Shown here one piece after another: positions 1-64,000 of a stretch of 64,000 nucleotides of DNA. Each line of letters opens with the position of its first letter. The stretch's first letter is position 1. Source of the DNA: Candidatus Fonsibacter ubiquis (GTDB lineage Bacteria > Pseudomonadota > Alphaproteobacteria > Pelagibacterales > Pelagibacteraceae); contig NZ_CP024034.1 in NCBI RefSeq assembly GCF_002688585.1, forward strand, positions 735,501 through 799,500. Reading direction: 5' to 3'. A program made the translations under genes and the position numbers. The notes under the pieces are model-generated. The model saw only the letters and a list, made by a program, of their open reading frames with translations. It was not told the origin of the DNA and did not search any database.

Positions 1-1
1 T

Positions 2-259
2 CTTTCTAATCATGCAGGTGGAATATTGGGTGGAATTTCTACGGGCCAAGAAATTGTTGCATCATTTGCAGTTAAGCCAACATCCTCAATTTTAAATACT
101 CGTAATACTATTGATAAGAATGGAAAAAATACAAAAATTTCTGTTCGTGGAAGACATGATCCTTGTGTTGGAATTAGGGCTGTTCCAATTGGAGAAGCTA
201 TGCTTGCGTGTATTTTGCTTGATCATTTAATGATGCACCGAGCACAATGCGGTAACTAA
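2..259 (+). CDS. aroC: Chorismate synthase, C-terminal fragment (cut by window edge)
   Basis: The frame is open from base 2 and ends at TAA 257-259, so only about the last 85 residues are present. The fragment contains the conserved [10 protein letters not shown] and GRHDPCVG blocks of chorismate synthase, followed by the usual AVPIGEAM helix. The enzyme converts 5-enolpyruvylshikimate 3-phosphate to chorismate in the cytoplasm, the last step of the shikimate pathway, and uses reduced FMN. The rhomboid gene starts 3 bases downstream on the same strand, so the two are probably co-transcribed. Identity is secure from the motifs; the missing N-terminus is due to the window and not to truncation. 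Confidence 0.95.
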
Positions 260-262
260 TCT

Positions 263-1003
263 GTGATCCCATTAAAAGACGAAAACGTTACACTTTCAAC
301 TCCAATATTAAGTTATTCAATTATTGCAAGTTGTATTGTAGTTTTTTTAATACAAATAAGTTCGCCTGGATATACAAGTGGAAATTTATTTTACTCTTAT
401 GGTGTTGTACCGGCATCTTTGCTTGGAATAGAATCATTACCGGGTGATTTAGAAAAAATTGATCCTTATCTCACATTAATTACCTCTATGTTTATGCATG
501 GGGGATGGATGCATTTAATTGGAAATATGCTTTATATGTGGATATTTGCCGACAACATTGAAGATGATCTTGGAAAAGTAAAATTTATTTTATTCTACAT
601 AGCTTCAGGTATTGCAGCTGCACTTACACAAGTTTATCTCAACGTAAATTCAACTGTACCCATGGTGGGTGCTAGCGGAGCAATAAGTGGGGTCTTAGGA
701 GCTTATATGATCCGTTATCCTCGTAATAAAATTTTAGTATTAATTCCTCTTGGCGTTTTCACCCAACTTTTAAGAATTCCTGCTCTTTTTGTTTTAGGAT
801 TTTGGTTTATTTTACAATTCATTAGTTCAGCTGGTAGCACTGGAGAAGGAGGTGGAGTTGCATATGGCGCCCATATAGGAGGATTTGTATTTGGTGCTGC
901 AGTAATGTTTTTCTTTGGAAATTTTTTAATTCCCAAAAAAGCATTCTTTAAAGCTTTAACTGAAGAGGATGATAAGAAAAAAAATCCCTGGATTCAGGAT
1001 TAA
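263..1003 (+). CDS. Rhomboid family intramembrane serine protease
   Basis: This 246-residue, mostly hydrophobic protein has the rhomboid signature: HGGWMHLIGN at about residues 79-88 (the HxxxN oxyanion region), GASG at 136-139 with Ser138 as nucleophile, and His204 in YGAHIGG as its catalytic partner. Rhomboids cleave transmembrane segments within the inner membrane; the substrate here is unknown. I take the GTG at 263 as the start because it gives the N-terminus MIPLKDEN, which is typical of bacterial rhomboids of this type. The gene lies 3 bases after aroC and is followed by a hairpin at 1059-1080. The family assignment is firm and the biological role open. Confidence 0.9.
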   Translation: MIPLKDENVTLSTPILSYSIIASCIVVFLIQISSPGYTSGNLFYSYGVVPASLLGIESLPGDLEKIDPYLTLITSMFMHGGWMHLIGNMLYMWIFADNIEDDLGKVKFILFYIASGIAAALTQVYLNVNSTVPMVGASGAISGVLGAYMIRYPRNKILVLIPLGVFTQLLRIPALFVLGFWFILQFISSAGSTGEGGGVAYGAHIGGFVFGAAVMFFFGNFLIPKKAFFKALTEEDDKKKNPWIQD

Positions 1004-1058
1004 ATTATCCACATAAATTAAAGATAAAATTACTTAGATGTTCTCGTTTTGATTCCCT

Positions 1059-1084
1059 TTTGATTCCATTTTGAATCAAATTTT
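1059..1084. terminator. Hairpin between convergent genes, probable bidirectional terminator
   Basis: TTTGATTC at 1059-1066 and GAATCAAA at 1073-1080 form a perfect 8-bp stem around a 6-base loop, followed by TTTT on the plus strand. It lies between the convergent rhomboid and SDR genes, where a shared terminator is expected. A direct repeat TTTTGATTCC occurs at 1047-1056 and 1058-1067, an 11-base period, so a second partly overlapping arm exists. The stem is AT-rich and the T-run short, so efficiency is uncertain. Confidence 0.45.
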
Positions 1085-1115
1085 CTACTTTTAAGGGTGT
1101 ATGTGAATACTTTAG

Positions 1116-1859
1116 TTAAATGGTCATTCCACCGTCTAATGAATATACAACCCCTGTAGAGAATGCAGACTCATCGCTCGCTAAATAAGCCGCGAGTGCA
1201 GCTACCTCTTCTGGCTTTCCTAATCTTCCCATCGGCTGTCTATCAATAAAGTCTTTTCTAGCTTTGACTGGATCTTTGAATGCATTCACTCGATCTTCCC
1301 AAGAGGGGGTATGAACAGTTCCTGGGGCGATCGCATTGCATCTAATGTTATATTTTAAAAAATCAACTGCTATTGATTTTGTAAGACCTATAACAGCAGC
1401 TTTGGTCGCTCCATATACAAATCGATCTTTTACTCCTTTAATACTTGATACAACAGATGCCATATTTATTATAACTCCAGACTTTTGATCAATCATTTTT
1501 GGGATAATACCTTTAATCATTAAATACATTGATCGGACATTAACATTGAAAGAAAAATCCCAATCTTTTTCTTCACACTCAAGTATAGTTCCGTTATGTA
1601 CAAAACCAACACAATTAAAAAGAATATCAATTTTTGAAATATTATTACAAAATTTCTTCACATCGTTGGCATTTGTTGAGTCTAGTGTATGAATTTTTAT
1701 TTTAGGATACTGTTTAGAAAGCTCTTCTAGTTTATGACTTCTATTTATATCAGTTGCAATAACATTAGCACCTTCATTTAAAAAACGAATAGCTGTTTCC
1801 CTCCCAATCCCTTGACCAGCTGCAGTTATAATTACACTTTTATTTTCTAATCTTTTCAT
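1116..1859 (-). CDS. SDR oxidoreductase of the BDH2/DHRS6 type
   Basis: This 247-residue short-chain dehydrogenase has the NAD(P)-binding TAAGQGIG motif at residues 12-19, Ser135, and Tyr149 and Lys153 in the catalytic YxxxK. Many blocks resemble, from memory, mammalian DHRS6/BDH2: the CEEKDWDFS segment, NVRSMYLMIKG, TKAAVIGLTKS and the PGTVHTPS loop. BDH2 has been described as a cytosolic 3-hydroxybutyrate dehydrogenase and more recently as a 4-oxo-L-proline reductase; bacterial relatives also act on deoxy-sugar acids. The gene is divergent from a DUF1445 protein across 39 bases and lies near 5-oxoprolinase genes, so a role in cyclic imino or amino acid metabolism is attractive but inferred. 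The substrate cannot be fixed from sequence. Confidence 0.8.
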   Translation of the reverse strand: MKRLENKSVIITAAGQGIGRETAIRFLNEGANVIATDINRSHKLEELSKQYPKIKIHTLDSTNANDVKKFCNNISKIDILFNCVGFVHNGTILECEEKDWDFSFNVNVRSMYLMIKGIIPKMIDQKSGVIINMASVVSSIKGVKDRFVYGATKAAVIGLTKSIAVDFLKYNIRCNAIAPGTVHTPSWEDRVNAFKDPVKARKDFIDRQPMGRLGKPEEVAALAAYLASDESAFSTGVVYSLDGGMTI

Positions 1860-1898
1860 CTAAATTAAACTTGTAATTAAATTTTTTTATAAAATTAA

Positions 1899-2687
1899 AT
1901 GTTAAATATCACAGATCCCGTCGAAGCAAGAAAAATTATAAGAGCTGATAAATATGATAAACAAACTGCTGGTATCGCCGGGAAATATGTACAAGGAAAT
2001 CTCTGTATCTTGCCAAGTAAATACGCAATCGACTTTGCAGCCTTTTGTCAGAAAAATCCTAAACCATGTCCGCTAATTGGTTTTGGAACTAAAGGAAATC
2101 CTTATTTAAAAGATCTAGGTGATATTGATATTAGAACTGATGTGCCAAAATACAGAATTTGGAAAAATGGTGAAATTATTGATGAACCTTGTAACATTAA
2201 AAAATATTGGAATGACGATCTAGTTGTCTTTGTTTTAGGTTGCTCTATGTCATTTGAATTACCTTTAATGGAAGCTGGAATTGAAATGCAGCATATAAAA
2301 AACAACACAACTGTGCCTATGTATAAAACGAATATAGATTGCGAACCAGCAGGTCCTTTTAAAGGAAAACTAGTTGTTTCGATGAGACCTTTAAATGCAG
2401 AAGATACGATCAAAGCAATTCAAATTTCATCAAGATTTCCAGCTGTTCATGGAGCGCCTGTGCACTTAGGTGAGCCTGGTCAAATAGGAATAAAAAATAT
2501 TATGAAACCCGAGTATGGTGACCCGCCTAGGGCAATTAAAAATAATGAAATTCCAGTATTTTGGGCATGTGGAGTTACTCCCCAGTCCGTAGTTGAAAAT
2601 TGTAAGCCTGAATTTTGTATAACTCACAAACCAGGAGCAATGTTAATTACTGATAAATTAAATAGCAGTCTTGCGGCAATAAACTAG
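1899..2687 (+). CDS. DUF1445 / UPF0317 protein, D-glutamate cyclase family
   Basis: This 262-residue protein has the usual length and motifs of the UPF0317 putative hydro-lyases: GFGTKGNP, a VVFVLGCSMSFE block with a conserved Cys, the YKTNIDCEPAGPF segment and HGAPVHLGEPGQIGI near the C-terminus. The family also contains the bacterial-like domain of mammalian DGLUCY, which cyclises D-glutamate to 5-oxo-D-proline. 5-Oxoprolinase subunits lie 5 kb away with an importer between, so formation or use of 5-oxoproline is a reasonable inference. The gene ends 4 bases into the convergent livF gene. The family is certain; the reaction is not proven for bacterial members, whose annotation is often just 'hydro-lyase'. 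Confidence 0.85.
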   Translation: MLNITDPVEARKIIRADKYDKQTAGIAGKYVQGNLCILPSKYAIDFAAFCQKNPKPCPLIGFGTKGNPYLKDLGDIDIRTDVPKYRIWKNGEIIDEPCNIKKYWNDDLVVFVLGCSMSFELPLMEAGIEMQHIKNNTTVPMYKTNIDCEPAGPFKGKLVVSMRPLNAEDTIKAIQISSRFPAVHGAPVHLGEPGQIGIKNIMKPEYGDPPRAIKNNEIPVFWACGVTPQSVVENCKPEFCITHKPGAMLITDKLNSSLAAIN

Positions 2688-3394
2688 GACCCTAAAAAAA
2701 CTCTTTTTAATTCTTTGCTATTAATTAGGTCATTTGAGGCTCCATCAATTACAAGCCTTCCGCTTTCAAGAACATAGCCCCTTTGCGCCATACTTAAAGC
2801 TAATCTTACATTTTGTTCTACAAATAAAATAGAAATTCCTCGCTCTGCGATTTTTTTAAAAATTAACTTTAAATCTTCAATAACTAATGGAGCAAGTCCA
2901 AGGAAAGGCTCGTCGACCATAAGTAATTTTGGCATTCCCATCAATCCTCTACCAATCGCTAACATTTGTTGTTCACCCCCGGACATAGTATTTGCAATTT
3001 GATTTGAACGATCCTTTAATTTTGGAAAAAAATTGTAAATATCTTGTAATGATTTTTCTCTTTCAGTCTTTGCTTTTTCATGATAAGCGCCAAGTAATAA
3101 ATTTTGCAAAACTGTTAAATACGGAAACACTCTTCGTCTTTCTAAGACGTGTGAAATTCCAACACCAACTCTTTGATAAGTTTCATATTTATTAATTTGA
3201 ATTTTATTAAAATTTATTTCTCCACTTTTTATTTTTATCAAACCACTAATACTATTGAGGATAGTACTTTTTCCTGATCCATTAGGGCCAAGCAATGCTA
3301 CTATTTCACCCTCTTTTACATTTAAAGAAACATTCCAAATGACTTGGTAATCATCATACGCAACATCAATATTTTTTATATTAAGCAGCATCAA
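2684..3394 (-). CDS. livF: Branched-chain amino acid type ABC transporter, ATPase LivF
   Basis: This 236-residue ABC ATPase has Walker A GPNGSGKST (about residues 36-44), the signature MSGGEQQML and Walker B LLMVDEPFLGL. The short length and the GISHVLERRRVFPYLTVLQNL segment are typical of LivF. It is the last gene of the livHMGF operon and overlaps livG by 14 bases. With LivG it powers the LivHM membrane pair at the inner membrane. Its distance from a standard leucine operon and its pxp and DUF1445 neighbours suggest that the substrate is not necessarily leucine, isoleucine or valine. Confidence 0.92.
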   Translation of the reverse strand: MMLLNIKNIDVAYDDYQVIWNVSLNVKEGEIVALLGPNGSGKSTILNSISGLIKIKSGEINFNKIQINKYETYQRVGVGISHVLERRRVFPYLTVLQNLLLGAYHEKAKTEREKSLQDIYNFFPKLKDRSNQIANTMSGGEQQMLAIGRGLMGMPKLLMVDEPFLGLAPLVIEDLKLIFKKIAERGISILFVEQNVRLALSMAQRGYVLESGRLVIDGASNDLINSKELKRVFLGS

Positions 3395-4106
3395 TAGTTC
3401 CTAGGTAAGCATCTATTACTTGTGTATTTTGACTAATATTTTTTGGCGTATCAAATGCAATTCTTTTTCCCTGATTGAGAGCAAGAATTCTATCTGAAAT
3501 ATCCATGATAATTTTCATGTTATGCTCAATCGTTACAACAGTTATTCCATTTTTTTTTAATTTTAGAACTAATTCAACAAGACCAGGAATAGTTCTTTGA
3601 TCAACTCCTCCAGTAACCTCATCCATAAGTAATAATTTAGGATCTGTTGCCAAAGCTCTTGCAAGTTCTAAACGTTTACGTTGTCCGGTTGAAAGTTCTT
3701 TTGCGTAATGGTGTCTTTTTTCAATTAAATCAACAAAATCAATAATTTCTAAAGCTTTGTCGCGCGCAACTTTTAAATTTTTTTCTTTTACTAACGCGCC
3801 GACAATTACATTTTCTAATAAAGTCTGATCAGCAAAAGGTTTTAGTTTTTGAAAAGTTCGACCGACTCCTAATCTACAAATTAGATCCGGTCTAATATTT
3901 GTTATATTTTTATCTCTTAATATAACCTGACCTTTGTCTGATTTTGTAAATCCAGTAATAAGATCGAATAAGGTAGATTTACCTGCTCCATTTGGACCAA
4001 TAACTCCTAAAATCTCTCCTTCGTTAACATCAAATGTAATATCGCTATTTGCATGAATTCCCCCAAATGATCTACTCAGATTTTCAACTTTTAGTAAATT
4101 ACTCAT
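3381..4106 (-). CDS. livG: Branched-chain amino acid type ABC transporter, ATPase LivG
   Basis: This 241-residue ABC ATPase carries Walker A GPNGAGKST near residue 36, the signature ELSTGQRKRLELARAL and Walker B LLLMDEVTGGVD. The FDLITGFTKSDKG and VGRTFQ blocks are typical of LivG-type subunits. The usual Walker B LDEP(A/M)AG reads MDEVTGG here, which keeps the acidic pair but changes the following residues. It overlaps livM by 4 bases (ATGA-type coupling) and livF by 14, so the order livH-livM-livG-livF forms one transcription unit. The substrate is inferred only from context. Confidence 0.92.
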   Translation of the reverse strand: MSNLLKVENLSRSFGGIHANSDITFDVNEGEILGVIGPNGAGKSTLFDLITGFTKSDKGQVILRDKNITNIRPDLICRLGVGRTFQKLKPFADQTLLENVIVGALVKEKNLKVARDKALEIIDFVDLIEKRHHYAKELSTGQRKRLELARALATDPKLLLMDEVTGGVDQRTIPGLVELVLKLKKNGITVVTIEHNMKIIMDISDRILALNQGKRIAFDTPKNISQNTQVIDAYLGTIDAA

Positions 4107-5125
4107 TTTACCTTTTCTCTTTCTCTAAAAGATCTTGGAATTAATGAAACAATTCCTGAGGGTCTAAATATACAAATTAAAATAATTAAAATTCCATAAA
4201 TAATTAAATCTATAGATCGTCCGGTACCGCCAAAATAAATTCTAGAAAATTCAGAAATAGGAATTAAAATTGATGAACCGATAATAGGCCCCCAAATATT
4301 TCCAACCCCACCCATGACTGAAATTAATAATACTAAAATAGATATATCAGCACTAAAAGTATTATTAGGATCTATGATAAGAACATATTGCGCATATATA
4401 CTTCCCATTGGAGCCATGATCATTGCAGAAATTATAAAAGCAATCACCTTATACTTAGATACATGAATACCTAAGCTTGATGCTGCTTCTGATTGATCTC
4501 TGATAGCTTTAAGTCGATAACCAAGTTTTGATCGGTTCAGTAACCAAACTAAAAAGAAGGTTATGATAAAAAAAACCAAAGTGATGTAATAGTATGCAAC
4601 TTTATTTTTATGAAATTGCATTGAAAGCCAAGGACTATCTCGGTTTATAGGTACATATAAACCTGCGGATGCACCAACTTCAGGCCACCTTTGAAAAATA
4701 ACTTGAAAACTTATTCCAATTAATAAAGTTGCTATTGCAAAATAATGTCCTTTTAATCTTAACATCGGCACTCCAATTAACAATGCAATGAATGCAGAAA
4801 TTGCAATTCCAATTATAATTCCAAACCAAGGCGTAATTTGAAATTTTGTATAAAAATATCCAGATGCATAAGCGCCAATACCAAAAAAGATTGCATGCCC
4901 AAGACTAATTTGTCCAGAAAATCCAGCAAGTACATTCCATGATTGGGACATAACCGCGTGCATAAAAATCATCATCAATAGATGAAGAGCAAATTTAGAT
5001 GGGGAAATGAAAGGATATAAAAATAACCCTAAAACGACTATACCAATTATTATTAGTGAATTTTTGTTAAAATAATTTAAAGGTTCATTTTTAGCTTGCA
5101 ACAACTCTTTGGAAATTAAGTTCAT
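4103..5125 (-). CDS. livM: Branched-chain amino acid type ABC transporter, permease LivM
   Basis: This 340-residue polytopic protein has the LivM hallmarks: WNVLAGFSGQISLGHAIFFGIGAY in the first third, GVPMLRLKGHYFAIATLL, and the cytoplasmic RDQSEAASSLGIHVSKYK coupling loop that contacts the ATPases. The C-terminal GGVGNIWGPIIGS block is also typical. It spans the inner membrane and pairs with LivH to form the translocation channel. It starts 3 bases after livH and overlaps livG by 4 bases. No unusual features are seen. Confidence 0.92.
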   Translation of the reverse strand: MNLISKELLQAKNEPLNYFNKNSLIIIGIVVLGLFLYPFISPSKFALHLLMMIFMHAVMSQSWNVLAGFSGQISLGHAIFFGIGAYASGYFYTKFQITPWFGIIIGIAISAFIALLIGVPMLRLKGHYFAIATLLIGISFQVIFQRWPEVGASAGLYVPINRDSPWLSMQFHKNKVAYYYITLVFFIITFFLVWLLNRSKLGYRLKAIRDQSEAASSLGIHVSKYKVIAFIISAMIMAPMGSIYAQYVLIIDPNNTFSADISILVLLISVMGGVGNIWGPIIGSSILIPISEFSRIYFGGTGRSIDLIIYGILIILICIFRPSGIVSLIPRSFREREKVK

Positions 5126-5128
5126 ATT

Positions 5129-5995
5129 TTAATATCTTCCAAAGATTCCTTGTGGTCTTAATATTACTACTAATAAATAAACGGCAAAAACATAGAGTAG
5201 TTTATAAGAGGGATCGATCAATAAACCTCCCACAGACTCAACAATTCCAATTATTACTCCTGCAATCAAACTTCCATTGATACTTCCAAAACCTCCTAAA
5301 GCTACAGCAACAAAGGCAAATAAAGAAAAATTCACTCCTACATCTGGAAAAACATAATAATAATTTGACAACATCGAACCAGCAACTGCTACACAACTTA
5401 GACCAATAGCCCAACCCAATGCGAACATTTTATTTGAGGGTATTCCTAAAATTTCTGCAGCTTGTCTATCTTGAGAAGTTGCTTGTAAGGCAGTTCCTGT
5501 TTCAGTTTTAGTTACAAATAAATATAATAAAATAAATGCAAATAAGCAGACAAAACTTGCAAATAATTGAGGGTAACCAATAAAAACTCCGTAGACTTCA
5601 AACTTTCCTTGAATGATTGGATTTTTTATTGTTCTAAAGTCAGGTGTAAAAAAAAATTGCGCTAAAGCTCTTATTGTTACAGCAAGTCCAAAGGTTGCAC
5701 AAATTTGGATTAACATAGTTGAATTCAAAATTTTTCGAATAATAAAATAGTGAGTAAATACTCCTAAAAAAGCCATTAAAATAATAGTCAGTGGTATTGA
5801 AAATATTGGATCAATTCCAAATAACATCCAAAACCAAAATGTTGAAAACATTGAAAGCATTAAATGATCTCCGTGAGCAAAATTTACAATTTCCATTAAT
5901 CCGAAAATTAAACTTAGCCCCGCAGCAATTAATGCGTAAATTAAACCCATTAAAATTCCACTTATAATTGCTTGAAATATTACTTGTGAAGTCAT
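5129..5995 (-). CDS. livH: Branched-chain amino acid type ABC transporter, permease LivH
   Basis: This 288-residue permease has the LivH N-terminus SGILMGLIYALIAAGLSLIFGLMEIVNFAHGD, the mid-protein TSQDRQAAEILGIPSNK coupling loop and a GGFGSINGSLIAG segment. It is the first gene of the minus-strand livHMGF operon. The binding protein gene starts 64 bases away on the opposite strand, so the short divergent spacer must carry both promoters. It forms the inner membrane channel with LivM. I infer import of an amino acid or amide; the exact ligand needs the binding protein to be tested. Confidence 0.92.
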   Translation of the reverse strand: MTSQVIFQAIISGILMGLIYALIAAGLSLIFGLMEIVNFAHGDHLMLSMFSTFWFWMLFGIDPIFSIPLTIILMAFLGVFTHYFIIRKILNSTMLIQICATFGLAVTIRALAQFFFTPDFRTIKNPIIQGKFEVYGVFIGYPQLFASFVCLFAFILLYLFVTKTETGTALQATSQDRQAAEILGIPSNKMFALGWAIGLSCVAVAGSMLSNYYYVFPDVGVNFSLFAFVAVALGGFGSINGSLIAGVIIGIVESVGGLLIDPSYKLLYVFAVYLLVVILRPQGIFGRY

Positions 5996-6059
5996 TTATG
6001 ATTTTATTTACTTAATTTAAAATAAGTGGTTAACTTAATTAAAATAATAAAGGAAATCT

Positions 6060-7325
6060 ATGAAAATAAAAATAACAAGTTTTTTATTTGCTTCAATTTT
6101 TGCATTCAGTTCATTATTTGCAAATATTGTAAAAGCAAATGAAGTTAAAATTGGAGTACTTCTTCCGCTAACAGGACCAGTTGCACAAATTGGTCTTGAT
6201 GCAAAAGCTGCTATCGAAACTGCGGTTGATATTATAAACAATAAAACTGATCTTAACATTCCGCTAGCAAAAACTGAAGGTTTACCAGGACTTAAAGGTG
6301 CAAAAATTAAAGTTGTAATTGTCGATCACCAAGGAAAACCTGAGATAGGCCAAGGCGAAGCTGAAAGATTAATTAATAACGAAAAAGTACATGCGCTTTT
6401 TGGTGCTTATTTTTCAGGTGTAACAGCAACTTCAAGTCTTGTGGCTGAGAGAGCTGGAATACCATTTGTTAATGGCTCATCATCTTCTCCTGCTTTAACA
6501 GAGAGAGGTCTTAAATATTTCTTTAGAGTAAGTCCGCATGACGGCCAGTTTACCAAGTTAATGTTTGATTTCTTAGATGAATTTCAAAAGAAAAAGAATA
6601 TAAAAATATCTTCAGCAAGTATTCTTCATGAAGATTCAGCTTTTGGTACAGACAGTGCAACGACACAAGAAAAGTTTATTAACGATAAGAAATATAAGTT
6701 ATTAGACAAAATTACATATAATGCCAAAGCAACTTCATTAAGTTCTGAAGTACAAAAGTTAAAAGCATCTAATGCGGACCTTTTGTTACCATCATCATAT
6801 ACTGCTGATACTTATTTGTTTTTAAAAACAGCTAAGGAATTAGATTATAATCCTAAAATGCTTTTAGCACAAAATGCTGGTTACACAGACCCTGCATTTG
6901 TCTCTACTGCAGGAAAAGATGCTGAAGGAGCTATTACAAGATCACCATACAATGATGACCTTGCAAAAAGAATCCCAAATCTATCCAAGGTAAATGAGCT
7001 TTTTAAGAAAAAATCTAATGGACGAGATTTATCAGATGTTCCAGCTAGAGAATTTACTGCATTTATGGTTTTAGCAGATGCAATTAACAGAGCTGGATCA
7101 ACTAATCCTGATAAAATTAGAGATGCATTAATTAAAACAAATATCCCTGCAAAGGATCTGATTGTTCCTTACGAAGGAGTTAGATTCGATGCAAAAGGTC
7201 AAAATGAACTTCAAAGAGGTATTTTGATGCAAGTACAAAATGGTAAATATTGTACAATTTATCCATTCACATTTGCAGCCTGCGAAGTGAAATACCCAAT
7301 GCCAACTTGGGCACAAAAAAAATAA
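6060..7325 (+). CDS. Periplasmic binding protein of the HAAT ABC transporter (LivK-like)
   Basis: This 421-residue protein starts with a signal peptide (MKIKITSFLFASIFAFSSLF, then cleavage probably after the VKA at residues 24-26) and continues with NEVKIGVLLPLTGPVAQIG, the classic start of type I periplasmic binding proteins. The YFSGVTATSSLVAERAGIPF and SSSSPALTERGLKYFFRVSP blocks hold the usual ligand-contacting serines. A good Shine-Dalgarno, AAAGGA, lies 6 bases before the ATG. It is divergent from livHMGF and is followed by a strong terminator, so it is a single-gene transcript that can be expressed above the membrane parts. The ligand is unknown; nearby pxpABC make 5-oxoproline a candidate. 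Confidence 0.9.
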   Translation: MKIKITSFLFASIFAFSSLFANIVKANEVKIGVLLPLTGPVAQIGLDAKAAIETAVDIINNKTDLNIPLAKTEGLPGLKGAKIKVVIVDHQGKPEIGQGEAERLINNEKVHALFGAYFSGVTATSSLVAERAGIPFVNGSSSSPALTERGLKYFFRVSPHDGQFTKLMFDFLDEFQKKKNIKISSASILHEDSAFGTDSATTQEKFINDKKYKLLDKITYNAKATSLSSEVQKLKASNADLLLPSSYTADTYLFLKTAKELDYNPKMLLAQNAGYTDPAFVSTAGKDAEGAITRSPYNDDLAKRIPNLSKVNELFKKKSNGRDLSDVPAREFTAFMVLADAINRAGSTNPDKIRDALIKTNIPAKDLIVPYEGVRFDAKGQNELQRGILMQVQNGKYCTIYPFTFAACEVKYPMPTWAQKK

Positions 7326-7347
7326 TTAATTATTTTTAATAAATTAA

Positions 7348-7380
7348 GGGGCGGTTTTAATTAACCGTCCCTTTTTTTTT
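7348..7380 (+). terminator. Intrinsic terminator after the binding protein gene
   Basis: GGGGCGGTT at 7348-7356 pairs with AACCGTCCC at 7363-7371 (one G-U pair) around a 6-base loop, followed by nine T at 7372-7380. This is the strongest GC-rich hairpin in the window. It lies 23 bases after the binding protein stop and just before the convergent end of pxpA at 7383, so it separates the two transcripts. Confidence 0.9.
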
Positions 7381-7382
7381 GA

Positions 7383-8156
7383 TCAGTTTATTTTTTTTAA
7401 TTTATCCAAAGATTTCAATTGAAAACCGTTTTTAATTAAGATGTCACGCAAATACCTAGCATTATCTACTGCAGTTTTTTCATCGCCGTGAACACAAATT
7501 GAATCAATGTCACATTTGATCTGTTTTCCAGAATAGCAATTTAAAGCCTGATTTTCTAACATCTTAAGAACATGTTTTGCAGATTCTTCTCTATCTAAGA
7601 TCATTGCATTAGGTTTTGATCTTGAAACAAGATAACCATTATCTTCGTAGTTTCTGTCCGCAAATACCTCGCATGCAATTCTTAACTTTAAGTCTCTCCC
7701 AGCTTTTTCCATTTCTGTATGTGCATTAACTAAAAAAATAATATTTGGATCAAATTGTCTAATTGCTTTTGCAATAGTCATTGACAATTCATAATTCTCG
7801 CAGGCAGTATTACTTAGAGCTCCATGGGGTTTTACGTGGGTTACTTTCATTTTTAACTTATCAGCAGCTATACTTAAAATTTCACATTGATCGATAATAA
7901 GTTTAGTAACTTCCTCTGAAGAAATATTCATTCTCTTTCTGCCAAAATTTTCTCTATCCAAGTAAGATGGGTGCGATCCAATACTAACACCATTATCTTT
8001 AGATATTCTAATTGTCTTTTTCATCGTTTCTTCATCTCCTGCGTGATAACCGCAAGCAATATTTGCAGAATTTACTATTTTTAATAAGGCAGGATCATTT
8101 TCTGTAGAATGAAACTTTGAACTTTCACCAAGATCACTATTAATATTTACTTCCAT
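7383..8156 (-). CDS. pxpA: 5-oxoprolinase subunit A (LamB/YcsF family)
   Basis: This 257-residue protein has the LamB/YcsF signature: NINSDLGES at the N-terminus, SANIACGYHAGDEETM near residues 30-45, GSHPSYLDRENFGR, and HVKPHGALSN at about 107. PxpA works with PxpB and PxpC to hydrolyse 5-oxoproline (pyroglutamate) to glutamate using ATP, a reaction that removes the spontaneous cyclisation product of glutamine and glutamate. The gene is read away from pxpBC across a 50-base spacer, whereas the three are usually in one operon. Identity is firm because all three subunits are present and next to each other. Confidence 0.93.
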   Translation of the reverse strand: MEVNINSDLGESSKFHSTENDPALLKIVNSANIACGYHAGDEETMKKTIRISKDNGVSIGSHPSYLDRENFGRKRMNISSEEVTKLIIDQCEILSIAADKLKMKVTHVKPHGALSNTACENYELSMTIAKAIRQFDPNIIFLVNAHTEMEKAGRDLKLRIACEVFADRNYEDNGYLVSRSKPNAMILDREESAKHVLKMLENQALNCYSGKQIKCDIDSICVHGDEKTAVDNARYLRDILIKNGFQLKSLDKLKKIN

Positions 8157-8206
8157 TATATTTCGCTTTTGCTAATTTAAAATTTCTTAAAGTTTATACA
8201 ATATCC

Positions 8207-8884
8207 ATGATAAAAAAAATAACTAATATCAGCGATCAAGGGATCATTTGTGATTTTGGTGAAGAGGTAAATAAAGATATTAATAAAAAAGTTATTAACC
8301 TTTTTAACTATCTTAAAGAAAAAAGTAATAAAAACGAAATTAAAGGTATCTACAATATTATTCCATCCTACAATAAACTAGTTGTACATTTTGATTTGGA
8401 AATAAATAACTCTCATAAAATTAAAGAAATAATTTCAACTATTGATCTTAAAAAATTAAACACAACTCAATCAGGCAAAAACTGGACTATTCCTGTTTGT
8501 TATGATGATGAATTTGCGCTTGATTTAGAGAATTTAACTAACTCGCTAAAATTATCTAAGGAGGAAATTATTAAATCTCATCTGGAAACTGAATTTTATG
8601 TATACATGATAGGTTTTATGCCAGGTCATCCCTATATGGGTGATCTTGATAAAAAATTATTTACCGGCCGACTTCAGTCACCCAGAGTTCAAGTACCCAT
8701 TGGCTCTGTTGCGATTGCAGAAAAATTTTGCATCGTTTACCCTTATCTTAGTCCTGGAGGATGGAACATTATTGGCAGAACTTCTGTTAAGTTATTTGAT
8801 ACTAAAAATCTTACAAACCCATGTTTGTTTTCACCCGGAGACACAATAAAATTTAAAAAAGTTAATAAATCAGAATTAAAATAA
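8207..8884 (+). CDS. pxpB: 5-oxoprolinase subunit B (KipI / allophanate hydrolase subunit 1 family)
   Basis: This 225-residue protein holds the KipI-family core: the FYVYMIGFMPGHPYMG block at about residues 129-144, the RLQSPRVQVPIGSVAIAE segment and the YPYLSPGGWNIIGRT motif with its SPGD tail. In 5-oxoprolinase this subunit pairs with PxpC, and PxpA completes the enzyme. The stop TAA overlaps the pxpC ATG by one base (TAATG), which points to translational coupling. An older reading as a KipI sporulation inhibitor does not fit a Gram-negative with pxpA next door. Confidence 0.93.
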   Translation: MIKKITNISDQGIICDFGEEVNKDINKKVINLFNYLKEKSNKNEIKGIYNIIPSYNKLVVHFDLEINNSHKIKEIISTIDLKKLNTTQSGKNWTIPVCYDDEFALDLENLTNSLKLSKEEIIKSHLETEFYVYMIGFMPGHPYMGDLDKKLFTGRLQSPRVQVPIGSVAIAEKFCIVYPYLSPGGWNIIGRTSVKLFDTKNLTNPCLFSPGDTIKFKKVNKSELK

Positions 8885-9840
8885 TGGAACAAAGTTATTT
8901 TGAAGTTTTAAGACCAGGCATTAATTCAACATTTCAAGATAGAGGAAGATTTGGTGTGCAGTATATGGGGCTAGCTCCAGGTGGCGCTATGGATTACCAA
9001 TCTTTTCTGCTTTCTAATGTTTTATTAAACAATGAAAAAAATACTGGAACAATAGAATTTGCTTACCAAGGTCCTTTGCTAAAATTAATAAAAGGTAAAA
9101 CTAAAATTGCAATTACGGGAAATGTTTTTTTTAAAATATATTCTCAAAAAGGAGAAGTAATTGGTGAAACTTACCGCACGTATGATCTAAATGAAGGTGA
9201 TCAATTAGACATTCTTGCAACAAAATCCTCTGTTTATGGGTATTTAAGTATTGAAGGAGGTTTTAAATTAAATAAATTTTGCGGATCCGTTTCATCTCAA
9301 CCTCGAGCATTTATTGGTCCTAACGATGGAAAAAAAATTGAATTAAAAGATAAAATCTTAATTATTAAAAACTCCGAAACTAAAGAAAATAAAATAATAA
9401 GAAATATTAAATTTGAAGAAAAAAAAATATTTAGCGTGCTTCCTGGCCCACAATTTCATTACTTTAGTGCGGCTTCTAAAAAAGAATTTTTTTCAACACC
9501 CTATTTAATCACTAAACAAACTGACAGAATGGGAATGAGAGTTTTGGGAAAAAGTTTAGAAAACTTAGTTAATTCCAATATTCCTTCCGAAGGTATTATA
9601 AAAGGAGCAATTCAAGTTCCAGGAGATGGAAATCCAATTATACTTCTATCTGATCATCCAACAACGGGTGGATACCCAAAAGTTGGTTCAATTATTTCTT
9701 CTGATTATGATGACTTAATACAACAAAATTCAAATAAAGAAATTTTCTTCCAACTTGTAACATTAGAAGCTGCAGAGCAACAATTTGCACTATATGTAGA
9801 AAAAATAAAAAGAAAGATTGCAAATATCGAAAAGATATAA
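8884..9840 (+). CDS. pxpC: 5-oxoprolinase subunit C (KipA / biotin-dependent carboxyltransferase-like family)
   Basis: This 318-residue protein opens with the family pattern FEVLRPGINSTFQDRGRFGVQ, followed by LAPGGAMDYQSFLLSN, the GYLSIEGGF block and, near the C-terminus, GIIKGAIQVPGDGNPIILLSDHPTTGGYPKVG. These are the conserved regions of PxpC and of the second subunit of urea amidolyase-type allophanate hydrolases. It follows pxpB with a one-base overlap and ends 9 bases before the convergent aconitase gene. Together with pxpA and pxpB it gives a complete 5-oxoprolinase, so a partial or orphan role is unlikely. Confidence 0.93.
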   Translation: MEQSYFEVLRPGINSTFQDRGRFGVQYMGLAPGGAMDYQSFLLSNVLLNNEKNTGTIEFAYQGPLLKLIKGKTKIAITGNVFFKIYSQKGEVIGETYRTYDLNEGDQLDILATKSSVYGYLSIEGGFKLNKFCGSVSSQPRAFIGPNDGKKIELKDKILIIKNSETKENKIIRNIKFEEKKIFSVLPGPQFHYFSAASKKEFFSTPYLITKQTDRMGMRVLGKSLENLVNSNIPSEGIIKGAIQVPGDGNPIILLSDHPTTGGYPKVGSIISSDYDDLIQQNSNKEIFFQLVTLEAAEQQFALYVEKIKRKIANIEKI

Positions 9841-9849
9841 TTAAAAAAT

Positions 9850-12513
9850 TTAAGCCATATTTCTTAAAACGTACTGAAGAATGCCACCATGTTTATAATA
9901 TTCAGTTTCATTATCAGTATCGATTCTTGAAAGAACATTAATTTTTTTAGAACTTCCGTCTTCAAATAAGAACTCTACAGTTACTTCTTCTCTAGGTTTT
10001 AGGCCTTTTTCAACATTTAGAATATTTATAATTTCAGATCCTTTTAAATTTAAGGTCTTTCTCGAATATCCCTCTTTAAATTGAAGAGGTAAAATTCCCA
10101 TGCCAACTAAATTAGATCTATGAATTCTTTCAAAGCTTTCAGCAATCACTGCTTTAACCCCTAAAAGTTTGGTGCCTTTTGCAGCCCAGTCACGAGATGA
10201 TCCTGTTCCATATTCTTTACCTGCAATTACAACAAGGTCCACTTTCCTTTTTTGGTATTCCATAGAAGCGTCAAATACTGGCATTACTTTTTTATCAGGA
10301 TGAAGCATAGTCACTCCTCCTTCTGTACCTGGCGCCATTTCATTTTTAATTCTGATATTAGCAAAAGTTCCTCTCATCATTACTTCATGATTTCCTCTTC
10401 TTGCTCCATAAGAGTTGAAATCTTTTTGAAGTACTTGATGCTCCATAAAATAATCTCCTGTGGGTCCAGATTTTTGAATAGATCCTGCTGGAGAAATATG
10501 ATCCGTTGTTATTGAATCTGCTAAAATTAAAAGAGGCCTTGCGTTCTTAATTGCTTTAAATCCCTCCGGTTTGTCAGGTAAATTTTCAAAAAATGGAGGT
10601 CGCTTAACATAGGTTGATTTTTGATCCCAATCATAAATACTACTCGCAACTGTTTTAATTTTCTGCCAACTAGCTGGTCCTTCTGAAACATTATCATACC
10701 TCGATCTATACATCTGCGCCGTGATTGAAGTTAAGATTTTATCTGCAATTTCTTTATTTGAAGGCCAAATATCTTTTAAAAATACATCTTTGCCATTTTT
10801 ATCTTTGCCAAGTGCATCCTTATAAAGATCAACCATCATCGAGCCTGCAATAGCATAAGCCACAACTAAAGGAGGTGATGCTAAATAATTTGCTTTTACT
10901 TGTGGATGAACTCTTCCTTCAAAATTTCTATTTCCTGATAGAACTGAGGCAACATATAATTCACCTTTTATAATTGAATTACTAATATTATCATTCAATG
11001 GTCCAGAATTTCCAATACAAGTCGTACAACCATAGCCAACTAAATTAAAACCTAATTGATTTAGATAGGTATCAAGTCCAGCTTTTTCTAAATAATCTGT
11101 AACTACTTTTGAACCTGGCGCAAGTGAGGTTTTAACCCAAGGCTTAGAAGACAATCCTTTTTCAATTGCTTTTTTAGCAAGAAGTCCTGCAGCAATTAAA
11201 ACGCTAGGGTTAGAAGTATTTGTACAAGATGTGATTGCGGCAATGACAATATTTCCATCTTTTAATTTATAATTTGCATTTTCAACTGGATATTCTTTTA
11301 AAGCTGTTCTTTTTATAGTTTCTTTAAAATTTTTATCAAAATCTTTTGCAGCATCTGTTAATAACACTTTATCCTGAGGGCGTTTTGGTCCTGCAATTGT
11401 TGGCGCCACTGTGCTCACATCTAGGCTTAAAGTATCAGTAAATACCATGCCAGAACTAGTCCATAGTCCCTGCTCTTTTGCATAAACTTCTATAAGTTTA
11501 ATTAAATCTTTATCTCTTCCAGTAAATTCTAAATATTTTAATGTCTCTTCATCAATTGGAAAAAATCCACAAGTCGCACCGTATTCCGGAGCCATGTTTG
11601 CTATAGTTGCTCTATCTGCTAAAGATAAATTTTTTAAACCCTCGCCATAAAACTCGACAAATTTTCCAACTACGCCTTTTTTTCTTAACATTTGTGTAAC
11701 TGTTAAAACTAAATCTGTTGCAGTTGTGCCTTCTGGTAATTTTCCTTTAACTTCAAATCCAACAACCTCAGGAATTAACATAGAAATAGGCTGTCCCAAC
11801 ATTACAGCCTCAGCTTCAATTCCTCCAACTCCCCAACCTAAAACAGAAAGACCATTTACCATTGTTGTGTGACTATCAGTGCCCACTAAAGTATCTGGAT
11901 AAGCAGTCAATTCTCCATTCATTTCAGATGACCAGACTACTTTTGATAAATATTCTAAATTAACTTGATGACAAATTCCTGTGCCTGGAGGTACCACTTT
12001 AAAATTATCAAATGCTTGCTGTCCCCATTTTAAAAAAGAATATCTTTCCCCATTTCTTGAAAATTCTTTTTCAACATTTAAATCAAATGAATCTTTATTG
12101 GCATAATTATCAACCATCACAGAATGGTCTATTACTAAGTCTACTTGTGATAATGGATTAATTTTTTTTGGATCTTTATTCTTTGCCTTAACTGCATCAC
12201 GCATTGCCGCTAGATCTGCAACTGCTGGAATTCCTGTATAATCCTGCATTAAAACTCGAGCGGGACGATATGCAATTTCAGTATCTGAAGTTTTATTATT
12301 TAACCAACTTTGAATAGCATTAATCTGTGTTTTATCTACTGTGCTGTTATCTTCATAACGGAGTAAATTTTCTAATAAAACTTTAAGAGACTTTGGTAGT
12401 TTACTTATATCTTTAAGTCCATTCTTCTCAGCCTCTGTAAGGCTGTAAATTACATAATCTTTTCCATTAACTTTGATTGTTTTTTTTGATTTAAAAGAAT
12501 TAACTTTGCTCAT
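9850..12513 (-). CDS. acnA: Aconitate hydratase A
   Basis: This 887-residue protein has the length and order of AcnA/IRP-type aconitases. The three [4Fe-4S] ligands are visible as ITSCTNTSNPSV and GYGCTTCIGNSGPL; the substrate-binding TLVGTDSHTTMVNGLSVLGWGVGG and the C-terminal swivel domain with GKEYGTGSSRDWAAKG are intact. It interconverts citrate and isocitrate in the TCA cycle. It begins 15 bases after the DUF1850 gene on the same strand, so it may be transcribed from the upstream TAXI-TRAP operon as well as from its own promoter. Confidence 0.97.
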   Translation of the reverse strand: MSKVNSFKSKKTIKVNGKDYVIYSLTEAEKNGLKDISKLPKSLKVLLENLLRYEDNSTVDKTQINAIQSWLNNKTSDTEIAYRPARVLMQDYTGIPAVADLAAMRDAVKAKNKDPKKINPLSQVDLVIDHSVMVDNYANKDSFDLNVEKEFSRNGERYSFLKWGQQAFDNFKVVPPGTGICHQVNLEYLSKVVWSSEMNGELTAYPDTLVGTDSHTTMVNGLSVLGWGVGGIEAEAVMLGQPISMLIPEVVGFEVKGKLPEGTTATDLVLTVTQMLRKKGVVGKFVEFYGEGLKNLSLADRATIANMAPEYGATCGFFPIDEETLKYLEFTGRDKDLIKLIEVYAKEQGLWTSSGMVFTDTLSLDVSTVAPTIAGPKRPQDKVLLTDAAKDFDKNFKETIKRTALKEYPVENANYKLKDGNIVIAAITSCTNTSNPSVLIAAGLLAKKAIEKGLSSKPWVKTSLAPGSKVVTDYLEKAGLDTYLNQLGFNLVGYGCTTCIGNSGPLNDNISNSIIKGELYVASVLSGNRNFEGRVHPQVKANYLASPPLVVAYAIAGSMMVDLYKDALGKDKNGKDVFLKDIWPSNKEIADKILTSITAQMYRSRYDNVSEGPASWQKIKTVASSIYDWDQKSTYVKRPPFFENLPDKPEGFKAIKNARPLLILADSITTDHISPAGSIQKSGPTGDYFMEHQVLQKDFNSYGARRGNHEVMMRGTFANIRIKNEMAPGTEGGVTMLHPDKKVMPVFDASMEYQKRKVDLVVIAGKEYGTGSSRDWAAKGTKLLGVKAVIAESFERIHRSNLVGMGILPLQFKEGYSRKTLNLKGSEIINILNVEKGLKPREEVTVEFLFEDGSSKKINVLSRIDTDNETEYYKHGGILQYVLRNMA

Positions 12514-12528
12514 AAATAAATTCGCACA

Positions 12529-12894
12529 TTATTTACTATCACAAACATATAACTTCAACGGATTATTTTTATTGTTAGGTAGCTCAAAACATTCTCCCTT
12601 AAAACATATTTTCCAATTCTCTATGTTAGCACTAGATGTGGCAAGAATAATCTCATTTTGTTGAATATTTTTTGGTTTATAAACCCACCAACCGTTAACT
12701 AATTTGGAATTTTCGGGTGGTTCCATTCCTGCGCCCGATCCTTTTATTCTGGCCTCTATAATTTCAAATTTATTATTTACAATCTTCCAGTCTTCTTGCC
12801 ATTGAACTTTTTCAACAGAATGGGACCAACTTAGAGTGAATAATGAAACTGCATAGCTGGCTATTTTCAAACTCGATGCAACACAAAGGGACAC
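12529..12894 (-). CDS. DUF1850 protein associated with a TAXI-TRAP transporter
   Basis: This protein of up to 121 residues has the DUF1850 core: FTLSWSHSVEKVQWQEDW near the N-terminus, then a conserved RIKGSGAGMEPPEN segment and a final cysteine pair in CFKGECFELP. DUF1850 genes are commonly found beside TAXI-type TRAP transporters, as here, where it lies 19 bases after the fused permease. The N-terminal hydrophobic stretch suggests export or membrane anchoring. The start is uncertain: the frame begins with GTG at 12894, and a TTG about 8 codons inside would also work. The function is not known. Confidence 0.75.
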   Translation of the reverse strand: MSLCVASSLKIASYAVSLFTLSWSHSVEKVQWQEDWKIVNNKFEIIEARIKGSGAGMEPPENSKLVNGWWVYKPKNIQQNEIILATSSANIENWKICFKGECFELPNNKNNPLKLYVCDSK

Positions 12895-12913
12895 GTATTA
12901 TAATTATAAATTA

Positions 12914-15001
12914 TTAAGTATTTATTTTTTTTTTATTAAACCAGCAATAAATTAAAATAACTGCAATTAAAAAAAATGCAATTTGATCAGTCAAAGGCAA
13001 TGTTATAACTAAAAGAAAAGGAACTAAAAAAGTTACAAACCTTTCAAAAAAATTTAAATCTTTATGATAGTAACCAATAACTGTTATTCCCCAAAATAAA
13101 ATTGCAAGTATGACTTTAATGCAAATATAAAAAACTGAAAAAATATAGTTTAATAAATTGTTTCCATCGTAACCTTGTAGCATTAATTCTGGAGAATAAA
13201 CTGCCATATAAGGAATGACAAATCCTGCCATTGCAACTTTGATTGCTTCGAATGAAATTTTAAGTCCGCTTTCCTTTGCAATTGGCGCTGCAGCAAAACA
13301 TGCAAGAGCAACAGGTGGTGTTAGGTCAGCCATTATTCCAAAATAAAATACAAACATATGACTAACTATTAAAGGCACGCCTAATTTTAATAATGCTGGA
13401 GCTACCACTGCGGATGTAATGATATAATTTGGGATCGTTGGTATTCCCATTCCAAGTATAAGACTTATAAACATTGTAAGAACTAGTGATAAAAAGATAC
13501 TAGTTTTTCCAACATCTATTACTAATCCAGCAATACTACTTGCAATTCCTGTTAAAGTAAGAGTGCCAATTATTATTCCAACTACTGCACAAGCGACTCC
13601 AACTGGAAGTGCAGTTTTTGCTCCTTCTGCAAGTGCGTCTCTACAAGACAAAAGTGTTTCCCTTCCACCTTTTGAAAAAAAATTCCAAAGAAGTAAAATT
13701 ACTAAAATAATTTTTATAACATCCGCTCCTAACTTAAAGAATAATGAGGCTGTAAAACCTAAGATTATCCAAAATATTATTTTTATTATTTTTGATGAAA
13801 ATCCTAATGCAATTGAACTACCTAAAATAAGAAAAGCAGTTAATATAAGTCCAATGCTACCTGAGTAAAGTGGTGTATAACCTGCAAATAGTAAATAAAT
13901 TAAAACCAATAAAGGTAAAACTAAAAACCATTTTTCTTTTATTGCTTTAATTGCAGATGGTAATTCATTTTTTGGAAGTCCTATAAGATTTCTTTTTGAA
14001 GCTTCTAAGTGAACCATCCAAAACGCCGAAAAATAATATAGTAGAGCTGGAATTATTGCAGCTTTTACAATTTCGAAATATTCAACACCTAAAGTTTCGG
14101 CCATTATGAATGCAACAGCGCCCATAACAGGGGGCATTATTTGTCCACCCATTGACGCTGTGGCCTCGACTCCTCCAGCAAATGCGGAGCGATATCCAAA
14201 TTTTTTCATTAAAGGAATTGTAAATTGACCAGTAGTTACAACATTTGCAACTCCAGAGCCCGAAATTGTTCCCATTAATCCAGATGAAACAATTGAAACT
14301 TTAGCAGGTCCTCCTGTGGTATGGCCTACAGTACCAAGAGAAACGTCAGTAAATAATTTTATCATTCCAGCTCTCTCTAAAAAAGAACCAAATAAAATAA
14401 ACAAAAAAATAAAAGTTGAAGAAACATAAGTTGGAACTCCATAAATACCTTCTGTTCCATAAGTCATATGTTCAATTACTGTTTTAAAATCATAGCCTCT
14501 ATGTTGAAAAAGCCCCGAAAGATTATTGCCAAATAAACAATAAAGTAAAAAAACTCCGCAGATAATTGGTAATGCAATGCCCATTATGACCCAAGAAACT
14601 CCGAATACGACTACTAACGCAAGAACTCCAAATACAATATCCATTGGTATTGGATCTCCTGAGCGAAGAATAAGTGGTTTATACTCAATAATTTGATAGG
14701 TCGCCACAGCAACACTAACTAGTGCAATACACCAGCCAATAATTTTAAAAAATATATTTTTTTTTTTTATTGCTAAAACAAGAGGGAATCCTAAAAGTCC
14801 TAAAAAACCAACATGCACTGATCTTAAAATTTGACTAGGAACATCTATAATATGTGCTGCAGTTAATAATTGAAAACTAGAAAAAGCAATTGCTATATAA
14901 AATAATATCTTTCCTTCTAGATTGAGTGGAAATTTTTCTATAAGCGGATCAATTAACTCTACTGAAAGATTATTACCAGTAGAGTTAATTTTTTTATCCA
15001 T
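12914..15001 (-). CDS. TRAP transporter fused permease (DctQM fusion, TAXI type)
   Basis: This 695-residue inner membrane protein joins a small four-helix DctQ-like part (about residues 1-170) to a large DctM-like part. The TRAP core is visible in GSGVANVVTTGQFTIPLMKKFGYRSAFAGGVEATASMGGQIMPPVMGA and, in the second half, GMGIPTIPNYIITSAVVAPALLKLGV and DLTPPVALACFAAAPIAKESG. Such fused proteins pair with TAXI binding proteins and use an ion gradient. The binding protein gene is 19 bases upstream and DUF1850 19 bases downstream. The substrate is unknown; some TAXI systems bind glutamate, glutamine or C4/C5 dicarboxylates. Confidence 0.93.
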   Translation of the reverse strand: MDKKINSTGNNLSVELIDPLIEKFPLNLEGKILFYIAIAFSSFQLLTAAHIIDVPSQILRSVHVGFLGLLGFPLVLAIKKKNIFFKIIGWCIALVSVAVATYQIIEYKPLILRSGDPIPMDIVFGVLALVVVFGVSWVIMGIALPIICGVFLLYCLFGNNLSGLFQHRGYDFKTVIEHMTYGTEGIYGVPTYVSSTFIFLFILFGSFLERAGMIKLFTDVSLGTVGHTTGGPAKVSIVSSGLMGTISGSGVANVVTTGQFTIPLMKKFGYRSAFAGGVEATASMGGQIMPPVMGAVAFIMAETLGVEYFEIVKAAIIPALLYYFSAFWMVHLEASKRNLIGLPKNELPSAIKAIKEKWFLVLPLLVLIYLLFAGYTPLYSGSIGLILTAFLILGSSIALGFSSKIIKIIFWIILGFTASLFFKLGADVIKIILVILLLWNFFSKGGRETLLSCRDALAEGAKTALPVGVACAVVGIIIGTLTLTGIASSIAGLVIDVGKTSIFLSLVLTMFISLILGMGIPTIPNYIITSAVVAPALLKLGVPLIVSHMFVFYFGIMADLTPPVALACFAAAPIAKESGLKISFEAIKVAMAGFVIPYMAVYSPELMLQGYDGNNLLNYIFSVFYICIKVILAILFWGITVIGYYHKDLNFFERFVTFLVPFLLVITLPLTDQIAFFLIAVILIYCWFNKKKINT

Positions 15002-15020
15002 AAACTAAAAAATTTTTAGT

Positions 15021-15962
15021 TTATTTTATTATTCCTTTTTCTTTAAAATATTTCTGAGCCCCAGGATGTAACGGAACTGGCATTCCAACTGTTGCCTTTT
15101 TTATATCAATATCTTTTGCAGCAGCATGTGCGGCGACTAATTCAGGTAAACTTTCAAATACTAATTTTGTCATTTGATAAACTGTTTCTGTTGAAACATC
15201 TTTATGTGTAACTAAAAAATTACCAATAGCAGCTGTTGAAACATTTTCTGCTTGACCTTTGTAAGTATTCGCCGGAATCACTCCCGTAATATATGGAGAT
15301 CCTATTTTTTTAATTATATCAGGGGAGACAGAAACTACCACTACATCCACAGAATTTGCTAAATCTTTTAAGGATGCCACGCCAAGTCCAGCAGATTGAA
15401 GTGTAGCGTCAAGTTGTCTGTTTTTAATTAACTCAACTGACTCAGCAAAAGGAAGATATTCTGTTTTAGCAAGATCTTTGTAACTCATGCCTGCAGCAGT
15501 TAATATCGCTCTTGCATTTAGTTCTGTTCCAGATTTTGGCGCTCCTACAGAAACTCTTTTGCCCTTTAAATCAGCTATTGATTTAATATTTGAACCTTTA
15601 GCCGCAACTATTTGAACATAATTTGGGTAAATAGCAGCGATACCTCTTAATTTATCTAACTTACCTTTAAATCCGACTTCTTCATTTCCTTCCCAAGCAA
15701 ATTTTAAGGAGTCCCCAAGAACAAAAGCTATCTCACCTTTTCCGTCTTGAAGTAAATTTAAATTTTCAACGGAAGCTTTTGTAGCTTGTACTTGTGTTTT
15801 TGAATTTTTTATTTTATCGCCATAGATTTTTTGTAAACTTACACCTAATGGATAATAAACACCTGAAGTTCCACCCGTTAAAATATTAATAAATTCGGCA
15901 GAATTTGAAGTGCTAACAGTCATTAAAAGTGCACATAAAATAGAAGATATTTTTTTTAACAT
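15021..15962 (-). CDS. TAXI family TRAP transporter solute-binding protein
   Basis: This 313-residue protein has a cleavable signal peptide (LKKISSILCALLMTVSTSNSA) and the mature start EFINILTGGTSGVYYPLGVSL, the mark of TAXI binding proteins. The KRVSVGAPKSGTELNARAILTAAGM block and the C-terminal VGMPVPLHPGAQKYFKEKGI are also typical. It binds the substrate in the periplasm and delivers it to the fused permease encoded just downstream. It is the first gene of the operon; the 160-base spacer upstream is shared with the divergent msrB and probably contains both promoters. Confidence 0.93.
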   Translation of the reverse strand: MLKKISSILCALLMTVSTSNSAEFINILTGGTSGVYYPLGVSLQKIYGDKIKNSKTQVQATKASVENLNLLQDGKGEIAFVLGDSLKFAWEGNEEVGFKGKLDKLRGIAAIYPNYVQIVAAKGSNIKSIADLKGKRVSVGAPKSGTELNARAILTAAGMSYKDLAKTEYLPFAESVELIKNRQLDATLQSAGLGVASLKDLANSVDVVVVSVSPDIIKKIGSPYITGVIPANTYKGQAENVSTAAIGNFLVTHKDVSTETVYQMTKLVFESLPELVAAHAAAKDIDIKKATVGMPVPLHPGAQKYFKEKGIIK

Positions 15963-16122
15963 ATCTGACCTTTAAATTAGTTTGTGAAGTTATTAGATTA
16001 TAAAAATTACTAAAAGACAATTACTTTTTGTTCAACTTGGAGTAGTATAAAAAATAAATCAAAAGATTATTCGCATAACTATTAAATTATTAAATTTTAA
16101 TTAAGAATTAATTTCAAATTTT

Positions 16123-16524
16123 ATGAAATATAAAATTAATAAATCTGAAACCGAATGGCAAAACATTTTGTCTGAAAGTGAATACAAGATTCTTCGTCAA
16201 GAAGGAACGGAACGTGCATTTACAAATATGCTTTGTAATGAAAATAGAGATGGTAATTATTATTGTAAAGGCTGCAATTCAAAATTATTTAGCTCTAAAA
16301 TGAAATTTGACAGCGGTACAGGTTGGCCATCTTTTTTTGAATCGTATAAGAATGTTTTTGATACAAGCACAGATTATAAATTAATTTATCCTAGAACTGA
16401 ATATCATTGCGCTAGATGTGGTGGTCATCATGGACATTTATTTGATGACGGTCCAGAACCCACAAATAAAAGATACTGCAATAATGGAACTGCTCTAAAG
16501 TTTGTTCCGGAAAAGGTAGATTAG
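16123..16524 (+). CDS. msrB: Peptide-methionine (R)-S-oxide reductase
   Basis: This 133-residue MsrB has both zinc CxxC pairs (Cys48/Cys51 and Cys96/Cys99), the SGTGWPSFFE loop, HHGHLFDDGPEPT, and the catalytic Cys119 in RYCNNGTALKF. The enzyme reduces methionine R-sulfoxide in proteins with thioredoxin as the final donor. No signal peptide is present, so it is cytoplasmic, in contrast to the exported MsrA encoded nearby. It is followed after 4 bases by a thioesterase-like gene on the same strand. Confidence 0.96.
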   Translation: MKYKINKSETEWQNILSESEYKILRQEGTERAFTNMLCNENRDGNYYCKGCNSKLFSSKMKFDSGTGWPSFFESYKNVFDTSTDYKLIYPRTEYHCARCGGHHGHLFDDGPEPTNKRYCNNGTALKFVPEKVD

Positions 16525-16528
16525 TTAT

Positions 16529-16921
16529 ATGAGTATATCATCTGAAGTAAGCAAAAAAGGTTTTATAAAATATATTGGCGGTATTGAATTTAAAAAAATT
16601 TCGGAAAATAATTTTGAGTTTATATCAAAAGTTCAAAAATTTAATTTAAACTCCTCTGGTATAAGTCATGGTGGTTATTTAGCTTCAATTCTAGACAGTG
16701 GGATGGGTTCTGCTGCGCATAAGATAATTGATGAAGGAAAAAGATGCGTGACTATTTCTCTAGATATAAAATTTATTGGTACTTCTAAAGAAAATGATAT
16801 CTTGATTGGTAAAGTAGTTATTAGTAAAAAAACTCAATCTCTGATTTTTGTAGAGGCAAAATTGTTTAATTCTGAACAAGTTATTGCAACTGCATGTGGA
16901 ATTTGGAAAATCTTAAAATAA
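16529..16921 (+). CDS. PaaI-type hotdog thioesterase
   Basis: This 130-residue protein has the hotdog-fold pattern of the PaaI family: the ISHGGYLASILDSGMGSAAH central helix region, TISLDIKFIGTSKENDILIGK and a final strand. Such proteins hydrolyse acyl-CoA thioesters, often phenylacetyl- or short-chain hydroxyacyl-CoA. It lies 4 bases after msrB and ends 1 base before the convergent msrA. The acyl group it acts on cannot be read from the sequence, and it may serve general CoA recycling. Confidence 0.85.
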   Translation: MSISSEVSKKGFIKYIGGIEFKKISENNFEFISKVQKFNLNSSGISHGGYLASILDSGMGSAAHKIIDEGKRCVTISLDIKFIGTSKENDILIGKVVISKKTQSLIFVEAKLFNSEQVIATACGIWKILK

Positions 16922-16922
16922 A

Positions 16923-17492
16923 TTACCTCCAAACTTCTTTTAGTCTCTCCATTCTTCTGCAACCAATTACATAAGCAAAATAATCTGATGGATTTTTTTT
17001 GTAATACTGCTGATGATAGTCTTCAGCTGGATAAAAATTTTTAAATTCTGTGAAAGAGGTTTTAATTTTATTAATTTTAATTGATTTTAACTCTTTAATT
17101 GACTGATCAATTAATTTTCTTTCTTGATCGTCTTGATAAAATATAGCGGAGGCATAGGATTTACCTCGATCACAAAATTGACCATAACCATCATACGGGT
17201 CGATATTTACCCAGAAATTTTTAAGTAGTTCTGAATAAGTTATTTTTTTAGGATCATAAGAAACTTTTACTGTCTCTATGTGACCTGTGCGACCAGTAAT
17301 AACTTGTTGGTAAGTAGGATTTGGGACTTTTCCACCGCTATATCCAGAAATTACAAAATTTACTCCCTCTAATTTATCAAATACTGGCTCCATACACCAA
17401 AAACAACCACCAGCAAAATATGCAAATTTTTCTTTGGAATAAATACTTTGATTAAAAAAAAGTAAAAAAAATATTAAAAATAATTTTTTCAA
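16923..17492 (-). CDS. msrA: Peptide-methionine (S)-S-oxide reductase, exported form
   Basis: This 189-residue MsrA has GGCFWC at residues 28-33 with catalytic Cys30, the GYSGGKVPNPTYQQV block and EDYHQQYYKKNP. A clear signal peptide (KKLFLIFFLLFFNQSIYSK) precedes the domain, so it should act in the periplasm, where it reduces methionine S-sulfoxide. The start is TTG at 17492, overlapping the glaH stop by 4 bases (TTGA); the signal peptide supports this start. It is the last gene of the lysE-azlC-azlD-glaH-msrA run and is convergent with the thioesterase gene. Confidence 0.92.
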   Translation of the reverse strand: MKKLFLIFFLLFFNQSIYSKEKFAYFAGGCFWCMEPVFDKLEGVNFVISGYSGGKVPNPTYQQVITGRTGHIETVKVSYDPKKITYSELLKNFWVNIDPYDGYGQFCDRGKSYASAIFYQDDQERKLIDQSIKELKSIKINKIKTSFTEFKNFYPAEDYHQQYYKKNPSDYFAYVIGCRRMERLKEVWR

Positions 17493-18406
17493 TTATAAAA
17501 AACTCCACGCTGACGCATAAGTTCTCGCTGTAATTCTTTATTTTCAATAAATGGTTGTCTTCCATGTAACATAAAATAATTATTTGAGAAAATTGAGCAT
17601 CCTGGTGGTAATTTAAAAATAATCTTATTTTTACTACTTTCTAAAGATTGAGAGAGATTATTTAGAAATAAACCTTGTTCTAAACTTTGCGGTTCAGGGA
17701 ATTGATCAATGTAAGAAATGATTGGCTTACCATCCTTATCTTTAAAGAATACAGGGTGAGTTACTTTATAATCTACATTCTTACTTTTTGGTGAGCCCCA
17801 AATAAAATTCATTTGTCCAACTGGATGATTAAAAAATTTATTACATTCTTCCCAATCATCTAAGTGAAGTAATACACTTTCGCCACCTTGGACATTTTTT
17901 TCCATTATCTTGGTCATTAAAAGCCAATCTGTTTTTTCTTTGACGTAAGTTCCATCGGTATGAAGATCTAACCTCTTATAAGCTTTCCTTAAATATGAGT
18001 CGCTACTATCAACATGCTTCACTTCAAATCGAGCATAGTATTTGCCTGTCATCGCGTCAAAATTTGGAAGTCCCACCAAGTGAGTGAAGGCTGTGGAAAG
18101 TTTAACTAAAAATTTATCATCAGTTACCTCTGGGTTAAACTTTTTAGGCCCAACTACAAATGCACCTCGATTTCTATCGGTTAATATTTCTTTAAAAAGA
18201 TTTTTAATTTTATTTTCAAAAATTTTATTACATTCATCAGCAACAAAAAATCTCAAAAATGGTTTAAGTTCTAGATCCTGAACATCGATCGATGAAAATT
18301 TTTTTATAAGTTCATCAATGGCAGCTTGTGAAATATTTATTGAAATTAATCTTTTGCTTTGCGGATGTGATGTGATTTCTAATCCTTTTATATTTTCGAA
18401 TGACAT
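17489..18406 (-). CDS. glaH: Glutarate 2-hydroxylase (CsiD/GlaH family)
   Basis: This 305-residue Fe(II)/2-oxoglutarate dioxygenase resembles E. coli CsiD (GlaH) along its length by recall: AVAHL-like FTHLVGLPNFDAMTGKYYARF, VDSSDSYLRKAYK, HTDGTYV with iron ligands His149 and Asp151, LLHLDDWEE, YIDQF and the third ligand His281 in MLHGR, ending in ELMRQRG. GlaH converts glutarate to L-2-hydroxyglutarate with release of succinate and CO2, a route from lysine to the TCA cycle. The usual partner lhgO is not in this window. It abuts azlD with no spacer and overlaps msrA. Confidence 0.9.
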   Translation of the reverse strand: MSFENIKGLEITSHPQSKRLISINISQAAIDELIKKFSSIDVQDLELKPFLRFFVADECNKIFENKIKNLFKEILTDRNRGAFVVGPKKFNPEVTDDKFLVKLSTAFTHLVGLPNFDAMTGKYYARFEVKHVDSSDSYLRKAYKRLDLHTDGTYVKEKTDWLLMTKIMEKNVQGGESVLLHLDDWEECNKFFNHPVGQMNFIWGSPKSKNVDYKVTHPVFFKDKDGKPIISYIDQFPEPQSLEQGLFLNNLSQSLESSKNKIIFKLPPGCSIFSNNYFMLHGRQPFIENKELQRELMRQRGVFYN

Positions 18407-18736
18407 TTAATTAAAATATAAATTAAGTATACCAAATAAAATTACACCAAATAAAGAGGAAAAAAGCACATTTTTTTTACTAACAAATAGAATAACAATT
18501 GTTATTCCTGCTGCTAAAAGTCTTATTGTAGTAGATGTTTGCTCCAACGCACCAACTGGGTGAATAAATATTCGCGCAATCAGCGCAGCTAAAATTCCAT
18601 AAGAAACACATGATACAAATTTAAATAATTTTCCTTCTTCGTTGACAAAATCTGATGAAAAAACTCCTAAAAATCTTGGTAAATAAGTTGCAAATGCTGT
18701 TAAAAGAATTGCTAAATAAATATAAGTTTCAGGCAT
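18407..18736 (-). CDS. azlD: AzlD family small membrane subunit
   Basis: This 109-residue protein has about four hydrophobic segments and the AzlD pattern TYLPRFLGVF near the start and a CVSYGILAALIARIF block in the middle. AzlD pairs with AzlC to export branched-chain or related amino acids across the inner membrane. It starts 3 bases after azlC and its last base is next to the start of glaH, so it belongs to the same operon. Assignment rests on size, topology and the azlC neighbour. Confidence 0.85.
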   Translation of the reverse strand: MPETYIYLAILLTAFATYLPRFLGVFSSDFVNEEGKLFKFVSCVSYGILAALIARIFIHPVGALEQTSTTIRLLAAGITIVILFVSKKNVLFSSLFGVILFGILNLYFN

Positions 18737-18739
18737 TAT

Positions 18740-19435
18740 TTACCTTATAAAAATAAAATAGGAAATTATTCCAGAAATAGTTCCAGCAAGTAATACTGAC
18801 CAATCTGGGGTTATTAAAAAAAGAATTGGTGCCAAAATAACTGATAAAAAAACAGTAGCTACAATATGTGATTTATTTAAAACCGAAACAATCATGCACA
18901 TAAAATAAATTGGATTTAAAAATATTAAAGCAACAAAAACTTTAGCACTTAAAATACCAGCGGCATAAAATCCTATAACAGTAGCAAGTGTAGATAAAAT
19001 CCAAAGCGTCGATCCAAGACCTAAAAAAAAACTAAAACGGCTTTCCTTTGTAATTTTATCATAATTAGAAAGCATATAAACCCAACTAGTGACAGCAATA
19101 AAATGTGCCAAAAAATAATAATGCCATCTCGGTCTACTTTTTTGTCTAATCACTGGAACAAGGTTTACTGTCATGGGATACAATCTGGCATTCGTCAAAA
19201 AAACTGCTATTAAAATATTTAGTAAAGTCCCATTTACTATTAAAGTTTCAGCCATGACTACCTGGCCAGGTAAAGCAAAACCAATCAAAGTCGATAAAAA
19301 ACTTTGTATTGCGTTTAGTCCAGAATTTTTAAAGAGAGCACCTAAAGCAAAAAAACTTGCCGCAAGACTAATTCCTGGGATACCAAGCGCTGCGAAACAC
19401 CCCTTTTTAAAATTATTATCAAAGGTATTATTCAT
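18740..19435 (-). CDS. azlC: AzlC family amino acid exporter subunit
   Basis: This 231-residue polytopic protein has the AzlC features: FKKGCFAALGIPGISLAASFFALGAL at the N-terminus, a QSFLSTLIGFALPGQVVMAE segment and the NARLYPMTVNLVPV motif. With AzlD it forms an exporter of branched-chain amino acids and analogues. It overlaps lysE by 4 bases and is 3 bases from azlD. An exporter pair beside a LysE protein and a glutarate hydroxylase is an uncommon grouping, discussed in the findings. Confidence 0.88.
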   Translation of the reverse strand: MNNTFDNNFKKGCFAALGIPGISLAASFFALGALFKNSGLNAIQSFLSTLIGFALPGQVVMAETLIVNGTLLNILIAVFLTNARLYPMTVNLVPVIRQKSRPRWHYYFLAHFIAVTSWVYMLSNYDKITKESRFSFFLGLGSTLWILSTLATVIGFYAAGILSAKVFVALIFLNPIYFMCMIVSVLNKSHIVATVFLSVILAPILFLITPDWSVLLAGTISGIISYFIFIR

Positions 19436-20049
19436 AAATTAATTTTGGTACTTAAAATTTTATAGGCAAGAAATAATAGGGCACATCCTGATAATCTACT
19501 TATTAAATTTGGATAATTTTTTAAAAAAATTGCTATTCGACTTGAAACCCCAGCATAAATTGTTAAAAAAAAAAAATCTAAAAATACGTGTGTTGTCATT
19601 AAAATAACAAAATGAAGTATAAAATTATTATCTGGATTTAAAAAAGTTGGGAACATTACAACAAAAAAAACAATTGCTCCTGGGCTAAATAAAGCAGAAA
19701 TAAATCCATCTTTAAACAAATCAAAAGCTGATCGAGTTCCAAATGTCTTATCAATAGTAACGCTGGTTTTTCTTATTAAAAACTTTATTGCTAAGTAAAT
19801 TAAATATAATCCGCCTATCCATTTAAAAATATCTAAAATTTGTGGATTAGGCTTCATCAAAGCATAAACTCCAAATGTTGCTAAAATCATCTGAATTGCA
19901 TTCGCCGATACATCTCCCAAGCCAGTCCATAGACTTTTTGGAAAACCATAATTCATAGAATTAGTTATAATTAAAATTCTTTGTGGTCCTGGCGTGATAA
20001 ATAAAATAGTAATTAATTGAACAAAAAGTAGATAATTATTTGGAATCAT
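19432..20049 (-). CDS. LysE family translocator
   Basis: This 205-residue membrane protein has the LysE/RhtB start FVQLITILFITPGPQRILIITNSMNYG, the GLGDVSANAIQMILATFGVYAL second helix and a C-terminal hydrophobic hairpin. The usual TPGPN motif reads TPGPQ here. Family members export lysine, arginine, threonine, homoserine or other amino acids. It is the first gene of the minus-strand operon, divergent from the methionine operon, whose promoter begins about 20 bases upstream of its start codon. The transported substrate is unknown. Confidence 0.85.
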   Translation of the reverse strand: MIPNNYLLFVQLITILFITPGPQRILIITNSMNYGFPKSLWTGLGDVSANAIQMILATFGVYALMKPNPQILDIFKWIGGLYLIYLAIKFLIRKTSVTIDKTFGTRSAFDLFKDGFISALFSPGAIVFFVVMFPTFLNPDNNFILHFVILMTTHVFLDFFFLTIYAGVSSRIAIFLKNYPNLISRLSGCALLFLAYKILSTKINL

Positions 20050-20068
20050 TTGTAAATTGAGATCTATA

Positions 20069-20097
20069 TTGACTATTTATCTTAATAAAGTTATTTA
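20069..20097 (+). promoter_or_regulatory. Predicted promoter of the met operon
   Basis: TTGACT at 20069-20074 and TATTTA at 20092-20097 are separated by 17 bases, which fits a sigma-70 promoter with a good -35 and a weak -10. The expected start point near 20104 coincides with the first base of the riboswitch P1 stem, as is common for SAM-II RNAs. It reads toward metF and lies within 50 bases of the divergent lysE start. This is a sequence-only prediction. Confidence 0.55.
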
Positions 20098-20103
20098 ATA
20101 TTT

Positions 20104-20156
20104 AGCGCTGAGTTATTTCTACTTGCGAGCGCTTTATAAATCCAGCTAAAGCGAAG
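20104..20156 (+). ncRNA. SAM-II-like riboswitch aptamer
   Basis: AGCGCT at 20104-20109 pairs with AGCGCT at 20128-20133 to give the P1 stem. The enclosed loop begins with UGA, as in SAM-II, and the 3' side carries AUAAAU, two bases and AGCUAAA (20136-20150), which match the conserved downstream strand that folds back to form the SAM-binding pseudoknot. The arrangement closely follows the known Sargasso Sea metX SAM-II RNA from memory. It precedes metF-metE-metZ, so SAM sensing is expected. SAM-V has a related core, but the P1 and loop layout favour SAM-II. I could not fold the pseudoknot in detail. Confidence 0.85.
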
Positions 20157-20181
20157 CATTAATAACCGCCGCTTTATCTGG
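20142..20181 (+). promoter_or_regulatory. Antiterminator pairing of the met riboswitch
   Basis: CCAGCTAAAGCG at 20142-20153 can pair with CGCTTTATCTGG at 20170-20181 with 11 of 12 positions matched. The first arm is the 3' strand of the SAM aptamer and the second contains the loop and part of the 3' arm of the terminator hairpin. SAM binding would hide the first arm and free the terminator; without SAM this pairing would block it. The logic is inferred from the overlap of the arms. Confidence 0.7.
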
Positions 20182-20191
20182 TGGTTTTTTT
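20164..20191 (+). terminator. Riboswitch-controlled intrinsic terminator before metF
   Basis: AACCGCC at 20164-20170 pairs with GGTGGTT at 20180-20186 (one G-U pair) around a 9-base loop. T residues run from 20185 to 20191, so the T-run overlaps the end of the 3' arm. The hairpin lies 40 bases before the metF ATG and within the leader, which fits a regulated terminator and not an end-of-gene signal. It competes with the antiterminator at 20142-20181. Confidence 0.75.
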
Positions 20192-20230
20192 AGAAAAAAT
20201 TTCAAAAAAACCTTTGTTTAAAAAAAGATT

Positions 20231-21118
20231 ATGAACAAAGATTTAAATATTAGTTTTGAATTTTTCCCTGCTAAAGATGAAGCTGGCCACGAAAATCTAT
20301 GGCACAGTCTCGAAAAGCTTGAGCAATTTTCACCTAAATTTGTCTCAGTTACTTTTGGTGCTGGCGGAGGTGAAAGGGATAAAAGTGATTTCCTAGTTAA
20401 GAAAATAAGTAAAAAATCAAATACTCCAGTTGCGGGGCATCTTACTTGTGTTGATATGAGTAAGAATGAAATCAACTCAATTGCACTTGATTGGTTAAAC
20501 AATGGAATAAATAAAATTGTCGCCTTACGCGGGGATGTTAGAAAAAAAGATTCAAAATATATGCCCCATAAGAATGGTTATGAAAATGCAGCGGATATGG
20601 TGAACGGATTAAAAAAATTAGGTAATTTTCACATTGCAGTTGCAGGATATCCAGAAAAGCATCCGGACTCAGAAAATGAAACTAAAGACCTGGAAAATTT
20701 AAAGAATAAAGTTGATCAAGGAGCTGATAAGATTATTACTCAGTTTTTTTTTAATGATGAAAAATTTTTAAAATTTAGAGATAAAGCAATATCTCTAGGA
20801 ATTAAAATCCCAATCATTCCAGGTATTCTTCCAATAGATAATTTTGAAAAAATAAAGAATTTTAGTAAAAAATGTGGAACTTCAATTCCAATTTGGGTTG
20901 AAGAAGAATTTGCTGGCTTAGAGAATGATAATGAAGTTCAAAAAATTGTAGGGGCAAGCATTGCGTGTGACTTAGTTAAAAAATTACAATTAGAAGGTGT
21001 TAATGAATTTCATTTTTATACACTTAATAAATATGAGCTTAGCTACGCAGTATGCAAAAGATTGATTGCAGATAAAACAAAAATAAAAATTAACCAACTT
21101 AAGGAGTTAAACGTATGA
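20231..21118 (+). CDS. metF: Methylenetetrahydrofolate reductase
   Basis: This 295-residue TIM-barrel flavoprotein has the MetF pattern: ISFEFFPAKDEAG at the start with the catalytic Glu in FEFFP, VSVTFGAGG, HLTCVDMS, the ALRGDVRKK loop and QFFFNDEKFLKF. It reduces 5,10-methylene-THF to 5-methyl-THF, the methyl donor used by MetE encoded next. The ORF overlaps metE by 4 bases (ATGA), so the two are translationally coupled. Expression is probably shut down by SAM through the upstream riboswitch. Confidence 0.95.
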   Translation: MNKDLNISFEFFPAKDEAGHENLWHSLEKLEQFSPKFVSVTFGAGGGERDKSDFLVKKISKKSNTPVAGHLTCVDMSKNEINSIALDWLNNGINKIVALRGDVRKKDSKYMPHKNGYENAADMVNGLKKLGNFHIAVAGYPEKHPDSENETKDLENLKNKVDQGADKIITQFFFNDEKFLKFRDKAISLGIKIPIIPGILPIDNFEKIKNFSKKCGTSIPIWVEEEFAGLENDNEVQKIVGASIACDLVKKLQLEGVNEFHFYTLNKYELSYAVCKRLIADKTKIKINQLKELNV

Positions 21119-23397
21119 CAATTAAAGTTAATTGTATTGGATATCCAAGAATAGGACCGAAAAGAGAATTAAAGAATGCTTTAGAAAAATATTGGAAATC
21201 TGAAATTTCTGAGGGCGATTTATTAAAGTGCGCTAGTGAATTAAAAAAAAATAACTGGCAAACACAAAAAGATAATGGGGTTGATTATATTTGTTCAAAT
21301 GATTTTTCATTTTACGATCAAGTTTTAGATACAATTTGCTTAGTAGGTTCAATTCCTGAAAGATATAAACATAAAGACCATGAAGTTTCTTTTAAAACTT
21401 ATTTTGCGATGGCACGTGGCTCTCAAACAAAAGATTTGGATGTTCCTGCGCTTGAAATGACAAAATGGTTTGACACTAATTATCATTACTTGGTGCCAGA
21501 ATTTTCAAAAAATCAAAAATTTAAGTTGAGTTCAAATAAACCCTTTGATGAATTTGATGAGGCTAAAAAATTAGGCTTTAATACAAAGCCAATTATTTTA
21601 GGACCTCTTACTTTTTTAAGTCTTGGAAAAACTACAGATGAGACTTTCAAAAGTATTGATTTATTAGACAATTTACTTCCAGTTTATGCAGAAATCTTAT
21701 CTGTCTTAAATAAGAAAGGTGCTGAATGGATACAAATAGATGAGCCTATTTTAGTAAAAAATCAAAATGCTGATTTTACTAAACTAATAAAAAAAACTTT
21801 AAATCAATTAAAAAAGTTTGCAGGTTCATCTAAAATTATCTTAACAACTTACTTTGAAAAACTAGACTCTGAAATTGAAAAAGAAATTTTAGAAAGCGAT
21901 GTAGATGGAATTCATCTTGATTTAATTCGTGGAAAAATCTCAAATATAAATTCTTTAAGAGATATTAATAAAACAATTTCTATTGGAATTATTGATGGAA
22001 GAAATATTTGGAAATCGGATGTTAATAAAAAAATTGAGCAAGTACTAGAGTATTCAAAATTTATTAAAAATTTATGGATCTCCTCTTCTTGTCCATTATT
22101 GCATACTCCTTATGACTTAGGATTAGAGACTAAAGTTCCAGAAAAAATTAGGAAGTGGCTTTCATTTTCTAAACAAAAACTAATCGAACTTAATCATATT
22201 AAAATTTCATTAAACAAAGGTAATAATGAAATCAAAAATTACTTAGATGAGAATAAGAAGGATATCGCAAGTAGAGTAACATCTGAGTTAATTCATGATG
22301 ATAAAGTTAAACAGAGAGCTAAAAATATTACAACACAGATTTTAAATAGAAAATCCAACTTTATTAAAAGATCTGAAATACAAACTAATCTGTTTAAATT
22401 ACCTTTGTATCCCACAACAACTATTGGATCTTTTCCTCAAACGTCCGACGTAAGAAATGCCAGAGCTAAATTTAAGAAAAATGAATTAAGCTTAAAAGAA
22501 TATGAAGATTTTCTTAAAACAAAAACAATCGATGCCATTAAAAAACAAGAACAAATTGATATTGACGTTATTGTCCATGGAGAATTTGAAAGAAATGACA
22601 TGGTTGAATACTTTGGTGAACAACTTAAGGGATTTACTTTTACATCTAGTGGCTGGGTTCAAAGTTATGGTTCAAGATGTGTAAAACCACCAATTATTTT
22701 TGGAGATGTTTCTCGTCCAGAGTCTATGACAGTGCAATGGTCGAAATTTGCTCAAGAGCAAACCAATAAAATTGTTAAAGGCATGTTAACTGGTCCAATA
22801 ACAATTTTACAATGGTCTTTTGTTAGAGATGATCAGCCAAGAAAAGATACAGCATTACAAATTGCTTTTGCAATAAGAGATGAGGTTGAAGATCTTGAAA
22901 AAAATGGAATTAATATGATTCAAATTGACGAACCTGCTTTGAGAGAAGGTTTGCCTCTAAAGAAAAATGATTGGAAACAATACTTAGATTGGGCTGTTAA
23001 AGCTTTCCAAATTTCTGCCGCTGTTGCTAAAGATGAAACTCAAATACACACACATATGTGTTACGCTGAATTTGAAGATATTATTGATGCAATTGCTGCC
23101 TTAGATGCTGATGTTATCTCCATAGAAACATCAAGATCGAGAATGGAATTATTAAAAACATTTGAAAAGTTTAAATATCCAAATGAAGTGGGGCCTGGTG
23201 TTTATGACATCCATTCTCCTAGGGTTCCGAATAAAAATGAGATGAAAGAACTGATTCAAAAAGCATCAAAGTTAATCGATAAGAAAAGAATTTGGGTAAA
23301 TCCAGATTGCGGACTTAAAACTAGAGGCTGGCCGGAAACAATAGCTGCACTTGAAACAATGGTTCAGGCGGCTAAGGAATTAAGAACTGAAAAATGA
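21115..23397 (+). CDS. metE: Cobalamin-independent methionine synthase
   Basis: This 760-residue protein has the full two-domain length of MetE. The N-terminus reads IGYPRIGPKRELKNALEKYW; the C-terminal catalytic half starts with TTIGSFPQTSDVRNAR and holds the zinc ligands in IHTHMCYAEFEDI (His and Cys) and VNPDCGLKTRG (Cys). It transfers a methyl group from 5-methyl-THF polyglutamate to homocysteine without vitamin B12, which suits an organism that does not make or import cobalamin. It overlaps metF and metZ by 4 bases on each side. Confidence 0.97.
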   Translation: MTIKVNCIGYPRIGPKRELKNALEKYWKSEISEGDLLKCASELKKNNWQTQKDNGVDYICSNDFSFYDQVLDTICLVGSIPERYKHKDHEVSFKTYFAMARGSQTKDLDVPALEMTKWFDTNYHYLVPEFSKNQKFKLSSNKPFDEFDEAKKLGFNTKPIILGPLTFLSLGKTTDETFKSIDLLDNLLPVYAEILSVLNKKGAEWIQIDEPILVKNQNADFTKLIKKTLNQLKKFAGSSKIILTTYFEKLDSEIEKEILESDVDGIHLDLIRGKISNINSLRDINKTISIGIIDGRNIWKSDVNKKIEQVLEYSKFIKNLWISSSCPLLHTPYDLGLETKVPEKIRKWLSFSKQKLIELNHIKISLNKGNNEIKNYLDENKKDIASRVTSELIHDDKVKQRAKNITTQILNRKSNFIKRSEIQTNLFKLPLYPTTTIGSFPQTSDVRNARAKFKKNELSLKEYEDFLKTKTIDAIKKQEQIDIDVIVHGEFERNDMVEYFGEQLKGFTFTSSGWVQSYGSRCVKPPIIFGDVSRPESMTVQWSKFAQEQTNKIVKGMLTGPITILQWSFVRDDQPRKDTALQIAFAIRDEVEDLEKNGINMIQIDEPALREGLPLKKNDWKQYLDWAVKAFQISAAVAKDETQIHTHMCYAEFEDIIDAIAALDADVISIETSRSRMELLKTFEKFKYPNEVGPGVYDIHSPRVPNKNEMKELIQKASKLIDKKRIWVNPDCGLKTRGWPETIAALETMVQAAKELRTEK

Positions 23398-24569
23398 AGA
23401 AAACAAAACTTGGAACTAACACAAATTTAATTCGCGGAGGATTAAATAGAAGTCAATTTAATGAGACCTCTGAAGCGTTATTTCTAACATCAGGATTTGT
23501 TTATGATAGCGCTGAGCAAGCTGAAGCTATTTTTAAAGGTAGTAAGAAAGGTTTTCAGTATACTCGTTACTCAAATCCTACCGTTGAAACTTTTGAAAAA
23601 AGGTTAGCACTACTCGATGGTTCTGAAGATTGTTTTGCAACAGCAAGTGGAATGGCTGCTGTATTCTTTTCATTAATGTGTCAATTAAGAGCTGGAGATC
23701 ATTTAGTTTCATCCGCTGCTTTATTTGGGTCTTGCAAAGAAATCGTAAAAAATATTCTCCCTCGATATGGTATTGAAGTAACATTTGTGGATGGAAAAAA
23801 TTTAAATGAATGGAAAAAAGCTATAAAAAAAAATACAAAAATTTTTTTCTTTGAAACTCCTTCAAATCCACTTTTAGAATTAGTTGATATTAAAGCAGTT
23901 TGCAATATTGCTAAAAAACATAGAATTAAAACTGTTGTAGATAACATTTTTGCAAGTCCTGTTCTGCAAAAGCCAGTTTCACTGGGTGCAGATATTATTG
24001 TATATTCCGGTACAAAACATATTGATGGGCAAGGAAGAGTACTTGGTGGGGCTATATTATCCTCAAAAAAGTTTAAGGAAAATGTACTTAAGCCTTTTTT
24101 GAGACATACCGGTCCATCTATTAGTCCTTTTAATGCCTGGGTTTTGTTAAAGGGTTTGGAAACTGTCAAAATTAGAGTAGAGGCACAATCAAATGCTGCT
24201 TTAGAAATTGCAGAATTCTTAAATAAACATTCTAAGATTGAAAAAGTATTTTATCCATTTTTAAAAAACTTTTCTCAATACTCCCTTGCTAGAAAACAAC
24301 AAACCCTTGGCGGAACAATTTTAAGTTTTAAAATTCAAGGTAAAAAGAAAGAAGCCTTTAAATTTATTAATAAATTAAGAATATTTGATATCTCTAATAA
24401 TTTAGGTGACACAAAATCTATTGTAACTCATCCAACTACAACTACCCATCGTGTTTTAAGTGAAAAAGATAGATTATCTCTTGGTATTACTGAAAATTTA
24501 ATAAGACTTTCTATTGGCTTAGAAACAGTTTCTGATCTTAAAAAAGATATTACTGCAGCGTTAAAATAA
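23394..24569 (+). CDS. metZ: O-succinylhomoserine sulfhydrylase (MetZ type)
   Basis: This 391-residue PLP enzyme of the Cys/Met metabolism family has the RYSNPTVETFEKRLALLDG block, the SGMAAVF segment, ETPSNPLLELVDI and Lys208 in VYSGTKHIDGQG as the PLP Schiff-base residue. It makes homocysteine from an activated homoserine and sulfide, feeding MetE encoded upstream. The family also includes cystathionine gamma-synthase and O-acetylhomoserine sulfhydrylase; the alphaproteobacterial look and length favour MetZ. It is the last gene of the SAM-controlled operon and ends 3 bases before a convergent gene. Confidence 0.88.
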   Translation: MKKTKLGTNTNLIRGGLNRSQFNETSEALFLTSGFVYDSAEQAEAIFKGSKKGFQYTRYSNPTVETFEKRLALLDGSEDCFATASGMAAVFFSLMCQLRAGDHLVSSAALFGSCKEIVKNILPRYGIEVTFVDGKNLNEWKKAIKKNTKIFFFETPSNPLLELVDIKAVCNIAKKHRIKTVVDNIFASPVLQKPVSLGADIIVYSGTKHIDGQGRVLGGAILSSKKFKENVLKPFLRHTGPSISPFNAWVLLKGLETVKIRVEAQSNAALEIAEFLNKHSKIEKVFYPFLKNFSQYSLARKQQTLGGTILSFKIQGKKKEAFKFINKLRIFDISNNLGDTKSIVTHPTTTTHRVLSEKDRLSLGITENLIRLSIGLETVSDLKKDITAALK

Positions 24570-24572
24570 AAA

Positions 24573-24878
24573 CTATATTTTTAATCTTTCAACAATCTTA
24601 TTTTTTAATAAGTGAGAATTTAAAATCTCGTCAATATCTTCTGAATTCTTAAAAGAATACCAAACCCCTTCTGGATAAATCACCATTACCGGCCCAAGTT
24701 CACATCGATCAAGACAACCAGACTTATTAATTCTAATTTTTTTATTAAGTTTTAAATCTTTAATTTTTAATTTTAATTCTGTGTGTAATTTTTCTGAATT
24801 TTTTAAACTACAACACCCTTTTGGATTAGAGTCAGGTCTTTTATTAATACAACAAAAGATATGTTTTTCAAAAAACAT
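24573..24878 (-). CDS. Thioredoxin-like [2Fe-2S] ferredoxin
   Basis: This 101-residue protein has cysteines at 9, 10, 22, 23, 55 and 59. The spacing from Cys10 to Cys22 or Cys23 and the Cys55-x3-Cys59 pair in SGCLDRCELGPVMVIYPEGVWY are those of thioredoxin-like [2Fe-2S] ferredoxins. It likely carries electrons or cluster units in the cytoplasm; partners are unknown. It follows the SDR gene with no spacer on the same strand, so the two are co-transcribed, and it is convergent with metZ. Confidence 0.8.
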   Translation of the reverse strand: MFFEKHIFCCINKRPDSNPKGCCSLKNSEKLHTELKLKIKDLKLNKKIRINKSGCLDRCELGPVMVIYPEGVWYSFKNSEDIDEILNSHLLKNKIVERLKI

Positions 24879-25631
24879 TTAAATATTTTTAGTTATGATT
24901 CTGACTAAAAAAAAATAAATAGGTCTTGGTAAAACTTGTAAAATTTTAAAAACAATTTTCATCTGAATTGGAAAAGTAATATCGTATTTTTTGCCTAATA
25001 GTCCTTCAAAAATAATCTCAGCAGCTTTGTCAGCCTCCATAATAAATGGCATATCAAATGTATTTTTCTCAGTTAATCTGGATTTAACGAAACCTGGATT
25101 AATTATACTTAGAGAAATATTATTTTTATCACAATCAATCTTAATAGATTCAAAATAATTAATCATTGCAGCCTTTGAAGGTCCATAAGATGAAGAATTT
25201 GGAAGTCCTCCAAATCCTGCAAGTGAGCTAATAGCTGCAAGATGACCAAATTGTTGCGATTTAAAATGGGGTAGTAAAATTGAAAAACAGTTAATCATCC
25301 CAAAAAAATTTACCGCAAAGGTTTTTTCAAATAATTCTAATTTAATATCAAAAGTATCATGAGGTTCGTAATAACCTGAACAATAAACAGCTAGATCAAT
25401 AGTTTTAAATTCTTTAATTATTTCATTAATAATTTTCTGACAATTTATTTTATCTGTAACATCTAATGAAAATGTAGATATTTTTGTTGTTTTTGAATTA
25501 AATTCTAATTTTAGATTTTTTAATTTTTCTTGAGTTCTGCCTAGTAAAATTAAATTATCACATTGATCTAAGTATTTTTTGCCAAGTTCATAACCTATAC
25601 CAAAAGTAGCTCCTATAATTAGTACATTCAT
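24879..25631 (-). CDS. SDR family NAD(P)-dependent oxidoreductase
   Basis: This 250-residue protein has the nucleotide-binding GATFGIG motif near residues 7-13, the NFFGMINC segment, a Ser in ISSLAGFGG and the catalytic YGPSKAAM. The C-terminal 40 residues are hydrophobic and basic (FKILQVLPRPIYFFLVRIITKNI), a feature of SDRs that act on lipids or bind membranes. The substrate is not evident. It is divergent from fumC across a 60-base spacer and its stop touches the ferredoxin start. Confidence 0.85.
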   Translation of the reverse strand: MNVLIIGATFGIGYELGKKYLDQCDNLILLGRTQEKLKNLKLEFNSKTTKISTFSLDVTDKINCQKIINEIIKEFKTIDLAVYCSGYYEPHDTFDIKLELFEKTFAVNFFGMINCFSILLPHFKSQQFGHLAAISSLAGFGGLPNSSSYGPSKAAMINYFESIKIDCDKNNISLSIINPGFVKSRLTEKNTFDMPFIMEADKAAEIIFEGLLGKKYDITFPIQMKIVFKILQVLPRPIYFFLVRIITKNI

Positions 25632-25691
25632 AAATTATGCTTGATTATCACTTATTAAAAATTATCATCAGTGATATAAGATAATACCGTT

Positions 25692-27080
25692 ATGGCATCA
25701 AGAATTGAATCTGACAGTTTTGGTAAAATTAAAGTCCCAGCTGATAAATATTGGGGAGCCCAAACAGAACGTTCATTAAAATACTTCAAAATTGGAAAAA
25801 TATTAGTTCCGCTTGAAATAATAAGAGCTATTGCAATAATTAAGAAAGCAGCAGCTATTGTCAATTTTAAATCAAAGTCCTTAGATAAAAAAATTTCACA
25901 AGCAATTATAAAAGCCTCTGATGAAGTAATTAAAGGAAAATTTAATAATCATTTCCCACTTAAAGTTTGGCAAACGGGTTCTGGAACTCAAACTAATATG
26001 AATGTTAATGAAGTTATTTCTAATCGAGCAATAGAAATTTTAGGGGGAAAAATAGGATCAAAAAAACCTGTTCATCCAAATGATCACGTAAATAAATCTC
26101 AATCTACAAATGATACTTATCCAAGCGCTATTCATATAGCTGTTGCTATTGACGTAAAAAAAAGACTTCTTCCGACTCTGCAATTATTAGAGAGAGAATT
26201 AGCTGTTAAAGTAAAAAAATTTAAAAATATTGTTAAGATTGGAAGAACACACCTTCAAGATGCAACTCCATTAACTTTGGGACAACAATTTTCAGGCTAT
26301 CACATGCAAATTAAAAATTGCATTATGCGTATAGAGATTGCTTTAAAAGAAATGTATTTTCTTGCTCAAGGAGGCACTGCTGTTGGTACTGGTATTAATA
26401 CTAAAAAAGGTTTTGATAAAAAAATTGCATTAGAGATTAAAAAAATTACTAAACTACCCTTTAGAACTGCTCCAAATAAATTTGAAGCACTTGCAAGTCA
26501 TGAACCAATAGTAAATTTATCTGGCACATTTAACACGCTAGCTGTTGCATTGATGAAAATTTCAAATGATATAAGATTTCTTGGATCTGGACCAAGAGCT
26601 GGCTATGCAGAACTTATTCTTCCAGAAAATGAGCCAGGATCATCAATCATGCCTGGTAAAGTAAACCCAACACAGTGTGAGGCTGTTACAATGGTATGCA
26701 CCAGAGTTATTGGAAATCATACAACAATTACTATCGCTGCATCAAACGGACATTTTGAATTAAATGTATTTAAGCCTGTAATTGGTCACAGTATGATTCA
26801 ATCTATTGAATTACTTTCAGACTCAATTGAATGTTTCGTAAAATATTGCCTTAAAGGTATTAAAGCAGACACAAAAAGAATTTCTCAATTATTAAATAGC
26901 TCATTAATGTTAGTAACGGCTTTGGCTCCAAAAATTGGTTACGACAATGCTTCAATGATTGCAAAAAAAGCACACAAGAACGGAACTTCTTTAAAAGAGG
27001 AAGCTTTAAAAAGTGGGTTAGTTGATGAAAAAGAATACGATCAATTAATTAACCCAAGAAAAATGACACACCCAAATTAG
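25692..27080 (+). CDS. fumC: Class II fumarate hydratase
   Basis: This 462-residue FumC starts with [25 protein letters not shown] and has the catalytic His187 in [10 protein letters not shown] and the signature [11 protein letters not shown] at 316-326 with Ser318. It hydrates fumarate to malate in the TCA cycle and needs no iron, unlike class I. The stop overlaps the convergent AsmA-like gene by 4 bases. An aspartate ammonia-lyase reading is less likely because the N-terminus and the substrate loop match fumarase. Confidence 0.93.
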
Positions 27081-28564
27081 AATAGAAAACTATAAACTCT
27101 TGGATCTAAAATATTCATAATATTTTTGTTTAAGCGTAGATTCATTTCTTCCTGAACTGTATTTAAATTTTTTTTGCTAAATTTTTTGTTATTATTTCCA
27201 ATAATTTCGTTCACCACTAGTCTTCCCTGTCTCATATTCAAATCCCCCTTCATTTTTCCAGAAAAACTATCATTTGGTAAAAGTGCAATCTTTTCCCTTG
27301 CACCATTTGTATTTTTATAAAAATTTTTAATATTTACGAGATCAATTTGCGAATTAAAAAAAAATATCGTTTCTCTATTCTGAGTAATAAAACGACCATT
27401 TATTTTTAAAAGATCATTAAATTTTGAAATCAAATTTAATTCTTTAATATTCACATCTCCACCTTCAACAACAATAATGGTGTTAGCATCAGAAAAAAGA
27501 TTATGATTTGTAATCAAATTTTTAAAATTTAATTTAAAAATACCATAAAAATCTTCGTGAATATTAAATAACTTATTATTCACTAAATAGTCTTTAAGAT
27601 CACTATTGGGTAATTTTTTAAAATTTGTATCTATGAAATTAAACTCGCTAACAAATGTGAGTCTAGGTTTAAAATCAATTTTAGCTGAACCTTCTCCTTT
27701 ATAAAGAAAAGAATTTACTAAAATATTTTTTAAATCTACATTTTCATCTCTTAGGTTAAAATTAAATTGCAAAGTTAAATTATTTAGACCAATTGTACTT
27801 AAAGTATTTGCAAATCTAATTTTCGCATTTCCTAAAAACTCATTTTTTAAAAAATTAATATCAGTTAGATCTGCATCAAAATAAAACTTTAGATCATTAG
27901 AATTTATTGATAAAGTGCCAATACTTTTATTTTTATTCCTTGACCCTTGAAAAGTACTTACAAAAGGTAAGTTAAAAAGACTTCCAGTCAAATTAAATTT
28001 ACTTAGATTTCCTTTGTCAAAAATAATGTCGCTATTTATATCACTTATCTCGATAAAATTTTTATTTGAAGAATATTTTAAATCTAAATTATGAATTCTA
28101 ATTAATTTAATATTTTTAATAGCATCAATGTTTTTGAAAAAGTTATCAAAATAATTATTTTCTAATTCAATAATTCCATCAACCAACTCAATATTGGTAA
28201 TATTAAAATTTCTAAAAACTATATTAAAAATATTTATAGGAAGCTTAATTTTGTAAATATTACCAATATAAACATCTTCTTTTTTATTATTTTCAAAAAT
28301 ATCAACCGAAAATAATTCAATGTGAGGTTTTAAAAACGGTTTATAAGAAATACTCTCATTAATTTTAATTTTAACAAAAAAATTCTCTTGAATTTTATTT
28401 TCTATCTCAGGTTTATATCGATTAAGATCTATAAAAAATGGTAATAAAAAAATAATAAATACTACAATAGCAAAAGCTACCATCGCTATGCTGTAGATTT
28501 TGTGATTATAAAATGACTTAAGAGAGTTTAATAAATTTAACGAGTTTAATTTCCTAAGAATCAT
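27077..28564 (-). CDS. AsmA-like inner membrane protein
   Basis: This 495-residue protein has one N-terminal transmembrane helix at about residues 25-46 followed by [18 protein letters not shown], which is the typical start of AsmA family proteins (AsmA, YhjG-like). The rest is long and rich in beta strands with NIxxIxL repeats, as expected for a periplasmic lipid-transport groove. AsmA proteins are thought to help move phospholipid between the two membranes. It has little sequence complexity beyond this, so the subfamily is open. It is divergent from the helicase gene across 45 bases. Confidence 0.75.
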
Positions 28565-28609
28565 TTAATTTTTGCTATATTATGTTAACTACTTGATCTA
28601 ATTGATTTT

Positions 28610-30842
28610 ATGAATTCTACTAGCCAAAATTACTTATTAAACCTTAATAATCAACAAAAAGAAGCTGTTATTCACTCAGATGGTCCTCTGTTAATTTTAG
28701 CAGGAGCAGGCTCGGGAAAGACTAAAGTTCTAACCACTCGAGTTGTTCATCTTATCGAGACAAAAAAATGCTGGGCCAATCAAATTCTTTGCGTAACTTT
28801 TACCAACAAAGCTGCAAATGAAATGCGGGAACGAATATTAAAACTTCTTAGCGCTCAATCTTCTTCTCTACCTTGGCTTGGAACCTTTCACTCTATTAGT
28901 AATAAGATCTTAAGACGTCATGCAGAAGCTGTTGGTTTAAAATCAAATTTCACGATTTTAGATACTCTTGATCAATTAAGGTTAATAAAAAATATAATTG
29001 AATCAGAAAACATTGATATAAAAAAAATACCACCAAAATTAGTAGCTGCTTTTATAGATGACTGGAAAAATAAAGGTCTCATTCCAAGTGAAGTTAAAGT
29101 TAATAATGAAAACTATATTAAAGATACAGCGTTAAAATTATATAGAATTTATCAGCAGCGATTAAAGATTATGAACTGCGTAGATTTTGGTGATCTAATC
29201 TTGCATTGTGTAACAATATTTAAAACTATGCCTGAGATACTAGAATTATATCATAATAATTTTAAATATATTCTTGTAGATGAATATCAGGATACAAACT
29301 TTATTCAAAATATTTGGTTAAATTTATTATCAAAAAAAAATAACAATTTATGCTGTGTAGGAGATGATGACCAATCTATCTATAGTTGGCGCGGTGCTGA
29401 AGTTAAAAATATTTTAAATTTTGATAAACTAAATGCAAATACAAAAGTTATAAAGTTAGAGCAAAATTACAGATCAACACAAAATATTTTAGATACTGCC
29501 TCTTCTTTAATTTCTAATAATGAAGATAGACTTGGTAAAAAACTATGGTCTGAAAATTCTAAAGGAGATTTGATAGAAGTGAATTGCTACAACAATGGAT
29601 ATGATGAAGCGATTGCCGTAGCAGATGAAATCGAAAAAAATATATCAAAAGAACATTCTCTTAATCAAGTATCCATACTAGTTCGAGCTGCTTTTCAAAC
29701 AAGAGAGTTTGAGGACCGATTTATAAAAATTAATTTACCTTATAGGGTTATTGGAGGATTAAAATTTTATGATCGTGCTGAAATAAAAGATGCTATTAGT
29801 TATATTAGAATTATTTACCAAGAAAATGATGATCTTGCTTTTGAAAGAATTATCAATACTCCAAAACGTGCAATTGGAGATGCTACTCTAAAAGAAATTC
29901 ATAAAATTGCTAAGGAGAAAAATATTAATTTAGAACAAGCGTCACTCATATATTGCGAACAAGAAAACTCAACCGGAAAAACTATTCTAAGTTTGAAAAA
30001 AATTATTACCGACATTCAGTTATGGAGAAAATTATCAAAAGAAATAACTCATTATGAACTAACGGAAAGAGTCTTGGATGAATCTGGCTATTCCCAAATG
30101 CTTATGAATGAGAAAACGCCAGAGGCTGACAGTAAATTAGAGAACTTAAAGGAATTAATATTATCAATGAAAAATTATAGTAGCCTTCAAGATTTTCTTG
30201 AAAATATCTCATTACAAACCTCAATAGATGAGGATTGGAAAGGTGAAAAAATAAATTTAATGACTATGCATGCCGCTAAAGGACTTGAATTTGATGTAGT
30301 TTTTTTGCCAGGCTGGGAAGAGGGATTGTTTCCTCACCAAAAATCAATTGATGAAAAAGGACATCAAGCAATAGAGGAGGAAAGAAGACTTGCTTACGTC
30401 GCAATAACTAGAGCAAAGAAGAAATTATTTATCTCTTTTGTAAACAATAGAAGAATTTATGGAGGTAAGAGAGATAGGGACATAGACTGGATGCCAACAC
30501 TTCCTTCTCGTTTTATTGAGGAACTTCCTAAAGACAATATCAACATTAAAAATCATTTTACAGAGTATCAGAAAAGTGATTTTGATTTTAATCAAGAGAT
30601 TGACTACGACAAACCATCGAGAAGTCCTGGCTGGGAAAGACTAAAACAAGCAAAAAAAAATATAAATAATTTTAATAAAATTAGCTACAGTAATAATAAT
30701 ACAATCTTTAAAGTTGGCGAAAGTGTAACTCATGATGATTTTGGCAATGGAAAAGTAATTCATATAGAAGATAATAAACTTATTATTATTTTTAAAAAAT
30801 ATGGGGAAAAAAAAATAATTGATAAATTTATAAAAAAAAGTA

Positions 30843-30850
<8 letters not shown>
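28610..30850 (+). CDS. UvrD/PcrA-type ATP-dependent DNA helicase
   Basis: This 746-residue superfamily 1 helicase starts LNNQQKEAVIHSDGP and has Walker A AGAGSGKT at residues 31-38, the ILVDEYQDTN Walker B region, VGDDDQSIYSWRGA, QNYRS and the motif V/VI pair TMHAAKGLEFDVVFLPGWEEGLFP and RRLAYVAITRAKKKL. The C-terminal DEFGxGKVI-like tail fits PcrA/UvrD. It unwinds DNA 3' to 5' in repair and replication restart. The last 8 bases overlap pepP on the same strand. UvrD and PcrA cannot be told apart safely here. Confidence 0.93.
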
Positions 30851-34604
<3,754 letters not shown>

Positions 34605-35429
34605 TTAATTGAGTATTTTTTTAAAACCATCTAGAAGAGATTTATCTTTTTTAGGTAAAGTTGTCTGATTTGTTGATACTAATAAATAACTTTTTTTATA
34701 CCACTCACTTGAATTAAAATTATAGCCTAAAATTGCTGCAGCTTTGCTAGCATCTTCTTCTAATCCTAATTTATGATAAATTTCAACCAGTCTATATAAA
34801 GCCTCTTCGATATAAATTGTAGTTTGATATTTATCTACAATTGTTTTTAATCTCCCGATAGCCGCTGCCCATTTTCGTTTATTCATATAATATCTTGCAA
34901 CGTACATCTCTTTTCCTGCCATCAAGTCATTCAGCAGATCTAATTTATATTTAGCGTCATCTGCATATTCAGTGTTTGGATAAGTATTTATTAAAGATTT
35001 AAATTGATTTATTGCTTTAACAGTTTTTTCTTGATCTTTTGAAAATTCACTAACTTCCTCAAAGTAACAAACGCCTTTTAAATATTCTACGTAAACTCTC
35101 TCAGGATTACTTGGATAAAATTTTACATATCGTTCGAGTATAGACAGTGTATCTGAACAGCGATTTGCCTCATAATAAACATATGCCATCATTAATAAAG
35201 ATTTTGGAGCCCACTCAGTGTAGGAATAATCTTTTTCTACCATTTTAAATTTTTCGATTGCTCCTTCAGCGTTACCATTATTAAAATCATCCATAGCAAA
35301 GCCCCATAACTTTGGCAGACTAATTTTCTCTTTAGGTGGCGGAACTAAGGGCTTATCGTTTGATGATGAACAGCTTAAAATAAGTAAAAAAACTAATAAA
35401 ATTGAAAATATTCTTTTTAGTTTAAACAT
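34605..35429 (-). CDS. bamD: Outer membrane assembly lipoprotein BamD
   Basis: This 274-residue lipoprotein has a signal peptide ending in the lipobox ILSC (Cys20), then TPR-like helices with the GNAEGAIEKFKMVEKDYSYTEWAPKSLLMMAYVYYE and YVEYLKGVCYFEE blocks typical of BamD/YfiO. It is anchored in the inner face of the outer membrane and works with BamA to insert beta-barrel proteins. It lies between lpxC (49 bases upstream) and ligA. Length and motifs fit the alphaproteobacterial form. Confidence 0.92.
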   Translation of the reverse strand: MFKLKRIFSILLVFLLILSCSSSNDKPLVPPPKEKISLPKLWGFAMDDFNNGNAEGAIEKFKMVEKDYSYTEWAPKSLLMMAYVYYEANRCSDTLSILERYVKFYPSNPERVYVEYLKGVCYFEEVSEFSKDQEKTVKAINQFKSLINTYPNTEYADDAKYKLDLLNDLMAGKEMYVARYYMNKRKWAAAIGRLKTIVDKYQTTIYIEEALYRLVEIYHKLGLEEDASKAAAILGYNFNSSEWYKKSYLLVSTNQTTLPKKDKSLLDGFKKILN

Positions 35430-35478
35430 TAAAATTAAAAGTTTTATTATTTCTTTTAATTAAGTTTTATCACTAAAA

Positions 35479-36396
35479 CTATAAATTCACTACAAGTTGA
35501 TTTGATAAATAAGAACTAACAGGCGATAAATTTTTTGATTTCAGAGAAGTTAAATTCCAGGAGCTTTTATTTTTTATTAAGGCTTCTAATAGTTTACGTG
35601 TCATATCATGGCCTCCTTGATAACAGTTTACTTTTCCAATAAGAGAGTAACCCGCTAAATATAAATCACCTATACAGTCTAGAATTTTATGTCTCACAAA
35701 TTCATCTTTATGTCTTAATCCATCTTGATTTAAAACTTTATCTTCAGAAACAACAATTGCGTTGTCTAAAGAACCACCTTTTGCAAGTCCCATCTTAAAT
35801 ATATTTTCAAGATCTTTTTGTAGGCAAAATGTTCTAGAGTCATAAACTTCCATAAATCCATTTTTTTCTAAATCTATTTTTTTACTTTGTTTTTTAATAA
35901 CGCGATCATGAAAATCAATTTCATAATCAATTTCTAATTTATTTTTATTTGTCGGTTCAATTGAAATTGATTTTTCTTTTTCTTTAACAATAATTTTTTT
36001 TAAAATTTTAATATATTTCTTCTCGCAGCTTTGAACCGTAATTCCAGAATCTTGAATAGCAATCACAAACTCTTTTGAACTTCCATCTAAAATCGGCAAC
36101 TCCTGTCCATCAACCTCGACTATTGCGTTATCAATGCCCATTCCTGATAAAGCGGACATTAAATGCTCAATAGTAGAAACTGAAACATATTTATTAGAAA
36201 TAGTTGTGCACAATTTTGCTGGCAAGGCATTACTAATATGGGCTTTGATAATTTTTTCTTTACCTTTGTAATCCGTTCTTACAAAATTTATTCCAGAATT
36301 AGGCGATGATGGCTTAATTAAAAGATTAGCAACTAATCCGCTATGCAAACCTATGCCTTTAAAATTGATTTTTGACTTTAAAGTCTTTTGATACAT
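35479..36396 (-). CDS. lpxC: UDP-3-O-acyl-N-acetylglucosamine deacetylase
   Basis: This 305-residue protein begins KTLKSKINFKGIGLHSG and has the LpxC zinc and catalytic motifs STIEHLMSALSGMGIDNA, ILDGSSKEF and RHKILDCIGDLYLAGYSLIG, with the final His in YQGGHDMTRK. It carries out the committed step of lipid A synthesis, so the organism makes lipopolysaccharide. It follows ftsA with a 65-base gap, while ftsZ, which normally lies between them, is at the other end of the cluster. Confidence 0.96.
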   Translation of the reverse strand: MYQKTLKSKINFKGIGLHSGLVANLLIKPSSPNSGINFVRTDYKGKEKIIKAHISNALPAKLCTTISNKYVSVSTIEHLMSALSGMGIDNAIVEVDGQELPILDGSSKEFVIAIQDSGITVQSCEKKYIKILKKIIVKEKEKSISIEPTNKNKLEIDYEIDFHDRVIKKQSKKIDLEKNGFMEVYDSRTFCLQKDLENIFKMGLAKGGSLDNAIVVSEDKVLNQDGLRHKDEFVRHKILDCIGDLYLAGYSLIGKVNCYQGGHDMTRKLLEALIKNKSSWNLTSLKSKNLSPVSSYLSNQLVVNL

Positions 36397-36461
36397 AATT
36401 ACGATGCATCAAATATTTAGTAAAATTCATGACAATAGCTAATCACCTTTTGTTACGATTT

Positions 36462-37694
36462 CTACTTTTGAAAAATTGATAAAATTCTTGAGAAAAAGCC
36501 AGTATTTTTAAATTTAATTGGCAGTGCTTCTGAGGGAAGCCCATAAAAATAATTTTTAACCATTCCATAACAAACAAGAAAATCTTGTGATAAATTATTA
36601 ACTAAGTTCTGATCTTCATGTTTTTTTTGTAAAATAAGTTCCGTTCTTGGTGAAAAATATTTTTTTATTAAATTTATTAGACCAACTAAATTAGATCCTC
36701 TACCTGAAATATAAATTTTTTTACTTTTTATATCTATTAAACTATAAGATTTAATTTTTTTGTAAATTAATTGCAAAATTTCTTCAATTCTGGAATTAAT
36801 AATAGTATTAACCAACGTTTTAGAAATCTTTCTAAAATCATCATCTGGAAATAAATGCACTGGTAAATATTCAATCTTATCTTTAATATTATCATTTAAT
36901 ACGCACTCCCCACTTTCAACTTTAATTCTTTCTGCTACATCCATTTTAATATCTAAGACTTTAGCTAAATCTTTTGAGATCTGATTTGAACCATAAGGAA
37001 TAACACCAATATATGTGAGTGTACTATTTTCAAGGATAGCAAAACTTGTTTTGTCTTTGCCAAAATCTATACAAATGAAATCTTCATTTAAGTCCTCTAA
37101 AGTTACAAAAGATAAAGCTAAAGCATATGTGCCAAAAACATAATTTTCCACTGACAATTCGCAAGAATTTATAATATTTTTCAAATTATTAATTGCTGTG
37201 TGATCTGCTAAAACAGCATGAACATCTACTGAAAATGTATTTGCCTTAAAACCAACAGGATTTTCAACATTTATTTTTTTATCGATCTTATAATTAGATG
37301 TAAAAATATGTAAAATTCCCTTGTCTTTATTATTCTTGATGATTTCATCTACAGCGATATGAATCAAACCCTGAATATCTTTCTCGTTTTCTACCTGATC
37401 GCCCTGTACACTTTTATATTCTGTTAATAAATTACTAAAAATATTTTCAAATTCTGCGTTTACAATAATATTTTCTAAAGAAATATTAGCCTGTTTTTCA
37501 GCGATTTCTAGACATTCACGAACAGCTAAATTTGCATCATGAAAATTCGTGACTAATCCTTTATCAATTCCTTTTGATGCAACAATAGATTTTCCTAAAA
37601 TTTCAATTTTATTATTTTTTAATTTTGTAATTAGGCACTTTATTTTTGAAGAACCAATATCAATTGAGGCAATTAATTCTTTTTTTTGATTCAT
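36462..37694 (-). CDS. ftsA: Cell division protein FtsA
   Basis: This 410-residue actin-like protein has the phosphate-1 motif ASIDIGSSKIKCLI at the N-terminus, DFICIDFGKDKTSFAIL as the second, the SHS2 domain between, and a C-terminal amphipathic stretch (NTGFFSRILSIFQK) for membrane attachment. FtsA tethers FtsZ to the membrane. Some ATPase motif positions differ from the usual DLGGGTT, reading DFGKDKT. It starts 3 bases after ftsQ. ftsZ does not follow it, an exception to the usual order. Confidence 0.92.
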   Translation of the reverse strand: MNQKKELIASIDIGSSKIKCLITKLKNNKIEILGKSIVASKGIDKGLVTNFHDANLAVRECLEIAEKQANISLENIIVNAEFENIFSNLLTEYKSVQGDQVENEKDIQGLIHIAVDEIIKNNKDKGILHIFTSNYKIDKKINVENPVGFKANTFSVDVHAVLADHTAINNLKNIINSCELSVENYVFGTYALALSFVTLEDLNEDFICIDFGKDKTSFAILENSTLTYIGVIPYGSNQISKDLAKVLDIKMDVAERIKVESGECVLNDNIKDKIEYLPVHLFPDDDFRKISKTLVNTIINSRIEEILQLIYKKIKSYSLIDIKSKKIYISGRGSNLVGLINLIKKYFSPRTELILQKKHEDQNLVNNLSQDFLVCYGMVKNYFYGLPSEALPIKFKNTGFFSRILSIFQK

Positions 37695-37697
37695 TAT

Positions 37698-38366
37698 TTA
37701 TTTAATAAATATTTTATTCTTAAGTCTTAAATCTACATAAGTATATTTTTCATCTTTTGACTGAATAAGTAATTTAGTTAAATTACTAATCTGTTGATTG
37801 TAATCATGTCTACCAAGCATAATTTTTTTATTACCTTTTAAAAATAAGTCCCATCTATCTGAATTTATAAACTCAAAACTAGTAATGTTTGATAAGTCAA
37901 AATTATTATTATTTAAGGCCTTATAAAGCTCTCTTAAATCCTCAATATTAAAATTTCCTTTTGCAGTTATTAGATTAGAAAGATTATTTGAATTATATTT
38001 TTCTATTAATGTAAATTCCTTGGTGATTATTAAATTATTATTACCTTTTCTCCAAATTATAAAAGGTTCATGCTCAACCACTTCTATATTAATTGTTGAT
38101 GGAAATTTTTTATAAATATTTACAAAGTATATCCACTCATTTTGTCTAATAATTTCATTCAACTTTTTATCATCGATGCTTAAGATGCTAGAGTTAACTA
38201 AAATATTAAATTGCTTTTTAAGTTTTTCTAGATCAGTGTTTTTTGAGCCAGAAACATGAACTGTCTTAATGATAAAAAAACCAAGTTTTAATAAAGGTAG
38301 CTCAGGATTAAATGTTGTTAGAAAAATAAGTAATGCGAGAAAAATATATCTCTTTGTTTTGTTCAT
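37698..38366 (-). CDS. ftsQ: Cell division protein FtsQ
   Basis: This 222-residue bitopic protein has one N-terminal hydrophobic helix (residues about 5-30), then a POTRA-type region with the VKTVHVSGSKNTDLEKLKKQF block, then the FtsQ beta domain. It links FtsK/FtsA-side early proteins to FtsL and FtsB. It overlaps ddl by 4 bases and is 3 bases from ftsA, fitting its usual place in the cluster. Sequence identity alone would be weak, so context supports the call. Confidence 0.9.
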   Translation of the reverse strand: MNKTKRYIFLALLIFLTTFNPELPLLKLGFFIIKTVHVSGSKNTDLEKLKKQFNILVNSSILSIDDKKLNEIIRQNEWIYFVNIYKKFPSTINIEVVEHEPFIIWRKGNNNLIITKEFTLIEKYNSNNLSNLITAKGNFNIEDLRELYKALNNNNFDLSNITSFEFINSDRWDLFLKGNKKIMLGRHDYNQQISNLTKLLIQSKDEKYTYVDLRLKNKIFIK

Positions 38367-39283
38367 CTATTAATAGAAGCATCATTAATTATCCATTTAA
38401 CTAATTCATTAAAAGATATTCCATAATAATTGGCAATCTCTGGAACCAATGATAAACTTGTCATACCTGGTTGTGTATTTACTTCAAGAATATAAATTTT
38501 ATTAATTTTTTCAGTCTCATTGTATCTAAAGTCTGATCTTGTTATTCCCCTACAACCTAAAATATTGTGGGCCTGCAAAGCCATGTCTAAAATTTTTTTA
38601 TAATCAGTTTCATTTATTTTTACAGGAATAATATGTTTTGTATTAGCTTTGGCTGAATATTTGGCCTCGTAATCGTAAAATGATCTTGTTGGCACAATCT
38701 CTATCGCCCCTAAAGCCTTAGAGCCCATTACCGCAACCTGTACTTCTCTACCTGGGATGTATTTTTCTAGAATTAATAATTTATATTTTTTTAATAAAGA
38801 AATTACTATTTCTTCATCAGATTTTTTAGGTTTAGTAAAAATAGAAACCCCCACACTTGACCCTTCATTATTTGGTTTAATAACGCAAGGATAGCCAATA
38901 TTTGAATTTTTGAAATCTTGCAAACTTGTAACCACTAGGTAATCTGGAGATCTAATTTTAGCACTCTTAAAAATTTTTTTTGAAATTAGTTTATCCATGG
39001 CAATTGCTGAAGATAAGATTCCAGAATGAGTATAGGGTATTTTTAAATGTTCTAATAAACCCTGAATAGAACCATCCTCACCAAATCTTCCATGCAGAGC
39101 ATTAAAGACTTTATCTGGTTTATTTTTAATTAACTTTTCAATAAAATTATCTTTTGCATCTAAACTGGTCACATCAAACCCAATTTCTGCAAGTGCTCTT
39201 GCGCAGGCTTTTCCACTATCTAAGCTAACGTCTCTTTCGGCTGAAGTTCCGCCCATTAAAACTGTAACTTTTTCTCTTTTCAT
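38363..39283 (-). CDS. ddl: D-alanine-D-alanine ligase
   Basis: This 306-residue ATP-grasp ligase starts VTVLMGGTSAERDVSLDSG and has ALHGRFGEDGSIQGLLEHLKIPYTHS, the PCVIKPNNEGSSVGV block and the C-terminal EVNTQPGMTSLSLVPE. It makes the D-Ala-D-Ala dipeptide for peptidoglycan. Overlaps of 4 bases with ftsQ and with murB place it firmly in the dcw operon. Confidence 0.96.
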   Translation of the reverse strand: MKREKVTVLMGGTSAERDVSLDSGKACARALAEIGFDVTSLDAKDNFIEKLIKNKPDKVFNALHGRFGEDGSIQGLLEHLKIPYTHSGILSSAIAMDKLISKKIFKSAKIRSPDYLVVTSLQDFKNSNIGYPCVIKPNNEGSSVGVSIFTKPKKSDEEIVISLLKKYKLLILEKYIPGREVQVAVMGSKALGAIEIVPTRSFYDYEAKYSAKANTKHIIPVKINETDYKKILDMALQAHNILGCRGITRSDFRYNETEKINKIYILEVNTQPGMTSLSLVPEIANYYGISFNELVKWIINDASINR

Positions 39284-40188
39284 TTTTTTCCTACAACTTC
39301 TAATTCAAGTTCTAAGTTTATATTAGTTTTTTTAAAAACTTGTTGTTTTATATTTTCAATTAGATTTTCAGCGTCTTCTGAAGTTGCTCCATCTAAATTT
39401 TCTAAAAAATTACAATGTAATTTAGATAGTTTAATCCCACCAACTCGTAAATCAGCGCAACCAGACTCTTTAATTAATTCCCAAGCTTTTTTATCTGAAT
39501 CCCTTGGATTTTTAAAAGTACTGCCCCCTGTTTTAATTTTCTGCGGTTGTTCAAAGTCTTTTTTATTTTTTAAATTTCTCATTATTTCAATAACTTTCTC
39601 TTTTTTTAGAAAAGATCCTTTCATTTCAATATTAGTTATAATTTGATTTTTTGTGAGTGAGCTTTTTCTATAAGAAAAATTAATATCTTTGTTATTTATA
39701 ATTTTAATTTCTCCATTCATGTCAATGACTGAGATACTCAGCACAATTTTTGATATATCGCTTCCATAACAACCTGAATTCATAACAATCCCGCCTGCAA
39801 TTGTTCCTGGAATACAATATAAAAATTCAAAACCAGTTAAATTATTATTAGCTGCAGTTTCTGCTAAAAGTGTTTTTTGCGTTGCTGGACCACAATTTAT
39901 GATTTCATTATTAATTTTTATATAATCAAAATTTTTTCCAAATTTTATAACCACTCCTTCAAAACCTTTGTCTCTGATCAATAAATTTGAGCCAGATCCA
40001 ATTACAATAATTGGAAAATGTTGATTATTATTTCTTAAAAAAATTTGCAAATCATTTAAATCTTTTGGTTTAAAAAAAAAATTTGCTTTTCCTCCAATTC
40101 CAAGCCAATTAGATTTGGATAAATCAAAATTTTCTCTTAACTCTCCTTGAAGATTTTTTTTAAGTTGTGAATAAAAATTAATGCTCAT
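39280..40188 (-). CDS. murB: UDP-N-acetylenolpyruvoylglucosamine reductase
   Basis: This 302-residue flavoprotein has the IGSGSNLLIRD FAD-binding loop, GFEFLYCIPGTIAGGIVMNSGCYG, the GGSTFKNP catalytic region with Ser and the late SKLHCNFLEN. It reduces enolpyruvyl-UDP-GlcNAc to UDP-MurNAc with NADPH. It overlaps murC by 11 bases and ddl by 4. Standard length for the type without the extra C-terminal loop (type II-like). Confidence 0.95.
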   Translation of the reverse strand: MSINFYSQLKKNLQGELRENFDLSKSNWLGIGGKANFFFKPKDLNDLQIFLRNNNQHFPIIVIGSGSNLLIRDKGFEGVVIKFGKNFDYIKINNEIINCGPATQKTLLAETAANNNLTGFEFLYCIPGTIAGGIVMNSGCYGSDISKIVLSISVIDMNGEIKIINNKDINFSYRKSSLTKNQIITNIEMKGSFLKKEKVIEIMRNLKNKKDFEQPQKIKTGGSTFKNPRDSDKKAWELIKESGCADLRVGGIKLSKLHCNFLENLDGATSEDAENLIENIKQQVFKKTNINLELELEVVGKK

Positions 40189-41584
40189 TTTTTAAATTAA
40201 CAGCAATATCTCTAATCCAACTACTAATACTTCCAGCCCCCATGCAAACAATAATTTCATTTCCATAGGCATGAAGTTTTATAAATCTTTCCAAATCAAA
40301 TTGATTTTCTATGCATATAACTTCTTTTTTGGAATTCTTCTTAATAAGCTTCGCCAATTCATAATGATTTATATTTTTAATTGGTTTTTCACTTGCCGCA
40401 TAAATTGGACATAAAACAACTAAATCGCTGTCTATAAAGGCATTCGCAAATTCTTTTTTTAGTAAAGCAACTCTTGAATATCTATGGGGCTGAAACACTG
40501 TTACAATTTTCTTGTTCTCAAAGCTGGATTTAATTGCATTTAAAACTGAAATAATTTCTGTTGGATGATGAGCGTAATCGTCATAGATTATACTGCCTCT
40601 AAAATTACTAATTTTAGTTAATCTTCTTTGCACTCCCAAAAAATTTTTTAATGTTGCTTTGATAATATTATTTTTAACTCCTAAACTTTTAGCAACTCCT
40701 ATTGCAGCAGTTGCATTAAGTACATTGTGTCTTCCTAATAAATTCAATTTAATATTTTTAATATGCTCAACTTTATCATTAAGTTTTATAGAGATATCAA
40801 AGCTCATCATTTTTTCTTGGTTTTTTACATTATAAGGATGAAGATCTGATCCATTTTTAAAACCATAAGTAATTATGTTTGATTTGTTTTTTTTTTTTAA
40901 AATTTTTTTTAAAAATTTATCGTCAATACAAACAAATGATTTTCCAATTAAAGGTGTTCTATTTATAAAAATTTCAAAACTTTTATATAAATTATTAAAA
41001 TTTTTATAATAATCTAAGTGCTCTTTATCAATATTACTGACAACTGAATAAGTAATTGGTATTTTTAAAAAACTACCATCAGACTCATCTGCTTCCACAA
41101 CTGCCCAATCTCCTTTTCCAAATAACGCATTTGAATTAATGGAGTTCAATATCCCCCCATTGATAATCATGGGATCTAGTTTTGCTTTAGATAACAGAGT
41201 TGATATTAATGAAGTAATTGTAGTTTTGCCATGAGCTCCACTTATAACTATATTTTTTTTTAACCTAACAATCTCAGAAAGCATCTCTACCCTCTGTATT
41301 ACTGGTATTTTTTTTCTTTTTGCCTCTCGTAATTCTGGGTTCCCTTTATTTATAGCTGATGAAAACACAACTAATTTTGAGTTGCCGATATTTTTTTTTT
41401 TATGATTATAAAAAATCTTTAATCCTTGCTTTTGTAATCTTTTTATATTTTTGTTATTTCTTGAAGTGTCGCTACCTTGGACTTTAAAACCAATATTGTG
41501 CATAATTTCAGCGATACCACTCATTCCTATTCCTCCAATGCCTACAAAGTGAACCTGATCGCTAGTCGTGATTTTAAAAGTCAT
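40178..41584 (-). CDS. murC: UDP-N-acetylmuramate-L-alanine ligase
   Basis: This 468-residue Mur ligase has HFVGIGGIGMSGIAEI at the start, the ATP loop ISGAHGKTTITSL, EADESDGSF and the C-terminal DDYAHHPTEI and PHRYSR. MurC adds the first amino acid, L-Ala, to UDP-MurNAc. It shares one base with murG upstream and overlaps murB by 11. The HHPTEI motif separates it from MurD, E and F. Confidence 0.96.
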   Translation of the reverse strand: MTFKITTSDQVHFVGIGGIGMSGIAEIMHNIGFKVQGSDTSRNNKNIKRLQKQGLKIFYNHKKKNIGNSKLVVFSSAINKGNPELREAKRKKIPVIQRVEMLSEIVRLKKNIVISGAHGKTTITSLISTLLSKAKLDPMIINGGILNSINSNALFGKGDWAVVEADESDGSFLKIPITYSVVSNIDKEHLDYYKNFNNLYKSFEIFINRTPLIGKSFVCIDDKFLKKILKKKNKSNIITYGFKNGSDLHPYNVKNQEKMMSFDISIKLNDKVEHIKNIKLNLLGRHNVLNATAAIGVAKSLGVKNNIIKATLKNFLGVQRRLTKISNFRGSIIYDDYAHHPTEIISVLNAIKSSFENKKIVTVFQPHRYSRVALLKKEFANAFIDSDLVVLCPIYAASEKPIKNINHYELAKLIKKNSKKEVICIENQFDLERFIKLHAYGNEIIVCMGAGSISSWIRDIAVNLKNEH

Positions 41585-42660
41585 TATAAAATATTATTAA
41601 TTTCTTTTTCAAAATTCTCATTAACGTTTGTCTTAATTAGTTCTTTTAATTTGACCTTTTTTTCAAGTAATTTTTCTTTATTAACGATTAGTTCATTTAC
41701 TAAATTAAACAATTTTTCACTATTTAGATCTTGTTGATCAATAAGCCAACAAGCATTCATTTTAAAAAAAAAATTTGCATTATAAAATTGATGATTATCC
41801 AAGGAATCTTTAAATGGGATTGCTATAAATGGTATCTGAAGAAATGCTAATTCTGCTAATGTAGAGGAACCGGCCCTTGTAATAACTAAATCTGATATCA
41901 TCATATATTTTTCAATATTTGGTTCAAAATTAAAAATATAAACATTTGAATTGTTTTTATAAAAAGGATCTACTTTCAATTCTTGCTCTCTATTTCCAAC
42001 TTGATGAATAATCCTTATTTTTTTATTTAATTTAAATAATTTATTTAATGACCTTGGCAGTTGCTGACTAAAAATCTCAGCGCCTTGACTTCCACCAATA
42101 ACAAGTAAAGTAAAGTCAAAATTATCATCTTTTTCAAAATAATTATTATTTTTAGCTTCATAAATTTGCTCTCTAACCAACTGACCCACAAAGATATTTT
42201 TGTCCTCATTGATATTGATATTTTTTAAAGGATATCCCGTTAATATTTTTGTCGAACTATTCAAGAAAAATTTATTTACTCTCCCAATTACAGAATTTGT
42301 TTCATAAATAATAAATTTTTTATTGAGTAATCTTGCGGCTAATAAAACTGGAAAGGAAACATAGCCTCCAGAGCCTATAATTAGTTGTGGCTTTTTTGAT
42401 ATAATGAGAAAAATTGAATATAAAAATGAAAGTAATATTAAAAAAAGTGAATAAATTAATTCTAATCCTTTCTTACCTGTAGGTGTTTTGACATTAATAA
42501 AAGTAAAATATTTAGAACTTGTATTATTTATAAATTTTTTTGCTCTAAAATCAGTTATAAGTTCAATATCAAAGTTTTTTTTTTTAAGATACTCTGTAAG
42601 CGCAATAACCGGAAATATATGCCCACCTGTTCCTCCGGTGCAAATTAAAATTTTCTTCAT
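41584..42660 (-). CDS. murG: Peptidoglycan glycosyltransferase MurG
   Basis: This 358-residue GT28 protein has the ICTGGTGGHIFPVIAL start, GSGGYVSFPVLLAARLLNKKFIIYETN, VIGGSQGAEIFSQ and TRAGSSTLAELAF near the donor site. It adds GlcNAc to lipid I to give lipid II at the cytoplasmic face. It shares one base with both ftsW and murC, showing tight operon packing. Confidence 0.95.
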   Translation of the reverse strand: MKKILICTGGTGGHIFPVIALTEYLKKKNFDIELITDFRAKKFINNTSSKYFTFINVKTPTGKKGLELIYSLFLILLSFLYSIFLIISKKPQLIIGSGGYVSFPVLLAARLLNKKFIIYETNSVIGRVNKFFLNSSTKILTGYPLKNININEDKNIFVGQLVREQIYEAKNNNYFEKDDNFDFTLLVIGGSQGAEIFSQQLPRSLNKLFKLNKKIRIIHQVGNREQELKVDPFYKNNSNVYIFNFEPNIEKYMMISDLVITRAGSSTLAELAFLQIPFIAIPFKDSLDNHQFYNANFFFKMNACWLIDQQDLNSEKLFNLVNELIVNKEKLLEKKVKLKELIKTNVNENFEKEINNIL

Positions 42661-43784
42661 TAAGATAATTTTCTTTTAGTAAAACAAAGTAATATTCCAA
42701 ATATTATTGCACAGCCAATCATGGATGATCCTCCATAACTTATAAAAGGAAATGTCATTCCTTTATTTGGAAGAATATTTAATGTGACTCCTAAATTAAT
42801 TATAGATTGCAAATAAACCAGGCATGATAATCCCACTAAAACTAATTTTCTAAAAGAATTATTTTCCATGCTAAATTGCGTAAAAACACGTAAAAAAATA
42901 AAAGTCATTGTTAGAAAAATTATTAATATCATCAAGATTCCAAACTCTTCTCCTATGACCGCTAGAACAAAATCTGTATGTGCCTCAGGAACTCTTTCTT
43001 TTAATACTCCTTCTCCTATGCCCCTTCCTGTAAACCCACCTTGTTTTATTGACTCTAAAGCCTTTTGAGTTTGTAAATTATCTCCCTTACTAGGATCAAT
43101 AAAAGTTTTTAATCTTCTAAAAATATATGAAAATCTCTCATTAAATAATAGTAATGTTGATGATATGCCTACAAAAATAGCTAGACCTAAAGAAATAAGA
43201 AGAGCAATACTAATACCAGAAACAAATATTAAAATTAACCAAACAGAAAAAATTAATAAACTTTGACCAACATCAGGCTGGTTGAGTAATAATAATAAAG
43301 AGAAAAATAGTACGCAAAAAGAATAAAAAATTCTTAATTTGAGGTCACCTATTTGTGAATTAGAAATAATTAGAGAACAGAGTAATACAAAAAAAGGTTT
43401 ATAAACTTCGACAGGTTGAAATCTAAAAAAAATTAAATTAATCCATCTCTTGGAGCCTTTAACTTCAACTCCAAATATTAAAACTAATAACAATAAAAAA
43501 GCTGTAATAATAAAACCTAAAATGCAATATTTCTCTATTTGTTTAGCGTCTAATAAAGATAATGAAGATAGAATTAAAAAGCTGATTAATGCAAAAAAAA
43601 TATGCTTAATGATTAAAAAATGATCTGTTTTATATATTCTTTCTGAAGCAATATTAGAAGTTGAAGTATAAGCAAAAAATATACCTAGAAACATTAAAAA
43701 AATTATTGATATAAAAAGAAGTTTATCAATATTTCTCCACCATAACGCAAGTCGATCCGCATTAGTTCTGCCAAAATTAATCAT
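42660..43784 (-). CDS. ftsW: SEDS septal glycosyltransferase FtsW
   Basis: This 374-residue polytopic protein has about ten membrane helices and the SEDS pattern RWINLIFFRFQPVEVYKP, then GFTGRGIGEGVLKERVPEAHTDFVLAVIGEEFG and NLGVTLNILPNKGMTFPFISYGGSS. It polymerises septal glycan with its partner FtsI encoded upstream in the cluster. It overlaps murD by 4 bases and touches murG by one. RodA is excluded by its place inside the dcw cluster. Confidence 0.95.
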   Translation of the reverse strand: MINFGRTNADRLALWWRNIDKLLFISIIFLMFLGIFFAYTSTSNIASERIYKTDHFLIIKHIFFALISFLILSSLSLLDAKQIEKYCILGFIITAFLLLLVLIFGVEVKGSKRWINLIFFRFQPVEVYKPFFVLLCSLIISNSQIGDLKLRIFYSFCVLFFSLLLLLNQPDVGQSLLIFSVWLILIFVSGISIALLISLGLAIFVGISSTLLLFNERFSYIFRRLKTFIDPSKGDNLQTQKALESIKQGGFTGRGIGEGVLKERVPEAHTDFVLAVIGEEFGILMILIIFLTMTFIFLRVFTQFSMENNSFRKLVLVGLSCLVYLQSIINLGVTLNILPNKGMTFPFISYGGSSMIGCAIIFGILLCFTKRKLS

Positions 43785-45082
43785 GCATATTTCTTTACTA
43801 ATTTTTTAAAAACATCACCCCGATGCTCAAAATTTTTAAATTGATCAAAGGAAGCAGCTGAAGGACTTAATAATATAACCTGCTTAAGATTAGGATTTTT
43901 TTTTGCTTCACTTAAAGCTGATAGCAGGGCATTTTTAAGAGAACGACATGTTTCATATTTTATACTGTTTTTAATTTGAATTAAAAAAGATTTTATATTT
44001 TTTCCTATAATATAAGCTTTTAAAATAGAATTTTTAAAATTCGTAGTAATTATTTTATCATTAGCTTTAGCAAGTCCTCCTAAAATCCAATGAATGTTTT
44101 TATAATTATTTAAAGCAACCTGTGTTGATGAAAAATTTGTTGCTTTTGAGTCATTTATAAAAGTTAAGTTATTTTTTATCTTAATAATTTCCTGTCTATG
44201 TGGAAGGCCTTTAAAATTTTTTATTGTATTTAAAAAAATATTATTTGAAATTTTAAATTGTTTTGCAATTTTTGATAAAATATAAAGACAATTTTTAAAA
44301 TGAGTACCTTTAAGTGAACTGCTAATAAAATTAGCACTAAAGTGATTGTGAAATTTTTTTTTAATTAACTCAACATTTCTTATATTATATTTTTCTTGTT
44401 TTAAAATTTTTAATATTCTAGATTGTTTATCGTTACTTAAATCTAAAAAACCAACTCCGTTATTGGATAATCCTTTAAAGATCTTTAGTTTAGCCGAAAT
44501 ATATTTATTAAAAGTTTTATGTCTTTCAAGATGATCAGGACTAACATTTAGTAAAATTGAAACTACACTTGGTAACCGAGAGGAATAATCAAGTTGATAA
44601 GAGGATAACTCAAGTACAAAAATTGCAGACTTTTTTTTATACGGCAAATCTAAGACAGGCGTTCCATAATTTCCTCCAATATAAACATCCTTCTTTGAAT
44701 TTTTAAATAATTCATAAATTAATTTGCACATCGTGGACTTGCCATTTGTGCCTGTAACCATAATGACTTTTTGATTTGTAATAGAACTACAAAATAAATC
44801 TAAGTCTGTAATAATTTTATCGTTATTTTCTTTAAAAAAAGTTTTTTTGGGGTGTGTGTAGATATTAATTCCTGGTGATAAAACTATAAAATCATAATTA
44901 CAATTAAACCAATTCTTGTTTACTCGATAATTCTTTTTAAACTTTTCTCTTAACTTTTTATTATCATCCCAGCATTCAATAAAAGCTTTATTTTTTTTTA
45001 ACTGCGATAAAGTTGCGTTACCACTTATACCAAGACCAAAAACTAAAAATTTTTTTTGGCTACACTGTTCTAATGAAAGCAT
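43781..45082 (-). CDS. murD: UDP-N-acetylmuramoyl-L-alanine-D-glutamate ligase
   Basis: This 433-residue Mur ligase has the N-terminal FGLGISGNATLSQL, VTGTNGKSTMCKLI, GGNYGTPVLDL, ELSSYQLDYSS, LPHRQEI and INDSKATN motifs of MurD. It adds D-Glu to UDP-MurNAc-L-Ala. It follows mraY (shared base) and overlaps ftsW by 4 bases. The ELSSYQL motif is diagnostic for MurD. Confidence 0.95.
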   Translation of the reverse strand: MLSLEQCSQKKFLVFGLGISGNATLSQLKKNKAFIECWDDNKKLREKFKKNYRVNKNWFNCNYDFIVLSPGINIYTHPKKTFFKENNDKIITDLDLFCSSITNQKVIMVTGTNGKSTMCKLIYELFKNSKKDVYIGGNYGTPVLDLPYKKKSAIFVLELSSYQLDYSSRLPSVVSILLNVSPDHLERHKTFNKYISAKLKIFKGLSNNGVGFLDLSNDKQSRILKILKQEKYNIRNVELIKKKFHNHFSANFISSSLKGTHFKNCLYILSKIAKQFKISNNIFLNTIKNFKGLPHRQEIIKIKNNLTFINDSKATNFSSTQVALNNYKNIHWILGGLAKANDKIITTNFKNSILKAYIIGKNIKSFLIQIKNSIKYETCRSLKNALLSALSEAKKNPNLKQVILLSPSAASFDQFKNFEHRGDVFKKLVKKYA

Positions 45083-46170
45083 TATCTTAATTTAAGAGAT
45101 GCAAGACCTATTAAAGCAAAAACTATCGCTATAATCCAAAAACGAATTACAACGGTAGACTCGCTCCAACCTTTTTTTTCAAAATGATGATGTAAGGGTG
45201 CCATTTGAAAAACTCTTTTTCCTGTTAATTTAAAAGACATAACTTGTATAATAACTGACAAAGCTTCTAATACAAAAAGTCCACTTACGATTGCTAAAAC
45301 TATTTCGTGTTTCGTTATAATTCCAATAGCACCAAGTGCTGCTCCTAAAGATAAAGAACCAGTGTCTCCCATGAAAACTTTTGCTGGAGGAGAATTAAAC
45401 CATAAAAATCCTAAACCAGCCCCGATCATTGCTCCTAGAAAAATACAAATTTCACCAGTATTTTTAATATAAGCTAACTGAAGGTATTTTGAAAAAATAA
45501 TATTACCTGAAACGTAAGCAATAAATGCAAAAGTTAACGCGACAAGAATAACTGGAACAATCGCAAGTCCATCAAGCCCATCAGTTAAATTGACAGCGTT
45601 AGAAGTTCCTACAATAACTACTAGGCCAAATATAAAATAAAAAATTCCAACATTTAAGATAAAATTCTTAAACAATGGAAAGTAAATTTTATAATTTAGC
45701 TCTGGTTCAGTATTTAAAATTATTAAATATATTACAATTATACCGCTTAAAATTTGCAGAAATAATTTTAATTTTGCACTTATACCCTTAGAATTATTTT
45801 TTATAACTTTCAGATAATCATCAACAAAACCTATTGTTCCAAAACTTAATAAACAAAAAATTAATATCAGAACATATTTATTTGTAAGATCGGCCCACAA
45901 CAAAGTTGAAAATAAAATGCTTAAAATAATTATTAATCCTCCCATTGTAGGTGTTCCTGATTTTTTTATGATATGAGATAAAGGACCATCATCGCGAATG
46001 GGCTGACCATATCTTTGAAATGTCTTTAACTTAGCTATTAAACTTTCTCCAATAAAAAGTATAAATATTAATGAGGTGGCAACTGAAATACCAGTTCTAA
46101 AAGTAATATATTTAAAAACATTAAAAATACTGACATCTGAAGAAAAATATTTAAAAAAAAAATAAAGCAT
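45082..46170 (-). CDS. mraY: Phospho-MurNAc-pentapeptide transferase
   Basis: This 362-residue polytopic enzyme has the [14 protein letters not shown] motif, [13 protein letters not shown] with its aspartates, [14 protein letters not shown] and [16 protein letters not shown], and ends [12 protein letters not shown]. It joins the soluble precursor to undecaprenyl phosphate, making lipid I. It shares one base with murF and with murD. The intact Asp residues indicate an active enzyme. Confidence 0.97.
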
Positions 46171-47519
46171 TACTGAAATTTATTAAAAAAATTGAATAAA
46201 CCAATTCTATTAGATGATTTGACTAACAAAATATCATTATTCTCTAAAATACTAAAAATATTTTCTTTGAGAAAACTAATATTTTTAATCAATAACCCTT
46301 TTTTAGTTTGATTTAGCTTTTGATAGGTATGCCTAACCTCCGAGCCTACACAAAAAACTTTGTCTATATTAGTTTTGTTTAATATTTTTGCTGCTTGCTG
46401 ATGGTAATACTTTGACTTTTTACCAAGTTCTAACATATCGCCCATTATTAAGATTTTTCTACATTTATTTTTTTTTCTTGATGAAAAATTATAGATCGCC
46501 TCATTAAGAGATACGGGATTTGAATTATAACTGTCATTTATTAAAAGAATTTTTTTATTTCTAATTTGAATTTTTTTTTCATTTCCTCTTCCTTCTGGAA
46601 TTTTAAAATTATTAAAGTTATTTTTTAATAAATTAATATTGTGATTTAGATAATAATGAACACATAAGGTGGCCGCAACATTATATAAAAAAGATTTATT
46701 AAAGTTTTTTATTTTTAGTTTAAATATTTTATTCTTAATTTTAAAGAACACTTTTGCTGATTTTTTTATGATCTGAATATCTGATTTTGAATAACCAAAT
46801 GTTAATACTTTAATATTTTTATGATCTGCAATTTTTTTTAAAGAATAGAAAAATTTGTCATCTTTGTTCAAAATAATAATTCCATTCTGGCAGATGCCAT
46901 TCATAATTTCTGCTTTTGCCTTACAGATACCATTAATGTTTTTAAAATTTTCTAAATGCGCTGGACCAATATTTGTTATAATTGCGATATGTGGTTTTAC
47001 TAAATTAACAAGTTTATCAATTTCACCTTTAAAACTCATTCCCAGTTCAAAAACTCCATATTTATTATCAGAACTTAAATTTGCTAATGAGTAAGGAACT
47101 CCATAATGATTATTAAAAGATTTTGGTGAGGAGTGTGTCTTTCCAAACTTACTTAATGAAATATTTAATAAATTTTTTAATGAGGTTTTTCCACAGCTAC
47201 CAGTTATAGCTATAATTTTAGAGTTACTTCTTTGTCTAGCATAAGATGCTAAATTTCTTAAACCCTCTAGAGTGTTTTTGGTTCTTATTGATCTTAAATT
47301 ATTAGGCTTTTCACTAATAATGGCTAAATTATTCTTATTTTTTAATACAGCTTTAACATATCTATGGCCGTCATCATTCACCCCTTTTATTGCAAAAAAA
47401 ATTGTTCTATTTGATAATTGCCTGCTATCGATTTCGACCTTATTAAAAAATAAATTTTTATTATTATTTGAATTGAAAACTGCATTTATTTCACCGCTTG
47501 TATAAAGCTTTTTTGACAT
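46170..47519 (-). CDS. murF: UDP-MurNAc-tripeptide-D-alanyl-D-alanine ligase
   Basis: This 449-residue Mur ligase has [26 protein letters not shown] at the N-terminus, the ATP loop [41 protein letters not shown] and [12 protein letters not shown]. It adds D-Ala-D-Ala to the tripeptide. It is one base from murE and shares one base with mraY. The NNxxGVP block and NDSYNSNP mark MurF. Confidence 0.95.
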
Positions 47520-47520
47520 T

Positions 47521-48921
47521 TTATTTTAAAAAAAATTTGGCAACTTTTTGATCAGAAAAATATTTTTTTTTATTATTTATAATCTGATAATTTTCATGCC
47601 CCTTTCCAGCAATCAATAAAATACTATCCATTTTAAGATTTTTAATAGCCAATTTAATTGCTATTTTTCTATCTAATATAACCTTTGATCTTGGGCATCC
47701 TTTTTTAATTTGTTTAATAATTGAAATAGGATTTTCATATCTAGGATTATCATTTGTTAAATATATTTTTGAAGCAAATTGATCAGCTATTTTGCCCATT
47801 TTAAATCTTTTTCCTTGATCTCGATCACCACCGCAACCAAATACAACATCTACTTTTTTATTAAACTGTTTTGCCAGTGTTTGAAGACTTTTTTTTAAAG
47901 CATCGGGTGTATGCGCATAATCAACTACAACAGTAGATTTTTTTTTATTACCCACATACTGCATACGTCCAGTTGCGGTATTTATTTTGGTCGAAGTTTT
48001 AATAATTTTATCCTTATCTTTAAAAGATAAATATACGGCTATAATTGCAGCAAATAAATTTTTAATTTGAAAGTCTCCTATTAGATTAACGCTAACATTA
48101 TATATTTTATTTAAAAAATTAATTTTTATAATTTGCTGTCTTTCTAAAAAATAATGTGAAATTAATTTAATCGTATTTCCCTTGGATCCAAAGGATAGAA
48201 TTTTTATTTTTCTTCTATTACAAATTTTTTTTAATAATGAATATTGCGGAATATCTGTATCAATAATCGCAAACGAATTTTTCTTTAACAAGTTTTTAAA
48301 AAGATAGAGTTTAGCTTTTAAATAATTTTTTAAATTTTTATGATAATCTAGATGATCTTGTGTAAAATTAGTAAAAATTCCTGCATTAATATTAATATTA
48401 TCTAATCGATGTTGATGAAGTCCATGACTAGATGCTTCTAAACATACATTTTCAATTCCATTTTTTTTCAAAAAATTTAATTCTTTATGAATTGTAATAG
48501 TATCGGGCGTCGTAAGGTAAGTCTTTTTAAATTTATTTTTATAATGAATACCAATCGTGCCAATTGCTGCTGAATTAATCTTAAGATTTTTTAAAATCTG
48601 ATAATAAAAATTAGCAACAGAAGATTTTCCATTTGTCCCAGTTACTGCAATTATATTTTTTGGTTTTTTTTTATATTTTATAGAACAAGCTTCTGCTAAA
48701 AATTTTCTCACATTATGAACCCTCAAATATCTTTGATTTTTAATACTGCTACTTGTCACAACTGCAGAAGCGCCATTAGCTATTGCTTCCGAGATAAAAG
48801 AATTTCCTGATTGTGTTAAGCCATCAATTGCAAAAAAAATATCATTTCTTTTTATTTTTTTAGAATTTATAGAGAAATTTCTATTTTGATATTTTAAAGA
48901 TTTTATTTTTTTACTTAGCAT
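47521..48921 (-). CDS. murE: UDP-MurNAc-L-Ala-D-Glu-meso-diaminopimelate ligase
   Basis: This 466-residue Mur ligase has the ATP loop VTGTNGKSSVAN, TTPDTITIHKELN, EASSHGLHQHR, DYAHTPDALKKSL and the substrate-choosing motif DNPR in LTNDNPRYENP, which is that of enzymes adding meso-diaminopimelate. I use the ATG at 48921; an in-frame TTG at 48930 would add three residues. The chosen start overlaps ftsI by 11 bases. The DNPR motif shows the wall is of the usual Gram-negative DAP type. Confidence 0.95.
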   Translation of the reverse strand: MLSKKIKSLKYQNRNFSINSKKIKRNDIFFAIDGLTQSGNSFISEAIANGASAVVTSSSIKNQRYLRVHNVRKFLAEACSIKYKKKPKNIIAVTGTNGKSSVANFYYQILKNLKINSAAIGTIGIHYKNKFKKTYLTTPDTITIHKELNFLKKNGIENVCLEASSHGLHQHRLDNININAGIFTNFTQDHLDYHKNLKNYLKAKLYLFKNLLKKNSFAIIDTDIPQYSLLKKICNRRKIKILSFGSKGNTIKLISHYFLERQQIIKINFLNKIYNVSVNLIGDFQIKNLFAAIIAVYLSFKDKDKIIKTSTKINTATGRMQYVGNKKKSTVVVDYAHTPDALKKSLQTLAKQFNKKVDVVFGCGGDRDQGKRFKMGKIADQFASKIYLTNDNPRYENPISIIKQIKKGCPRSKVILDRKIAIKLAIKNLKMDSILLIAGKGHENYQIINNKKKYFSDQKVAKFFLK

Positions 48922-50611
48922 TAAAAGCAATATTATAATTCTTTGAAGCTAAAATAGGTCCAATTCTTTTTATAATAGTTCCTGCAGTAGGAACAGCATT
49001 CCACCCCGAGTCTGATCTATAAAGACCCTTACTTGGAATAACTTTAGGTTCATCAATCATTACTAATAATAAATATTCTGGTTTTTCCTCTGGATATGCA
49101 GATACAAAAACAGTCATCACTTCTTTAGAGTAACCTTTTGATGTTTTTGAGGCCTTAATAGCAGTTCCAGTTTTTCCAATAACCCCATAGCCGCCAATAT
49201 CTGCTTTTTTGGCAGTCCCTTGCATAGGATCGTCTTTATCTACTACTTTCCTAAGCATTTTTACCATTTTTTTACTTGTTTCCTCGCTAATAACTCTTTC
49301 TTTTTTTGTATTTTGACCTTGTTTAACTAAAGTTGGATAAATTTTGTATCCGCCATTTACTAAAGTTGCATAAGCAGAAGCCAATTGAATTGGGGTAGTG
49401 CTAACACCATGTCCATAAGAGGCCGTTGCTAAAGTACAATTATCCCATTTCATTGGTAAAGATTTTCCCTTTTCTGGAAGTTCAATAGATGTTTTTTCAA
49501 ATATACCTAGTTTAGTTAAAAAATTTTTATAATTTTCAATTCCAATCTTTTCTATTATTTTTATTGTTCCAATGTTTGATGATTTGACTAAAATTTCTGA
49601 AGTAGTTAAATCCCTTTTTAAATTTTTATCATGCTCATCAATAGGCTGTGAAGTGCCACAATTATAAACTTGTTTTTCAAGATTCTTAAATAGTGTGTTT
49701 TCATCAATAAGTTTAAGCTCTAATGCATTTGCAATAGTAAAGGTTTTAAATACAGAGCCTAATTCATAAACGCCAAGTGTAATCTTATTCAGATATTTCT
49801 CATCATTTACTAATGTTCTTCTATTAATATCAAAATCAGGCAGGGAAACTAATGAAAGTATTTCTCCTGAATTAACATTCATTAATAATGAAGCGGCCCC
49901 TTTTGCTGAATAATCTTCAATTGCTTTTTCCAAAGAATCTCTAATTTGCGATTGTACCAAAGTATCAAGTGAAATTTGGAATGAACTTTGTGAAAATTTA
50001 TTATTTAAAATTTGATTATTAAAATAATTCTCAATTCCTGAAACTCCTTTATTATCTTCATCTGTTTGACCTAATACATGACTAAATAAATTTCTTTGTG
50101 GGTAAATTCTAACTTGCCTTCTACTTAATTCTATTGCGGGCTCTCCTAACATAATTGCTTTTTTATATTCAATATGATCAAGTTTTTTCTTAAGAACTAA
50201 TCTTTTTTTATCTACACTCTCTCTTTGAATTTCATTAATGTTTAAACTTGGAAATTGAGACTTCAATTTAATTAGAAGCCCGGGTAAATTATTTGTCTTA
50301 TCAACTTTTAAAACAAGATCATAAATATCAATATTTTTTGCTATTAATAAATTTGCTCTATCATAAATATCTTTTCTTTGATTATAATCTTTATCAATAA
50401 TTGAGTCTTCAAAATTAATTTCATTACTTTTGTTTAAACCAAGATAAAAAAGTTTTAATAAAATTATCAAAAAAACTAAGAAAAATATTTTAAATACGAA
50501 ATTTGCCCTTGTATTAAATAATGAATGACTATTATTTAGGCTTGTCTTATCTTCATCAACTAAATTTTGATAATAAAAATTTTTTTGTAAATTATTAATT
50601 TTATTTTTCAT
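48911..50611 (-). CDS. ftsI: Septal transpeptidase FtsI (PBP3)
   Basis: This 566-residue protein has one N-terminal membrane helix (about residues 35-58), a PBP dimerisation domain with RRQVRIYPQRNLFSHVLGQ and the transpeptidase motifs YELGSVFKTFT (SxxK), SSN in LVKSSNIGT and KTGTAIK near the C-terminus. It cross-links septal peptidoglycan with FtsW. It overlaps ftsL by 11 bases and murE by 11. The length is slightly short for the family but all catalytic motifs are present. Confidence 0.95.
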   Translation of the reverse strand: MKNKINNLQKNFYYQNLVDEDKTSLNNSHSLFNTRANFVFKIFFLVFLIILLKLFYLGLNKSNEINFEDSIIDKDYNQRKDIYDRANLLIAKNIDIYDLVLKVDKTNNLPGLLIKLKSQFPSLNINEIQRESVDKKRLVLKKKLDHIEYKKAIMLGEPAIELSRRQVRIYPQRNLFSHVLGQTDEDNKGVSGIENYFNNQILNNKFSQSSFQISLDTLVQSQIRDSLEKAIEDYSAKGAASLLMNVNSGEILSLVSLPDFDINRRTLVNDEKYLNKITLGVYELGSVFKTFTIANALELKLIDENTLFKNLEKQVYNCGTSQPIDEHDKNLKRDLTTSEILVKSSNIGTIKIIEKIGIENYKNFLTKLGIFEKTSIELPEKGKSLPMKWDNCTLATASYGHGVSTTPIQLASAYATLVNGGYKIYPTLVKQGQNTKKERVISEETSKKMVKMLRKVVDKDDPMQGTAKKADIGGYGVIGKTGTAIKASKTSKGYSKEVMTVFVSAYPEEKPEYLLLVMIDEPKVIPSKGLYRSDSGWNAVPTAGTIIKRIGPILASKNYNIAFNAK

Positions 50612-50870
50612 TTAAATACCTAAAATTATTTTTATCCATTTCGATATAGTCTTGAGATAAGTGCAATTTAGCTAACTTTTTTACTCTTTCTGGTGAAGCG
50701 AGGTAATTATTCTCTAATTTTTCATTCTTTAATTTTTCAACTAAATCTGCCTGTTCTTGCTTTAATTTTAATATTTCTTTTTCAATATCTCGGGTTTTAT
50801 TCTTCATATAAGAGACGCAAACTGTTCCAAAAATAACAATAAATAATATTAGCCCTATTTTTTTACGCAT
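50601..50870 (-). CDS. ftsL: Cell division protein FtsL-like
   Basis: This 89-residue bitopic protein has a short basic start, one transmembrane helix and a coiled coil rich in Glu and Lys, then the YLASPERVKKLAKLHL box typical of FtsL. I place the start at ATG 50870 because GGAGGAA lies about 9 bases before it within the end of rsmH. A longer frame from TTG 50903 is open but has no such site. It overlaps rsmH by 8 bases and ftsI by 11. FtsL joins FtsB and FtsQ at the septum. Confidence 0.88.
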   Translation of the reverse strand: MRKKIGLILFIVIFGTVCVSYMKNKTRDIEKEILKLKQEQADLVEKLKNEKLENNYLASPERVKKLAKLHLSQDYIEMDKNNFRYLNEK

Positions 50871-51885
50871 ATATTGCTTCCTCCAGCTGAAAATATTTTT
50901 CAAGATTTAAAGAAGATCTTTTAAATTCAAATGAATTATCTTTGATTTTTATTGCATAACGCAATTTTGCAGACCGTGCTCTATTATTTTTTTTTACCTC
51001 TTTTTCAGAAGCAACAACAGGTTTTCTACTTACAATATTTAATATATTAAAATTTTCATTTTGGTTATTTTCAGGCAAATACCTAGAGGTTCCCTTTTTT
51101 TTATTTGAAAAAAAATCAAAAACTTTTTTAACTAATTTGTCCTCTAAAGAATGAAAAGTAATAACAACAATCTTTCCATCAATAGATAAATTTTTTATGC
51201 CAAAAATCAAACCCTCGTAAAGCTCGGTTAATTCTTTGTTAACAATCATTCTAATTGACTGAAATATTTTTGCACAAGAGTCGACTTTATTATATTTATT
51301 ATTTTTATATCTTTTTGCTCTCAAAATAATCTCTACCAATTCTTGCGTTGACGTTATTTCTTTATCTTGCCGTTTTTGCACTATCAATTTTGCTATTAAT
51401 CCTGAATCCCTATCTTCCCCAAATAAATTAAAAATATTTTTTAAATTTTTTTGATCAAGTTTATTTACAATATCATGGGCTGAAATATTATTTTTTCCCA
51501 TAGTCATTTTTAATAGTCCATCTTGTCGATAAGAAAAGCCTCTTTCAGGATTATCAATTTGAAACGAAGAAAGACCAAGATCAAAGATTATAGCAACAGG
51601 AGTTTTTTGGAAATTTCTTTCGCTTAAAATATTTTGTAAATTACTAAATTTATCATTAATAAATTCGAACCTTTTATTGTACTGTTTGCTTATTACTTTG
51701 GAAAATGGTTCTACAAAATTATCTCGATCTAGAGATAGAACTTTCGTATTTTTTTTAGATAATATTTTTTTTGTAATTCCACCTCCACCAAAGGTGCAAT
51801 CAACATATAGTCCTGATTTATATGGAGTTAATATTCTATCAATTTCTTCCAACATCACTGGAATGTGATTAAATTCCAGTGACAT
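50863..51885 (-). CDS. rsmH: 16S rRNA (cytosine1402-N4)-methyltransferase
   Basis: This 340-residue methyltransferase has HIPVMLEEI at the start, the SAM site YVDCTFGGGGITKKIL, IIFDLGLSSFQIDNPERGFSYRQDG and FHSLEDKLVKKVF. It methylates C1402 in the ribosomal P site. It starts 27 bases after ftsZ and overlaps ftsL by 8 bases. In the common cluster order it follows mraZ directly; here ftsZ stands between. Confidence 0.96.
   Translation of the reverse strand: MSLEFNHIPVMLEEIDRILTPYKSGLYVDCTFGGGGITKKILSKKNTKVLSLDRDNFVEPFSKVISKQYNKRFEFINDKFSNLQNILSERNFQKTPVAIIFDLGLSSFQIDNPERGFSYRQDGLLKMTMGKNNISAHDIVNKLDQKNLKNIFNLFGEDRDSGLIAKLIVQKRQDKEITSTQELVEIILRAKRYKNNKYNKVDSCAKIFQSIRMIVNKELTELYEGLIFGIKNLSIDGKIVVITFHSLEDKLVKKVFDFFSNKKKGTSRYLPENNQNENFNILNIVSRKPVVASEKEVKKNNRARSAKLRYAIKIKDNSFEFKRSSLNLEKYFQLEEAIYA
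50878..50884 (-). promoter_or_regulatory. Strong Shine-Dalgarno that fixes the ftsL start
   Basis: GGAGGAA on the minus strand lies inside the last codons of rsmH, 7-9 bases before the ATG at 50870. It is one of the few full-strength sites in this window, where most internal genes of overlapping pairs have none. It supports the short FtsL over the TTG-initiated longer form. Confidence 0.75.
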
Positions 51886-51912
51886 AAGAAGAAATTTTTC
51901 TTTAATTGATCT

Positions 51913-53370
51913 CTAATTAGTTTGACGTCTTAAAAAGGCAGGAATTTCAAGATCTACTTTTTCTTCATCGGTAAGATCATGTCCTAAATCTTTAAAAAAC
52001 TGTGATGAGCCTTCTTTATTACTAGAAATATCTTTCAAGCTTTCATCTTCAGAAAATAATTTTGGAAAGGACGCTACCTCTTCAACTATTTGTGTATTTT
52101 CTTTTTGACTCAATAAACTTAAATCTTCAGAAGAAATTTTTTGTTCTTGAGAAAGATTTGAATTCACAACCTCTTCTTGAACGCTCATGTGATTTAATGT
52201 TTGATTGTTTACTTCATTAACATGTGAAGTTTCTTGAAACATATCAAGTGCTGTTGCCCCATTAGTCATCGCCTGAGGTGCTGACTGAGTTACATAATTT
52301 GGAACAAAAGACTGATTTGGCCTGTTGTAAATAGTGCTATATCCGTTGTTTCTATTATTAATATGTCTCATCATGCTAACTACAGGCTTATTATTTATAG
52401 CGGCTTCACCACCTAAACCAGTTGCAACAATAGAGACTCTCATTTTCCCACCTAAAGACTCTTCAAATGTAGAACCAACTAAAATTTCAGCTGAAGGATC
52501 AACTTCTGCCCTAATTTTATTTGCCGCTTCATCCACTTCAAATAAAGTAATATCATTACCACCAGTAATGTTTATCAAAAGACCTTTGGCTCCTTTTAAT
52601 GAGTAGTCATCAATCAAAGGATTAGATAAAGCTGCCTCAGCAGACATTACCGCTCTTTTATCTCCTTCTGCTTCTCCAGTACCCATCATAGCTTTGCCCA
52701 TGCCCTTCATTACTGTCTCTATATCGGCAAAATCTAAATTAATAAGACCCGGCTTAACAATTAAATCTGTTACCCCTCTTACTCCCTGCATTAAAACATT
52801 ATCAGCCATCTTAAATGCTTGTGGGAAAGTTGTCTTTTCATTAGCAACTTTAAATAAATTTTGGTTAGGAATTATAATACTTGTATCAACATATTTTTTT
52901 AATTCTTCCAAACCTCTTTCAGCAACTTTTAATCTTCCAGGTCCTTCAAAAATAAAAGGCTTTGTAACAACAGCTACTGTTAATAAATTTAAATCTTTAG
53001 CTGCACGCGCAATAACAGGTGCTGCTCCTGTTCCTGTACCACCACCCATACCAGCAGTGATAAAAACCATGTTTGCGCCTTGCAAAAGATTTATTAATTC
53101 ATTTAAAGTTTCTTCTGCTGCAGCTTGTCCAATATCTGATTTTGCTCCAGCGCCAAGACCTCTTGTTAAGTTTGTTCCAAGTTGAATTTTGCATCCAGCT
53201 TTATTAAATCTTAGAGCTTGTGCATCAGTATTTGCTGCCACAAACTCAACTCCTTGAATTCCGTAATCGATCATATTATTAATAGCATTGCCACCTGCTC
53301 CTCCAACACCTAAAACAACTATTCTAGGTTTTAACTCTCTCAACTCTGGTACATTTATTTTTATTGCCAT
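51913..53370 (-). CDS. ftsZ: Cell division GTPase FtsZ
   Basis: This 485-residue FtsZ has the GTP-binding loop [10 protein letters not shown] at residues 109-118, [13 protein letters not shown], the [12 protein letters not shown]7 region and a C-terminal tail ending [11 protein letters not shown], the alphaproteobacterial form of the FtsA-binding peptide. Between them is a roughly 170-residue polar linker. It has a good ribosome binding site (AAGGGAG). It lies 35 bases after mraZ and 27 before rsmH, whereas it normally follows ftsA near the end of the cluster. Confidence 0.97.
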
Positions 53371-53405
53371 TTATTTCTCCCTTTAATGTTATTTATTTAT
53401 TTTCA

Positions 53406-53846
53406 TTATGACCATTTTAAATCTGATCTTAATGTCTTAGCTTTTTTTCTTGCCTCGTTTCTAAATTTTGAGAACTTTTGAGGTTCCCACATTTGAAATG
53501 TTTTTCCTTGTCCTACAAAGACAACCGTTTCTTTAATTCCAGAATGATCTAAAAGTTTTTTTGGAAGAACCACTCTTCCATCAGAGTCAAAATTTAATTG
53601 AAAACTGTCTGCAAGAATTGAGGTTGCAAATGTATCTCTATTTTCTTCAAATGGACTAAGGCTATCGATACTATCGCTTAATTTTTCAATTCTACTTTGA
53701 GGGCAAAATTCAATTGATGAATTTGTAAATGAAGGGTAACAAACAACACTGTTATATCCTAAGGATGATAAATGAGCTCTAAAACTAGCAGGCACAGATA
53801 CTCTGCCTTTCTTGTCTAATTTGTTTTCGTAAGTAGATATGAACAT
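53406..53846 (-). CDS. mraZ: Transcriptional regulator MraZ
   Basis: This 146-residue protein has two tandem SpoVT/AbrB-like halves: FISTYENKLDKKGRVSVPASFRAHL and, in the second, FQLNFDSDGRVVLPKKLLDHSGI. MraZ binds short repeats upstream of its own gene and damps the division cluster. It is the first gene of the minus-strand dcw run, and three repeats at 53911-53935 lie 65-90 bases upstream of the ATG. The protein is of normal length. Confidence 0.95.
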   Translation of the reverse strand: MFISTYENKLDKKGRVSVPASFRAHLSSLGYNSVVCYPSFTNSSIEFCPQSRIEKLSDSIDSLSPFEENRDTFATSILADSFQLNFDSDGRVVLPKKLLDHSGIKETVVFVGQGKTFQMWEPQKFSKFRNEARKKAKTLRSDLKWS

Positions 53847-53910
53847 TTGTTTTTTTTAAAAAAAAATTCCCACTAAATTTATTCATAAAATAGTTAGTAT
53901 TTATCATTTA

Positions 53911-53935
53911 TGGGTTATCATGGGATAGCATGGTA
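53911..53935. promoter_or_regulatory. Candidate MraZ operator, three pentamers spaced 10 bp
   Basis: TGGGT at 53911, TGGGA at 53921 and TGGTA at 53931 are spaced by exactly 10 bases, that is, 5-base spacers and one turn of the helix apart. MraZ boxes in E. coli are described as TGGGN repeats with 5-base spacers. Here the TGGGN orientation is on the plus strand while mraZ is read on the minus strand. The third copy is imperfect. Binding is inferred, not shown. Confidence 0.6.
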
Positions 53936-53951
53936 TATAATAGTAAGTCAA
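53922..53951 (-). promoter_or_regulatory. Possible promoter for mraZ overlapping the repeats
   Basis: On the minus strand TTGACT (53951-53946) is followed after 18 bases by TATCCC (53927-53922) preceded by TGC, an extended -10 form. The -10 sits inside the repeat array, which would let MraZ block RNA polymerase. The -10 is poor, so this is tentative. The surrounding 53847-54070 spacer (224 bases) is AT-rich and shows no gene. Confidence 0.35.
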
Positions 53952-54070
53952 TGGAGAAACGTTAAAAAAATATAATTAATTAAATATATTTGTTCTTATT
54001 TTGTTCTAAAAAAAATTATTAAATATTAATTACAATAATTAGATAAAATTTTAGGGAAAATTAGATAATT

Positions 54071-54432
54071 GCCAGTTAGTCTGTAAGCTGGGTTCTGTCA
54101 TTGAAAATGGTAATTTATCTAGGTCTACTGTCGCCAATAAACTCGAGCAACCAACCCAAGCAACTCACCCAAGATTAGGCTAGATTTAAATAAATTTAAA
54201 TCATGTTACTTCTATTTGGTCTTGCTCCCAGTGGGGTTTTCCATGCGGTTTTTGTTGCCAAAAACCCGGTGCGCTCTTACCACACCTTTTCACCCTTGCC
54301 TTGATAAGGCGGTTTATTTTCTGTGGCACTATCCCTGAGGTTACCCTCGCCAGCTATTAGCTGGCACTGTTATCTTGTGGAGCCCAGACTTTCCTCTTTG
54401 AAAATATCAAAGCTACCATTCAACTAACTGGC
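54071..54432 (-). ncRNA. rnpB: RNase P RNA, bacterial type A
   Basis: The 362-base RNA is closed by a perfect 10-bp P1 (GCCAGTTAGT at 54071-54080 with ACTAACTGGC at 54423-54432). Read on the minus strand it holds the universal blocks GAGGAAAGTCTGGGCTCC, AGGGTAACC, GTGCCACAGAAA, GGTAAGAGCGCACC, CCACTGGGAGCAAGACCAAATAG and ACAGAACCCAGCTTACAG. It trims the 5' ends of tRNA precursors with the RnpA protein. The gene lies between an amidase gene and mraZ, with a consensus promoter just upstream. Confidence 0.97.
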
Positions 54433-54441
54433 ATTAAAAAT

Positions 54442-54468
54442 ATTATAATAGAGTAAATTGAAATTCAA
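54442..54468 (-). promoter_or_regulatory. Predicted promoter of rnpB
   Basis: On the minus strand TTGAAT (54468-54463) and a perfect TATAAT (54447-54442) are separated by 15 bases. The -10 ends 9 bases before the mature RNA 5' end, so the primary transcript start would be only a few bases upstream of the RNA. The pair lies immediately after the amidase stop at 54472. The spacer is shorter than ideal. Confidence 0.55.
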
Positions 54469-54471
54469 CTA

Positions 54472-55194
54472 TTAAATGAATTTTTGTAAATTTTTCAATA
54501 TCAGATAACATTCTTGATCAAAATTACCATTAATCAACTGCTGCCTATATCTTCTTTGAAAAGCCTTAATAAAGTTTTTATCTAAAGAATTTATTGAAAA
54601 AACCTTGGAATATCCTAATTTTTTTATCATTTTTAGCATATTTTCCTTATTAAAATTGATTAATTTTTTTGATCTAAAATTGCTTATAAATTTTTCGTTT
54701 AGCGAATGCCAAATTGCTAGTTGATTTTTATGAAGTTTATTCCAAGGAAACTTTTCTCCAGGATCTTTTTTTCTACTTGGCGCAATATCTGAATGACCAA
54801 TAATATTAATATTTTGAATTTTAAATTTTCTTTTTAATATTCTTAATATTTTCATAAGTTGCATTATTTGTTTATTTGTAAAATTTTGATATCCATGTTG
54901 GTGTCCTTTGTTTTCAAGCTCGATGCCAATAGAATTTTTATTCAAATTTTTAAAATTAAACCAATTTGAAATTCCTGCATGCCAAGCAATATTATTATCT
55001 TTAACTAATTGTAGAATTTTTCCATTTCGACTAATCACATAATGACTGCTTACTTTATATTTACTATATAAAAGTCTTTCTACTGCTGATTGTAAAGTTC
55101 TCATTCCTGTATAATGGATAACAACAGCCTGAATTCTTCTTTTTTTTGTTCCGTAGGATGTATAGTTTTCTGACTTTAAGTAGTTAATTCTCAT
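54472..55194 (-). CDS. N-acetylmuramoyl-L-alanine amidase (Amidase_2, AmpD-like)
   Basis: This 240-residue protein has the amidase_2 zinc-site pattern: QAVVIHYTGMRTLQSAVERL with His, SSHYVISRNGKILQLV, AWHAG, IGIELEN and the IIGHSDIAPSRKKDPGEKFPW motif holding the second His and the Asp/Lys. A C-terminal stretch (about 180-240) resembles a peptidoglycan-binding helix bundle. It cuts the amide bond between muramic acid and the stem peptide. No signal peptide is seen, so cytoplasmic recycling of muropeptides is the likely role. Confidence 0.9.
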   Translation of the reverse strand: MRINYLKSENYTSYGTKKRRIQAVVIHYTGMRTLQSAVERLLYSKYKVSSHYVISRNGKILQLVKDNNIAWHAGISNWFNFKNLNKNSIGIELENKGHQHGYQNFTNKQIMQLMKILRILKRKFKIQNINIIGHSDIAPSRKKDPGEKFPWNKLHKNQLAIWHSLNEKFISNFRSKKLINFNKENMLKMIKKLGYSKVFSINSLDKNFIKAFQRRYRQQLINGNFDQECYLILKNLQKFI

Positions 55195-55290
55195 CAGTAT
55201 TTATAAAAACAGGGTTAAAAACATCAAATTTATTGAGTATTTTTAATATATAATTATTGAAAATATGTATATATAGACAATTTTAATAAT

Positions 55291-56046
55291 ATGAAAAAAA
55301 CATTATTAGCTATCACTTTTTTAGTTCTATTTAATTCAAAAACTATTTACGCGTCTAATCTGCCAGATTGTAACGAAAATATTAATAGATCTATTTTTAG
55401 TTTTAATATGACGGTCGACAAATATTTTTTTAAACCTGTTGCTGAAGTTTATAATGTTTTGCCAGTTGAAGTAAGAAGCGGAATAAATAATGCTTTGTTA
55501 AATATAGACTCTACTCTTTCAGTACCAAATCAAATTTTACAAGGAAACTTAGGTGAGGCAGTAGTATCTCTTTCAAGATTTGCAATAAATTCTACTGTTG
55601 GAATTCTTGGATTATTTGATCCAGCAACAGCTCTTGGAATTGAAAAAACAAATAGAGAGGACTTTGGTCAAACTTTAGCTGTTTGGGGAGTTGATCATGG
55701 TTGTTATGCTGTAGCACCATTCCTTGGGCCAACAAGTCCTAGAGATTTAGTTGGAAGAATTCTTGGAGTTTATGGAGACTACTTCTATATGATATCTGCT
55801 GGAGATAGGACGGCATTTGGTGAAAATCTTGGCGATACAGTTTACTGGTCAACAAAGGGTACTGAAATAGTTAACTTTAGATCACAAAATATTAAAAGTT
55901 CGGAAAATTTAGAAAAAAATTCTCTTGATCTTTATTCCGCATATAAAAGTTTGTATTTACAAAGAAGAGAAAACTTAGTTAAGAATGTTAAAAGATCAGA
56001 AACTCAGTACGGAGCAAGTGAAGACGAGTGGAAAAAAATTAGATAG
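55291..56046 (+). CDS. mlaA: MlaA/VacJ-type outer membrane lipid-asymmetry protein
   Basis: This 251-residue protein has the MlaA core: INRSIFSFNMTVDKYFFKPVAEVYN, LQGNLGEAVVSLSRFAINSTVGILGLFDPAT and VWGVDHGCYAVAPFLGPTSPRDLVG. It is thought to take phospholipid from the outer leaflet for return by the Mla system. The N-terminal signal peptide ends near YAS and lacks a lipobox; the first Cys is residue 27 in NLPDC, so it is probably not acylated like the E. coli form. mlaC follows after 18 bases. Confidence 0.88.
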   Translation: MKKTLLAITFLVLFNSKTIYASNLPDCNENINRSIFSFNMTVDKYFFKPVAEVYNVLPVEVRSGINNALLNIDSTLSVPNQILQGNLGEAVVSLSRFAINSTVGILGLFDPATALGIEKTNREDFGQTLAVWGVDHGCYAVAPFLGPTSPRDLVGRILGVYGDYFYMISAGDRTAFGENLGDTVYWSTKGTEIVNFRSQNIKSSENLEKNSLDLYSAYKSLYLQRRENLVKNVKRSETQYGASEDEWKKIR

Positions 56047-56064
56047 TACTTCTAATTAAAAATA

Positions 56065-56664
56065 ATGACTACTTTTCTTAAAAAAATTTTTTTTTATTTA
56101 AGTTTTATTCTAATAATTTCGTCAAATTCATATTCAGCAGAACCTAATGCTGAAGCTTTCGTTCTTAAATTGACCAATGAAGCAAAACTAATATTTAATG
56201 ATAAATCTCTTAACGTAGAAGCTAGACTAAAAAAACTTAATAATCTTTCACAGAGTTATTTAGATCTAGATGCGCTTGCTGGTTATACACTGGGTGATTA
56301 CCGTGATAAAGCAACGGCTTCTGAAAGAGATAATTTCAATAAATTATTTAGAGAATACTTTATAAAAAATATGTCTTCAAAATTAAATGATTTTGCAGAT
56401 CAAGAACTTAAAATTTTAGACTCAAAAAAAATCAATGAAAATAATATTATTGTTAGCACTAAAATATTTTCAAAAAAAGATGCCCAAGAAATTAATGTTG
56501 ATTGGAGAATTTACACAAAAGACTCCAAATTTCTTGCTCGAGATCTAGTTGTTGAGGGATTAAGTTTAGCAAGAACTCAAAAAGAAGAATTTGCATCGAT
56601 TATAGCTAGCAAAGGTTTTGTAGGCGTAATTAGCGCTTTAGAGAATTTTAATAAATCAAATTAG
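56065..56664 (+). CDS. mlaC: Phospholipid-binding protein MlaC
   Basis: This 199-residue periplasmic protein has a signal peptide (MTTFLKKIFFYLSFILIISSNSYSA) and the MlaC/Ttg2D pattern, including LDLDALAGYTLGDYRDKATASERDNFNKLFREYF and VDWRIYTKDSKFLARDLVVEGLSLARTQKEEFASII. It carries lipid between MlaA and the inner membrane MlaFEDB complex, whose genes are not here. It is the second gene of a two-gene unit with mlaA. It ends 2 bases before the converging tRNA gene region. Confidence 0.93.
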   Translation: MTTFLKKIFFYLSFILIISSNSYSAEPNAEAFVLKLTNEAKLIFNDKSLNVEARLKKLNNLSQSYLDLDALAGYTLGDYRDKATASERDNFNKLFREYFIKNMSSKLNDFADQELKILDSKKINENNIIVSTKIFSKKDAQEINVDWRIYTKDSKFLARDLVVEGLSLARTQKEEFASIIASKGFVGVISALENFNKSN

Positions 56665-56666
56665 AT

Positions 56667-56743
56667 TGGTGGGCCCGCAGGGATTTGAACCCCGGACAAC
56701 CCCGTTATGAGCGGGGGGCTCTAACCAGCTGAGCTACAGGCCC
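56667..56743 (-). tRNA. tRNA with CAU anticodon, probably tRNA-Ile2
   Basis: Read on the minus strand the 77-base RNA folds with acceptor GGGCCTG/CGGGCCC, D arm AGCTCAGCTGGTTAGAGC, anticodon stem CCCCG/CGGGG around CTCATAA and a T arm with TTCAAAT. CCA is encoded at the 3' end (56667-56669). The anticodon CAT is at 56707-56709. C4-G69 and C5-G68 in the acceptor and a 5' half close to that of tRNA-Ile(GAU) favour Ile2, which TilS converts to read AUA, over elongator Met. rpoD ends 47 bases upstream. Confidence 0.9.
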
Positions 56744-56769
56744 TTTTTAAAGGGATATAACATTAAATG

Positions 56770-56787
56770 TTTAGTTTATTAACTAAA
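56770..56787. other. AT-rich hairpin just after rpoD
   Basis: TTTAGTT at 56770-56776 and AACTAAA at 56781-56787 form a perfect 7-bp stem with a 4-base loop, 2 bases past the rpoD stop at 56790-56792. It is AT-rich and has no T-run on the rpoD strand, so it is not a good intrinsic terminator. It could still serve to stabilise the mRNA 3' end before the tRNA. It may also be chance. Confidence 0.25.
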
Positions 56788-56789
56788 TT

Positions 56790-58661
56790 CTAACTATCGA
56801 AGAAACTTTTTAATTGTCTTGATCTACTAGGATGTTTTAATTTTCTTAAAGCCTTGGCTTCAATTTGTCTTATTCTTTCTCGAGTCACTGAAAACTGCTG
56901 ACCCACTTCTTCTAAAGTATGATCGGTATTCATTCCTATTCCAAAACGCATTCTTAACACTCTTTCTTCTCTTGGTGTTAATGTTGCAAGAATTTTTGTA
57001 GTTGTATTTCTAAGTCCACTTTGAATTGCAGCATCAACTGGAATTAGTGCATTTTTATCTTCTATAAAATCTCCTAAGTTACTATCCTCTTCATCTCCTA
57101 CAGGCGTTTCCAAAGAAACAGGCTCCTTTGCAATTTTTAATACTTTTCTAACTTTATCTAACGGCATAGCTAATTTTTTAGCCAATTCCTCAGGGGTAGG
57201 TTCCCTTCCAAACTCACTCAGCATTTGTCTAGATGTTCTCACAATTTTGTTGATTGTTTCGATCATGTGAACAGGTATTCTTATAGTTCTAGCCTGGTCA
57301 GCTATTGATCTTGTAATAGCTTGTCTAATCCACCAAGTGGCATAAGTTGAAAATTTATAACCTCTTCTATACTCAAATTTATCAACCGCCTTCATAAGAC
57401 CAATATTGCCCTCTTGAATCAAATCTAAAAATTGAAGTCCTCTGTTTGTATATTTTTTAGCAATTGAAATAACTAATCTTAAATTTGCCTCGATCATTTC
57501 TTTCTTTGCAATTCTAGACTCTCTCTCACCTTTTTTAATTTTATTAACTAAAATTTTAAAATCTGATACTGGTAATCCTATATCTTTACTAATCTGGATT
57601 AATTTAGTTTTGATATTCTCGTATTCTTTCTTTTCCTTTGTAAAAAAATTATGCCACTTTTTATTTTCTCCTAAAAAACTTTCAAAATTAGGATTAATTT
57701 CGTTTCCTACATAAAATTTAATAAACTCTTCTCTAGGAATTCCGTGCTTAGAAGAAAGTCTTAAAAGTTCTCCATCAAAATTAATTAATTTTTTATTTTC
57801 TACATAGTTAAGTTGTACTAATTCTTCTTGGGTTGCTGGGTTTAATTGTAATTGTAAAATATCCTGACTAATCTCTTCTTTGATTGATTGGTAATTTTTT
57901 TCTTTGCTTGGGCTAAACTTTGATCTTGCAAGTACAGTATCGAGCTTTTCTCTTTGATAAGAAATTAGTTTTTTATAATTCTTAGATAGTTTTTCAAAAG
58001 TTTTTAAAATTTTTGGCTTAAGCTCTATTTCAAGAGCAGCTAAAGAGATATTATATTCATCGTTCTCTTCTTCAATGGCCTCTACACTTTTATTATCCGG
58101 ATCTTCTTCCTTATCTTTTTTTGATTTAGTTTCTTTAACCGTTTTTTCTAAAGTCTTGGCAGCTAAAGCTTTTGTAAAGTTTTCATCTTCTAAGTAATTA
58201 CTATCAAGATCAATAATATCTCTAACTAACATTTCGTTAGCATTTAACTTATCTTTCCATTCAAAGATTTTTTTTGCCATCAATGGACTTTCTGCCAATG
58301 CAGAAACCATTACATATTTTCCAGACTCTATTCTCTTAGCAATTGCAATTTCGCCTTCCCTAGATAGAAGCTCAACCCCTCCCATCTCTCTAAGATACAT
58401 TCTAATTGGATCGTCGCTTCTTTCAGAAGTTTTTTCAGCCTTTGGGGCTTCTTCTTTCGTCTTAACTTTAAAGTCAGATTTTTGCTTTACTAACGTTATA
58501 AGATTATCAAAAATATTTAAAACTGCTTTCTCTAAACTTTCAGGATTACTATTTCTTTTTCCTAAAGATTTTTTTAATTCTTCGTGAGTAATAAATCCTC
58601 GAGCTTTTCCACGCTCAAGTAATTTTTCAAATGATTTTGAAATAAGCTTGTCTGCTTTCAC
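56790..58661 (-). CDS. rpoD: RNA polymerase sigma-70 factor RpoD
   Basis: This 623-residue sigma factor has region 1.1 at the N-terminus, an acidic spacer with [41 protein letters not shown] (region 1.2), the region 2 core [50 protein letters not shown], region 3 and region 4 [28 protein letters not shown]. It directs housekeeping transcription. The start is GTG at 58661. It follows dnaG with a 55-base gap, as in the rpsU-dnaG-rpoD layout of many bacteria, but with yqeY in place of rpsU. Confidence 0.97.
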
Positions 58662-58716
58662 TTTATAAATATCTGTTTATTGAAGCAGTATATATATTTA
58701 CTAGGATGCAAAATTA

Positions 58717-60477
58717 CTAGACTTTTTTTGAAGCCACAATCTGATCTTTTAAAGATAAAAGTTCATTATAGTGGGCCTCATTCATATTCTTAGACAATGA
58801 TTCTTCAGCATCGTTCAATTTACTCTGAAGTTTCAAATTATTAACTTGTTCAATTAAATCGTTTAAAAAATTATCAAATTTTTCATCATTTAAATTTTCT
58901 GAGATTCCTTTTATAGAAGAAAATTCATTTATATCTTTAATTATTTGACTAAAATTATTTTCTTCTAAGTGTTTTAGTAAATTAAAATCTTTAAAAGTCT
59001 CAATCTTTTCTAAAATATTTACCAAAACTTTTCTTAACTCTTCTAAATTTTTATTATGAAAATTGATTAATGAAAGCTTATCAAATTGATTTCTCAAAAT
59101 TAAAAAATTATTTAAAAAAAGATACATTAATGAAAATTCTTTAAGTTCAAAAGAAGAGTATCTTGTAATTTTTCTTGTAAGTTCTTTTGTTTTATTTAGT
59201 GGCTTAATATTTTTATTTTTTTTATTTGAAAACTGTTCAAAAATTCTATTTTTAAAAAAACTTATATAGTGTTTTTTTACAGTTGAGTCTTGTATTAACA
59301 AACATGTATCCATTAATCTTTTTTCAAATCCTGCTCTTTCTTCTGGTTGCGTCGATTGTAAATTTTGTAAATTATTTTCAAAAATAAAATTACCAATATC
59401 AATTTTTTGATCTAATAAAATTTCAAAATTATTTCTTCCATTTTTTCTTATAAAAGAATCTGGATCAAAACCATTTGGTAAAATTAAAAATGATAATGAA
59501 TAATTAGGCTTCATGTAAGCAATTAGCTTTTCAGAAATTTTTTGGGCTGCATTTTGTCCACTTCTATCACCATCAAAACAAACCAATGGATCATTAAAAT
59601 AGCGCCACACTAAATTTAAATGAGACTCTGTCATTGCAGTACCAAGTGTTGCAACTACATTTTTAAAGCCAGCCTGGTAAAGACTTATCGCATCCATGTA
59701 ACCCTCAACTACAAAAACTATACTACTTTGTTTGTTTTCAGTTTTTGCATTATTTAAGTTATATAAATTAAAACCTTTCTTAAAAAATTCAGTTTCTGGT
59801 GAATTAATATATTTTGCTAAATAATTTTGACCTAAAGCTCTTCCTCCAAATCCAATCACTTTGTTATTGTAATCAAAAATTGGAAACATTAGTCTATTTT
59901 TGAATCTATCTACAAGTTTATTATTCTTTTCATCGTGAAAAAAAATACCACTCTCAATAAGTTCTTTTTGATTAAAATTACTAAATAACGAAACATTCAA
60001 ACCATAATCTCCAGAATATCCTATTTTGAATGTGGACAAAATTTCTTGGGTTAAGCCTCTATCAAAAGCATATTTTTTAACAATTTCATTATCAAAAAAA
60101 TTTTTTTGATAATGCTGTAAGGCAATGGTTAATATTTCATCATATTTTTTTCTTTTATTTTCTACTTCAATATTCTCTTTCGTAAATTTGAATACTGGCA
60201 TTCCCGCTTTGGCTGCTAATTTTCGAACAGCATCACCAAAGTTTAATTTTTCAACTTTAACTAAAAAATCAAAAATATTTCCATGCTCCCCTGAACTAAA
60301 ACAATGGTAAAATCCTTTTTCATCATTAATAGTAAATGATGGCGTTTTTTCTTTGGAAAAAGGAGATAAGCCAACAAATTCTCTACCTCTTCTTTTTAAT
60401 TGAACTGTAGCGCCTACTATGTCGGAAACTTTTACTCTTTGCTTTATCTCTTCTAAATACTCTTTTGGAAATTTCAT
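58717..60477 (-). CDS. dnaG: DNA primase DnaG with a degraded zinc-binding domain
   Basis: This 586-residue primase has the catalytic TOPRIM region VVEGYMDAISLYQAGFKNVVATLGTAMTESH, with the CFDGDRSGQNA acidic motif, and a C-terminal DnaB-binding part. The N-terminal CHC2 zinc domain is recognisable by KTPSFTINDEKGFYHCF and GEHGNIFDFL, but the ligand positions read Ser38, Ser41, Cys59 and Ser62, so only one of the four usual Cys/His ligands remains. The fold may hold without metal. It overlaps yqeY by 4 bases and is followed by rpoD. Confidence 0.95.
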   Translation of the reverse strand: MKFPKEYLEEIKQRVKVSDIVGATVQLKRRGREFVGLSPFSKEKTPSFTINDEKGFYHCFSSGEHGNIFDFLVKVEKLNFGDAVRKLAAKAGMPVFKFTKENIEVENKRKKYDEILTIALQHYQKNFFDNEIVKKYAFDRGLTQEILSTFKIGYSGDYGLNVSLFSNFNQKELIESGIFFHDEKNNKLVDRFKNRLMFPIFDYNNKVIGFGGRALGQNYLAKYINSPETEFFKKGFNLYNLNNAKTENKQSSIVFVVEGYMDAISLYQAGFKNVVATLGTAMTESHLNLVWRYFNDPLVCFDGDRSGQNAAQKISEKLIAYMKPNYSLSFLILPNGFDPDSFIRKNGRNNFEILLDQKIDIGNFIFENNLQNLQSTQPEERAGFEKRLMDTCLLIQDSTVKKHYISFFKNRIFEQFSNKKNKNIKPLNKTKELTRKITRYSSFELKEFSLMYLFLNNFLILRNQFDKLSLINFHNKNLEELRKVLVNILEKIETFKDFNLLKHLEENNFSQIIKDINEFSSIKGISENLNDEKFDNFLNDLIEQVNNLKLQSKLNDAEESLSKNMNEAHYNELLSLKDQIVASKKV

Positions 60478-60938
60478 TTACTTAATAATTCTTTTAAAAA
60501 AGCTCCTGCTTTAGAAAAGTCTATACTCCCAGAATATTTAGACTTTAAAATTGCCATCGCTTTTCCCATGTCTTTGATTGAAACGGCCCCTACTTCCTTG
60601 ATTGCACTTTCACAAACTTTCTTGGTGTCATTGTCATCTAATTGTTTTGGAAGAAATTCTTGAATAATATTTATTTCCTTGTTCTCTTTTTCAGCCAAAT
60701 CATTTCTAGAAGCTTTTTTATAAATTTCTAATGACTCTCTTCTCTGTTTTAGCATTTTATTAAAAACTGCAATTACATCTTCATCTTTAATTGAAGTATC
60801 TTTTAACCCTGCTCCTCTTTTTTCAATCTCTTTATCTTTAAGAGCAGATATAATAAGTCTTAAAGTAAGAACCTTATCTTTGTCTTGTTTAAGTGCCGAT
60901 TCTTTTAATTGAGCATTTATCTTATCTAATAAATTCAT
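60474..60938 (-). CDS. GatB/YqeY domain protein
   Basis: This 154-residue protein matches the YqeY family along its length: LLDKINAQLKESALKQDKDKVLTLRLIISALKDKEIEKRG, a KMLKQRRESLEIYKKASRNDLAEKENKEINIIQEFLPKQL block and a final GAFLKELLSK. The family shares a C-terminal tRNA-interacting domain with GatB and may act on aminoacyl-tRNA, but its role is not proven. It is the first gene of the yqeY-dnaG-rpoD unit and is divergent from carA over 123 bases. Confidence 0.92.
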   Translation of the reverse strand: MNLLDKINAQLKESALKQDKDKVLTLRLIISALKDKEIEKRGAGLKDTSIKDEDVIAVFNKMLKQRRESLEIYKKASRNDLAEKENKEINIIQEFLPKQLDDNDTKKVCESAIKEVGAVSIKDMGKAMAILKSKYSGSIDFSKAGAFLKELLSK

Positions 60939-60991
60939 AAGTTTTAAATTACTCTAAATAATTCAATTGCTCAAAAGAAAATATTAGCAAC

Positions 60992-61020
60992 TTGACTGGT
61001 GTTTAACTTTTTCATAATGT
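60992..61020 (+). promoter_or_regulatory. Predicted promoter of carAB
   Basis: TTGACT at 60992-60997 and TAATGT at 61015-61020 are 17 bases apart, a good sigma-70 match reading toward carA. Transcription would start near 61027, leaving a leader of about 35 bases with no visible regulatory fold. The gap 60939-61061 is shared with yqeY on the other strand. Confidence 0.6.
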
Positions 61021-61061
61021 TCGCCAACTTTTAAATAACTTAAAAGCTCTTAACTCATGGG

Positions 61062-62261
61062 TTGTATTTGTCTAAAGAAAATAATTTAGAAAATAAATAC
61101 AAAATTAAAAATTCAATTGATACTAATGCTATTTTAATTCTTGAAGATGGAGAGCAATTTCGTGGATTTGGAATTGGTGCGTACGGAATTTCTTCTGGTG
61201 AAATATGTTTTAATACCTCAATTACTGGCTACCAAGAAATATTAACCGACCCCTCTTATTCTGGGCAAATTATAAATTTTACTTTTCCTCATATCGGTAA
61301 CGTAGGTACTAATAATGAAGATTTTGAAGCTGAAAAAACCTGGGTTAAAGGAGCAATATTTAGTGCGGAAGTATCTCATTCGTCAAACTATCGTGCTTTA
61401 GAAAATTTAGATGAATGGTTAAAAAGAAATAATATTACAGCAATTTATGGGATTGATACTAGAAAACTTACTTTAAAGATAAGAAAATTTGGACCCAAAA
61501 AAGCAACAGTAGCTTTTAATAAAAATAATAATCATGACTTAACACATCTTTTAGATATTACAAAAAAATTGCCAAGTTTAGAAAACTTAGACCTTACTCA
61601 AGAAGTTACCTGCAAAAAATCCTATCAATGGGTTGGTAATAAATTATGGAATACTAAAGGATATGAAATCCAAAAAAATCAAAAATATAATATTGTCGCA
61701 ATTGATTACGGGATAAAAACTAATATTTTAAGAAATTTTTCTGAACTGGGTTGCAAGGTAACTGTTGTACCTTCTATAACTCCTTCTAAGGATATACTTG
61801 CTTTAAAACCAGATGGAGTTTTTTTATCTAATGGCCCTGGAGATCCTGATCTTACAGGAAGATATGCAGTTAAAACAATTCAAGAAATAATATCTGCAAA
61901 TATTCCAGTATTTGGAATATGCCTTGGTCATCAATTACTAGCATTAAGCCTTGGTGCAAAAACAAAAAGGATGCATCAAGGGCACAGAGGCGCAAACCAT
62001 CCTGTTAAAAATTTGACGAGTAATAAAGTAGAAATCACAAGTCAAAATCATGGATTTGAAGTTACAAAAGATAGTTTGCCTAAAGATGTTGAGGTTACTC
62101 ATGTATCTCTTTTTGATACTTCAATTGAAGGTATAAAATCAAAAATCAAACCTGTATTTTCTGTGCAGTACCATCCGGAAGCTTCTCCTGGACCGCATGA
62201 TAGCAATTATCTTTTTAAAGATTTTATAAATTTAATAGAAAAAAATAAAATTAATGCCTAA
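61062..62261 (+). CDS. carA: Carbamoyl-phosphate synthase small subunit
   Basis: This 399-residue protein has the CarA N-terminal domain ([46 protein letters not shown]) and a class I glutamine amidotransferase domain with Cys287 in GICLGHQ and His371 and Glu373 in QYHPEAS. It supplies ammonia from glutamine to CarB. No ATG fits; the frame opens with TTG 61062, and a second TTG at 61068 would also do, so the start is open by two codons. It overlaps carB by 8 bases. Confidence 0.95.
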
Positions 62262-64000
62262 AAGAAAAGATATAAAATCAATCTTAGTAATAGGTGCTGG
62301 ACCAATTGTTATTGGTCAAGCATGTGAATTTGATTATTCAGGAACGCAAGCATGTAAAGCATTAAGGTCTGATGGATATAGAATTATCCTAATCAATTCA
62401 AACCCAGCAACTATTATGACTGATCCTGATGTTGCTGATAAAACTTATATTGAACCCATCACCACTGAAATTATTGAAGAAATTATAAAAAAAGAAAAAC
62501 CCGATGCAATATTACCAACTATGGGTGGACAAACTGCTCTTAATGCAGCAATGGCTCTAAAAAAAGAGGGAATTTTAAAAAAATATAATATTGAATTAAT
62601 AGGAGCAAACTCTGAGGCAATAGAGAATGCTGAGGATCGAGAAAAGTTTAAAAAAAATATGACCGATATTGGTCTTGAATGTGCAAAGTCTATGATTTGC
62701 AGATCAATTGAAGATGCAAAAAAAAGTTTAAAATTGATTGGACTGCCTGCAATCATTAGACCTTCTTTTACACTTGGCGGATCCGGTGGTGGAATTGCTT
62801 ATACGGAGGAAGAGTATTTAAAAATTATTGCAAATGGTCTCGATCTTTCTCCAACAAAAGAGGTTCTAATTGAAGAGTCCTTATTAGGGTGGAAAGAGTT
62901 TGAAATGGAAGTAGTTAGAGATAAAAACGATAACTGCATAATTATTTGCTCAATAGAAAATGTTGATCCAATGGGAATTCATACTGGCGACTCAATTACT
63001 GTAGCTCCGGCATTAACATTAACTGATAAAGAATATCAGATTATGAGAGACGCTTCTTTTAAATGTATTAGAAAAATTGGAGTTGAAACAGGAGGGTCGA
63101 ATGTTCAATTTGCAATCAATCCAAAAAATGGAAGGATGATTATTATTGAAATGAATCCAAGAGTTTCAAGATCTTCTGCATTAGCTTCTAAAGCAACAGG
63201 ATTTCCAATAGCAAAAGTGGCCGCAAAACTTGCTGTTGGCTATACTTTAGATGAATTAAAAAATGAAATCACGGGAACAACACCTGCTTCATTCGAGCCT
63301 ACAATTGACTATGTGGTAACTAAAATTCCAAGATTTGCATTTGAAAAATTCAAAAATACCGAAGCAATATTAGGAACAGCAATGAAATCTGTTGGTGAAG
63401 TAATGTCTATAGGAGCAAACTTTAAAGAGTCCGTTCAAAAAGCATTGTGTTCATTGGAAATTGGACTTGATGGTTTTGATCAATATGAAGCAATAGATCT
63501 TCAAGATTTAAAAAAAAAACTTATAGAAAGGACTCCTCAAAAGATACTTTATGTAGCAGAGGCTTTTAGAAGAGACTTAAGACTCGACGAAATTTACGAA
63601 ATGACAAAAATAGATAAGTGGTTTTTAGAGCAAATTCAACAACTGATTATTGTAGAAAATAATATTAAAGATGAGGACGTTTTAAATAATAAAGAAAAAC
63701 TTCAATATATTAAATCGATAGGTTTTTCTGATAAAAAAATTGCAAAGATTTTAAAAATAAAAAGTAATGAAGTCAGGACTGCTAGAAATAAATTTAAAAT
63801 TCATCCTATATATAAAAAAATTGATACATGCGCTGGAGAGTTTGATTCTAAAACTCCTTACATGTACTCCACTTATGCAAGCAACGACCTGAGTGGTTGC
63901 GAATCTGAACCAACGAATAAGAAAAAAGTTATTATTCTAGGAAGTGGACCAAATAGAATAGGACAAGGAGTAGAGTTTGATTACTGCTGCTGCCAAGCAA
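62254..64000 (+). CDS. carB: Carbamoyl-phosphate synthase large subunit, N-terminal part (cut by window edge)
   Basis: The frame starts at ATG 62254 inside the end of carA and stays open to the window end, giving 582 residues of a protein usually near 1,070. It has the first ATP-grasp half: [88 protein letters not shown], and then the oligomerisation region. The last residues, [16 protein letters not shown], begin the second ATP-grasp half. It makes carbamoyl phosphate for arginine and pyrimidine synthesis with CarA. Confidence 0.97.

Follow-up and report, generated by a model that had tools for sequence, protein, structure and literature searches.

A probable SAM-II-type riboswitch of a SAR11 subtype before the metF-metE-metZ operon of Candidatus Fonsibacter ubiquis

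The leader at positions 20104-20191, which precedes the metF-metE-metZ operon of Candidatus Fonsibacter ubiquis, is very probably a transcriptional OFF riboswitch of SAM-II type, of a subtype characteristic of SAR11. The element belongs to a known class as a divergent SAR11 subtype, and what is new about it is the metF-metE-metZ context and a substitution in the binding pocket. Its presence would put metF-metE-metZ under transcriptional control by SAM in LD12/IIIa SAR11, a dominant freshwater and brackish lineage, where the Rfam cutoffs are silent. A literature search, mostly outside subscription literature, found no account of a SAM-II element controlling these three genes in LD12 or IIIa. 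Coordinates refer to the window, the whole analysed stretch of 64,000 nucleotides (positions 735501-799500 of the closed 1,160,202-base genome), and leader features lie on its forward strand; the sequence fits strain LSUCC0530, which belongs to LD12, SAR11 subclade IIIb, and has a genome of 1.16 Mbp (PMC6018831).

In the mechanism proposed here, the aptamer strand CCAGCUAAAGCG would, when SAM is scarce, pair with a downstream terminator along its loop and 3' arm, and the antiterminator so formed would allow RNA polymerase to continue into the operon. At high SAM levels, the pseudoknot made of P1 and P2 would close on the ligand during transcription and sequester GCUAAAGCGA, the terminator hairpin would then fold, and transcription would end near 20191. 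Comparison of related sequences shows the core of the aptamer with its helices P1 and P2, the two competing structures (antiterminator and terminator) and the gene context. We infer SAM as the ligand, together with the direction of switching, from homology and gene context; for the ligand, this caution follows from a score under the cutoffs of both SAM-II models in Rfam and from the G in place of U10.

Anatomy of the leader and its operon

The aptamer opens with the 5' strand of P1 (AGCGCU, 20104-20109), which pairs with an identical 3' strand (AGCGCU, 20128-20133), and both strands display compensatory changes in an alignment of 66 leaders. Loop L1, the third strand (20110-20119, placed from leader alignments), holds pocket positions U10 (here G, at 20112), U11 (20113) and U12 (20114), in the numbering of PMC3764141 and PMC6061858, as well as the P2 5' strand UUUC (20116-20119). 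Pocket bases U20, U21, G22 and C23 (UUGC, 20123-20126) contribute the pseudoknot pairs G20125-C20146 and C20126-G20145, and both the UUGC and its partner GC are invariant in the 66 leaders. The ligand-binding and P2 3' strand, CCAGCUAAAGCGAAG (20142-20156), contains G42, C43, U44, A45, A46 and A47 at 20145-20150, with the shorter aptamer strand GCUAAAGCG at 20145-20153 and the 3' strand of P2, which is short in this aptamer, at 20153-20156.

The intrinsic terminator (20164-20191) was called by a scan for which shuffled sequences lead one to expect 0.2 terminator-like sites, and consists of a stem of 7 bp (20164-20170/20180-20186; 8 bp if G20171-U20179 is counted) and a T7 run at 20185-20191; a 7-bp stem and a T-run had been specified in the preliminary description. 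That description had further proposed that the 5' antiterminator arm, CCAGCUAAAGCG at 20142-20153, can pair at 11 of 12 positions with the 3' arm, CGCUUUAUCUGG, at 20170-20181. The pairing is indeed present, with C20146/U20177 as its sole mismatch, and exceeds chance when compared with shuffled terminator loops (p = 0.0065) or with random AT-rich loops in a fixed register (p = 0.0009). The minimum-energy fold of 20104-20191, a check also named at the outset, corresponds to the antiterminator state (P1 plus antiterminator, -22.9 kcal/mol), and the terminator state is weaker by about 3 kcal/mol.

A promoter had been placed at 20069-20097, and remains plausible as a candidate: the -35 sequence TTGACT (20069-20074) and its spacing upstream of P1 are kept among leaders of the genus, and after a 17-nt spacer there follows a weak -10 sequence, TATTTA (20092-20097). 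A sigma-70 scan of the window leader called no promoter. Transcription would be expected to start at about 20104.

Downstream of the leader lie metF (methylenetetrahydrofolate reductase, 20231-21118, TIGR00676, 317.6 bits), metE (cobalamin-independent methionine synthase, 21115-23397, TIGR01371, 1090 bits) and metZ (O-succinylhomoserine sulfhydrylase, 23394-24569, TIGR01325, 560 bits), all on the forward strand and above the cutoffs of their NCBIfam models. The metE start overlaps the metF stop by four bases, as does the metZ start the metE stop; metZ is the last gene of the operon, and the gene after it lies on the opposite strand. Elsewhere in the vicinity, an RhtB-type amino-acid exporter gene (19432-20049, reverse strand) is transcribed divergently to metF; close by lie two genes for methionine sulfoxide reductases, msrB (16123-16524, forward) and msrA (16923-17492, reverse), the latter adjoined by a GlaH-like glutarate dioxygenase gene (17489-18406, reverse; 431 bits, above cutoff). 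The window also contains a bacterial class A RNase P RNA (54068-54431, reverse; 301.8 bits).

The proposal that this single aptamer governs the whole methyl and sulfur branch, and thereby the synthesis of methionine from homoserine, proved too strong. The operon is devoid of a homoserine acyltransferase gene; a metX-like gene (447 bits, below the curated value of 500) is situated at contig positions 152400-153458, with no copy of the element near it in the same genome, and its presence led to rejection of the idea that metX had been lost. In addition, a second SAM-II-type element occurs in this genome outside the window (G000:C1:1004662-1004712; locus L053, about 1501-1551), in the U10 form and with a short terminator of its own. 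It lies immediately upstream of a metW-like gene and gloB, and no metX lies between them.

Conservation and distribution among SAR11 relatives

At Rfam gathering scores no SAM family matches the window. A permissive search places SAM_alpha (RF00521) at 20095-20166 with 16.3 bits, as compared to a gathering score of 36, and does not report RF01726 for the window; the top-scoring matches at permissive E-values (MIR812, STnc260 and LhrC) were dismissed as chance. For SAM-V (RF01826), neither the window at the gathering score nor 20085-20185 at an E-value of 10 gives a match. Genome-wide, RF00521 returns nothing at an E-value of 0.001, and the best SAM-V match, at 17.5 bits, was set aside as sub-threshold noise. 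Relatives in the genus likewise fall below the RF00521 gathering score, the metF leaders of genera g9 and g12 score 23.5-29.8 bits, and only one of 20 relatives across the order, a metX-type leader, passes it; the SAR11 subtype is largely invisible to Rfam cutoffs.

The preliminary description had named in advance the lack of a covariance-model hit as grounds for refutation, and the leader does fail the Rfam thresholds; that outcome was overturned by an independent covariance model, R2, constructed from 30 SAR11 leaders. Because none of the 30 comes from the genus of the window, circularity is removed. R2 assigns the leader 71 bits and an E-value of 2.8e-17 (its E-values being rough), with the next match in the window at 19.6 bits, and together with covariation in P1 and P2 this match backs the original recognition of a SAM-II-like aptamer before metF-metE-metZ.

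That covariation was evaluated in alignment A3, which comprises 66 distinct leaders, and in which 97.7% of P1 cells and 98.5% of terminator cells are paired. For P1 and P2 taken together, 98.3% of cells are paired, with 30 compensatory cells and four pairs changed on both sides; none of 500 shuffles scored as high, and slid controls were at most about 50% paired. The P2 pair equivalent to 20118-20154, for instance, changes from U-A to A-U, G-C or G-U in 12 leaders. The arms of the antiterminator, whose mutual exclusion with the terminator had been proposed from one sequence, also covary in relatives: 89.9% of cells are paired, with 11 compensatory cells versus 4.7 in shuffles, none of 500 shuffles as high and slid controls at most 55% paired, and natural double changes appear in leaders L114 (AAAUAG/CUAUUU) and L123 (AAAACG/CGUUUU). 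Since relatedness among leaders inflates the shuffle test, more weight falls on the controls with a slid register and on the natural double changes. The 17 metF leaders alone display zero antiterminator covariation, which is limited by a nearly invariant aptamer strand and became informative only once other genera were added. In 58 of the 66 leaders the antiterminator is predicted to be more stable than the terminator (median 2.9 kcal/mol), so that a switch free of ligand would default to ON.

Homologues of metF are found in 11 of 13 genomes of the genus and, with good scores, also in genera g9 and g12 and in a single g2 genome, and the 17 metF leaders share the same aptamer and terminator. 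A model built from those leaders, R1, detects the element in 378 of 397 genomes of the family and 358 of 397 of the order, a prevalence of at least 90% of sampled SAR11 genomes. The genes downstream of the elements that it finds are metF, metY-like, bhmT-type and metX-like, the names bhmT and metX being given by likeness to published leaders and by eye, with no domain search. The order metF-metE-metZ is kept in three genera, and a lone element precedes metF in the genus and two related genera; the g2 metF has no element directly upstream. At two loci of one g2 genome (G120, L123 and L160) the element precedes metY-like, metF and metE genes in a row, so that more than one arrangement of operon has brought metF and metE under such a switch.

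A SAM-V aptamer is also present in 16 of 20 relatives tested across the order, in leaders of bhmT and metY type; 149 cases of a tandem SAM-II/SAM-V arrangement have been described (PMC9481103). The window leader has no SAM-V aptamer between its terminator and the start codon. As a separate observation, metX-type leaders of genus g4 (L107, L109-L112, L125-L128 and L133) are devoid of a GC-rich terminator and instead contain a downstream segment resembling CUCACAAUUCA and complementary to UGAAUUGCGAG in the aptamer, which suggests, from sequence complementarity, a different expression platform.

The altered pocket and alternative explanations

Thirteen bases of SAM-II (U10, U11, U12, U20, U21, G22, C23, G42, C43, U44 and A45-A47) have been reported as completely conserved (PMC3764141). 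The window keeps 12 of them and replaces U10 with G, a point missing from the preliminary description. G10 is found in all ten intact metF leaders of the genus, in 23 of the 66 SAR11 leaders and, by a pattern search whose reversed control gave zero matches, in 32 of 99 family genomes distributed over g1, g3, g5 and g6; its occurrence in g3, g5 and g6 led to rejection of the substitution as a trait of LD12 only. The genome of the window itself contains both forms, G10 before metF and U10 before the metW-like gene and gloB. A base called invariant in SAM-II is thus G in many SAR11 genomes, which amounts to a natural experiment on ligand recognition.

Because near-identical aptamers differ at this position, the substitution is probably tolerated, and may perhaps tune affinity; a changed ligand is possible and is not favoured. 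It seems unlikely that G10 defines a variant riboswitch with a usefully different ligand preference or affinity, such that the metF (G10) and metW (U10) leaders would sense different ligands or different ranges of SAM. A stronger proposal, that an element of the same anatomy has been retargeted to S-adenosylhomocysteine or another adenosyl compound and is not a SAM sensor, is more improbable still. That proposal draws on the contact of U10 with U44, the partner of the SAM adenine (in SAM-V the equivalent U8 hydrogen-bonds U47, the reader of that adenine; PMC6061858), on the uniformity of G10 in the genus, and on precedents for re-targeting by small pocket changes, such as a spermidine variant of a SAM aptamer (PMC10853860). 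Against it, G and U are exchanged between otherwise near-identical aptamers before the same bhmT-type gene (G in L100, U in L142), and both g3 and g5 contain the two variants; the bases opposite the sulfonium, U11 and U21, are retained, and methionine-synthesis genes lie downstream of both forms. In addition, the N1-H of G could replace the N3-H of U as donor to O4 of U44.

Slightly less credence again is given to a reading on which SAM would, in the manner of SAM-V, act on metF translation (or on transcription and translation alike), with the hairpin no more than an ordinary terminator or stabiliser. Some SAM-II riboswitches do regulate translation (PMC9373788); this leader, however, has no SAM-V match and no Shine-Dalgarno-like sequence overlapping P2, its metF start lies 39 nt beyond the T-run, and the complementarity of loop to aptamer is kept across the order, a pairing that a plain terminator would not need. 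Chance resemblance, with an unrelated leader followed by a constitutive terminator, could appeal to the scores below Rfam gathering, but it is hardly credible and already refuted by the independent R2 match and by conservation and covariation over hundreds of genomes. A transcriptional switch of SAM-II type best accommodates these observations.

Comparison with known systems

The SAM-I (S-box) leaders of Firmicutes, with their terminators and antiterminators, follow the same OFF logic in the same pathway, and their aptamer fold is unrelated. The closest class is SAM-II itself (SAM_alpha, RF00521), described as the metA element (Corbino 2005, PMC1273637), which shares with the window P1, the pseudoknot P2, the core GAxUUA...UUGC...GCUAAA, a downstream terminator, methionine genes and a transcription start expected just before P1; the window differs from it in its low score, a shorter P2, G at U10 and metF-metE-metZ as the target.

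Within SAR11, the nearest counterpart is the bhmT tandem of Candidatus Pelagibacter ubique, represented by L104, one of the 30 leaders in R2, which matches the HTCC1062 bhmT leader by coordinates. Its SAM-II aptamer is homologous to that of the window and is followed by the same terminator, the loop of which, CGCUUUAG, is complementary to the aptamer sequence CUAAAGCG; this feature of the SAR11 subtype is present in the window at 11 of 12 positions. Unlike the tandem, the metF leaders have no SAM-V aptamer, and hence a single mechanism, and precede another operon. The HTCC1062 SAM-II aptamer is reported to bind SAM with a KD of 1.2 uM (PMC5069961); in the full-length tandem the SAM-II domain is unresponsive to SAM in vitro, the isolated domain responds, and the linker has been blamed for the silence (PMC11508383). 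For L104, pairing between that linker and GCUAAAGCG of the SAM-II aptamer is predicted at a probability of 0.99, and folding models thus make the antiterminator a likely cause of the silence. As the linker holds the antiterminator arm, switching would have to take place while the RNA is being transcribed, not in an equilibrated RNA, and equilibrium tests may look negative.

SAM-V (RF01826) has the same pseudoknot fold and pocket as the window element (PMC6061858); the window differs in having no RF01826 match, no 3' strand that occludes a ribosome-binding site, and a terminator. The SAM-II riboswitch of Sinorhizobium meliloti, as reported in PMC9373788, resembles the window in preceding metZ with a predicted Rho-independent terminator, whereas metZ there stands alone and the riboswitch is a SAM-II of Rhizobiales, outside SAR11.
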